A DNA stretch of 36,883 nucleotides from a virus. Positions within the stretch are counted from its first letter, which is position 1. The number at the start of each line of letters is the position of its first letter. The position numbers were made by a program, and so were the translations under genes. Of this stretch, positions 1-36,883 are shown in pieces. The DNA is taken from the IMG/VR virus record IMGVR_UViG_3300032047_002101, positions 1-36,883 of that record. The stretch is one strand, 5' to 3'. The notes beneath the pieces are model-generated. The model was not told the DNA's origin. It saw nothing but the letters and a program-made list of their open reading frames with translations, and did no database searches.

Positions 1-2
1 CA

Positions 3-554
3 TATTGGTATATGTTACAACATATCTCAACTAAACATTTGGTTGCTGGATTATATGAAGATGTTATATATGAAACAAACGCAAAACTTAGTATAAAATA
101 CAGAGATATGTTAAAGGGTGTTGTTACGAGAGAAGATTTTGATAAACACTATAACGACCATCGTAGAATGTGTTATGAAGATAAAAACTTTAATGGTAAT
201 GTTCACAATCATGTATCAATTAGAAAATACATCAACTCATATGGAGTTACTTTAGATACACCATTACAAACAGAAAGTATCTACAAACATTTTCAGAATG
301 TAAATTATGAACAAACTAATTTCAAATTTGAAGATGATAAAATGAAAGAAAAGAAAAAGTGGTTTGTAACTGATGTATTATTTAAAGACGAGTTTGAGAG
401 ATTTGGTAATGCAAAAAACAAATCTAACTTTCATACCAAAAAAGAAAAGGGAGATATAAATACACTTCATTGTGAAATATTTGGAGTTGAAAAGAAACAA
501 CTTATATCTGAGTACAATAAAATAAAAAAAGAAATAAAACACGAATGGTTCTAA
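3..554 (+). CDS. Hypothetical protein, probably 5'-truncated by the window edge
   Basis: I do not recognise this protein. The reading frame is open to the left edge of the window (codons from position 3), and the first ATG is at 12, so the real start may lie outside. The 180 residues after that ATG are hydrophilic, rich in Lys, Asn, Tyr and His, with no signal peptide, membrane segment or clear motif; the C-terminal third is strongly basic (Lys-rich). It overlaps the next gene by 10 bases, so the two are probably translated together. The upstream boundary is uncertain and no function is inferred. Confidence 0.6.
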   Translation, partial: YWYMLQHISTKHLVAGLYEDVIYETNAKLSIKYRDMLKGVVTREDFDKHYNDHRRMCYEDKNFNGNVHNHVSIRKYINSYGVTLDTPLQTESIYKHFQNVNYEQTNFKFEDDKMKEKKKWFVTDVLFKDEFERFGNAKNKSNFHTKKEKGDINTLHCEIFGVEKKQLISEYNKIKKEIKHEWF

Positions 555-1387
555 CACCAATAGAAGAATATAAAGTAAAAGGAAAGACAGTTCATGTCAA
601 GAGAGATGATTTAGTTGGGGATGGTGTAAACTATCCACGATGGGCTAAAATTGAAGGTATAAGAAAGATTATAGAATCTGATTATATTGATAAATCAAAA
701 CCACTTACACATCTTTCAGTATATGGAAGTTGGACAGGTTGGACGTTATCTAAGATGTGTAAAGATTATGGTATTGAGTTTATCTCATCTTATCCTGATT
801 CTAAATCATATCCACCAGAGATATTAGAAATCATCAAAGGTAATGGTGCAACTTTAAATCCAATGAAACCAAATATGATGAAACTGCTTGAAAATAAATT
901 AGGTGGTATCGCAAAAAAGAATGGTTGGCAACAATTACCATATGCATTCAATCATCCAGCATATGTAAACCATATGAGGGATAGAATGAAACAAGTATTA
1001 GAAGAACAAGATTTTGACCATCTTGTTGTATCTATCGGTAGTGGTGTAACTGCTTCTGGTTTGATTAAAGAATTCTTACAATATAAAGATTGGAAAGATT
1101 TACTTAACAACAAAAGAAAAGTTCACACTATCACAATGTCATCATTGGAATCTACTCAAAAGATTCTTAATGAAAACAAGGCAGGAGATTTAAACAATAT
1201 CAATATCTATAAATCACCATTTGAGTTCAATGATTTTATGGAAGATTATTCAGTTCCATTTGATTGTAACGAATTTTGGGATAAAAAGATGTGGTATTGG
1301 TTAGAACAAAACATTGAATCACTAGATGGTAAAATATTATTTTGGAACATCGGTGGTTCATACAAAAAATCATTAAATTTAAAATAA
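545..1387 (+). CDS. PLP-dependent enzyme of the ACC deaminase / D-cysteine desulfhydrase fold
   Basis: This 280-residue protein looks like a fold-type II pyridoxal-phosphate enzyme, close in layout to ACC deaminase and D-cysteine desulfhydrase. The N-terminal VKRDDL motif (residues 18-23) is followed by a Lys at 35 in YPRWAKIEG, where the family has its Schiff-base lysine (usually GNKxRK). A Gly/Ser loop GSGVTASG (165-172) matches the phosphate-binding loop. A second glycine turn, IGGS, lies near the C-terminus. At 280 residues it is shorter than typical cellular relatives (about 330), and the GNK motif is altered, so the substrate may differ. It sits 6 bases before groEL. The substrate cannot be told from sequence; amino-acid deamination, desulfhydration or a role in DNA base modification are all possible. 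The fold assignment is fairly secure, the reaction is not. Confidence 0.7.
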   Translation: MVLTPIEEYKVKGKTVHVKRDDLVGDGVNYPRWAKIEGIRKIIESDYIDKSKPLTHLSVYGSWTGWTLSKMCKDYGIEFISSYPDSKSYPPEILEIIKGNGATLNPMKPNMMKLLENKLGGIAKKNGWQQLPYAFNHPAYVNHMRDRMKQVLEEQDFDHLVVSIGSGVTASGLIKEFLQYKDWKDLLNNKRKVHTITMSSLESTQKILNENKAGDLNNINIYKSPFEFNDFMEDYSVPFDCNEFWDKKMWYWLEQNIESLDGKILFWNIGGSYKKSLNLK

Positions 1388-3015
<1,628 letters not shown>

Positions 3016-3016
<1 letters not shown>

Positions 3017-4260
3017 TGATAAAAGAATTAGAAAAATATACAAAGAGTAATAATCCTAACTGTGATTACTTTCTCATAGAAAATAAAGAGTGGGAACTAA
3101 TCAAGGGTAAGTACGAACAAGATGTAGTTAAAGAATCTCTTGCTGAACTTGCTGCTACTTGGCCTCTACCTTATGCAACAGATAAATATGAATGGTCAGA
3201 TGTTGTGAAGGATTACGGCAAATTAAAGGGAATACGCTGGAATGAAATGTTGAAAGAAGGTGAATGGTTCATGAGACAGGCAACAGAGACAAAGTATCCC
3301 CTTACCTTTGATGGTACTCCTCTATATTTCAAGAGGTATAATGTAGGTAATTTATCTAGTAACAAACACCAAGAGGCAAATAGATGGTCTATATGTTCTA
3401 GTGGTTATCCAGGTCCAAAAAGGACTTGGGAAACACCTGCGTTTATGAAATCTCTTATGGGTGCAGCCTATTCGTTAAAACTAGACCAGATTGGTAAAAA
3501 GGAATTAAGGTTAATGATTTCACTTCGTAAGTATATAGCCTCCCAGCATAAACCAAACATTACTAAATCTATAACAGAGTATTTTGGTAGTAAGAAAATA
3601 CTTGACTTCAGTATGGGCTGGGGCGATAGGTTAAGTGGAGCCTTTGCTTCAGAAACTATTGAACACTATGTAGGTTTAGACCCTAGAAAAGAGAATCATC
3701 CTATATATGAAGAACAAAGAGATTTCTATACTAAACATACATCTTTCTTTGAGAACCCAACCAAAACAACATTTTATGAATCACCTGCAGAAGATTTTGA
3801 TTATAGTGAGTATAATGATTATTTTGATTTAGTATTCACATCACCTCCTTATTTTAACGTAGAGAGATACTCACATGATGATACTCAAAGTTGGATAAGA
3901 TATAAAGATATAGATGGGTGGAATAAAAACTTCTTACATAAAGCATTAGATAAAATTATTCCAACAGTTAAGAAGGGTGGATTGATTGCAATAAACATAT
4001 CAGATGTTTATACTGCAGGTAAAGGTGGTAAAACATGGAAAGAGATTACCAATCCAATGGGAGATTTTCTAACATCTAAAGGGTTAAAATACAGAGGAGC
4101 AATAGGAATGGAAATGGCCAAGAGACCTAATAGTGGTGGAGCAGGTACAGTAAAAAGTACCGAATCAAATGAAAAACAATACTCTGAAGAGGTATTGAAA
4201 CTATCCGAAGAAACTAAAGACAAAACTTTCGCAGAACCAATTTGGATTTTTGAAAAATAA
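3016..4260 (+). CDS. SAM-dependent DNA methyltransferase, SPPY type (paralogue 1)
   Basis: The C-terminal half is a Rossmann-type methyltransferase. The SAM-binding motif I is ILDFSMGWGDR (about 195-205), with the acidic turn VGLDP about 20 residues later, and the catalytic motif IV is TSPPYF (275-280). TSPPY/F motifs are typical of amino-methyltransferases that modify N4-cytosine or N6-adenine in DNA. Motif I precedes motif IV. The roughly 180-residue N-terminal part has no recognised motif and may recognise the target. A longer paralogue sharing the segment around SPPYFN.E.YS is at 8963. The gene is coupled to groEL through a TAATG overlap and is followed by a promoter. Target base and site cannot be told from sequence; an RNA or protein substrate is less likely. 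Confidence 0.8.
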
Positions 4261-4272
4261 TTCAAAAATGCC

Positions 4273-4301
4273 TTGGAGCTTTAATATATTTTTCGTATAT
4301 T
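4273..4301 (+). promoter_or_regulatory. Sigma70-like promoter, class 1 (TTGGAG-N17-TATATT)
   Basis: TTGGAG (4273-4278) and TATATT (4296-4301) are separated by exactly 17 bases, the optimal sigma70 spacing. TAATAT (4282-4287) and TTCGTATATTAGCT (4292-4305) recur at identical spacing at 18105-18137. It lies in the 84-base gap before the HNH gene, one of the few real gaps here. A Bacteroidetes-like TAGCTTTG (4301-4308) overlaps it but is not shared with the second copy. Confidence 0.65.
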
Positions 4302-4344
4302 AGCTTTGTAAGATTGAGGGTTTATCCTCTACTAAAACTAAAAA

Positions 4345-5673
4345 ATGGAATATAGAAAATTAAGTTATGGGTTCAAACATGAGTTACTAACTCTTGATGA
4401 ATTTAGGAGTGGGTATCTTTTAGATACTGATTGTCAACCAATCGGACAGAGGTTGGATACCGAAGTAGTTGGTAAAAAAGAAGGAATCATTGGTTCTATA
4501 TTAGATGGACAAGATATAGGAATGATTACTATTGGTGAATCACCTAAAAACAAATTGTACAAATACGAATCAATTGATGGTGGTCACAGAAAAAGATACA
4601 TCAAAGGTTATATGGAGAATAAATTTCCTGTCAGAGGAAAGTATTTTTCACAACTTTCTGATGAAGATAAAAAGTTATTCAAAAACTATCAGATGGTTTT
4701 ATGTATTTACGGTCCTCTTTCAGTTTTTGAAAAGGGATTTGTATTTAGAAACATGAATCTAACAACTGATGTAAATCACCAAGAACATAGAAATTCATTT
4801 GGTGATATTGATATTGCCAACTTGATTAGATTCCAAGTAAGGAATGTGGTTGGTATCAATAACATACCTCACCAATTATTTGAATCAAGTGGTAAACATT
4901 TCAGATACTTAGGATTTAACAACAACAGATTGAGACAAGAACAATATGTAACTTATTTTACTTATAGATTGTTTCAAGATGAGAAAGTTGGTTCTGGTTC
5001 TCAGAGTGAACTTACTAAGTTTTATGAAAACGATTTTACTAAAGAACAAATAGATAAACTAAAAAGTGAACTTGATGAGTTATTATCATTCCTTTTAAAT
5101 TGTAGTGTTGCTTTCAAAAAGAAAAGTACCACTGGTTTATCCCAAAGATATTTTAAAGTACTTTCTTTCCTTTGGTTTCATATGATGGATAATTGTAAAA
5201 AGTTTAAGGTTAAGAACAATGATTATCAAAACTTGATGAAACTATTCCAAGAGGCCGATTTAAGGGTTCAGAGGAAAGAAGAATTGATAGATTTAGATTT
5301 TGATGAAGGTAGAACAATTGGCCAGGCATATATGAATTATCCTGGTGGTTATACTGATAAATCAGATGATAAAGTAAAACAAACACTTATTTGGTTATTA
5401 GAAGAACTTGATATTGATGATATCTTTATTGAGTTGGATAATAAGAGAAGTTATACTAAACAAGAAAAAATAAACAAATTGATTGACCAGGATTATAAAT
5501 GTTACATAACTGGTCAAGATGTTGATTACAAAGATTGTGAGGCTGCCCACATTACCGCATATGATAATGGAGGTAAATCTACTTACGATAATTTTGTAAT
5601 GGTGTTGAAGAAACACAATAGAGATATGGGAACTATGAATCTCCATGATTATATGGAAACTTTAAAAAAATAA
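4345..5673 (+). CDS. DGxHR (ParB/DUF262-like) protein with C-terminal HNH endonuclease domain
   Basis: The N-terminal part carries IDGGHRKRY (about 77-85), resembling the DGQxR/DGQHR core of ParB-superfamily, DUF262/GmrS and DndB-like proteins. The last 60 or so residues form an HNH nuclease: CYIT (about 386), C..AAHI (398-402), NGGKSTYDN and the closing HN(x)3G(x)2NL motif. This layout is reminiscent of GmrSD/DUF262-HNH nucleases, which cut modified DNA, but the protein is only 442 residues and could instead degrade host DNA. It is the first gene after the class 1 promoter, and the polymerase TTG start lies 3 bases after its stop. Domain calls are fairly firm; target and biological role are not known. 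Confidence 0.75.
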   Translation: MEYRKLSYGFKHELLTLDEFRSGYLLDTDCQPIGQRLDTEVVGKKEGIIGSILDGQDIGMITIGESPKNKLYKYESIDGGHRKRYIKGYMENKFPVRGKYFSQLSDEDKKLFKNYQMVLCIYGPLSVFEKGFVFRNMNLTTDVNHQEHRNSFGDIDIANLIRFQVRNVVGINNIPHQLFESSGKHFRYLGFNNNRLRQEQYVTYFTYRLFQDEKVGSGSQSELTKFYENDFTKEQIDKLKSELDELLSFLLNCSVAFKKKSTTGLSQRYFKVLSFLWFHMMDNCKKFKVKNNDYQNLMKLFQEADLRVQRKEELIDLDFDEGRTIGQAYMNYPGGYTDKSDDKVKQTLIWLLEELDIDDIFIELDNKRSYTKQEKINKLIDQDYKCYITGQDVDYKDCEAAHITAYDNGGKSTYDNFVMVLKKHNRDMGTMNLHDYMETLKK

Positions 5674-5676
5674 TAT

Positions 5677-8196
5677 TTGTACCAAAACATTTACTACCAA
5701 AGAGAAAAGAATCTCATACACTTGTGGGATGACAAATTAGGATATAGAACTTTCCCCTACACAAGATATGCGTATGAAAAAGCTGATAGGGGTGAATATC
5801 GTTCTATCTATGGAGATAACCTAACAAAGATTTACAAATTCTCAAAAGATAATCCAGACCTATTTGAATCTGATGTTGCTGAAACTACTAGAGTTTTGGT
5901 AGATACATATTCAGATTCCGATGATATATCTAAAGGACACGTTGTTCTTACATATGATATTGAGGTTGAGATGGAAAGTGGATTACCAGATACTCAGAAA
6001 GCAGAGAATGAGATTACTTCTATTGCACTACATGATTCAGCAACAAAACAGTATTGGGTATTGGTTGTTGATAAGAGTGGTAAGATGGTTGAAAAGAAAA
6101 CCGATAAGGCAATAGTAATACCATTTCAAGATGAGAGAGATTTACTTGTAAAGTATTTAGAGTTATATGAAATGATTAATCCTTCAATTGTGACTGGATG
6201 GAATATTGATTATTTCGATACACCATATCTTTACAATAGGATAAAAAGATTACTAGGTGAAAGACAGGCAAATAGATTATCACCAATCGGACAGTGTTTC
6301 TGGTCTCCTTACAGACAGAGATTCTTCATGGCTGGTGTATCTTATTTAGATTACATTTCACTTTATAAAAACTACAACTATGGTGAACTACCAAACTATC
6401 GATTAGATACAGTTGGTAAGATTGAAATCAACAAAGGTAAGATTGAATATCAAGGTAACTTAGACCAATTATTCAGAGATGATATTGATAAGTTTATTGA
6501 ATACAACTTAGTGGATGTTGAGATTGTTGTAGAACTAGATGAGAAACTTCAGTTCATTGATTTATGTAGAGGTATCTGTCATGCAGGACATGTACCATAT
6601 GAAGATTTTGTTTACTCATCTAAATATTTAGAAGGTGCTTTACTAACATATCTTAGAAGAAGAAACTTAGTTGCACCTAATAAACCAGCGGATAGAAGAG
6701 AACGAATGGAGGCTCTTAAAGAACGAGGTGATGATAAATTCATCGGAGCATATGTAAAGGCACCTATCGTTGGTAAGTATGATTGGGTATATGATTTAGA
6801 TTTAACTTCACTATATCCATCTATTATTATGACCCTTAATATATCACCTGAAACTAAGGTTGCTAAGATTCACAATTGGGATGCCAATAAATTTATTAAG
6901 GGAGAAATCGATACTTACACAATCGGAGATGATACTATCAAAAAAGAAAATCTTAAAGATTACTTAAATGATAGTAAATTTTCTGTATCATCTAATGGAG
7001 TACTATATAGAACCGATGAGGTTGGTTGTATTCCAGGTATTCTTGATTTGTGGTTTGCACAAAGAGTTGAGTACAAAAATGAAATGAAAAAATATGGAAA
7101 AGCTGGAAACAAAGAAAAATATGCCTTCTATCACAAAAGACAGTTGGTTCAAAAGATTTTACTTAACTCTTTGTATGGTGTTCTTGGCCTTCCTGCCTTT
7201 CGGTTTTATGATATTGATAACGCAGAGGCAGTTACGACAACGGGCCAAACAGTTATTAAATCAACTGCCGATATGGGGAACATCAAATACAACAAAGAAC
7301 TTGGAGAAAAAGATTTAGATTCTAACATATACATTGATACTGATTCAGTTTTCTTTTCTGCAGTTCCTTTGATGGATAAAAGATATAAAGATTGGAAAGA
7401 AAAAGACCAAGATACAATTGCTGGATATGTAAATGATATTGCCGAAGAAATGCAAGATTACCTCAATGATTTCTACGATATACTTTCTCAAAAAGTTCTA
7501 AATGTTGATAAAGATAAACATAGATTAGAAATTAAGAAAGAATATGTTGCAAAGGCTGGATTGTGGATTGCCAAGAAAAGATATGCTCAATGGATTATTT
7601 CAGATAATGGAGTACCTGTTGATAAATTAGATGTAAAGGGATTAGATGTTAAACGAAGTAGTTTCCCTAAGGCATTCCAAGAAATCATGTCAGATGTTCT
7701 TATATCAATTCTACGAGGTGAAACCGAAGAAGAAATATCAGATAAGGTATTATCATTCAAGAAATCAATGACTTCATTAGATGTTACAACTATTGCTAAG
7801 AATTCTGCAGTAAAGAATCTAACAAAGTATCTACCCAAGAAAGGTAAAAGACAATTATTCTCGATAATGAAAGGTACACCTGCTCATGTTAAAGCAGCAA
7901 TCATGTACAACGATTGTTTGAGACACTTTAATTCACCATTCAAGTACGAACCCATGAGGGATGGTGATAAGATAAAATGGGTTTATTTAAAAAATAATCC
8001 ACTAGGATTAGATGGATTAGGGTTTACTGGTTATTCAGACCCACCAGATATAAAGGACTTCATTGAAACCTATGTTGACCATAATAGAATCTTCGAAAGA
8101 GAGTTACATAGAAAACTCCAAGATTTTTATGATGCAATCGGTTGGGGTGAAGTAATATCAGAACAAAAAACAGCGGAAAAATTCTTTTCGTTTTAA
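5677..8196 (+). CDS. Family B replicative DNA polymerase (T4 gp43-like)
   Basis: An 839-residue polymerase with an intact 3'-5' exonuclease: Exo I TYDIEVE (D94, E96), Exo II GWNIDYFD (N176, D178) and Exo III YNLVD (Y276, D280). The polymerase palm is also complete: motif A DLTSLYPS (D375), motif B K493-ILLNSLYG and motif C IDTDS (D554, D556). It copies the phage genome, held on DNA by the clamp encoded just downstream. The frame has a stop at 5671 and the first possible start is TTG at 5677; no ATG occurs until far inside the exonuclease domain, so TTG is almost certainly the start, 3 bases after the HNH gene stop. This suggests translational coupling and a deliberately weak start. Identification is very secure. 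Confidence 0.97.
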   Translation: MYQNIYYQREKNLIHLWDDKLGYRTFPYTRYAYEKADRGEYRSIYGDNLTKIYKFSKDNPDLFESDVAETTRVLVDTYSDSDDISKGHVVLTYDIEVEMESGLPDTQKAENEITSIALHDSATKQYWVLVVDKSGKMVEKKTDKAIVIPFQDERDLLVKYLELYEMINPSIVTGWNIDYFDTPYLYNRIKRLLGERQANRLSPIGQCFWSPYRQRFFMAGVSYLDYISLYKNYNYGELPNYRLDTVGKIEINKGKIEYQGNLDQLFRDDIDKFIEYNLVDVEIVVELDEKLQFIDLCRGICHAGHVPYEDFVYSSKYLEGALLTYLRRRNLVAPNKPADRRERMEALKERGDDKFIGAYVKAPIVGKYDWVYDLDLTSLYPSIIMTLNISPETKVAKIHNWDANKFIKGEIDTYTIGDDTIKKENLKDYLNDSKFSVSSNGVLYRTDEVGCIPGILDLWFAQRVEYKNEMKKYGKAGNKEKYAFYHKRQLVQKILLNSLYGVLGLPAFRFYDIDNAEAVTTTGQTVIKSTADMGNIKYNKELGEKDLDSNIYIDTDSVFFSAVPLMDKRYKDWKEKDQDTIAGYVNDIAEEMQDYLNDFYDILSQKVLNVDKDKHRLEIKKEYVAKAGLWIAKKRYAQWIISDNGVPVDKLDVKGLDVKRSSFPKAFQEIMSDVLISILRGETEEEISDKVLSFKKSMTSLDVTTIAKNSAVKNLTKYLPKKGKRQLFSIMKGTPAHVKAAIMYNDCLRHFNSPFKYEPMRDGDKIKWVYLKNNPLGLDGLGFTGYSDPPDIKDFIETYVDHNRIFERELHRKLQDFYDAIGWGEVISEQKTAEKFFSF

Positions 8197-8217
8197 CAAA
8201 TTGTATATATTTATATA
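8189..8217 (+). promoter_or_regulatory. Class 2 shared upstream motif (CGTTTT-N9-TATATATTTATATA)
   Basis: CGTTTT (8189-8194) and TATATATTTATATA (8204-8217) recur at 19019-19047 with identical spacing and additional matches between them. It overlaps the end of the polymerase gene and precedes the sliding clamp ATG by 32 bases. This may be a phage-specific middle or late promoter with a TATA-type -10 region. Function is inferred only from recurrence and position. Confidence 0.5.
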
Positions 8218-8249
8218 TGATAAAACTTAATACACTAAATTAATTATAC

Positions 8250-8963
8250 ATGGAAAAATCAAGAATCAATCGCTTCGTATCGAAGTACAACTTGGCAGGT
8301 TTAGTAGAATCTGTAAAATGGGAATCAAAAGATGGTTCTCTTACTACCTCATTCATTTCGGATGATAAATCAGTATTAGGAACAGTTTCCTTATCTGAGT
8401 TCGACTTTGAAGATACATCCTTCGGAGTTTATGACACTTCAAAACTAACAAAAATGTTAGGTGTTTTATCTAATGATATCGAGTTCGATGTTACCAAAAC
8501 AGAAGATAAAGCAATTTCACTTAAATTTAAAGATGGTGCAACTTCAGTAAACTATATGTTGGCTGATTTATCGGTTATCCCTTCAGTACCAGATTTAAAA
8601 CAACTACCTGATTTTAATATCACTATTAACTTAGATGATACTTTCATCAACAGATTCATCAGAGCTAAATCAGCATTACCAGATGAAAACAATTTCACAT
8701 TTACTTGTAAGAACAATCAAGGAAGTATTATCTTAGGTTATTCTAACATCAATACAAACAGAATTAAAATTGATGTAGATTGTACTTGTGATGGTGATGT
8801 TGACCCAATTGCATTCTCTGCAAACTTCTTGAAAGAAATTTTAGTTGCTAACAAAGAAGCAAAAGATGCAACTTTAAAAATATCTTCTGATGGATTGGCA
8901 CACATTTCATTTGAAGTAGATGGATATAAATCAGATTATTATTTAGTACAAATTCAATCTTAA
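8250..8963 (+). CDS. DNA polymerase sliding clamp (T4 gp45-like)
   Basis: This 237-residue protein matches T4 gp45 (228 residues) in length, in its acidic, beta-rich composition and in segments such as DFEDTSFGVYDTSKLTKMLGVL, the counterpart of the gp45 'fdv.iyDl..flgiLslv' region. It should form a trimeric ring around DNA, loaded by the gp44/gp62-like complex encoded at 10826 and 13116, tethering the polymerase. In T4 the clamp also activates late transcription, so late promoters may depend on it. The ATG lies 53 bases after the polymerase stop, behind the class 2 motif. The stop overlaps the ATG of the next gene (TAATG). Context (polymerase upstream, loader downstream) supports the call strongly. 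Confidence 0.88.
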   Translation: MEKSRINRFVSKYNLAGLVESVKWESKDGSLTTSFISDDKSVLGTVSLSEFDFEDTSFGVYDTSKLTKMLGVLSNDIEFDVTKTEDKAISLKFKDGATSVNYMLADLSVIPSVPDLKQLPDFNITINLDDTFINRFIRAKSALPDENNFTFTCKNNQGSIILGYSNINTNRIKIDVDCTCDGDVDPIAFSANFLKEILVANKEAKDATLKISSDGLAHISFEVDGYKSDYYLVQIQS

Positions 8964-10591
8964 TGAACTTTTACCAGAGGAGTAAATTTTCCGAGTTTAA
9001 ATCAAACACGTCTTACCACGAACTCTTATCTAAATCTGATGAAGAGTTTGTGGCTTGGGCTCGTTTACTTCGTAAGGAAGTAACCGACCAGTGGGATGAA
9101 CGAGGAACTCCGCCTGTAATTGGTAGGGATGAAGATGGTATTGTAGAAAAGTTTAAGAAACTAAAATCCAATCCAGCAAACTATTGGGTAAAGGATAAAA
9201 CTGGTGATGAAGAATCATTAGGTATAATCCAAAACTTCAATAAAGATGCATCAGTTGTAAATCAGTTTTTTCCTACAATGTTAAAAACAAAGATTTCAAG
9301 TGGTAAATCAGCTGATGGTGGATTATCTATCTATGACCATTTCTCAGACCCAGAGTTAGAAGAAAAGTTTGTAAGAATTATGAAACGAGCAGTTAAGAGG
9401 GATTCAATGTACTCTTGGTCTCGTTCAATAGTAGATAAAAAAGATGAGAATCCATTTTGGAATGGTCAAGATGGTGTTCAGTTTATAAAAGATGTACACG
9501 ATGGTAAAGTATTCAAAGGTGAGTACAAAGATTTAGGTATCGTTCTTGCAAAGGTAAAAACTTCTACGTTAGAAAACTATGGTACATTCAACGAAGGATA
9601 TGTTGGGTTTGGTAATTTATATCTAAATGCAGAAGAAGTAAATGGATTAGTTGCAACTGGTTATCTTAATGATATTCAAATATCTAATCTTGGTGAAATT
9701 GTTGATTCAACAACCTCAGAGGCCGGAACAGTTACTAAATACAAATACCTAATTAGATGGTATGATAAAAATGATGGTATCTTTCCTAAGATACTACAAG
9801 TATTTAGATTAAGTTGTGGACAACCAGCAGTAAACTTCCCTGCACTAACTGCAAAGTGGATTTACGAAAACTATACTAAACACATTGATACAGATGAACC
9901 ATTACATATTTATGATTCATCAAGTGGTTGGGGTGGTAGAATCATCGGAGCTATGAGTTCTCGTAAGAAAGTTCACTATGTTGGTACAGACCCTAATCCT
10001 GATAACTTCTTAGATGATGAAGGAATTTCTCGTTATGAATATGTTGCCAAGTTTTACAATGATAATTGTGTAGATGATTTCTCGGATAAACTTACATCAT
10101 TCTTTGATGTTAAAAAACAAGGTAATACATACGAACTATTTCAAGATGGTTCAGAACTAATCTCAAACAATCCAAAGTTCCAAAAGTATAAAGGTAAATT
10201 AGATATTTCATTTACTTCACCTCCTTACTTTAACAGAGAACAATATTCACAAGATGAGAACCAATCGTTCAAAGCGTATGGTGAGTATGAGGATTGGAGA
10301 GATAACTTCTTAAAACCTACTCTAACAACGATTTATGAGTACCTTAAGAATGATAGATATATTCTTTGGAATATTGCTGATATCAAGATTGGTAAATCAG
10401 TTTATTATCCATTGGAACAAGATTCAATCGATATCCTAAAAGAGTTAGGATGTGAGTACAAAGGTAAACTTAAAATGTTGATGACAAGAATGGTTGGGTT
10501 AGACCCATCTAAGAGTGGAATTAAAAATGCAGTAAAACATAATGGGAAGGCTTATAAGTACGAACCTATTTTTGTTTTTCATAAAAAATAA
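8963..10591 (+). CDS. SAM-dependent DNA methyltransferase, SPPY type (paralogue 2, long form)
   Basis: A 542-residue paralogue of the protein at 3016. The C-terminal half shares motif I IYDSSSGWGGR (316-326), the acidic turn VGTDP, and motif IV TSPPYFNREQYS (418-429) followed by DENQS. The N-terminal ~300 residues differ from the first paralogue and contain no motif I recognise, so they probably provide a different target or partner specificity. The expected reaction is N4-cytosine or N6-adenine methylation. It is translationally coupled to the sliding clamp, which suggests methylation may occur with replication (inference). Aspartates and glycines of motif I and the full SPPYF are intact, so activity is plausible. 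Target site unknown. Confidence 0.8.
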   Translation: MNFYQRSKFSEFKSNTSYHELLSKSDEEFVAWARLLRKEVTDQWDERGTPPVIGRDEDGIVEKFKKLKSNPANYWVKDKTGDEESLGIIQNFNKDASVVNQFFPTMLKTKISSGKSADGGLSIYDHFSDPELEEKFVRIMKRAVKRDSMYSWSRSIVDKKDENPFWNGQDGVQFIKDVHDGKVFKGEYKDLGIVLAKVKTSTLENYGTFNEGYVGFGNLYLNAEEVNGLVATGYLNDIQISNLGEIVDSTTSEAGTVTKYKYLIRWYDKNDGIFPKILQVFRLSCGQPAVNFPALTAKWIYENYTKHIDTDEPLHIYDSSSGWGGRIIGAMSSRKKVHYVGTDPNPDNFLDDEGISRYEYVAKFYNDNCVDDFSDKLTSFFDVKKQGNTYELFQDGSELISNNPKFQKYKGKLDISFTSPPYFNREQYSQDENQSFKAYGEYEDWRDNFLKPTLTTIYEYLKNDRYILWNIADIKIGKSVYYPLEQDSIDILKELGCEYKGKLKMLMTRMVGLDPSKSGIKNAVKHNGKAYKYEPIFVFHKK

Positions 10592-10594
10592 ATA

Positions 10595-10822
10595 ATGGCA
10601 GATACAGATAAATTAATAAAATTGTTAGAAACTCTCAAAGAAGATTTTGAGATGTTACAAGATGGTAAATGGGACTTAAATTATTCTGATGGTTCTGAGA
10701 TAGTAGCATCTTTAGATAATGTAGAAGAGGCCATAACAATAGCAAAAAATATAAAATCATCATCCAAAAACAAAACATTTCAATATGTAGCTACAGAAGG
10801 ATGGACAACTAATATAACGTAA
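10595..10822 (+). CDS. Small hypothetical protein (75 residues)
   Basis: An acidic, mostly helical-looking protein of 75 residues. It begins with repeated Leu/Lys/Glu segments (DKLIKLLETLKEDFEML) suggesting a short amphipathic helix or coiled coil. It has no cysteines, no membrane segment and no known motif. It is placed 3 bases after the second methyltransferase and 3 bases before the clamp loader ATPase, so it belongs to the replication operon and may be an accessory factor. Function unknown. Confidence 0.65.
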   Translation: MADTDKLIKLLETLKEDFEMLQDGKWDLNYSDGSEIVASLDNVEEAITIAKNIKSSSKNKTFQYVATEGWTTNIT

Positions 10823-10825
10823 TAT

Positions 10826-11776
10826 ATGGGATTCTTTCAAGATACGACAAACAAAGAGGTTAATAACTCTTTATGGGTTGAAAAATACAGACCACAGAAA
10901 CTCGATGAGTATGTGGGAAATGAACATCTCAAATCCAAAGTAAAGGATTACTTAACGAGTGGAGATATCCCTCACCTTTTGTTCTTTGGTAAAGCCGGTA
11001 CAGGTAAAACAACATTAGCAAAACTTATAGTAAACTCAATTGATTGTGACCATATCATCATTAATGCCTCTGATGAGAATAATGTAGATACAGTTAGAAA
11101 CAAAGTAAAAGGTTTTGCTTCCACAGTTGGATTTAAGGATTTGAAAGTAATCATCTTAGATGAGTTTGATTACATGACACCAAATGCACAGGCAATCCTT
11201 AGAAACTTAATGGAAACATTCTCAAGGCATTGTAGATTCATTCTAACTTGTAACTATGTTGAAAAGGTTATTTCACCTATCAGAAGTAGAACACAAGAGT
11301 TTCAGATTGTACCTCCATCTAAGAAAGAAGTTGCAGTTCAAATCTCACAGATTTTAGGTTCAGAGGCAATAACATTTGAACCAAAAAACTTAGTTCCGAT
11401 TATAGATGCTTCATATCCTGATATTAGAAAGATTATAAATACTTGTCAATTGAATTCTCATAAAGGTGAGTTGAAGATTGATACTAAAAATGTTATTGAA
11501 GGTGATTTAAAATCTAAACTAATTGATATCTTTACATCAAAGGATGATAAGAGAAATAAGTACATGAAGATTAGACAGGCAGTTGCAGATTCTCGTACAC
11601 AAGATTTTACTGATTTATATTCTTATTTTTATGAGAAGGTTGATGATTATGCAGAAGGTAATACCGCAAACGTAATATTAACAATATCAGAAAGACAATC
11701 TAAAGATGCATTAGTTGTAGATAAAGAAATACAATTTATGGCATTGATGATAGAACTATTAAACTTACTAAACTAA
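10826..11776 (+). CDS. Clamp loader large subunit, AAA+ ATPase (T4 gp44 / RFC-small-subunit type)
   Basis: A 316-residue AAA+ protein. The N-terminal WVEKYRPQKLDEYVG is the RFC box shared by RFC and gp44 proteins. Walker A is GKAGTGKTT (55-63), Walker B is VIILDEFD (108-115), sensor 1 is ILTCNY, and the arginine-finger region is IRSRTQEF, replacing the SRC of cellular RFC. With the small subunit at 13116 it would open and load the sliding clamp in an ATP-dependent way. Unlike T4, where genes 44 and 62 are adjacent, three unrelated genes lie between the two subunits here. The call is secure. Confidence 0.95.
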   Translation: MGFFQDTTNKEVNNSLWVEKYRPQKLDEYVGNEHLKSKVKDYLTSGDIPHLLFFGKAGTGKTTLAKLIVNSIDCDHIIINASDENNVDTVRNKVKGFASTVGFKDLKVIILDEFDYMTPNAQAILRNLMETFSRHCRFILTCNYVEKVISPIRSRTQEFQIVPPSKKEVAVQISQILGSEAITFEPKNLVPIIDASYPDIRKIINTCQLNSHKGELKIDTKNVIEGDLKSKLIDIFTSKDDKRNKYMKIRQAVADSRTQDFTDLYSYFYEKVDDYAEGNTANVILTISERQSKDALVVDKEIQFMALMIELLNLLN

Positions 11777-11777
11777 A

Positions 11778-12050
11778 ATGGCAAAAATTATAGGAATGGG
11801 TAACAATACCCCACCAAAACAACCACAACAACCAAAGATTGATTTAAATAAATCAAAACCAATGGTTTGTAATCATTGTGGTTATGATGTGTTTTTACCT
11901 GCAGTGAAATTTAGAACAATATCTAAGATAATCACAGGTACTCCACAAGATGTTATGATACCAGTTGATGTGTATTGTTGTGGAGAATGTGGTGCAGTTA
12001 AAGAAGAATTGATTCCGGTTGAAATTCGAAATTTAGATAATGAGAAGTAG
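11778..12050 (+). CDS. Small zinc-ribbon protein
   Basis: A 90-residue protein with a Pro/Gln-rich, probably disordered N-terminus (residues 8-25) followed by a two-knuckle zinc ribbon: CNHCG (about 31-35) and CCGECG (about 68-73), about 33 residues apart. Such ribbons occur in transcription or replication accessory factors and in RNA-binding proteins. It is 1 base behind the clamp loader and overlaps the APRT start by 11 bases. It is not recognisable as T4 gp33 or gp55. The fold is likely, the role unknown. Confidence 0.7.
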   Translation: MAKIIGMGNNTPPKQPQQPKIDLNKSKPMVCNHCGYDVFLPAVKFRTISKIITGTPQDVMIPVDVYCCGECGAVKEELIPVEIRNLDNEK

Positions 12051-12561
12051 TAAACGATTAGATAGAAACTATAAAGATTATATACAAAATATATCTGATT
12101 TTCCAATAAAAGGAATTCAGTATAAAGATATTCAACCATTACTAGCAGATACTAGAGTATTTGAAAATGTAATAGAAGATATGGGAGACCTTGTTGAGAT
12201 TCCAAACTATTGGGTTGGAATTGAATCACGAGGATTTTTATTTGCTTCTGCACTTGCTTTCCATTTTGGTGGTGGAGTTAGAATGATTCGTAAAAAAGGT
12301 AAACTTCCAAACAAACAATTATTTTCAGTATCTTATGGATTAGAGTATGGTAAAGATACACTAGAAATGGCATATCTACCAGAACATGATTTAGGTGATT
12401 GTGTACTTGTAGATGATGTACTTGCAACTGGTGGTACTATCAAAGCAGCAGAAGATTTATGTAAGATGGTAGGATTAAATGTAACCGATAAATTAGTTTT
12501 ACTAGATATTGGATTGTATGATGGTTATGATGTAAAAAGTTTAATTAGTTATAATGAGTAA
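12040..12561 (+). CDS. apt: Adenine phosphoribosyltransferase
   Basis: A type I phosphoribosyltransferase converting adenine plus PRPP to AMP and pyrophosphate. The APRT signature is clear: DFPIKGIQYKDIQPLLAD (20-37, as in DFPxPGI.F.DI.PLL.D), ESRGFLF (62-68), RKKGKLP (84-90, as in RKxGKLP), YGLEYGKDTLE (99-109) and the PRPP loop VLVDDVLATGGT (122-133). Its 173 residues match the family (about 170-180). It overlaps both neighbours (11 bases upstream, 8 downstream), forming one unit with the nucleosidase that releases adenine. In a phage it would salvage adenine for nucleotide supply or clear a by-product of methylation and radical SAM chemistry. Confidence 0.95.
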   Translation: MRSSKRLDRNYKDYIQNISDFPIKGIQYKDIQPLLADTRVFENVIEDMGDLVEIPNYWVGIESRGFLFASALAFHFGGGVRMIRKKGKLPNKQLFSVSYGLEYGKDTLEMAYLPEHDLGDCVLVDDVLATGGTIKAAEDLCKMVGLNVTDKLVLLDIGLYDGYDVKSLISYNE

Positions 12562-13135
12562 GTATCTTTTTTTATCGGCAACTGATTTAGAACACAACGA
12601 ACTAGAAATTTTTGGAAGTGAGATTCATATTATAGGAGTAGGTAAAATAAATGCTGCTATGAATACAACACGATTGATTGAAAAATATAATCCATCCCAT
12701 GTAATTAATTTCGGTTCTTGTGGTAATCTACAAAACCATAAGATAGGAGAAGTACTTACAGTTGGTAAGGTCTACAATAATATAGATGTAAGACCTTTTG
12801 CTGAATATGGACATACCCCCTTTCATGGGTTGGGTGCCATAACTCTTCAAGGTAAATCAGATATCAAATGTTTTTCAACAGACCAATTTTACGATAAACA
12901 TAGAACAGATTATGCCGATAAATACTTAGAGATGGTTAAGAAGTGTGATATTGTTGATATGGAATTATATTCTATCGCACAAGTTTGTTCTCGTTATAAC
13001 AAACTATTATACTCATTCAAGTGGATAAGTGATGATGGTGATTCATCAAAATGGGAAGAGAATGCTAAGAAAGGGTATATCAATTTTAAACAAAGAATAA
13101 AACAATTATTTACAGATGGCAAAAACCTTATTTGA
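12554..13135 (+). CDS. Purine nucleosidase/phosphorylase, MTA/SAH nucleosidase-like
   Basis: A 193-residue member of the PNP/UDP phosphorylase superfamily. It carries GVGKINAA (28-35), the glycine-rich INFGSCGNLQ (51-60), GEV, the substrate-binding VDMELYSIAQVC (134-145, equivalent to the V.MEGAAVAQVC of MTA/SAH nucleosidase with the ribose-binding ME pair) and ISDDGD (158-163), where the family places its catalytic Asp. It is shorter than cellular MTAN (about 230). Likely substrates are S-adenosylhomocysteine, methylthioadenosine or 5'-deoxyadenosine, releasing adenine for the APRT encoded immediately upstream. It overlaps APRT by 8 bases and the clamp loader small subunit by 20. A purine nucleoside phosphorylase activity is an alternative. 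Confidence 0.8.
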   Translation: MSKYLFLSATDLEHNELEIFGSEIHIIGVGKINAAMNTTRLIEKYNPSHVINFGSCGNLQNHKIGEVLTVGKVYNNIDVRPFAEYGHTPFHGLGAITLQGKSDIKCFSTDQFYDKHRTDYADKYLEMVKKCDIVDMELYSIAQVCSRYNKLLYSFKWISDDGDSSKWEENAKKGYINFKQRIKQLFTDGKNLI

Positions 13136-13565
13136 CCACATAAAGGCAGTTACACAGTTTCAAGACCCAAAGTATTGGGATAAACTTGAAGAGACTGATA
13201 AGAAAACATGGAGTAATTACATGGTACAAAGATTCTTATCTATGAATCCAGATTGGATTACTACAATAGCAGATTTAGAACCATTCGTAGAGAGATTAAA
13301 TCCAGAACAATTTTATCTAACTATGATTAATGTTATACCAAAGGGTAGACATTATCTAAAATATGTTAAAGGTAAGAAGGTAGATAAGTATGAAGATTTT
13401 TTGATTGATTTAATCAAAGAAGATTTTCAAGTATCGAAAATTCAGGCAGAAGAGTATTGTGAAATATTATACGCAACAAGAGAGGGAAGAGAAAATATAA
13501 AATATATCTGCGAAAAATATGGAGTAGATAAAAAACAAATAACAAAATTAAAACTTAAAATATAA
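13116..13565 (+). CDS. Clamp loader small subunit (T4 gp62-like)
   Basis: A 149-residue protein resembling T4 gp62 (187 residues). The segment SNYMVQRFLSMNPDWI parallels the gp62 'skFMVenaLSqfPe' region, and FYLTMINVIPKGRHYLKYVK parallels 'FNYLMAAVPRGKRYGKWAK'. In T4 it is the non-ATPase subunit that completes the gp44 ring and helps open the clamp. It closes the replication operon and overlaps the nucleosidase by 20 bases. The match rests on remembered family patterns rather than an alignment, and the protein is somewhat short, but the context strongly supports it. Confidence 0.72.
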   Translation: MAKTLFDHIKAVTQFQDPKYWDKLEETDKKTWSNYMVQRFLSMNPDWITTIADLEPFVERLNPEQFYLTMINVIPKGRHYLKYVKGKKVDKYEDFLIDLIKEDFQVSKIQAEEYCEILYATREGRENIKYICEKYGVDKKQITKLKLKI

Positions 13566-13676
13566 TTGGTAAAAAGATTGTCCTTCTTTAGTAACGGGAC
13601 ATAAAAAAATACTTAAAAAGAAAACAAGTATGGGTTACTAAATTTAATTTAACTTAATTAACAAAAATTAATTATT
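13566..13676 (+). promoter_or_regulatory. Leader of the TonB receptor gene with a 9-bp inverted repeat
   Basis: This 111-base gap contains the perfect inverted repeat TTTAGTAAC (13587-13595) and GTTACTAAA (13634-13642) separated by 38 bases, then an AT-rich stretch up to the ATG with no Shine-Dalgarno sequence. A weak TTGGTA-N17-TAGTAA (13566-13594) could be a promoter. The repeat could be an operator pair or an RNA stem controlling receptor expression. Roles are inferred from position only. Confidence 0.4.
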
Positions 13677-16382
13677 ATGAGAAAACTATTATTAGTTGGA
13701 TTGATGCTCTTAACGAGTATCACTACTTTTGCACAAATTAGTGGGAAAGTATTTGACAATGAGACTGGTGACCCATTACCTGGTGCTACCATTATCATTG
13801 AAGGAACAGCAGATGGAACTGTCTCTGGTTTTGATGGCACGTTTAGTTTGGATGTTTCAGAAGGAGAAGCACTTATTGTTTCTTACTTAGGGTACGAAAC
13901 CATAATAGTAGCCGCAGAATTAAACATGGAGGTAGGTTTAGACCCTGACCTTAATGTACTCGGTGAAGTAGTGGTTAGTTCCGGTGTAATCGATATCGCG
14001 AAAGTGAGAGAAACTCCTGTAGCAGTATCTACGATTTCACCAAGAGAAATTGCTCTTAAAGTTGGAAACCAAGAGTTTCCAGAAATTATGAACAAGACAC
14101 CAGGCGTTTATGCTACCAAACAAGGTGGTGGTTATGGTGACTCAAGAATCTCTCTTAGAGGATTTGACCAAAGAAACACATCTTTCCTTATCAATGGGCA
14201 ACCAGTTAACGATATGGAAAATGGATGGGTTTATTGGTCTAACTGGCAAGGTCTTACAGATGTTGCAAGTGGTATCCAATTACAAAGAGGATTAGGAGCT
14301 TCGAAATTGGCAGTACCATCAGTAGGTGGAACTGTTTCAATTTTTACAAAAGCAGCTGAGGCTAGAGAAGGTAGTTCGGTACAACAAGTATTCGGTAACG
14401 ATGGTTACAATAAAACTACTGTTGCTCACTCAACTGGTCTAAATGAAAATGGATGGGCAACATCTGTACTACTTTCTAAGTGGGCAGGTGATGGGTATAT
14501 CTATAATACAAGTGGTGAGGGTTACACTTACTTCTTTGCATTAGGATATGCACCTGAAGATTCAGACCACTCAGTTAACTTTTCATTCTTAGGTGCTGGA
14601 CAATGGCACCACCAAAGAGATGTTTGGGTTTCTATTAGAGATTATCAAAACTTCGGTGAAGATGGTATTGATAGAAGATGGAACACGAATGGTGGTACGT
14701 TAAATGGAGAAGAGTTCTCTTTAAGAAGAAACTTCTACAACAAACCATTGGCAACTCTGAATTGGGATTGGGATATTAATTCCAAACTTAAACTTGCTAC
14801 ATCATTATATGCATCTGCAGGTAGAGGTGGAGGAACTGGTCCAAGAGGTAGAAGTTACTACAACTCGGAAACAGACGTTCTACCTTTCAGAAAGGATTTA
14901 ACTGAACACTACTTAGAAAATGGTAGAGGTTCAAGAACTCCTGAAGGATTCATTGATTTTGATGCTATAGTTGCATATAACCAAGCTAACACAGACCCAT
15001 ATAGTGGTGATTTACCATTTGGTGGTCAGTTAATTGGTTCTAATGGATTTAATGAAGATGGTGTTAACAGAAGTGCACTTATTAGAAGAGCATCTATGAA
15101 CTCACATGATTGGGTTGGGGCAATCTCTAACTTAGAATATGAGAGTGGTGATTGGAAAACTTCGATTGGTGTTGATTTAAGAAACTACACAGGATATCAT
15201 TATAGAGTTGTAAATAATCTTCTTGGATTAGATGGTTATTATTCGACTGGTAACGATAACTCTGCAGGACAAATCATCAACACTTTAGTTGATGCTAATC
15301 CTTTCCAAAATACAGGTTTAAATGGCCCTAAAATCGCTTACTACAATGTAGGTAAAGTTGGTTGGCAAGGTCTTAATGGTTTAGTTGAATATAACAACTC
15401 TATCGTATCTGCTGTATTACAGGCGGGGGTATCTAACCAATCATTCCAAAGAATTGATTACTTTGCACAACCTGATAATCCAGAATCAGATACAGAAAAT
15501 GTTGGTGGTGGATATGTAAAAGGTGGTGCTAACTACAACATTAATGATTCACACAATGTGTTCTTTAATGCTGGATTCATTTCAAGACAACCAAACTTTG
15601 ATGGTGTATTCCCTAACTATGCAAACAATGTTAATCCTGATTTACAAAATGAGGAAATTACATCTGTTGAATTAGGTTATGGGTTCGTTAACAATAACTT
15701 CAGAGCAAATGTGAACTTATACTCTACAACTTGGGGTAACAGATTTGTAACAAGAAGTTTATCTAACCAACAAGGTGTTGATGGGTTTGCTCAATTTAAA
15801 GATATCGATGTTGTACATAATGGTCTTGAAGTTGAAGCAACTTATGACCCAACTTCTAAGTTGAGATTGAAAGGTATGTTATCAATCGGTGATTGGAGAT
15901 ATACTAAAGATTTCGAAGCAGCGTTATTTGATGATAACAACGAACAAATCGGAACAGGTACATTGTACTTGAAAGATGCGAAAGTTGGTGATGCTGCACA
16001 ATTCACATCTTATGTTGAGGCTGATTACAAGGTTGGTAAAAACCTTAGTGTAGATTTAGGATATAGATTTGTAGATAATCTTTACGCAGATTATTCAATT
16101 ACTGATTCAGAGTTTACACAACCTGATAACTTAGGTGCATTAAAACTACCATCTTATGGATTGGCAGATTTAGGTGCAACTTATAGTTTCGATTTATTCG
16201 GAACAAGTAGTACATTTAGAGTTAACGTAAATAACTTATTTGATACTTACTATATTGCCGAGTCTAACTCTAACATCCACGCTGATGGAAGTTCACAGAC
16301 TTGGAATGGAATCGATACAAGAAACTCAGTATGGTTCGGATTCGGACGTACATGGAATGCTTCTTTAAAATTAAGATTCTAA
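13677..16382 (+). CDS. TonB-dependent outer-membrane receptor, Bacteroidetes type, encoded by the phage
   Basis: A full-length 901-residue receptor. It has a signal peptide of about 20 residues ending in TTFAQ, then a carboxypeptidase-regulatory-like domain (about 21-100: ISGKVFDNETGDPLPGATI... GTFSLDV ... SYLGYE), typical of Bacteroidetes transporters. A plug domain follows (about 115-220) with PGVYATKQGGGYGDSRISLRG-type and LINGQPVNDMENG motifs, then a long barrel rich in Asn, Tyr and Gly ending in LKLRF with a terminal Phe, as needed for barrel assembly. No SusD partner is adjacent. It sits between clamp loader and radical SAM genes with its own leader and terminator, like a moron. Possible roles are receptor replacement, superinfection exclusion or nutrient uptake (inference). 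The family call is secure. Confidence 0.95.
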   Translation: MRKLLLVGLMLLTSITTFAQISGKVFDNETGDPLPGATIIIEGTADGTVSGFDGTFSLDVSEGEALIVSYLGYETIIVAAELNMEVGLDPDLNVLGEVVVSSGVIDIAKVRETPVAVSTISPREIALKVGNQEFPEIMNKTPGVYATKQGGGYGDSRISLRGFDQRNTSFLINGQPVNDMENGWVYWSNWQGLTDVASGIQLQRGLGASKLAVPSVGGTVSIFTKAAEAREGSSVQQVFGNDGYNKTTVAHSTGLNENGWATSVLLSKWAGDGYIYNTSGEGYTYFFALGYAPEDSDHSVNFSFLGAGQWHHQRDVWVSIRDYQNFGEDGIDRRWNTNGGTLNGEEFSLRRNFYNKPLATLNWDWDINSKLKLATSLYASAGRGGGTGPRGRSYYNSETDVLPFRKDLTEHYLENGRGSRTPEGFIDFDAIVAYNQANTDPYSGDLPFGGQLIGSNGFNEDGVNRSALIRRASMNSHDWVGAISNLEYESGDWKTSIGVDLRNYTGYHYRVVNNLLGLDGYYSTGNDNSAGQIINTLVDANPFQNTGLNGPKIAYYNVGKVGWQGLNGLVEYNNSIVSAVLQAGVSNQSFQRIDYFAQPDNPESDTENVGGGYVKGGANYNINDSHNVFFNAGFISRQPNFDGVFPNYANNVNPDLQNEEITSVELGYGFVNNNFRANVNLYSTTWGNRFVTRSLSNQQGVDGFAQFKDIDVVHNGLEVEATYDPTSKLRLKGMLSIGDWRYTKDFEAALFDDNNEQIGTGTLYLKDAKVGDAAQFTSYVEADYKVGKNLSVDLGYRFVDNLYADYSITDSEFTQPDNLGALKLPSYGLADLGATYSFDLFGTSSTFRVNVNNLFDTYYIAESNSNIHADGSSQTWNGIDTRNSVWFGFGRTWNASLKLRF

Positions 16383-16398
16383 ACTACTTATAAAAATA

Positions 16399-16456
16399 AA
16401 GGTGGGTTTTGGAAAAGGTCATTGCTGTCTGAAGTACTTTCCCACCTTATTTTTTT
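16399..16456 (+). terminator. Terminator-like hairpin after the TonB receptor gene
   Basis: AAGGTGGG (16399-16406) pairs perfectly with CCCACCTT (16441-16448), followed by a run of seven T (16450-16456); flanking AAATA/TATTT can extend the stem around a bulged A. The loop is long (34 bases). It lies 17 bases after the receptor stop and would isolate the receptor from the radical SAM gene. Confidence 0.7.
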
Positions 16457-16468
16457 ATACATCTTTCA

Positions 16469-17743
16469 ATGACAGATAAATCTAAAAATACACATTGTAT
16501 ATTACCATATATTCATTTATATGCTGAACCTACTGGTTTAGTTAAACCATGTTGTATTGGTGGAGAGTTTAAAGAAGAACTGAGTTTAAGAAACAAATCA
16601 GTTGAAGAAGTTATAAACTCACCTCAAATGAAACAACTAAGGAAGGATATGAGTGAAGGTATAAGAAACTCTGTCTGTAATGTTTGTTATGAAAGAGAAG
16701 ATAGAGGAGAATTTTCTCCTAGAAATAACTTTAATCAAAATACTTTATGGGAAATGCCAGAGATTGGAGAAGATTATTCTGTTCCAACAACTGCATTACA
16801 ACACATTGATATAAGATTTTCAAATCTATGTAACTTTAAATGTAGAATGTGTAATCATACATTCTCATCAGAGTGGTATAAAGAACAAGGTGATATCGAA
16901 AATTGGCCTGGTGGTTCGGAATCTTTTATGAAAAGTAATCCATCTAAAGTAATTAAAGTAAAAGAGGGTATAGTTGAAGAACTAAAACCTCATTTAAGTA
17001 ATGTGAAGAGTTGGTATTTTGCTGGTGGTGAACCTTTGATAACACCAGAACATTCACAATTATTAAATCATTTATATACAATAACTCCATTTGAAGATTT
17101 ATGGGGACAACAAAAAAAGAATATATCGATTCATTATAATACTAATTTATCAGTATTAAAATTCGATAAATATAATTTCCTAGATATTTGGTTTGATTTC
17201 GCCAAAGTATTCTTATCAATATCATGTGATGGTATCGGTGAGGTTGGGGAATACCAAAGAACAGGTTTTAAAACAGAACTTTTTTTAAAGAACTTAGAAC
17301 AAATACGAAAATATTTCCAACCAGGTGATTCAGAAAAAACACAACTTGGTTATTCATATAACTTTCAATACACTACAACAGTTTATAACGTTTATCATAT
17401 ATGGGATTTTTATCAGTTCATGATGGATAAGGGATATATCGAAAATGAAAGAAACATAGATTTTTACTATGCATGGTCACCATCTCGTTCTGCACTGAAA
17501 TCATTACCACCAAAAGAAAAAGTTAAAGTAATTAATTATTTAGAAGGATTACTTACTAAATTTAAAGAACCAGTTACTCTTAATAAAATAGAATCTATGA
17601 TTCAATTTACAAAACAAGAAAGTATGAATCATACAGAATTTGTTACTCAAAATAAAAGAATGGATGAATTAAGAGGAACTGATATGAAACAAACAACTGG
17701 TATCAGTCTTGAAACAAAAACCAATGGTAATCCTCTCATATGA
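16469..17743 (+). CDS. Radical SAM protein with extra cysteines (SPASM/twitch-like)
   Basis: A 424-residue radical SAM enzyme. The cluster motif CxxxCxxC is CNFKCRMC (C121, C125, C128), followed by the GGE-type motif in FAGGEPL (about 191-197). Before it lie additional cysteines (C10, C28/C29 in VKPCCIGG, C70 and C73 in CNVCYE), which could bind an auxiliary cluster. Such twitch/SPASM-like proteins recur in large marine phages without a known substrate. It would cleave SAM to 5'-deoxyadenosine, which the nucleosidase at 12554 could remove. The start ATG at 16469 is 12 bases after the terminator T-run. The reaction target (peptide, nucleotide or sugar) is unknown. Confidence 0.87.
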   Translation: MTDKSKNTHCILPYIHLYAEPTGLVKPCCIGGEFKEELSLRNKSVEEVINSPQMKQLRKDMSEGIRNSVCNVCYEREDRGEFSPRNNFNQNTLWEMPEIGEDYSVPTTALQHIDIRFSNLCNFKCRMCNHTFSSEWYKEQGDIENWPGGSESFMKSNPSKVIKVKEGIVEELKPHLSNVKSWYFAGGEPLITPEHSQLLNHLYTITPFEDLWGQQKKNISIHYNTNLSVLKFDKYNFLDIWFDFAKVFLSISCDGIGEVGEYQRTGFKTELFLKNLEQIRKYFQPGDSEKTQLGYSYNFQYTTTVYNVYHIWDFYQFMMDKGYIENERNIDFYYAWSPSRSALKSLPPKEKVKVINYLEGLLTKFKEPVTLNKIESMIQFTKQESMNHTEFVTQNKRMDELRGTDMKQTTGISLETKTNGNPLI

Positions 17744-17756
17744 TTCTAGGTATCAA

Positions 17757-18101
17757 ATGGCAATCTTTGAGGAAGAAGATGAGACCATAAGACAAAAAGG
17801 TTTGGAGCTGATAGAAATAGTTCCAAGTGAATGTACTAGTTTTGAGGATAAAGATATTGAATATCGAGATATAGAATATTTCCTAGAACTATACAGAAAA
17901 AACAAAAAACCATCTCCTATATGGGTTCGAGAATTTGAAAATACATATCAAGTAATTGATGGTCATCACAGATTCTATACTGCAAAATTAATAGGAATAC
18001 AAAAACATAAAGCTTATTTAGTACCCAATGATAAAATTAAAATCGTTGAAAAAATTGATGATAAGGATTGGGATAAATTAATGCAAAAATTATATGGATA
18101 A
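17757..18101 (+). CDS. Small ParB-like (DGHHR) protein
   Basis: A 114-residue protein with a ParB/Srx-type N-terminal domain core: PIWVREFENTYQVIDGHHRF followed by TAKLIG, the usual 'DGHHR..A...lG' pattern of ParB nucleases and sulfiredoxin folds. I prefer the ATG at 17757, which has TAGG 6 bases upstream and leaves a short gap after the radical SAM stop; an ATG at 17724 inside the upstream gene is possible. Cellular ParB proteins are much longer and have a helix-turn-helix domain, absent here. It may be a CTP- or DNA-binding protein or a nuclease. A second DGxHR protein lies at 4345. Confidence 0.72.
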   Translation: MAIFEEEDETIRQKGLELIEIVPSECTSFEDKDIEYRDIEYFLELYRKNKKPSPIWVREFENTYQVIDGHHRFYTAKLIGIQKHKAYLVPNDKIKIVEKIDDKDWDKLMQKLYG

Positions 18102-18104
18102 AAT

Positions 18105-18133
18105 TTGGAAGTCTAATATTTTATTCGTATATT
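18105..18133 (+). promoter_or_regulatory. Sigma70-like promoter, class 1 (TTGGAA-N17-TATATT)
   Basis: TTGGAA (18105-18110) and TATATT (18128-18133) are 17 bases apart. TAATAT (18114-18119) and TTCGTATATTAGCT (18124-18137) match the copy at 4273-4305 at the same spacing. The 10-base palindrome ATTAGCTAAT (18131-18140) overlaps the expected -10/+1 region. It precedes the exonuclease gene ATG by 21 bases. Confidence 0.65.
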
Positions 18134-18154
18134 AGCTAATATAAAATTGAAGTT

Positions 18155-19015
18155 ATGGGTAGAGTATCTTTTTCTCAGTACAATATGTGGAATTCATGTC
18201 CACAACAATACAAACTAAATTATATCGATAAGTTAGGTGAAAGTTCAGGTAACATTCACACAATCTTTGGTACTGCAATGCACGAAACAATCCAACACTT
18301 TTTGGATGTTATGTACAATGTAACCAAGAAACAAGCAATGGAGATTGATTTAGATATTTTATTGAAAGATAAATTGATTGAGGCATTCAATGATGAAAAG
18401 AAAAAACAAGGTGATAGATTACCAACAACTCAAGTTGAATTAGAAGAGTTCTATGGTGATGGTAGACAGATTCTAAAGTTCTTTAAATCCAAATTGGCTA
18501 AATGGTACTCAAAGAAGAATCAGAAATTAGAAGCTATTGAGTTGATGTTAAATTCTGAGATTAAACCAAATGTACATTTTATTGGTTATGTTGATGTTGT
18601 TCTTAGGAACACTTATGATAATTCAATTATTATCATTGATTTGAAAACATCTACTAGAGGTTGGAACAAATACCAAAAAGCTGATAAGATAAAAACTTCT
18701 CAGATACTTTTATACAAAAAGATATATTCAGATAAGTACGGAGTACCTATGGATAAGATTAAAGTAGAGTTCCAAATACTTAAGAGAAAAATAAATGAGG
18801 ATTATGAATTTCCTATTCCTCGTATATCATCATTTGTACCAGCGAATGGTAAACCCTCCATCAATAAGGCATGGGGTGGATTTATGAATTTCATTGAATC
18901 TGTTTTTGATGAGAATGGTAAACATAAATTAAATGTAGATTACTTCACCAACAAAGGTAAACCATGTGATTGGTGTGAGTTTAAACAACGAGGGTTGTGC
19001 TCTGCATGGAATTAG
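18155..19015 (+). CDS. PD-(D/E)XK exonuclease with AddB-type iron-sulfur staple (RecB/Cas4 family)
   Basis: A 286-residue stand-alone nuclease. It begins with SFSQYNMWNSCPQQYKL, the usual start of RecB-like domains, including C15. FGTAMHETI (about 38-46) supplies the first active-site helix. The catalytic core is GYVDVV (D147) and IDLKTS (D162, K164), followed by QILLYKKIY (about 183-191). The C-terminus has C271-x2-C274-x7-C282 (CDWC...LC). One N-terminal and three C-terminal cysteines are the layout that binds a 4Fe-4S cluster in AddB and Cas4. Likely a single-strand or end-processing exonuclease in recombination, replication or host DNA breakdown. It has its own class 1 promoter. Confidence 0.88.
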   Translation: MGRVSFSQYNMWNSCPQQYKLNYIDKLGESSGNIHTIFGTAMHETIQHFLDVMYNVTKKQAMEIDLDILLKDKLIEAFNDEKKKQGDRLPTTQVELEEFYGDGRQILKFFKSKLAKWYSKKNQKLEAIELMLNSEIKPNVHFIGYVDVVLRNTYDNSIIIIDLKTSTRGWNKYQKADKIKTSQILLYKKIYSDKYGVPMDKIKVEFQILKRKINEDYEFPIPRISSFVPANGKPSINKAWGGFMNFIESVFDENGKHKLNVDYFTNKGKPCDWCEFKQRGLCSAWN

Positions 19016-19018
19016 TTA

Positions 19019-19047
19019 CGTTTTTCTAATTTATATATATTTATATA
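19019..19047 (+). promoter_or_regulatory. Class 2 shared upstream motif (second copy)
   Basis: CGTTTT (19019-19024) and TATATATTTATATA (19034-19047) match the copy at 8189-8217 with identical spacing. It starts 3 bases after the exonuclease stop and precedes the ATG of the ribbon-helix-helix gene by 21 bases. A good Shine-Dalgarno AGGAG lies between (19060-19064). Confidence 0.5.
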
Positions 19048-19068
19048 CAAACATAAATTAGGAGAGTT

Positions 19069-19263
19069 ATGGCAAATACGAAATTAACAACTGTAAAGAT
19101 ATTGACAGATGTATATTCAAAATTTAAAAAATATTCATTTGATTCAAGTTTAACTTTACAAAAACTAGTAAATCGTTCACTTAACAAATATGTTGAGGAT
19201 GACGATTACAGAAAAGAAATTAACAACTACGAGAACCTACATGAAAGCGGTTCACAATTTTAA
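19069..19263 (+). CDS. Small ribbon-helix-helix (Arc/MetJ-like) DNA-binding protein
   Basis: A 64-residue protein with the pattern of a ribbon-helix-helix repressor: a short beta strand TTVKILT, then helix A DVYSKFKKYSFD, a turn, and helix B TLQKLVNRSLNKYVED. It would bind operator DNA as a dimer and is the only transcription regulator recognised in this window. It is preceded by the class 2 motif and a strong Shine-Dalgarno sequence (AGGAG, 4 bases from the ATG), unusual here and consistent with high expression. A 46-residue gene follows 2 bases later. The fold is likely; targets are unknown, with the class 1/2 motifs and the 31898 palindrome as candidates. Confidence 0.7.
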   Translation: MANTKLTTVKILTDVYSKFKKYSFDSSLTLQKLVNRSLNKYVEDDDYRKEINNYENLHESGSQF

Positions 19264-19265
19264 CT

Positions 19266-19406
19266 ATGAAGAATACTCAAGATAATGGTAATACTCAACT
19301 TAATTCAGCTCGTGAAGAGTTTAATGATAGAGTAGTTCGTAAGAAATACTTAGGGAACACACCAAGAGTTTATTGGAACTCATCAAGAAGATTTAGAACA
19401 ATTTAA
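19266..19406 (+). CDS. Small basic hypothetical protein (46 residues)
   Basis: A short frame from ATG at 19266 to TAA at 19404-19406, tightly placed between the ribbon-helix-helix gene (2 bases) and the first glycosyltransferase (10 bases). The product is rich in Asn, Gln and Arg (MKNTQDNGNTQLNS... VYWNSSRRFRTI) and basic at the end. It has no known motif. Its use of the gap with the same strand and codon style makes it a likely gene; function unknown. Confidence 0.55.
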   Translation: MKNTQDNGNTQLNSAREEFNDRVVRKKYLGNTPRVYWNSSRRFRTI

Positions 19407-19416
19407 ATAAATTTTA

Positions 19417-20802
19417 ATGGCAAAAAAGAAAATTCTACTATTATCAGATGATTTGAGAATGACATCTGGTATTGCTACCGTCTCAAAAGAATTTGTGAAT
19501 GGTACGATGGATAGATTTGATTGGGTACAATTAGGTGCTGCAATCAAACATCCAGACCAAGGAAAGGAAATTGATTTAGGAGAAGATGCAAGAAAGATAA
19601 GTGGTATCAAAGATGCATCACTTAAGATTGTGCCTTGGACTGGTTATGGTGATGCTAACATTTTGAGACAACTTATAATGAGACATCAACCAGATGCGAT
19701 ACTTCACTTTACAGACCCAAGATATTGGAGATGGTTATACGATATAGAATCTGAAGTCAGAGAAAATATTCCGATTCTATTTTATCACATTTGGGATGAT
19801 TTACCAGACCCACATTATAACAGAGATTATTACGAAAGTTGTGATTGGTTGGGATGTATCTCAAGACAAACGTATGGTATTGTAAGTAGAGTTGGTAAAT
19901 TAGATTCAACAACAATTACACCATTAGAAGATTCTCAAGTAGATTATGTACCTCATGGTATTAACTCAGATACTTACAAACCAGTTGAAGTACCAGCTGA
20001 TTTCAAAGAAAGAGTATTGATGGGAGATGATTTTGAATTTGTTGCCTTTTGGATGAACAGAAACATCAGAAGAAAACAACCATCAGATGTTATTTGGGGA
20101 TTCGAAAAGTTTAGACAAGGGTTACCTAAAGATAAACAAGATAAAGTTTGTTTAATAATGCATACAAATCCAATTGACCAAAATGGTACTGATTTAACTG
20201 CAGTTGCTGATAGAATTGCACCTGGTGCTAAAATCATATTTTCAACTGAGAGAGTTGACCAACAAAAACTTAATTGGATTTATAATATTGCTGATGTTAC
20301 AATTAACGTTGCTGGTAATGAAGGGTTCGGATTAACAACTGCAGAATCTATCATGGCAGGAACACCTACAATTATCAATGTGACTGGTGGATTACAAGAC
20401 CAATGTGGATTCAGAAAGAAATCAGATGGTAAATTATTCACTGCAGAAGATTACAAACAAATCGGTTCACTTCATAATTGGAGAGAGTGGGAAGATAAAG
20501 TAACTCATGGTGAGTGGGTAAAACCAGTCTGGCCTAGAGTTCAAACAATGACAGGTTCTGTTCCTACTCCATATATTATTGATGATAAAGTTGATGTACA
20601 TGAAGTTGGAGAAGCATTTAAGTATTGGTACGATAAAACACCAGAAGAAAGAAAAGAAGCTGGGTTGAAAGGTAGAGAGGCGTTTATGGGAGATTTAGGA
20701 TTAAATGCTAAAAACCAAAACAAACAAATGGCAGATGGAATTGAGAAGGCAATTAAAAACTTCAAACCGAAAAAGAGTTATAACCTATTTAAATTAACAT
20801 AA
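19417..20802 (+). CDS. Glycosyltransferase, GT-B fold (GT4-like)
   Basis: A 461-residue GT-B glycosyltransferase. The C-terminal nucleotide-sugar-binding half contains the GT4 signature EGFGLTTAESIMAGTP (starting about residue 300), with the donor-binding Glu pair in EGFG...E. The N-terminal half starts with a Rossmann strand KKILLLSDDLRMTSGIATV, where the Gly-rich turn after the first strand fits the acceptor domain. It transfers a sugar from an NDP donor to an unknown acceptor. It opens the 12-kb sugar cassette and ends in a TAATG overlap with a second GT-B enzyme. Confidence 0.88.
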   Translation: MAKKKILLLSDDLRMTSGIATVSKEFVNGTMDRFDWVQLGAAIKHPDQGKEIDLGEDARKISGIKDASLKIVPWTGYGDANILRQLIMRHQPDAILHFTDPRYWRWLYDIESEVRENIPILFYHIWDDLPDPHYNRDYYESCDWLGCISRQTYGIVSRVGKLDSTTITPLEDSQVDYVPHGINSDTYKPVEVPADFKERVLMGDDFEFVAFWMNRNIRRKQPSDVIWGFEKFRQGLPKDKQDKVCLIMHTNPIDQNGTDLTAVADRIAPGAKIIFSTERVDQQKLNWIYNIADVTINVAGNEGFGLTTAESIMAGTPTIINVTGGLQDQCGFRKKSDGKLFTAEDYKQIGSLHNWREWEDKVTHGEWVKPVWPRVQTMTGSVPTPYIIDDKVDVHEVGEAFKYWYDKTPEERKEAGLKGREAFMGDLGLNAKNQNKQMADGIEKAIKNFKPKKSYNLFKLT

Positions 20803-22067
20803 TGAGTAAACCATTTTTATTATTTCAAGGACCAGTTGCCACAAGAAGTGGTTATGGTGACCATTCAAGAGATTTATTGGCATCTCTTTTTAAGATGGAT
20901 AAATTTGATATTAAAGTTATACCTACAAGATGGGGAAATACTCCACAGAATCAAATAAACCCACAAACAGAACTTGGACAACAAATACTAAAGAATGTTG
21001 TTACAAAGATAGATAAACAACCTGATGTATATGTACAAGTTACAGTTGCAAATGAATTCAGACCAATTGGTAAATACAATATTGGTATTACTGCTGGGGT
21101 AGAAACAACTGTTGCACCAAAATCTTTCGTAGATGGGTGTAATCGTATGGATTTAATTTTAGTTCCATCTAGGTTTACAAAACAAACATTAGAACAAACT
21201 TCATGGGATGAAACTCATAAACAAACTAAAGAATTAATTAAACAACATAAGATTACAAAACCAATCGAAGTTTTACCTGAGGGTGTTGAGTTAGAACTAT
21301 ATCAAACACCACCTAAAATTGAAAACTTTTTAGAAGGTCTTGAAACAGATTTTAATTATCTAGTTGTAGGTCATTGGTTACAAGGTGAATTAGGGGAAGA
21401 TAGAAAAGATATCGGAATGACAATACAAACATTCTGCACAGTATTTAAAGATTTACCGAAGAAAAAACAACCAGGCCTTATTCTAAAAACATCGTCTGCT
21501 GGATTTTCTGTTATAGATAGAGAGGCAATCACAAAGAAGATACAAGGTATCACTAAAGAATTAGGTGATAAGTGTCCACCAATCTATTTACTATTTGGTG
21601 ATTTGAAACCAGAAGAGATGGCAAATTTATATCACCATCCAAAAGTAAAATCTATGGTATCATTTACAAAGGGTGAAGGATATGGTAGACCACTATGTGA
21701 ATTCACACTAACGGGTAAACCAATCATCGTTTCTAAGTGGAGTGGACATACAGATTTCTTACCAGAAAAATATACTGTTTACATTGATGGACAATTGAAA
21801 AATGTACATGAATCAGCAGCAAATGATTTTCTTTTAAAAGAATCAAAGTGGTTTTCAGTAAATTATTCAGATGCTGCTAAAAAGATGTATGATGTGTATA
21901 ACAACTACAAGGCACATGAAATGAAATCAAAGAATCTGAAAATCAATACTAGAAAGTTCTTCTCTTTGGGTAGAATGGATGAGATGTTCTTAGATATAAT
22001 CAATAAGTTGAATATCAAAGTACCAGAAAAAGTAGAGTTAAAATTACCTGAAATCAAAAAATTATAA
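20802..22067 (+). CDS. Glycosyltransferase, GT-B fold (second)
   Basis: A 421-residue GT-B enzyme with the same overall plan as its upstream neighbour: an N-terminal acceptor domain (FLLFQGPVATRSGYGDHSRDL) and a C-terminal donor domain with EGYGRPLCEFTLTGKPII (about 290-310), equivalent to the EGFGL..E signature. KPIEVLPEGVE (about 150) is the usual inter-domain region. It is coupled to both neighbours by single-base TAATG overlaps, so it probably acts in the same glycan pathway. Donor and acceptor are unknown. Confidence 0.85.
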   Translation: MSKPFLLFQGPVATRSGYGDHSRDLLASLFKMDKFDIKVIPTRWGNTPQNQINPQTELGQQILKNVVTKIDKQPDVYVQVTVANEFRPIGKYNIGITAGVETTVAPKSFVDGCNRMDLILVPSRFTKQTLEQTSWDETHKQTKELIKQHKITKPIEVLPEGVELELYQTPPKIENFLEGLETDFNYLVVGHWLQGELGEDRKDIGMTIQTFCTVFKDLPKKKQPGLILKTSSAGFSVIDREAITKKIQGITKELGDKCPPIYLLFGDLKPEEMANLYHHPKVKSMVSFTKGEGYGRPLCEFTLTGKPIIVSKWSGHTDFLPEKYTVYIDGQLKNVHESAANDFLLKESKWFSVNYSDAAKKMYDVYNNYKAHEMKSKNLKINTRKFFSLGRMDEMFLDIINKLNIKVPEKVELKLPEIKKL

Positions 22068-22597
22068 TGGATACTCAATTTTTAGCTTATAAGAAGTTAA
22101 TTGAAAATGAAAATCGTATAGGTAAGAGTAATATTAGATTAAGAAATCTATACAAAATTTCACAATACAAATATGCAGATGGTAAGAGTAGAAACTTAGC
22201 AGATGGTAAAGCGGCATATGTTTTCATATTTGGTTCAGTAGGTGATACAATTCATGGAGTAAAATTGAATTCAGTACATCCTAGAGATTTTATGGGGTTC
22301 TTATCTAAACTAAAAGATAAAAATGTAAACATAGATGACAGTTTACATTTGGATGAGATATTAAAAAACTTTGGTAGTATCAAATCAGATGATGGTTCAC
22401 AAGTTTATAAACTATTAAAAAGTTCTCCAAAGGTTTATAGTAAAAATTACAGAACATATAAGTTAAATTCATTAACATATATTTCAGAAGTGTTTTTACA
22501 AAAAGAAGTACTTAAACAATACTTTGCACCTGGTCAATCAAGACAAGAAAGAAAAGAAGTTATAACCGAAGAAATAAAAGACGATGATATCGATTAG
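22067..22597 (+). CDS. Hypothetical protein in the sugar cassette
   Basis: I do not recognise this 176-residue protein. It is basic in the first half and carries the segment GKAAYVFIFGSVGDTIHGVKLNSV near the middle, which looks like a small beta-barrel (SH3-like) module, and ends with an acidic tail (TEEIKDDDID). It has no signal peptide or membrane segment. Similar short 'Tyr-rich strand then GVKLN' modules occur in phage-specific proteins of unknown role, so it may be a phage gene lying between sugar genes. It is overlapped by the next gene (14 bases). Confidence 0.65.
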   Translation: MDTQFLAYKKLIENENRIGKSNIRLRNLYKISQYKYADGKSRNLADGKAAYVFIFGSVGDTIHGVKLNSVHPRDFMGFLSKLKDKNVNIDDSLHLDEILKNFGSIKSDDGSQVYKLLKSSPKVYSKNYRTYKLNSLTYISEVFLQKEVLKQYFAPGQSRQERKEVITEEIKDDDID

Positions 22598-23213
22598 TTA
22601 TGGAATAACAGTATGTAATGAGATTACAGAAATAGCAGTTTTAGTAGATACTCTTAAAGAAAAGTTAACAGAAGGTGATGAGATTGTAATTCAATATGAT
22701 GAGGGTTCAGTAACAGATGTAGTTATGGAATACCTTAACATTATGAAAAATATGCACAAGGATACAGTAAAAGTTATTGGATTCCCACTTAACAAAGATT
22801 TCGCATCTTACAAGAACAATCTTAAATCACATTGTAAAGGAGATTACATATTTCAGATTGATGCAGATGAAGTTCCTCATGAATTTTTACTAGATAATGT
22901 ACACGAAATACTTACATCAAATGATGTTGATTTGGTTCTTATACCAAGAGTAAATACAGTTGAAGGTTTAACTGATGAACACATTCAAAAATGGGGATGG
23001 AATGTTGATGATGGTGGTAGAGTGAATTGGCCAGATTACCAAACTCGTATTTACAAAAATACAGATGAGATAACTTGGATGAATAAAGTTCATGAAAGAA
23101 TTACAGGTTACGATACTTTCTCTAATTTCCCTGCAGATGAAAACTATTGTTTATATCATCACAAACAAATCAAAAAACAAGAACAACAAAACGAATTTTA
23201 CGAAACGATATGA
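22584..23213 (+). CDS. Family 2-like glycosyltransferase (GT-A fold)
   Basis: A 209-residue GT-A enzyme. It begins ISYGITVCNEI, the usual GT2 opening, and has the metal-binding DxD in FQIDADEVP (D93, D95). A later segment IYKNTDEITWMNKVHERI fits the acceptor side of small GT2 proteins similar to those that modify lipopolysaccharide cores. It overlaps the preceding gene by 14 bases and the dehydrogenase start by 4 (ATGA). Sugar and acceptor unknown. Confidence 0.85.
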   Translation: MISISYGITVCNEITEIAVLVDTLKEKLTEGDEIVIQYDEGSVTDVVMEYLNIMKNMHKDTVKVIGFPLNKDFASYKNNLKSHCKGDYIFQIDADEVPHEFLLDNVHEILTSNDVDLVLIPRVNTVEGLTDEHIQKWGWNVDDGGRVNWPDYQTRIYKNTDEITWMNKVHERITGYDTFSNFPADENYCLYHHKQIKKQEQQNEFYETI

Positions 23214-24040
23214 TAGGTATTATAGGACAAGGATTTGTAGGTAACGCTGTTTATCAGAAGTTTAAGAAATATTATGATGTTCACACATATGATTTAGATG
23301 AATCAAAATCAAACGATTCAAAAGAAAATGTGATTCATCAACAATATCTATTTCTTTGTTTACCAACTCCAATGAATGCTGATGGTAGTTGTAATGTAGA
23401 TATTATAGAAAAAGAATTAGAACATATAGATTTGATTGCAGATAATCATGAGATTATAAAAACAATTGTAATTAAATCAACAATTCCACCTGGTACAACA
23501 GAAAAGTGGAATAGAAAATATGAGGCATTAGATATAGTATTTAATCCAGAGTTTTTAACTGAAGCAAACGCAGTTAGTGATTATGAAAATCAAGATAGAA
23601 TTATATTAGGTGGACCAAGACCTGCATCAACCAATTTAAAAAGAATATTTTCAAAAGTATTCCCTAAGGCTAGAATTATTAAAACTAATTCAACTTATGC
23701 AGAAATGGTTAAGTACACAACAAATACTTTCCTATCAACAAAAGTATCTTTTGCAAACGAAATATATCAAATATGTCAAGTAGTGGGTGCGGATTATGAC
23801 AAGGTTATGGAATACGCAACATTAGATAAAAGGTTAGGAACATCCCATTGGCAAGTTCCAGGTCACGATGGTGATTTTGGATTCGGTGGGCATTGTTTCC
23901 CAAAAGATTTATCCGCCCTACTTCACTTGACAGAAAAATTCGGTACTATAAATAACGTTCTTCAGGCAACAAAAGATACCAATGATGAGATAAGAAAAGA
24001 TAGAGATTGGGAAAACATGAAAGGAAGAGCAGTAGTATGA
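23210..24040 (+). CDS. UDP-glucose/GDP-mannose dehydrogenase family protein, short form
   Basis: A nucleotide-sugar 6-dehydrogenase that would oxidise a UDP- or GDP-hexose to the uronic acid with two NAD+. It has IGQGFVG (NAD-binding, 5-11), PTPM, the STIPPGTT motif (90-97), NPEFLTEANA (112-121), a Lys in EMVKYT (168) and the catalytic Cys229 in GFGGHCFPKD. I place the start at 23210, where ATGA overlaps the previous stop and the Rossmann strand begins; an upstream ATG adds a tail unlike the family. At 276 residues it lacks the C-terminal UDP-binding domain of cellular enzymes (about 390-440 residues). Confidence 0.88.
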   Translation: MIGIIGQGFVGNAVYQKFKKYYDVHTYDLDESKSNDSKENVIHQQYLFLCLPTPMNADGSCNVDIIEKELEHIDLIADNHEIIKTIVIKSTIPPGTTEKWNRKYEALDIVFNPEFLTEANAVSDYENQDRIILGGPRPASTNLKRIFSKVFPKARIIKTNSTYAEMVKYTTNTFLSTKVSFANEIYQICQVVGADYDKVMEYATLDKRLGTSHWQVPGHDGDFGFGGHCFPKDLSALLHLTEKFGTINNVLQATKDTNDEIRKDRDWENMKGRAVV

Positions 24041-24921
24041 AAGTAACATTTATATATGCATATGAAAACGAAGAGTGGTCAACACCATTATCCTTAGCAT
24101 ATGAGTTTGAAGATAGAGGATGGGAAGTAGAGTTTGTATCCATAGGTTCTAATAGATTACAGAATTGGAATGATGTAGAATTAAAAAAATGGATAGATTC
24201 AAAACCAAAAACAGATATTGTTTTGTTTATGGATTGGGGTAGATTTGATTCATCTCTTTTAGATAAAAACTTAGTAGATGCATTTTGGGTACAAGAGAGT
24301 GGAGATGACCCACAAAACTTTGAAAGAAATTATCCTAAATCAGAAAGATTTCATGTAACTCTTTCACCTGATTTTGAATCAACAACAGAATACAGAAAAA
24401 GAAACCAAGATGCTCATTGGTGGACACATTTTGCTGATACAAGAACTCAGTTTCCAATACCACAAAAACCAAAGTATGTTGCAGTAACAAGTAGAGGAAC
24501 AGGTACTTCACAACTCCTAGATGGAATTACAGAACATGGTCAAGGTACTATCGGAAATAAGAATGGTATGGGGCCAGATGAACATACTGATTTTTTAAAT
24601 CAAGGATTGATGGTTATTCAACATAGTAGATGGGGAGAAATTACTCGTAGAATATTTGAGGGTATGGCATGTGGTAAGATGGTTCTATGTGATAGATTAG
24701 ATGAATCAAAAAAATTACAAGAGTTATTTGTAGATGGTGAAGATATAGTTTACTATGATGATATATTCGATTGTGTTGAAAAGATAAACTATTACAGAGA
24801 GAATGAAGAAGAAAGAGAACGTATTGCACAGAATGGATATAAAAAAGTAATGAAAAACCATACTCAGAAACAAAGAGCACAATTTATAATAGACCAATGG
24901 AAAAAGTACCAATCAGTATAG
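24037..24921 (+). CDS. Glycosyltransferase family 1-like (CgeB/GT-B C-terminal type)
   Basis: A 294-residue protein whose C-terminal half fits the glycosyl-transferase 1_2 (CgeB-like) domain: DFLNQGLMVIQHSRWGEITRRIFEGMACGKMVLCDR (about 185-225), then LFVDGEDIVYYDD and a helical tail with ERERIAQNGYKKVMKNHT. The short N-terminal half starts MKVTFIYAYENEEWSTPLSLAYEFEDRG. I choose ATG 24037, which overlaps the previous TGA as ATGA; an upstream ATG in frame at 24007 lies inside the dehydrogenase gene. It overlaps the following gene by 25 bases. Donor unknown. Confidence 0.83.
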   Translation: MKVTFIYAYENEEWSTPLSLAYEFEDRGWEVEFVSIGSNRLQNWNDVELKKWIDSKPKTDIVLFMDWGRFDSSLLDKNLVDAFWVQESGDDPQNFERNYPKSERFHVTLSPDFESTTEYRKRNQDAHWWTHFADTRTQFPIPQKPKYVAVTSRGTGTSQLLDGITEHGQGTIGNKNGMGPDEHTDFLNQGLMVIQHSRWGEITRRIFEGMACGKMVLCDRLDESKKLQELFVDGEDIVYYDDIFDCVEKINYYRENEEERERIAQNGYKKVMKNHTQKQRAQFIIDQWKKYQSV

Positions 24922-25637
24922 GAATTCTTTCATGGAAGAGTGGACAAACTTTAGTTAACACTTTACAAACTTACTTTGAAAGACAGTTCTTACATCATGT
25001 AAATGATGTTTGTATCTTATTTCAAGAGGTTTCTGAACAAGATAAAGAGATTGCAAATCATTTTGGTATCCCATATATTGGTTTACAAGATAATATTGGA
25101 ATAGGACAAGGGTTTATCAGATTAACAGAACAAGCACAAACTGATAATGTTTTAGTATTAGAACACGATTGGAAACTTATAGAAGATAAACAAACTTGTA
25201 TTGATAGATTGAAGAGTGGAATAGAATTATTAGATAATGGATTTTCTGCTGTAAGATATAGACACAGAGAGAATCCTGGTCATCCACATTTTTCATTCAA
25301 ATATCAAGGAAGAGAATTAGATTATTATGATGAAGAGATTGAATGTACTTCACCACATCTTTTGGATTCAGTTCACTGGTGTAATCCATATGAAAAGTTT
25401 CCACAACACATTGGAAAGGAAGGTGAGTATTTTACTACAACATCTCGTTATGGTAATTGGACAAACAATCCTACTTTATACAAGAAGGATTTTTATTTAA
25501 ATACGGTTGAACCATTCGCCGGAGGTGGTATCGCATTAGAAGGTAACATCTCAAAGTGGTGGGCAAAACAAAACTATAAAGTTGCTCATGGTGAGGGACT
25601 ATTTAATCATTTAGACGAAGGTAAACATGGAAGGTAA
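24897..25637 (+). CDS. Glycosyltransferase-like protein, GT-A type
   Basis: A 246-residue protein that starts PISIGILSWKSGQTLVNTL, a GT2-type opening, with an acidic site LEHDW (E89-H-D91) where the DxD motif belongs. The segment YIGLQDNIGIGQGFIRL resembles the GxGxG-like nucleotide region of GT2 proteins. The later half, with conserved-looking Trp, His and aromatic residues, has no motif I can name. It overlaps both its neighbours (25 bases upstream, 11 into groES). A glycosyltransferase role is likely from fold features and neighbours, but its donor is unknown. Confidence 0.7.
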   Translation: MEKVPISIGILSWKSGQTLVNTLQTYFERQFLHHVNDVCILFQEVSEQDKEIANHFGIPYIGLQDNIGIGQGFIRLTEQAQTDNVLVLEHDWKLIEDKQTCIDRLKSGIELLDNGFSAVRYRHRENPGHPHFSFKYQGRELDYYDEEIECTSPHLLDSVHWCNPYEKFPQHIGKEGEYFTTTSRYGNWTNNPTLYKKDFYLNTVEPFAGGGIALEGNISKWWAKQNYKVAHGEGLFNHLDEGKHGR

Positions 25638-25929
25638 ATTTAAACCATTAGGAGATAGAGTTTTGGTAAGACCAGAATCTCTAGGAGAAACAAAATCAAA
25701 AGGTGGTATTATCTTAACAGATAGTGCACAAAGAGGACAAAAAGTATTAGGAGAAGTTGTTGCAGTTGGAACAGGTATATTCTCTCAGAGTGGAGATGTA
25801 ATTCCTATAACTGTTAAAGTTGGTAATCAAGTTATGTATTCTAAAGATATGACTGGTGACCCAATAACAATTGATGATGAGAAATATTTCTTAATCAGAG
25901 AACATGAATTACTAGGATTCTATGAATAA
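25627..25929 (+). CDS. groES: Co-chaperonin GroES
   Basis: A complete 100-residue co-chaperonin. KPLGDRVLVRPE (6-17) is the family's opening motif; the mobile loop ETKSKGGIILTDSA (21-34) carries the GGIIL tripeptide region that docks on GroEL; the core GEVVAVGTG and the C-terminal KYFLIREHELLGFY are also typical. It should cap the GroEL ring encoded at 1394. It is embedded in the sugar cassette, overlapping the glycosyltransferase upstream and the HAD fusion downstream, rather than adjacent to groEL as in bacteria. It is slightly longer than E. coli GroES (97), with an insert SGDVIPITV in the region of the roof loop. Confidence 0.96.
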   Translation: MEGKFKPLGDRVLVRPESLGETKSKGGIILTDSAQRGQKVLGEVVAVGTGIFSQSGDVIPITVKVGNQVMYSKDMTGDPITIDDEKYFLIREHELLGFYE

Positions 25930-27289
25930 ACTCAAACTAATCATATTTGATTTAGATGGTGTTTTAGTTGAGGCAAAAAACATACATTATGATGCCCTCA
26001 ATGAGGCATTAGGAAAAAAATATGAAATTAGTTGGAATGAACATTTATCAACTTATGATGGGTTAAAGACAACTCAGAAGTTGGAGATGTTAACTGAACG
26101 AAAGGATTTACCAATTGAACAACATGAAGTAATTTGGGAAACCAAACAACTTATTACTTTAGAAAAACTGAAACAACTAAAACCAAATCAAACTCTAATA
26201 GAATTAATGAGTTCACTAGTAGTTGATGGATTTAAGATTGCAGTATGTTCAAACTCAATCAGAAAAACCTGTTTAACAGTTTTATCTAAATTAGGTATTA
26301 TGGAGTTTATGGATTTGGTAATATCCAATGAAGATGTAAAGAACTCCAAACCACATCCAGAGATGTATTGGAAAGCAATATCAATGATGAGTTGTTTACC
26401 TGAGGAAACTTTGATAGTTGAAGATTCACCATATGGGTTACTTGCAGCTGCTCGTTCTAAATCACACATTCTAAGAGTAAAGAATACAAAAGAAACAAAT
26501 CTTGATAACGTACAAAGTAAAATAAAACAAATAGAAATGGGAGAACAACAATCAACACCAGCTTGGAGAGACGAGAATCTTACAGTATTGATTCCAATGG
26601 CAGGTGCAGGAAGTAGATTCCAACAAGCAGGATATACTTTTCCAAAACCACTAATCGATGTGAAAGGGAAACCTATGATTCAAGTAGTGGTAGATAATTT
26701 AAACATCAAGGCAAACTATGTTTATGTTGTACAAAAAGAACATAGAGAAAAATATAACTTAGATACTTTACTGAACCTAATCACACCAGGTTGTAAGATT
26801 GTTCAAGTAGATTCATTAACAGAAGGAGCAGCATGTACTGCATTACTTGCAAAAGAATATATTGATAATGATAATCCTTTGTTCTTTGCTAACTCAGACC
26901 AGTTTGTTGAATGGGATTCAAATGAGTTCTTATACAAAATGAATGAAACTGATGCAGATGGTGGAATTGTATCGTTTAGGGCAACACATCCAAAGTGGAG
27001 TTTTGCTAAAATTGATGAACAAGGATTAGTAACTGAAGTTGCAGAAAAGAATCCAATCTCAGATATTGCTACTGTTGGATATTACTATTGGAAGAAAGGT
27101 TCTGATTTTGTAAAGTATGCAGAAGATATGATTGAGAAAGATATCAGAGTGAACAATGAGTTCTATGTTTGTCCTGTTTTTAATCAAGCAATAGAAGATG
27201 GAAAAGAAATTCGTACCTTTGATATTCCTAAAATGTGGGGATTGGGTACACCAGAAGATTTAAAATACTATTTAGAAAACTATAAATGA
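25922..27289 (+). CDS. Fusion of a HAD phosphatase/phosphomutase and a sugar nucleotidyltransferase
   Basis: A 455-residue two-domain enzyme. Residues 1-205 form a HAD domain of the beta-phosphoglucomutase type: FDLDGVLVEA (D10, D12), CSNS near 110, NSKPHPE near 140 and IVEDSPYG near 163. From about 218 a nucleotidyltransferase starts: LIPMAGAGSRF, FPKPLIDVKGKPMI (donor-binding Lys), then ANSDQFV with the metal-binding Asp. It probably prepares an activated sugar for the nearby transferases: isomerisation or dephosphorylation of a sugar phosphate followed by NDP transfer. The join is in frame with a Gln/Ser-rich linker (about 205-215). Specific sugar unknown. It overlaps groES by 8 bases and the next gene by 4. 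Confidence 0.88.
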   Translation: MNKLKLIIFDLDGVLVEAKNIHYDALNEALGKKYEISWNEHLSTYDGLKTTQKLEMLTERKDLPIEQHEVIWETKQLITLEKLKQLKPNQTLIELMSSLVVDGFKIAVCSNSIRKTCLTVLSKLGIMEFMDLVISNEDVKNSKPHPEMYWKAISMMSCLPEETLIVEDSPYGLLAAARSKSHILRVKNTKETNLDNVQSKIKQIEMGEQQSTPAWRDENLTVLIPMAGAGSRFQQAGYTFPKPLIDVKGKPMIQVVVDNLNIKANYVYVVQKEHREKYNLDTLLNLITPGCKIVQVDSLTEGAACTALLAKEYIDNDNPLFFANSDQFVEWDSNEFLYKMNETDADGGIVSFRATHPKWSFAKIDEQGLVTEVAEKNPISDIATVGYYYWKKGSDFVKYAEDMIEKDIRVNNEFYVCPVFNQAIEDGKEIRTFDIPKMWGLGTPEDLKYYLENYK

Positions 27290-27804
27290 TAATATTCACA
27301 CCTAACACATCAGTTGTTCAAGAGAATAGACAACCAACTACAAAAGTAAAACTAATATCTCATAGAGGTAACATCTTAGGTAAAGAACCTGAGAAAGAAA
27401 ACACACCCTCTCAAGTAGATAAAGCATTAAGTTTAGGATATTATTGTGAAATTGATGTATGGTATCATCAACATGAATTTTGGTTAGGTCATGATGGACC
27501 AGAACACATGGTTGATTTACAATGGTTAACTAATAGAAACATTGGTTTGTTTATTCATTGTAAAGATTTAGTTACAATTTCTCATTTCAAACATTTACAA
27601 GAAGAAATGTTGATGGATTTAAACTATTTCTTTCATCAGAAAGATGATTGTACAATTACTTCGAGAGGAGATATATGGGTATTTCCAGGTAAACAACCAT
27701 TAAAAAACAGTATTGCAGTTCTACCTGAGATACACGATGATGATGTATCACAAGCAAGTGGAATTTGTTCAGATTATATAAAAAATTATGAAAATATTAA
27801 TTAA
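27286..27804 (+). CDS. GDPD-like phosphodiesterase, short
   Basis: A 172-residue protein with the active-site pattern of glycerophosphodiester phosphodiesterases: LISHRGN (H26, R27), KENTP (E38, N39, T40), CEIDVW (E55, D57) and LGHDGP (H69, D70). Family members usually have 240-300 residues, so this one is a compact version; the later metal-binding and barrel strands are difficult to trace. It may hydrolyse a glycerophosphodiester or a sugar-phosphate linked to lipid or glycan, which fits an envelope-modifying cassette. It overlaps both neighbours by 4 and 17 bases. Confidence 0.72.
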   Translation: MIIFTPNTSVVQENRQPTTKVKLISHRGNILGKEPEKENTPSQVDKALSLGYYCEIDVWYHQHEFWLGHDGPEHMVDLQWLTNRNIGLFIHCKDLVTISHFKHLQEEMLMDLNYFFHQKDDCTITSRGDIWVFPGKQPLKNSIAVLPEIHDDDVSQASGICSDYIKNYENIN

Positions 27805-28405
27805 TTTAGTAGGGTTATCTCATCACGATGTTGGAAATCACTTTCACACCTATGAGAATTGTTATCAAAACTTATTTAAAAACTTAGTAAGTCCTTTGAG
27901 ATTACATGGCCATGAGGTTGATTTCTATTTAAAAACATATGAAACAGATAGAGAACAAGATATAAGAAATATTTATAATCCTATCCATGCTGAATTTATT
28001 CCGATTCAACATGCCTTTGATACTTATATTCAATCAGTTAGTTCATTAAAAGAATTCGATTATGATTTCTATATTGTAACTAGATTTGATTTGTGGTTAG
28101 GAGTTCCAATTGATATAAACTTTGAGAAGTTTAATTTCTTGTTTAAAGAATTAGATTGGTGGGATAATCATAATTGTACAACTGATACTTTTTATGCATT
28201 TCCAAAAGAAATGTTAGATGGATATGTAAAGGGTATTATAGATTGTAGAAATAATAATCACAAACCAGAGTATATAGGTTTGTTTCACGCTCTGTATAAA
28301 GACCTGAAGAACTACATTAACCCATCAGAGTATCATTATATAGACGAAGAAAAAACAACAGTTCAAATATCAAAAAAATATACATTAAGTAGATACATTA
28401 AATGA
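27788..28405 (+). CDS. Putative glycosyltransferase-related protein
   Basis: A 205-residue protein starting MKILINLVGLSHHDVGN, with a hydrophobic strand followed by YDFYIVTRFDLWLGVP (95-106), an R-F-D site similar to the acidic motif in uncharacterised phage and capsule glycosyltransferases. DTFYAFPKEML (about 137-147) resembles the 'D..f.ap....' acceptor region seen in the same proteins. No signal peptide is visible. Overlaps (17 bases before, ATGA after) place it firmly in the cassette. I regard glycan work as likely but cannot name a family. Confidence 0.55.
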   Translation: MKILINLVGLSHHDVGNHFHTYENCYQNLFKNLVSPLRLHGHEVDFYLKTYETDREQDIRNIYNPIHAEFIPIQHAFDTYIQSVSSLKEFDYDFYIVTRFDLWLGVPIDINFEKFNFLFKELDWWDNHNCTTDTFYAFPKEMLDGYVKGIIDCRNNNHKPEYIGLFHALYKDLKNYINPSEYHYIDEEKTTVQISKKYTLSRYIK

Positions 28406-29403
28406 AAAAGACAATATTAATTACAGGTGTTGCTGGATTACTCGGTAGTAGATTAGCAGATTGGATTGTAGAAAACAAACCAGAAGTAAATATCATAGGT
28501 GTTGATGATTTAAGTGGTGGGTATGAAGAAAATATAAATCCAAAAGTTAAGTTCTGGCAGATGGATTTAGTAAACCATCCAATTGAAAACATTTTTGAAT
28601 CATATGATATAGATTATGTATTCCATTTTGCTGCATATGCTGCTGAAGGATTATCCCCTTTTATTCGTTGTTACAATTATGATAACAACTTAAAGGCAAC
28701 TGCTAAAATTGTTAACGAGTGTATTAAACACAATGTAAAGAGATTGGTATTTACTTCAACACTTGCAGTTTATGGTCATGGTGATGGTGGTATCTTTGAT
28801 GAATCACAACAACAAGCACCAATAGACCCTTATGGAGTTGCAAAGTATGGATGTGAAATGGATATCCAAATTGCTGGTGAACAACATGGATTAGATTGGT
28901 GTATTATCAGACCACATAATGTTTATGGTGTAAAACAAAACATTTGGGATAAGTATAGAAATGTACTAGGTATTTGGATGTTCCAACATTTGAATGGTGA
29001 AGATATGACCATCTTTGGTGATGGTACACAAACAAGGGCATTTAGTTTTATTGATGATTCATTAGAACCATTATGGAATTCGGCAGTAAGAGAAGAGGCA
29101 TCAAAAGAAATCATTAACTTAGGTGGTATTGAAGAAATCTCAATCAAAGATGCTTCTGTTGTTCTAAGAGAGGTTATTGGTGAGGGTAATATAGTTCACC
29201 TAGAACCAAGACATGAGGTTAAACATTCAATACCTACGTTTCAGAAATCAATTGATATATTAGGATTTGAATATAAAACTGAATTAAAAGAAGGTTTGAC
29301 CAAAATGTGGGAATGGGCAAAAGAACAACCAATGAGAGAAAGATTTGTATGGCCAGAGTATGAGTTAGAAAAAGGAATCTATTCTTTTTGGAAAAATAAA
29401 TAA
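28402..29403 (+). CDS. NAD-dependent nucleotide-sugar epimerase/dehydratase (extended SDR)
   Basis: A 333-residue extended short-chain dehydrogenase/reductase. The Rossmann motif is ITGVAGLLGSRL (G9, G12, G15), the acidic NAD ribose ligand is in VDDLSGG (35-41), and the catalytic set is STLAVYG (119-125) with Y144-x3-K148 in PYGVAKYG. RPHNVYG (about 169-175) is the sugar-binding motif. Closest in style to UDP-glucose 4-epimerase and related dehydratases. It would supply the sugar donor for the cassette. Starts with ATGA overlap; ends one base before the next ATG. Confidence 0.92.
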   Translation: MKKTILITGVAGLLGSRLADWIVENKPEVNIIGVDDLSGGYEENINPKVKFWQMDLVNHPIENIFESYDIDYVFHFAAYAAEGLSPFIRCYNYDNNLKATAKIVNECIKHNVKRLVFTSTLAVYGHGDGGIFDESQQQAPIDPYGVAKYGCEMDIQIAGEQHGLDWCIIRPHNVYGVKQNIWDKYRNVLGIWMFQHLNGEDMTIFGDGTQTRAFSFIDDSLEPLWNSAVREEASKEIINLGGIEEISIKDASVVLREVIGEGNIVHLEPRHEVKHSIPTFQKSIDILGFEYKTELKEGLTKMWEWAKEQPMRERFVWPEYELEKGIYSFWKNK

Positions 29404-29404
29404 T

Positions 29405-30223
29405 ATGAGTAAAACTTTATTAAGTGGTTATTTGTGGGGATATGATAGACCAAATACCGCTGATGTTATATTTAGAAAATTCAGAGAATTTTATAAAGAT
29501 GGTAGCCTATATTTTAAAATGGATGTAGGTGGTAAAGAAAAAGAACACAAAGATATTTGTGAAAAATATGGTGCAGAATTTTCTGTACAACCAATGAAAG
29601 TTGGTAGATGTGGGTTTATGAACCACTATAACGAATGGGAAGAAGGGGGTAGTGAAGCCCTACAAAGAGAGTGTTGGCCTAAAGAAAACGCATTCACATG
29701 GATGGATAGTTTATATGAAGTGGCAAAGAAATGTGATTCTAAATACTTGATATCACTAGAGGATGATACCTTTATCCTAAAACCAATCAGTATCCTTGAA
29801 GAAGATTTTGGTATTGCAGTTGTTGAATACAATTGTAACAGAATACACCCATCTTTATTAGAACTTATAGATAGTATAGATGGAAATACAGATATTCCAA
29901 TCAATTTACATGGATTTAAAGGATATGGTGCACAAGGTGGATTTATTATCAATTGTGAAACTTTTGTTAAAGGATGGGATAAATTAAAACCAACACTAGA
30001 AGAAAAATGGGATGAGATTAGAGAACAAACTCACTTGATAGGATGGGTTGATGTTCTACCACAACTTGCCGTAATGGCATCTAATGGTTCTGTTGTATGG
30101 AATAGGGAATTAGTACAAACATGGTTTCACGAAAAACCAGAGTTGTATCCTGGCAAGGGACATTGGAGAGATTATGAGATTGTGGATTTTTTAAAAGATG
30201 ATGAAATAATTAATAACTTATGA
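29405..30223 (+). CDS. Glycosyltransferase-like protein, GT-A type
   Basis: A 272-residue protein with a GT-A layout: the segment KKCDSKYLISLEDDTFIL (E119, D120, D121) carries the acidic metal site (LEDD) after the nucleotide-binding half. Later KGYGAQGGFIINCETF matches the 'G.GG.i' acceptor region of GT-A enzymes. The N-terminus resembles those acting on small sugars. Coupled to the next gene by an ATGA overlap. Donor unknown. Confidence 0.7.
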   Translation: MSKTLLSGYLWGYDRPNTADVIFRKFREFYKDGSLYFKMDVGGKEKEHKDICEKYGAEFSVQPMKVGRCGFMNHYNEWEEGGSEALQRECWPKENAFTWMDSLYEVAKKCDSKYLISLEDDTFILKPISILEEDFGIAVVEYNCNRIHPSLLELIDSIDGNTDIPINLHGFKGYGAQGGFIINCETFVKGWDKLKPTLEEKWDEIREQTHLIGWVDVLPQLAVMASNGSVVWNRELVQTWFHEKPELYPGKGHWRDYEIVDFLKDDEIINNL

Positions 30224-30978
30224 AAGATTTAATAATATCTGCTGTTACAAAATACACTGCAAAAGAATTATACAATTATGTTGAATCAATCAACAGATGT
30301 GGATTTAGTGGTGATAAAATTATGGTTGTATATGATGTGACCGATGAAACTATTGATTATCTAAAAGATAATGGATGGGAACTGTTCAAGGCAAACTTGG
30401 AAGGACATATTCACATGCATAGATTAATTACAATGTATTGGGTACTTAGAGGAATAAAGAGAAAATACAGACATATGATTACAACCGATGTAAGAGATGT
30501 TGTATTCCAACACAACCCATCAGATTGGTTACAGAAAAACTTAAAGAAAGATATACTAGTATCTACTGAAAATGTGTTATATAAACACGAAGCTTGGGGT
30601 GAGAAGAACATTAAAGAAGGTTACAACGAGCTTTTATGGGATAGATATAAAGATAATCATTCATGTAATGTTGGTGTGTTAGCGGGTAAATATGATTCTA
30701 TGATGGATTTATTACTATTAAATTATATGGTATCTCAATCGGGTGATACAAATCACTTTACAGACCAAAGTTCATTTAACTTTATAGTACACAATAGTAT
30801 TGCAAAAGATGCCGTACAAATTACAGGTATCGATGAATCATGGGCACTACAACTAGGTACGATGGATAATGAAAATCTTATCGGAGAAAGAAAAAATAAT
30901 ATAGATGAATTCACAATCATTCATCAGTATGATAGAGTATCAGATATTAACGAATATGTAACTAGACTATTATCTTAA
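30220..30978 (+). CDS. Glycosyltransferase-like protein with DVRD metal motif
   Basis: A 252-residue protein with MITTDVRDVVFQHNP (86-100), the D-x-x-D style acidic site common in a family of GT-A transferases with a 'DvRDvvfq.nP' signature. SCNVGVLAGKYDSMM (about 148-162) fits the acceptor-binding strand and FTIIHQYDR (near 238) the C-terminal His that ligates the metal in this fold. It overlaps the preceding gene by 4 bases (ATGA) and the next by one base. Sugar unknown. Confidence 0.75.
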   Translation: MKDLIISAVTKYTAKELYNYVESINRCGFSGDKIMVVYDVTDETIDYLKDNGWELFKANLEGHIHMHRLITMYWVLRGIKRKYRHMITTDVRDVVFQHNPSDWLQKNLKKDILVSTENVLYKHEAWGEKNIKEGYNELLWDRYKDNHSCNVGVLAGKYDSMMDLLLLNYMVSQSGDTNHFTDQSSFNFIVHNSIAKDAVQITGIDESWALQLGTMDNENLIGERKNNIDEFTIIHQYDRVSDINEYVTRLLS

Positions 30979-31868
30979 TGAAATATTGTATTTCTATATT
31001 TGCACTTCCACATGAGATTGATGATTTAGAAGTAACCTTAACCCAACTAGGAAAAGCGTTTCAATATATCAATCAAGAAAACTTTATATTAGATGTTACA
31101 TTAGGAATGTCTGATAATTTAGTAATGTGGGAGCAATCAAAATTACCAAAGGAATACTTTCAAGATAAGTTTATTTTACTACAAAATAAATGTTGGTGGG
31201 TTGATAACAAATTCTTTAGGTTATCTGAAGGTGAAGTTCAAGGGTGTGTATCTAAAAGGAGACAAACTTGGTTAGACCACAAGAACGTTGATTATCATAT
31301 TTGGTTAGATACCGATATTATATTTGATGAAAGAACTCTTGTTTACTTAGATAATGTTGCATCACAACTAGATGATAAACACGCAGTAATTACACCAGAG
31401 ATTGTAAAAGTTTGGGACAATACTTGGGATTGTTTAGTAAATGAACAATTCTTAGATAAACCAACAGATTATCAACATACAAATAACCCATTTATAGATT
31501 CAGGCATCAAAGGAGATATCTCAGTAGAAACTGTGGTTTCTGGTGTTCCTGGTCAACCAACTATGAAATTTGCTGGTGGTTGGTTCACTTGTATTTCAAG
31601 AAATATACTCGATAGATTAACAGTACCTGAATCATTTGGTCACTATGGATTGGAAGATACCTATCTTATGCAAGGATTAGAATTACTAAAGTTAGGTACT
31701 CAATATAAAATAAAAAATCTTGTAGTTTGTGAGAACTATAAGTTTAGAAACAATGTGCATATAACTAATTACCTTGCTTCAATTAGTAGAAAAGATGAAT
31801 TTTTAAAGATTGCACAATCTAATTTTGTTAAAGAGCTTGAAAAAGTAGTACAAAACACTACGTTTTAA
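30978..31868 (+). CDS. Glycosyltransferase-like protein, GT-A type, last in the cassette
   Basis: A 296-residue protein with YHIWLDTDIIFD (106-117), a canonical DxD (D111, D113) of GT-A enzymes, and KFAGGWFTCISR with GLEDTYLMQG later, the acceptor-side 'GLEDt' motif seen in GT2 proteins. It begins at a TAATG overlap with the gene before and is followed by the 138-base regulatory gap, so it ends the sugar operon. Donor and acceptor unknown. Confidence 0.77.
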   Translation: MKYCISIFALPHEIDDLEVTLTQLGKAFQYINQENFILDVTLGMSDNLVMWEQSKLPKEYFQDKFILLQNKCWWVDNKFFRLSEGEVQGCVSKRRQTWLDHKNVDYHIWLDTDIIFDERTLVYLDNVASQLDDKHAVITPEIVKVWDNTWDCLVNEQFLDKPTDYQHTNNPFIDSGIKGDISVETVVSGVPGQPTMKFAGGWFTCISRNILDRLTVPESFGHYGLEDTYLMQGLELLKLGTQYKIKNLVVCENYKFRNNVHITNYLASISRKDEFLKIAQSNFVKELEKVVQNTTF

Positions 31869-31897
31869 ATCTCAGTTAGATATTTATTATCAGAAAA

Positions 31898-31913
31898 GGA
31901 TGTTATAACATCC
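31898..31913. promoter_or_regulatory. 16-bp perfect palindrome, candidate operator
   Basis: GGATGTTATAACATCC reads identically on both strands. A second inverted repeat, TAACAT-CC-ATGTTA (31906-31919), overlaps it. They lie in the gap between the sugar cassette and the exported-protein cluster, upstream of a TATATT (31948-31953), so a repressor or dimeric activator site is plausible. It could also form a short RNA hairpin but has no T-run. Confidence 0.5.
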
Positions 31914-31979
31914 ATGTTACTTCAACAGTCGTTTTATTCAAGACGTATATATTCAATTTAGTTTTATTTAATTAGTTAC

Positions 31980-32006
31980 AGTAATCTATTAACATAGGAG
32001 ATTACT
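31980..32006 (+). promoter_or_regulatory. Hairpin overlapping the ribosome binding site of the 32007 gene
   Basis: AGTAATCT (31980-31987) can pair with AGATTACT (31999-32006), loop of 11 bases. The Shine-Dalgarno sequence AGGAG (31996-32000) is half in the loop and half in the stem, and the stem ends right before the TTG start. This would limit ribosome access. Seen directly in sequence; regulatory effect inferred. Confidence 0.5.
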
Positions 32007-32513
32007 TTGAAGTACGCTACATTAAATGTATTTAAAATATTCATTTTGTGTATCTTAGTTTTAACACCAACCGGTTCTAATGAGATATACGAAGATGACA
32101 ACCTCATTAAGGTCGGTGACGTAACCAACGAAATCCGCATGGGGAAATTTGCAGGTAACCGAAACCTGGCAGTTGGTGTAAAAAATATCCTCGAAGAACT
32201 CCTCTTAGATTTAGATTATGATTTATCAGACCAGGCATCCACACAAGTGAATGTTAGATTGGTCTTTTTTGATATAAAAAATATTGGAACATCGGTTGCG
32301 GTGTTTCATAAAGATGTTTCACTAACGCAGATTATAGCAATTGGTGAACTTGAAGTCAATGGAAAGGTTAGAAAAAGGACTACTCAAAAGGGCCAGTCAA
32401 GAACAATTTCTACCTCTACACTTGTGGTTGCAGAAGATGGTACATTTAATCAACAAACGGCGAGTATAGCGTTGAAAAAACTATGCGAATCAATTATTAA
32501 GGATTTATTATGA
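32007..32513 (+). CDS. Exported YajG-like protein of unknown function, TTG start
   Basis: A 168-residue protein with an N-terminal hydrophobic segment (NVFKIFILCILVLTPTGS) acting as a signal peptide or anchor. The mature part, with GVKNILEELLLDLDYDLSD, VNVRLVFFDI and a closing QQTASIALKKLCESIIKDLL, resembles the layout of YajG-type periplasmic proteins. The start is TTG at 32007, supported by TAGGAG 6 bases upstream; a following in-frame ATG would remove the signal. It starts the exported cluster and couples to the next gene by ATGA. Local base use is less AT-rich (ccaaccggtt, cgaaacctgg) than the neighbours, suggesting recent acquisition. YajG likeness is weak. Confidence 0.7.
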   Translation: MKYATLNVFKIFILCILVLTPTGSNEIYEDDNLIKVGDVTNEIRMGKFAGNRNLAVGVKNILEELLLDLDYDLSDQASTQVNVRLVFFDIKNIGTSVAVFHKDVSLTQIIAIGELEVNGKVRKRTTQKGQSRTISTSTLVVAEDGTFNQQTASIALKKLCESIIKDLL

Positions 32514-34162
32514 AAAAAATTTTATCAATTTTAGTTAGTGTACTTTTTACACTAAGTTCTTTTGGCCAAGGTAGTTTAAACCTTGAACACCAAAGTGGAA
32601 CAATTCAAAAGGTAGGAGATGAATTTGTTATGAAAATTCAGTATTATACTGGTGACCAGGGCGATGCAACTCTTTTACAATTCGATTACGAATACAACAA
32701 CAAATTATTAGAACTAACAGAATTCAATTGGGCTTCAGGTGTACCAAGTGATTATTCTAAAACAAGAAATCAATGGACTGGATACAAATATAACAACAGA
32801 CCAGATACAGAGGCAACCGATATGGATTTACAATATCAATGGTGGCAATCTGAAGCTGGTAATAATTCGTATTCAGCCAATCAAGATTTTAACGTAAACA
32901 GAATCACAGTACAAGGAACAACTGCATGGACAAATGGAAATGTTATTGTAACAATTAAATTTAAAGTTAAGGATAACTTTGGAACAAACTATTCTGATTA
33001 CAGTAATGTAATTGCATTGAACTGGGCAAATATTAAGAAGGCAGATGGTTCACAATTACAAGTAACTAGAAATGGTGATTATAGTTTAGGTAGTATTCAA
33101 GGAGGTAACGCTGGTGATGTAACCTTAAACTTAAAAACAGCAAACACTGCAGGATACGCTGATTATGGATATACAATCAAATATGATGGTGAATCTGTAA
33201 AGACAGGTGATTTTGATGCTGGTGGACAAGCAGTAGTTAGTGGTTTAGAAAACGATAAAATTTATTCAATAGAAGTAAATCTATCAGAACTACCAGAATA
33301 TCTTGATGAAGTAGTAACTGTTGCTGATTTGGCAAAAGTATTCGCTGAAGCAATTGGAGCAGGTTCTGGTCCAAGTGGTACAACTTCAACTTGGGATTAT
33401 CATGTACAGGCTGTAATCGGTGATGTTGTTGGTGATGATAATAAAGTAGATTTTCAAGATTCATATGAAATTATGGCTTATCTACAATCAATAACAACTG
33501 GTAATACAAACAGAATTACTCAGGCAAATGCAACATATGATAAGTGGGGTATTGAAGGAACTTATGGTGATAACACACAAAGTTCTATGTTCCTAAATAC
33601 ATTTACACTTACAGATACAAACCAATCATCTAAAACTATAAACGTTGCACATGGATTAGTAGGAGATGTTAACTTTACACATTCATATGAACCATCAGCA
33701 GAAGGAGCTGCAAAATCAACACAGGCATCTGCAAGAAATAGTATGGGTGTACAATATAGTTCAGTACAAGGTGCTGACCCACTTTATAAAAGTGAAGAAG
33801 CTAACTTGGATTTAGTTTCTGAAATAAAAGATGATGGTACAGTTGAATTTACAATTGAAATGGATGTTGAAAATCTAATTGGTACACAATTCAATGTAAA
33901 ATACAATACAACAGTTCTAACATTAGATAACGTAATCTTTGACACAGGTAATGAGATGACAAACTTCTCAAACATAGATGGGGATAAGATAAGAATTGGT
34001 TCGTTTGACCAAAACTTTACTGCTACTGTTAAGACAGGTACACCATATAAATTAATCTTTACACCAAATGAAGCAATTCAAAATACTTCAGGTTTGATTA
34101 CATTCAAAGTTACTGAAGGTGTAAAGGATGATGGAACACAAGTTAACTTTATTATAAATTAA
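32510..34162 (+). CDS. Large secreted protein with cohesin-like domains and a dockerin-like segment
   Basis: A 550-residue protein with a signal peptide ending in LSSFGQ. The first domain (about 25-185) starts VGDEFVMKIQYYTGDQG.. LLQFDYEYNNKLLEL, the pattern of cohesin-type beta-sandwiches (xVGDxFxvxv... fdl.yd...l.l). Near residues 265-325 lie VTVADLAKVF and AVIGDVVGDDNKVDFQDSYEIMAYL, like the two halves of a dockerin calcium-binding repeat with one extra residue. The C-terminal ~110 residues (ENLIGTQFNVKYNTTVLTLDNV) repeat the cohesin-like pattern. It overlaps the preceding gene by 4 bases and is probably on the cell surface or virion. Domain likeness is by eye and moderate. Confidence 0.68.
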   Translation: MKKILSILVSVLFTLSSFGQGSLNLEHQSGTIQKVGDEFVMKIQYYTGDQGDATLLQFDYEYNNKLLELTEFNWASGVPSDYSKTRNQWTGYKYNNRPDTEATDMDLQYQWWQSEAGNNSYSANQDFNVNRITVQGTTAWTNGNVIVTIKFKVKDNFGTNYSDYSNVIALNWANIKKADGSQLQVTRNGDYSLGSIQGGNAGDVTLNLKTANTAGYADYGYTIKYDGESVKTGDFDAGGQAVVSGLENDKIYSIEVNLSELPEYLDEVVTVADLAKVFAEAIGAGSGPSGTTSTWDYHVQAVIGDVVGDDNKVDFQDSYEIMAYLQSITTGNTNRITQANATYDKWGIEGTYGDNTQSSMFLNTFTLTDTNQSSKTINVAHGLVGDVNFTHSYEPSAEGAAKSTQASARNSMGVQYSSVQGADPLYKSEEANLDLVSEIKDDGTVEFTIEMDVENLIGTQFNVKYNTTVLTLDNVIFDTGNEMTNFSNIDGDKIRIGSFDQNFTATVKTGTPYKLIFTPNEAIQNTSGLITFKVTEGVKDDGTQVNFIIN

Positions 34163-34171
34163 GGAGAAAAA

Positions 34172-34546
34172 ATGAAAAAAGTATTAATATTATTAAGTTT
34201 ATTCTTTGTATTCAGTTGTGTGAAAGACGAAGAATTATATGAGGACCCATTTGTAGAAGTACCAGAATCATTGGTAATAGCTGATGTAGTGGGTATCAAA
34301 CTAGAAAGTGTAATTGTAACTGATAGAGTTGCAATGAATGTTAAATTACCAGTAGATGGGATTTATAGAATTAAAATCAGACATGGAATGAACAATGATT
34401 TGATATCACAAGAAAGAGTTAATGGAACTGAAGGTGATAACATTTTAAAAGTTTATACATCAACTTTAGATAAAAGTGGATATATGATTCAGTTAACTGA
34501 TGAATTCCATAATATATTAGGGAGCGAATCATTCGTAGTACAATAA
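34172..34546 (+). CDS. Lipoprotein with a Bacteroidetes surface-export signal
   Basis: A 124-residue lipoprotein. The signal peptide MKKVLILLSLFFVFSC ends in a lipobox Cys, and the mature N-terminus CVKDEELYEDP fits the lipoprotein export signal of Flavobacteriia (C-x-K-(D/E)2), so it is likely displayed on the outer surface. The rest is a small beta-rich domain (about 30-124) that may be an Ig-like fold (YRIKIRHGMNNDLIS, GYMIQLTDEFHNILG). A clear Shine-Dalgarno AAGGAGA lies 6 bases upstream. The stop is 1 base before the next ATG. It could bind the cohesin-like protein or act in superinfection exclusion (inference). Confidence 0.8.
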   Translation: MKKVLILLSLFFVFSCVKDEELYEDPFVEVPESLVIADVVGIKLESVIVTDRVAMNVKLPVDGIYRIKIRHGMNNDLISQERVNGTEGDNILKVYTSTLDKSGYMIQLTDEFHNILGSESFVVQ

Positions 34547-34848
34547 TGGCAGAAGAAAAAGAAAGTTTTTTTGGTAAATTAAAAAACCAAATAATTGCAG
34601 CAGTTGGTATAATACTAACTACTTTGGGTGGTATTTTTATAGATGAAGTAAAATCATTTATAGGAATCGAAGATGAAGAAAATGCACAAGTTGAAGTTGT
34701 TCAAGAGAACAAACAAGAAGTCAATGTTGAAGGCCCAACTATCGTAGTAAACATACCAGAACAAAAAACAGAAACTAAAACAATAATCAAAGAAGTTAAA
34801 GTTCCTGTTGAAAAGAAAAAAGAAAAAGAACAAGAAATTGATTGGTAA
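34546..34848 (+). CDS. Small protein with one membrane segment and a charged tail
   Basis: A 100-residue protein with one predicted membrane helix (NQIIAAVGIILTTLGGIFI, about 14-32) after a short acidic-basic N-terminus, then an acidic stretch and a long Lys/Glu/Val-rich tail (VVNIPEQKTETKTIIKEVKVPVEKKKEKEQ) that could span the periplasm. It has no cleavage site. The layout fits a membrane-anchored accessory, perhaps i-spanin or holin-like in the lysis timing, but the tail composition fits a spacer too. TAATG overlap with the lipoprotein gene. Confidence 0.65.
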   Translation: MAEEKESFFGKLKNQIIAAVGIILTTLGGIFIDEVKSFIGIEDEENAQVEVVQENKQEVNVEGPTIVVNIPEQKTETKTIIKEVKVPVEKKKEKEQEIDW

Positions 34849-34867
34849 CTAAACGAAAGGAAAAACT

Positions 34868-35107
34868 ATGAAAGGTTTTAATAAATGGTGGAAAGTAAAT
34901 GGACAAGGTATAGGATTTATACTTGGTATCGTTTATCTTAACGCTTACTTCTTAATATTAGGTGATAGAATTCAAGATGGAGATTTAACTGCAGATTTAT
35001 TGGCAGGTGGATGGATATTACAGTTCTTTGGATTTGCTGTGTGGTATGCATGGCAAATGAGAGTACATGGATGGAGATTACCTAAACACATTAAGGATAC
35101 ACATTAA
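34868..35107 (+). CDS. Small two-helix membrane protein
   Basis: A 79-residue protein with two hydrophobic helices (GIGFILGIVYLNAYFLIL and LAGGWILQFFGFAVWYAWQM) joined by a short polar loop, and basic, Trp-rich ends. AAAGG lies 8 bases upstream of the ATG. Likely inner-membrane; function unknown. Small two-helix proteins in phages include holins, but nothing here is decisive. Confidence 0.65.
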   Translation: MKGFNKWWKVNGQGIGFILGIVYLNAYFLILGDRIQDGDLTADLLAGGWILQFFGFAVWYAWQMRVHGWRLPKHIKDTH

Positions 35108-35136
35108 TTTAATAAATTGGAGAGATTACAGAAAAA

Positions 35137-35331
35137 ATGGAAACATTAAAAATGATTTTTACAGAAAAGGCATCAGATTACAAAATAGTAGATGTTATTT
35201 TAAAAGCTTGGATAGCTGGTTTATTGACAATGTGGGCAATCGGAATGGTTGCTATCATTAGTCATCTAATCATGAACCCATCAGCTATGGATAACGCAAC
35301 TTTTGGTATATTTGATACACTAGGTAACTAA
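35137..35331 (+). CDS. Small membrane protein (64 residues)
   Basis: A 64-residue protein with one long hydrophobic helix (VILKAWIAGLLTMWAIGMVAIISHLIM, about 20-46) and an acidic C-terminal tail. The frame starting at 35067 overlaps it but has no hydrophobic core or coupling. GGAGAG lies 12 bases upstream. Function unknown; inner membrane likely. Confidence 0.6.
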   Translation: METLKMIFTEKASDYKIVDVILKAWIAGLLTMWAIGMVAIISHLIMNPSAMDNATFGIFDTLGN

Positions 35332-35333
35332 AC

Positions 35334-35423
35334 ATGAATGAATTTATAGAACAAATTGAAAAGTGTAAATGGGGAGTACTACTTAGTTGTATCCTATTTG
35401 CCTTATTTTTGATTATAACATGA
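35334..35423 (+). CDS. 29-residue membrane microprotein
   Basis: A frame from ATG at 35334 to TGA at 35421-35423, coding MNEFIEQIEKCKWGVLL... with one membrane helix (WGVLLSCILFALFLIIT). It lies 2 bases after the previous gene stop and overlaps the next start by ATGA. Short hydrophobic phage proteins of this kind can be holin regulators or toxin-like peptides. Existence is inferred from coupling. Confidence 0.5.
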   Translation: MNEFIEQIEKCKWGVLLSCILFALFLIIT

Positions 35424-35524
35424 AAAAATTAATTAAGATATTAAAAAAAATAGATAATTGGCTAACTAAGATAGGTTACGATATGTACCCTAACTTAACT
35501 AGTCATATGAAGGACAAAAAATGA
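35420..35524 (+). CDS. 34-residue basic microprotein
   Basis: A frame from ATG at 35420 (ATGA overlap with the previous stop) to TGA at 35522-35524, which overlaps the CsgG-like start. The peptide MKKLIKILKKIDNWLTKIG is an amphipathic, strongly basic helix, then a polar tail. This shape suits a membrane-surface or small antimicrobial-like peptide. It fills the gap exactly, so it is probably translated. Confidence 0.5.
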   Translation: MKKLIKILKKIDNWLTKIGYDMYPNLTSHMKDKK

Positions 35525-36237
35525 AAAACTTACTACTATTGATATGTGTATTTTTAACACATATCACTTTTTCACAAACTGTTGGCAAGATAAAAGCAGA
35601 AACTTATCAAGCAGAATTCGAAAAAAAGAAATCTATCGATGATGTTTCTGATTATTGGGGTGAAACTATTCCAATTGCACTAATCAATATATCTGCATCT
35701 GATGTGGTTTACGAAATGTGGCCAGATTTAAAAGATGCAAGAATAGGATTAGGAGTTACCAATATGGTAATTGAATATTTAGATTGGACAAACAGATTTG
35801 AGTTTGTAGAAGAAAAATCAGAGATTAAAAATAGAATGAAATCTCAATGGGTTGCATCACGAAAGGGTGTTTCACAAAACGAAGTTTATGGTATGGGTAA
35901 AGTCATGTTAGCAAAGTATTTTGTTACAATAGAGATTTATGACTTTTCTGTTTCAGAAGATGAAGTTTTATCACTAAAAGATGGTTCTAAACAAACACAA
36001 ACAACTCGTTTAGGTTTACAAGTTCGTTTCACTAATGCAGAGAATGGTACTTACTTTGTAGGTTCTGGTCTCGGAGAAGCAAATACAGTTAAGACTCAAG
36101 AGGGTTTGCTGGGGTTAGATTTGGAGGAAATAAACTTCAGACAGTCAGCAATTGGAGTGACTACCAGAAAAGCATTAGAAACGGCTTCAGCAAGGATAGT
36201 AGGGAGAATGATAAGAAAAGGGATATTTGAAAACTAA
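35521..36237 (+). CDS. CsgG-like exported protein (curli secretion channel family)
   Basis: A 238-residue exported protein with a signal peptide ending in HITFSQ. The mature part IPIALINISASDVVYEMWPDL..., GLGVTNMVIEYLDWTNRFEFVEEKSEIKNRM follows the CsgG pattern of a conserved strand, then 'lg.g..d.l...l...grF.vver..l', and later RLGLQVRFTNAENGTYFVGSGLGEA and TTRKALETASARIVGRMI fit the barrel strands and closing helix of the family. CsgG is an outer-membrane lipoprotein pore; here the lipobox Cys is missing, so it may be soluble or a different oligomer. It ends 3 bases before the Ser/Gly/Asp-rich protein, a possible export substrate. Confidence 0.7.
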   Translation: MKNLLLLICVFLTHITFSQTVGKIKAETYQAEFEKKKSIDDVSDYWGETIPIALINISASDVVYEMWPDLKDARIGLGVTNMVIEYLDWTNRFEFVEEKSEIKNRMKSQWVASRKGVSQNEVYGMGKVMLAKYFVTIEIYDFSVSEDEVLSLKDGSKQTQTTRLGLQVRFTNAENGTYFVGSGLGEANTVKTQEGLLGLDLEEINFRQSAIGVTTRKALETASARIVGRMIRKGIFEN

Positions 36238-36240
36238 TGA

Positions 36241-36883
36241 ATGAGAAAACTACTATCGATACTTTTATTTCTGTGCATAACACAATTTAGTTATTCACAA
36301 ACCTTCACACAGACGTTTGTAGACAGATGTACTGGTGAGGTACAAGTTGTAACCGCAAACTTCACAAGTGGTTCAGCAATCGTTGCATTCTACAACGAGG
36401 CAAAATTATTTACTTACGAACAATATACAAATGGTGAACTACATCAATGGTTAGTTCAAAAATATGCATGGTGGGCAGCACTTTCACCATGTTCAACTGC
36501 TCAAACCAACGCAACCAACGCTCAAAATACTGCGAATAACGCAACTAACAATACATCAAACGCTACAAATAATACGAACACAAGTGGTTCAAGTGGTTCA
36601 TCTTCAAGCGGAAGTAGTGGAAGTAGTGGTTCATCAGGCTCAAGTGGAAGTGGTTCAGATTCAAGTGGAAGTGGTTCAAGTGGAGGAGATAGTGGAAGTG
36701 GCTCTGATTCGAGTGGAAGTGGTTCTGATAGTGGCGGAAGTGGTTCTGATTCTGGTGGAGATAGTGGAAGTGGTTCTGATGGAGGAGGTGATTCTGGTGG
36801 AGACAGTGGAGGAGACTCAGGTGGAGATAGTGGAGGTTCTGATTCCGATGGAGGAGGAGACTCTGGTGGTGATTCCGATAGTG
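36241..36883 (+). CDS. Secreted Ser/Gly/Asp-rich low-complexity protein, truncated by the window end
   Basis: The frame from ATG at 36241 is open to the last base. It has a signal peptide (LLSILLFLCITQFSYSQ), a compact domain of about 65 residues with two cysteines (DRCTGEV and LSPCSTA) likely in a disulfide, an Ala/Asn/Thr-rich linker (about 88-114) and then a long Ser/Gly/Asp repeat tract (from about 115). Similar short N-terminal domains with a TFVDPCTGE-type motif occur in proteins near the tail genes of Bacteroidetes phages (recalled, unverified). The tract resembles SD-repeat stalks or calcium-binding spacers. Function: perhaps an exported adhesin or structural protein. Confidence 0.75.
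   Translation, partial: MRKLLSILLFLCITQFSYSQTFTQTFVDRCTGEVQVVTANFTSGSAIVAFYNEAKLFTYEQYTNGELHQWLVQKYAWWAALSPCSTAQTNATNAQNTANNATNNTSNATNNTNTSGSSGSSSSGSSGSSGSSGSSGSGSDSSGSGSSGGDSGSGSDSSGSGSDSGGSGSDSGGDSGSGSDGGGDSGGDSGGDSGGDSGGSDSDGGGDSGGDSDS
36583..36883 (+). repeat. Imperfect short tandem repeats encoding Ser-Gly/Asp tract
   Basis: Repeats of AGTGGAAGTGGTTC- and GGTGGAGATAGTGG-like units make up the coding sequence to the window end. The unit shifts from Ser/Gly-rich to Gly/Asp/Ser-rich along the tract. This region is much higher in G than its surroundings and could change length by slippage. Confidence 0.85.

Follow-up and report, generated by a model that had tools for sequence, protein, structure and literature searches.

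The closest described systems are those of phage T4. The translational operator of T4 gene 32 is described as a 5' pseudoknot and an A/U-rich stretch before the start codon, and the SELEX sequence given for T4 RegA is aaAAUUGUUAUGUAA (both PMC3014915). T4 oriE carries evenly spaced 12-nt repeats, the role of which is called ill-defined (PMC3016281). Among marine phages, curli-type operons with CsgG and CsgF have been described for pelagimyophages and for Melnitz (PMC7029224, PMC9004378). In the account of PMC9976891, ribosomes of Bacteroidia do not recognize Shine-Dalgarno sequences, whereas ribosomes without bS21 do; that bS21 is encoded by phages is already known (PMC9723584, PMC6375957).

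We analysed one stretch of viral DNA, a virus record of 36,883 nt (the window), and in it the gap before the gene that starts at position 32007 (the 32007 gene). A sequence-only reading of this gap had listed a palindrome, an overlapping inverted repeat, a TATATT box and an 8-bp hairpin at the TTG start, all of which are indeed present (Table 1). An array of GTT units in the same gap had gone unmentioned.

Table 1. Features of the gap upstream of the 32007 gene, and of two genes discussed in the text (positions in the window).
Feature	Position	Strand	Remarks
Late-promoter-like box GATATTTAT	31879-31887	+	TATATTTATA in related phages; window copy one base off the motif
Palindrome GGATGTTATAACATCC	31898-31913	+	As RNA, 6-bp stem with loop UAUA
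GTT array	31902-31987	+	GTT at 31902, 31916, 31931, 31961 and 31975; degenerate GTA at 31945
Overlapping inverted repeat TAACAT/ATGTTA	31906-31911/31914-31919		
TATATT	31948-31953		
Start-codon hairpin AGTAATCT/AGATTACT	31980-32006	+	Arms 31980-31987 and 31999-32006; 8-bp stem, 11-nt loop; abuts TTG at 32007
Shine-Dalgarno-like AGGAG	31996-32000	+	6 nt before TTG; part loop, part stem; kept in near relatives
Regulated gene	32007-32513	+	168-aa protein with N-terminal hydrophobic segment; TTG start at 32007
Small ribbon-helix-helix-like protein	19069-19263		Weak Arc-like family match (E 0.0036)

The 32007 gene and its late-promoter-like box

The window represents part of a T4-like phage genome. 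Its genes include one for a TonB-dependent receptor according to Pfam matches, and others that we take from their sequence to encode GroEL, GroES, the sliding clamp and parts of the clamp loader. The product of the 32007 gene is predicted to be an exported protein with the fold of a CsgG/LptE/PelC-like lipoprotein. Its AlphaFold2 model is of moderate confidence (mean pLDDT 74) and retrieved Cj1090c (E 4.1e-6) and CsgG (4uv2, E 7.5e-5) in Foldseek. Of 25 family members, 13 matched the Pfam family Lipoprotein_16, at E 5.7e-6 for the best one; the window protein itself did not. No Pfam match to CsgG or CsgF was found here, and the likeness to CsgG is one of fold only. Downstream of the 32007 gene follow a cohesin-domain protein and further genes with export-like N-termini. 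An open frame at 36236-36883, cut by the end of the record, has an export-like start and a long repeat rich in Ser, Gly and Asp.

Relatives of the 32007 gene were collected at 80 loci of viral contigs, and 47 of these were used together with the window, giving 48 leaders which, where related, are not independent and for which, in the relatives, the start codons were picked by us. Of the other 33 loci, some were duplicate copies, some had a coding sequence that ran up to the start and some were not selected. Searching for relatives with L010 returned only contigs already in the set, and the leader DNA itself had no match when searched against a phage set. One relative found later, L297, comes from a Flavobacteriaceae MAG; the phages of this group appear to infect Bacteroidota.

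In two related contigs of about 275 kb each, the motif TATATTTAT is mostly intergenic, shows strand biases of 38:4 and 29:4, and typically lies 25-50 nt upstream of structural genes. It has the form of a T4-type late promoter, an A/T-rich box shortly upstream of late genes; the consensus of T4 itself, TATAAATA, is different from that of these phages. In most leaders of the 32007 gene family, the box ATATTTAT or a near variant is found 65-175 nt upstream of the start. Judged from its sequence, the box of the window is a probable T4-type late promoter of these phages, from which the leader would be transcribed from about 31890 on. Because the box lies upstream of both palindrome and hairpin, the gap would mostly be a 5' mRNA leader of about 110 nt. 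It is one of few long ones; the leaders of the gp23-like (major capsid) and gp32-like genes are also long. TATATT is an unlikely promoter, the upstream box being one base off a motif that has a strand bias, is found mostly between genes and stands before structural genes.

The motif TATATTTATA, apparently the late promoter of the phage group, was seen in G001 and G004 and at three places in the window (8206-8214, 19036-19044 and 31879-31887). In L044, L058, L061, L067 and L076 an apparent Rho-independent terminator (AGAGTATCCA..TGGATACTCTTTTT) has the late-promoter box, about 120-133 nt before the start, in its loop, and promoter and terminator thereby overlap. T4-type late promoters lack a -35 element, their reading depending on a gp55-type sigma and the sliding clamp; L044 contains what we take, by eye only, to be a gp55-like protein.

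Secondary structure at the start codon and at the 5' end

The last GTT unit supplies, with its 3' half, the 5' arm of the start-codon hairpin, the 3' arm of which overlaps the Shine-Dalgarno-like motif. The motif had been described as covered by the hairpin; part of it is in the loop and part in the stem. Ten near leaders retain the hairpin, and elsewhere start hairpins are formed by other sequences. In the clade of the window the stem consists of AGTAATCT and AGATTACT, and L006, L017 and L031 have a G-U variant of it; L010 and L013 have a GTTACC/GGTAAC stem before a GTG start; and unrelated start stems are found in L014, L016, L021, L024, L069, L074, L075 and others. Stems abutting the start at p<=0.05 are present in 23 of 48 leaders and in seven of 144 other late genes of related contigs; these controls, which also served for accessibility, are ATG genes with the exact box and may include the 32007-family gene of G006. 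The 23 stems are of different sequences and contain 21 G-U pairs among them, which favours RNA over DNA. A start-abutting stem thus recurs by structure and not by sequence, as for a translation-inhibiting start hairpin. Leaders without such a stem are, among others, L012, L028, L029, L030, L037, L043, L049, L050, L062 and L070, as well as the L044 group (L044, L058, L061, L067, L076).

The accessibility of the start (-14 to +12) was 0.396, compared with 0.554 for other late genes (p 1e-12; p 1.5e-7 with one leader per lineage, the lineages being groups drawn by eye with no tree behind them). The MFE z-score of the start region was -1.52 for the 32007 gene family and +0.10 for other late genes. 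L051 and L069 have a very stable start fold between -45 and +35, with -30 kcal/mol in 80 nt and z below -6.

Within the window the folding z-score of the hairpin region is modest (-1.5 to -2.2 for three stretches). Neither this value nor the palindrome alone is remarkable; the weight lies with conservation. A scan of viral contigs for AGTAATCT..AGATTACT gave matches in at least 120 stretches; among the matches listed, Shine-Dalgarno hairpins directly at the start occurred only in the 32007 family (L122, L138, L200), and the others were judged to be chance. Pairing of 31918-31925 with the start (32007-32014) is not conserved (p 0.03 to 0.65 over 10 leaders). No Rfam covariance model exceeded its gathering score in 31700-32200, where two sub-threshold matches fall inside the gene, and an Rfam scan of eight sources returned tRNAs only, all in L074. 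Translational control by structure at the start is supported by the comparison of leaders and control genes.

For the palindrome, the outcome is different. Perfect palindromes of at least 16 bp number two in the window, against 1.14 (sd 1.06) in shuffles, and the palindrome alone is not unusual window-wide. Of the shuffled versions of the 138-nt leader, 0.4% contained such a palindrome, 7.4% contained an 8-bp stem and 0.05% contained the two together, figures that refer to a site chosen after seeing it. The palindrome is common to the window and L005 only, and even L005 has the overlapping repeat in disrupted form. In 18 of 29 leaders, the 38-nt stretch following the box folds at p<=0.05 versus shuffles (mean z -1.97, n=29; three of 33 leaders of the 32007 gene without a box and one duplicate were left out), with sequences that are unrelated among relatives; 11 leaders fail, L006 narrowly (p 0.06). 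The corresponding mean z of other late leaders was -1.0 for those longer than 60 nt (n=39) and +0.13 for short ones (n=109). The long leaders of gp23-like and gp32-like genes (G001, G002, G003, G004, G006) likewise have a hairpin soon after the late box, the sequence of which differs by phage.

Since the sequences differ among relatives and hairpins occupy the same place in gp23-like and gp32-like leaders, the palindrome is probably a 5'-end RNA stem-loop and not an operator; it would perhaps protect the mRNA. As an operator we rejected it: L005 alone shares it, the probable late promoter is upstream of it, and unrelated hairpins take its place in many other leaders. The sequence-only reading had proposed tight control of both transcription and translation and had let its case depend on conservation in relatives. 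The translational half is upheld by the relatives, which keep the hairpin, and by the 144 control late genes; control of transcription through the palindrome, which is not kept, is not. In L019, L023 and L027 the 5' hairpin carries the loop CGGCAA on changing stems, and in L024 the loop CTGCAA; this is perhaps a protein-binding loop.

A GTT array phased to the start codon

The units of the array follow the consensus AA-NN-GTT-W-Y-N-T-W-AA, purines being nearly absent at the second base after GTT. In 28 leaders, 71 pairs of GTT were counted at 12-15 nt, as compared with 8.8 (sd 2.9) in shuffles, and none of 300 shuffles reached 71. When each lineage was represented by a single leader (n=16, with weak ones among them), there were 39 pairs versus 5.9, a value reached in none of 1000 shuffles. 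Among the 1- to 3-mers tested, GTT had the strongest periodicity (77 versus 11.4 in 27 leaders); here, and for the unit consensus and single-strandedness, arrayless L012 was also dropped and the figures lean towards the array.

It is the start codon, and not the promoter, to which the array is phased. In 27 of 28 leaders (33 less five near-duplicates) a GTT is located at -24 to -38 from the start codon, few being closer to it, whereas GTT positions counted from the promoter box are flat. In the window the last GTT is at -32 and one unit is degenerate.

A chain-scoring scan of eight contigs ranked the array before the 32007-family gene first in seven (the window and six of seven related contigs), narrowly so in G006. 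The exception is G003, where a run of identical 12-nt repeats, taken as coding, outscores it. The strict array pattern was found at nine places in viral contigs, none of them a leader of the 32007 gene family and all judged from flanking sequence to be coding or chance. Thirteen leaders of other clades lack the array (0 pairs versus 1.1 expected), as does L012. Some of the arrayless clades have start structure, which makes array and structure separable.

The last GTT unit is often the 5' arm of the start hairpin. In the short leader of L297, which conforms to the spacing from the start codon with units at -42 and -29, the last one pairs instead with ATTACT in the first codons, and L007 and L015 are, by eye, similar in that the last unit pairs with codons and not with the Shine-Dalgarno. 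The bases of GTT show no clear excess of single-strandedness (0.45, versus 0.40 in shuffles; higher in 16 of 27 leaders). A literature search on evenly spaced GUU leader arrays and translational repressors found no such leaders.

Several candidates for a binding factor were considered. RegA is the best lead because its SELEX sequence aaAAUUGUUAUGUAA fits the GTT unit, yet no RegA was found. PF01818 matched none of 11 records, in a scan without a control match and on contigs that may be incomplete; a profile of seven RegA proteins gave nothing below E 0.5 among 4040 ORFs of eight contigs, while held-out T4 RegA scored 8e-55; and no RegA lies beside gp62 in the six contigs with gp62. A site of the RegA type, overlapping or touching the start codon, is also lacking, the start-proximal GTT being at about -24 to -38. 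Rho utilisation sites have YC dinucleotides at regular spacing; in 27 leaders, neither C nor TC nor YC was in excess at distances of 12-15 nt. An RRM protein was rejected as binder after PF00076 gave no match in 10 contigs, and RbpB was rejected on its reported motif GUAGGAUA, which is not GUU (PMC12119571).

Proposed control, alternatives and known systems

From the computed positions, periodicity, start-codon phasing, recurrent start structure and gene specificity, we infer a course of events that includes the transcription start, the existence and identity of a factor and the direction of its action. The exported-protein cluster would have a late phage mRNA, and the gap would be its 5' leader. 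A T4-type late promoter near 31879-31887 would start the RNA a few bases before the palindrome, which would form a stem-loop at the 5' end of the transcript. The remaining leader would be an RNA array with units AA-NN-GUU-W-Y-N-U-W-AA every 12-15 nt, counted from the start codon. By pairing with the ribosome-binding region or the first codons, the last unit would keep translation of the first gene down by default. A putative multivalent factor (an RNA-binding protein of host or phage, or else ribosomal protein bS1 of a 30S subunit that is waiting) would bind the array, compete for the last unit and so open the start.

The start-codon register and the G-U pairs argue for the RNA level. Because the last unit often pairs with the start, binding of a factor would free the start, and we favour activation over repression by occlusion. 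That translation is controlled in this way, by a factor with several RNA-binding surfaces which binds the array and opens the start, we regard as an even call. Tentatively, and with rather more doubt than confidence, the array may be put forward as a new translational control element: about one GUU RNA array per genome, with 12-15 nt spacing, counted from the start and read by a multivalent reader that competes with the start pairing of the last unit.

Alternatively, the leader might only slow translation. The start structure would then act constitutively, as a brake on an exported protein that is costly or harmful, and the GUU/AA units would be a ribosome standby site for docking of bS1, with no dedicated regulator. 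Ribosome standby sites for structured starts are established, the array, at -25 and beyond, directly precedes the usual footprint of the 30S, the start is folded in arrayless clades too, and near relatives have weak TTG or GTG starts. The strict 12-15-nt spacing with a fixed GTT, and the fact that no site elsewhere in the contigs scores equally, are left unexplained, and we rather doubt this account, although it deserves to be taken seriously.

An operator in DNA is unlikely. Tandem AAnnGTT sites would here be bound by the protein encoded at 19069-19263, or by another DNA-binding protein, to shut off transcription. The Arc-like match of the 19069 protein points this way, as do its relatives, present in all 11 records of the window-and-array set and in two of eight chosen without the array, a co-occurrence that is confounded by kinship and fragment length and in which three matches among the 11 have weak E values (5e-6 to 6e-5). 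The phasing to the start codon and not to the promoter argues against it, as do the spacing of 13-14 bp, which is not a whole DNA turn, and the lack of an array in leaders of the 19069 protein's own gene.

Replication-origin iterons would account for there being about one such site per contig and have a precedent in the repeats of T4 oriE, but in the compared leaders the array has the sense strand of the 32007 gene and a fixed distance to its start codon, both unexpected for an origin, which makes them very improbable. Least probable of all is the original proposal of a repressor operator combined with a temperature-responsive hairpin: both sequences exist, but the palindrome is confined to the window and L005, and predicted opening hardly changes between 5 and 42 C (0.16 and 0.31, respectively, for GGAGA at 31997-32001).

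A bS21 gene is present in 10 of 19 related records, including G001 (116788-116946) and G002 (139207-139362); in these phages, many with a bS21 of their own, the array may link the exported cluster to a phage-altered ribosome. In G001 and G002 the bS21 gene lies close upstream of the major capsid gene. Shine-Dalgarno-like motifs precede 13 of 31 late genes in G001, 13 of 33 in G002 and six of 13 in G005; the counts are two of 30 in G004, 0 of 14 in G003, 0 of 15 in G006 and 0 of 7 in G008. The array, if real, would give a handle on translation in hosts with ribosomes reported, in PMC9976891, to be blind to the Shine-Dalgarno. It would equally offer concrete access to an RNA-binding factor of these phages, which appear to have Bacteroidota as hosts, and to the timing of a cluster of exported proteins that has a CsgG-like fold and no role assigned to it.

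With the gene 32 operator of T4, the leader shares its length, a structured 5' end, an A/U-rich middle that is repetitive in T4 as well, control at the start and a T4-like phage as carrier. It differs in belonging to an exported-protein gene, in the strict spacing of GUU and in the start-abutting stem, and its gene product is no nucleic-acid-binding autoregulator. RegA sites resemble the unit AA-NN-GUU-W-Y-N-U-W-AA in sequence and likewise act on RNA in the T4 family, but they overlap or touch AUG, whereas here there are several units, none of which reaches the start, and no RegA homologue was found. The iterons of T4 oriE (PMC3016281) are also evenly spaced short direct repeats in about one cluster per genome; the present ones are phased to a start codon inside a late mRNA leader. 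Pelagimyophages and Melnitz are likewise T4-like marine phages with CsgG-related exported proteins of unknown role, while here the similarity is in fold and not in a CsgG or CsgF Pfam match, and the parts of those papers compared mention no leader arrays (PMC7029224, PMC9004378). Start-codon hairpins as such are ordinary; a start-counted periodic array at one gene across diverged phages matched no known element in the comparisons made, and it would seem to be a means, not described before, of timing the synthesis of an exported protein. The proposed start-codon control is thus of an ordinary type, set in a leader that is unusual and carries a periodic array.

Follow-up and report, generated by a model that had tools for sequence, protein, structure and literature searches.

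Cohesin–dockerin assembly occurs in cellulosomes and in assorted bacterial and archaeal surface proteins. Among phages, a CsgG-family gene next to genes for secreted adhesive proteins, with a PA14 protein among them, is found in the CsgG-CsgF curli cassette of the pelagimyophages (HTVC008M) and Melnitz. Sibling capture has been proposed for the pelagimyophage curli genes (PMC7029224), and the CsgGF of the methylophage Melnitz has been proposed to be a lysis pore (PMC9004378). Phage-encoded cargo of the type IX secretion system (T9SS) is described for Cryophage and termed a unique occurrence by the authors; these proteins carry type A sorting domains, as do proteins presented here, and one has a PA14 domain, but they are reported as separate variable enzymes, the paper does not mention cohesin, and we did not find a CsgG cassette in the part consulted (PMC7468147). 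Our search of the literature on phage cohesin, dockerin and T9SS, which covered subscription journals and preprints incompletely, returned no report of a cassette like the one described below.

The stretch analysed here (the window) comprises 36,883 nt of viral DNA (IMG/VR record IMGVR_UViG_3300032047_002101), and the features of its cassette are collected in Table 1. We consider it reasonably probable that the cassette encodes a cohesin–dockerin scaffold that would be built by the phage on the exterior of the Bacteroidota cell it infects and displayed there, carrying adhesins. Its central protein, F1, has the cohesin fold and the cohesin-X-dockerin order (4fl4, 3kcp) in common with the cellulosome scaffoldins of the CipA/ScaA type, from which it differs in being phage-borne, in the degenerate dockerin of the window, in adhesin cargo that replaces glycoside hydrolases, and in its linkage to a CsgG-like gene and to T9SS or lipoprotein anchoring. 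The pelagimyophage and Melnitz cassette differs in its curlin-repeat amyloid cargo and its hosts, and here no CsgF or CsgE was detectable by single-sequence hhalign.

Table 1 Features of the cassette in the window
Feature	Position	Strand	Basis or remark
F0, secreted short F3 paralogue, CsgG-superfamily-like	32007..32513	+	hhalign; kept in cassette
F1, scaffoldin-like, 550 aa	32510..34162	+	module order: signal peptide, cohesin 1, X-like beta module, dockerin-like, beta segment, linker, cohesin 2
Cohesin 1, F1 residues 20-198	32567..33103	+	Pfam PF00963; VIA-align Z 13.5 to 6kgc_A
X-module-like beta domain, F1 residues 199-262	33104..33295	+	AlphaFold strands; order as in 4fl4/3kcp
Dockerin-like helix pair, F1 residues 263-328	33296..33493	+	model helices; profile match to relatives' canonical dockerin
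Cohesin 2, F1 residues 428-550	33791..34159	+	second PF00963 stretch; 9 model strands
F2 lipoprotein	34172..34546	+	Cys16 invariant; mature start C-V-K-D-E-E; domain similar to T9SS sorting domain
F5, single-pass membrane protein, Trp last	34546..34848	+	conserved, at almost every locus placed between scaffold and F3
Small membrane protein, two hydrophobic stretches, family F16	34868..35107	+	sequence
Small membrane protein, F6-like	35137..35331	+	sequence
F3, CsgG-superfamily outer-membrane secretion-pore-like protein	35521..36237	+	homology through KSB1 intermediate
F4, cut by window end	36241..36882	+	signal peptide, small N-domain, long low-complexity linker

The open reading frame of F1 lies exactly where the original prediction had placed it, and its signal-peptide-like start agrees with the secreted phage protein proposed there. 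Both ends had been suggested to follow a cohesin-type pattern, and two stretches above the cut-off of Pfam Cohesin (PF00963; 30.6 bits vs a cut-off of 24.1) were indeed found, at residues 33-168 and at 33803-34135 nt (residues ~432-542); the same model was matched at E<=1e-3 by 24/40 F1 orthologues. In the AlphaFold model, which was made from a 40-sequence alignment (pLDDT 82), residues 19-198 resemble solved cohesins (best Z 13.5, rmsd 2.6 over 135 residues), and the structure matches listed for this segment are mostly cohesins, so that cohesin 1 is assigned by Pfam and fold and cohesin 2 by Pfam. The top Foldseek rows for the model were the cohesin-X-dockerin fragments 4fl4 and 3kcp; the alignment runs through residue 352 with a high rmsd, indicating a common module order with a different domain placement. 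The assignment of F1 as a secreted phage protein with a cohesin at either end and a dockerin-like middle therefore holds on Pfam, fold and homology. F1 is under purifying selection, as judged from a dN/dS of 0.15 against a 94%-identical relative, and had no match among 50,697 phage records. A tail-fibre reading of F1 was rejected, as its targeting signals are wrong for one and PHROG gave no match.

For the middle of F1, a dockerin half with one inserted residue had been proposed. The motif GDVVGDDNKVDFQD occupies residues 304-317 (33419-33460), with one residue inserted, and a profile-profile comparison of F1 with the T9SS-type scaffolds of relatives gave full-length homology (99% probability, E 1e-18), in which the middle of F1 aligns with their canonical dockerin loop. 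The AlphaFold model has two helices here (residues 271-283 and 315-325), and with this alignment to canonical dockerins a duplicated loop-helix arrangement is conceivable. The structure prediction that had been suggested as a check thus recovered the fold of cohesin 1 and a helix pair in the dockerin region, but the calcium loop of the latter is degenerate. When the ligands D1, N3, D5 and D12 were tallied, a canonical calcium loop was present in 0/40 first-copy F1 orthologues, and Dockerin_1 (PF00404) had no Pfam match in the window F1 at E<=1; the ligands are retained by paralogues in sister phages, and canonical loops occur in the relatives' scaffolds, lectins and PA14 copies. A calcium-binding dockerin in the window F1 is hence judged unlikely; with the ligands of the loop lost, residues 265-325 can hardly be expected to bind calcium.

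Two alternative modes of anchoring were observed. Following the lipobox, F2 of the window begins with a sequence that agrees with the optimal signal for surface export in Bacteroidetes, C-X-K-(D/E)2-X, as established for Capnocytophaga canimorsus (PMC5080379). At least 2 acidic residues at positions +2 to +6 are present in 42/67 F2 proteins, and the signals are weaker in some F2 proteins of other loci. F2 resembles the T9SS sorting domain (hhalign 81%, E 1e-5, compared with <2% for the other cassette families), and the sorting-domain HMM directly matches two F2 proteins. The window F1 lacks a C-terminal sorting domain (TIGR04183/PF18962), whereas the sister scaffolds of ~640 aa have a type A sorting domain of the T9SS at their end (Por_Secre_tail in 29/29, cohesin in 27/29; TIGR04183 above the cut-off in 5/5 tested). 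Among 122 loci around F3, 72 had only F2, 48 only the sorting domain, 2 neither and none both, with ~14 contigs appearing twice (~58 F2 vs 48 sorting-domain loci after deduplication) and some of the 48 representing near-identical phages. In these loci F2 and the fused sorting domain exclude each other, and in the lineage of the window F2 stands in for the domain.

F1 would accordingly be a scaffoldin with two cohesin sockets and a degenerate dockerin plug on one secreted chain, kept at the surface in this lineage with the help of F2, which may be flipped outside by its lipoprotein export signal. The scaffold of the sister lineage has the sorting domain as part of its own chain and would therefore be exported by the host's own T9SS; one of these two routes, T9SS or surface lipoprotein, is the likely way in which F1 is displayed. 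Both the T9SS sorting and the lipoprotein signal point to Bacteroidota hosts, and the window phage presumably infects an aquatic member of this phylum.

Candidate cargo is encoded by the related cassettes. In those of the T9SS type, F4 and F0 are separated by a gene whose product has ~300-994 aa, and the 24 cassette adhesins carry Lectin_C (17), LamG (9) and Pfam Dockerin_1 domains (6), with canonical dockerin loops seen in more of them than Dockerin_1 detects. Such loops were present in 96/456 cassette-adjacent proteins vs 10/723 other proteins of the same contigs, while shuffled-sequence controls gave 11/456 and 9/723, respectively. Furthermore, in many marine contigs F4 is followed by a gene for another F1-like protein (676-908 aa), which ends in a cohesin-like domain and is accompanied by an F2-type lipoprotein of its own; several of these proteins have a canonical dockerin loop, and several one or more PA14 domains. 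Within the window we found no gene for a lectin-dockerin protein, but the window ends inside F4, leaving downstream adhesins out of view; in the closest relative (L011) no second scaffold is in view, and the Lectin_C, LamG and PA14 proteins that form the relatives' cargo include no glycoside hydrolase match. The dockerin-bearing adhesins (C-type lectin, LamG or PA14) of related cassettes may dock onto the cohesins. The original idea of a docking to surface complexes of the host needs revision, as the likely partners of F1, namely the lectin-dockerin, PA14-dockerin and second-scaffold proteins of related cassettes, are instead encoded by the phages themselves.

The remaining cassette proteins may belong to the outer membrane. 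The F3 profile found a KSB1 protein (L143) at E 2e-44, which itself scores 25.7 on PF03783 CsgG (cut-off 20.8). There was no direct Pfam match to PF03783 for F3 of the window, L007, L008 or immuto, and hhalign with shallow profiles gave nothing significant against CsgG of E. coli or of E. coli plus HTVC008M; the AlphaFold model of F3 has a pLDDT of 43, too low for reading a CsgG fold or pore. F0 is related to F3 (hhalign 98.6%, E 8e-16). An assignment of F0 as CsgE or CsgF was without hhalign support, and its weak YajG (Lipoprotein_16) match was below the cut-off. The C-terminus of F4 in relatives reads from its sequence as a predicted outer-membrane beta-barrel ending in Phe or Leu. The F4 linker changes from Asn/Ser/Gly over Asp/Ser to nearly pure Glu for up to ~250 residues before the barrel-like end (e.g. 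L011:11731-13554). We suggest that F3, F0, F4 and the small membrane proteins could form an outer-membrane export or anchoring complex.

A bacterial origin of the cassette was considered and rejected, with F3 found in 1/296 sampled Bacteroidota genomes and on 2 contigs of the GTDB collection. One of these is a 254-kb terminase-bearing contig of a Bacteroidetes MAG (L142 / G001:C291), which looks like a binned phage because it carries a phage terminase together with the cassette; it encodes a further T9SS-sorted protein at 133097-133330. The other, the KSB1 MAG contig L143, has an operon in which F3-, F4- and F0-like genes are consecutive and possibly represents a cellular source of the cassette's outer-membrane part.

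When IMG/VR was searched with F3, 312 stretches were confirmed, of which 80 were kept, on contigs of up to 434 kb. The cassette recurs on about 106 distinct contigs of IMG/VR, and a cultured phage, Flavobacterium phage vB_FspM_immuto, carries it too; its order in relatives is F0 - F1 - F2 - F5 - small membrane proteins - F3 - F4. The flanks vary by lineage between glycosyltransferases, ribonucleotide reductase and the gene of a ~2,200 aa protein, which indicates that the cassette travels as a unit. F0, F1, F2, F5 and F3 are under purifying selection (dN/dS 0.07-0.15, window vs closest relative). On five large contigs the terminase is ~89-320 kb from the cassette, which is thus not part of the packaging region. 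In immuto (160 kb, host Flavobacterium sp. LMO8) the cassette corresponds to gp13-gp19, with proteins annotated as lectin C-type and cohesin domain-containing: gp13 is a lectin with a dockerin-like loop, gp14 is cohesin-like with a dockerin-like region, gp15 combines a cohesin with a T9SS sorting domain, and gp16, gp17, gp18 and gp19 are F5, F3, F4 and F0, respectively. The scaffold of immuto differs from that of the window in being split over two genes and T9SS-sorted, and the window F1 has no BLAST-level match in this phage.

The outcome of a displayed scaffold would probably be a sugar-binding coat on the infected cell, which might capture neighbouring cells or shield the cell from other phages; capturing neighbours, blocking superinfection and aiding lysis are all conceivable purposes. 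More tentatively, the cassette could represent a widespread phage surface organelle in which lectin-bearing scaffolds, T9SS or lipoprotein export and a CsgG-like pore allow infected Bacteroidota to capture sibling cells or progeny virions. It is somewhat doubtful that the same surface scaffold serves solely in receptor masking against superinfection, alongside the adjacent glycosyltransferases. Immediately upstream of the cassette, the window encodes glycosyltransferases, a UDP-glucose-dehydrogenase-like protein and an epimerase, but other lineages have ribonucleotide reductase or the very large protein in place of glycan genes at this position, and the lectins suggest binding rather than masking alone.

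In some lineages genes of lysis type adjoin the cassette (an M15-type peptidase, F17, read from sequence, 3' of F4 in one and the endolysin-like F19 and holin-like F11 at this place in others), which speaks for a role in lysis, as does the function proposed for the CsgGF of Melnitz (PMC9004378). F3, F0, F4 and the small membrane proteins would then open the outer membrane late in infection, and the cohesin and lectin proteins would merely hold debris or virions together. We regard this as improbable, since the most consistent companions, the T9SS sorting domain, surface lipoprotein signal, lectins and dockerins, are not needed by a lysis pore, and the adjoining lysis-like genes vary by lineage while the display genes remain. 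Least probable of all is a virion fibre, with F1 and the adhesins coating the phage particle and binding host or particle surfaces: virions are known to bear lectin and PA14 domains, and the variable adhesin length is reminiscent of receptor-binding diversity, but the distance to the terminase and the signal peptides, T9SS sorting domains and surface-exported lipoprotein, which route proteins outward and away from cytoplasmic virion assembly, argue against it.

If the surface scaffold that we favour is confirmed, phages would use the type IX and lipoprotein export of their hosts to remodel the exterior of the infected cell, and the organelle would be a cohesin-dockerin counterpart of pelagimyophage sibling capture. 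The cassette also suggests a type of cargo that unexplained phage CsgG pores may serve, and new orthogonal cohesin–dockerin pairs would be of use in protein engineering. The question is directly testable, as the cultured immuto carries the cassette.

Additional observations concern the phages compared here. Gp18 of the Pelagibacter phage HTVC008M (L151:10638-11963), which adjoins csgF/csgG, has PA14 and curlin repeats over the Pfam cut-off, in contrast to the literature calling curlin subunits missing in these phages. The window phage encodes a GroEL-like chaperonin at 1394-3016 (PHROG E 8e-176), and immuto and several marine contigs encode a secreted endonuclease-G-like protein close to the cassette (L061:9202-9780, L024:15948-16517).
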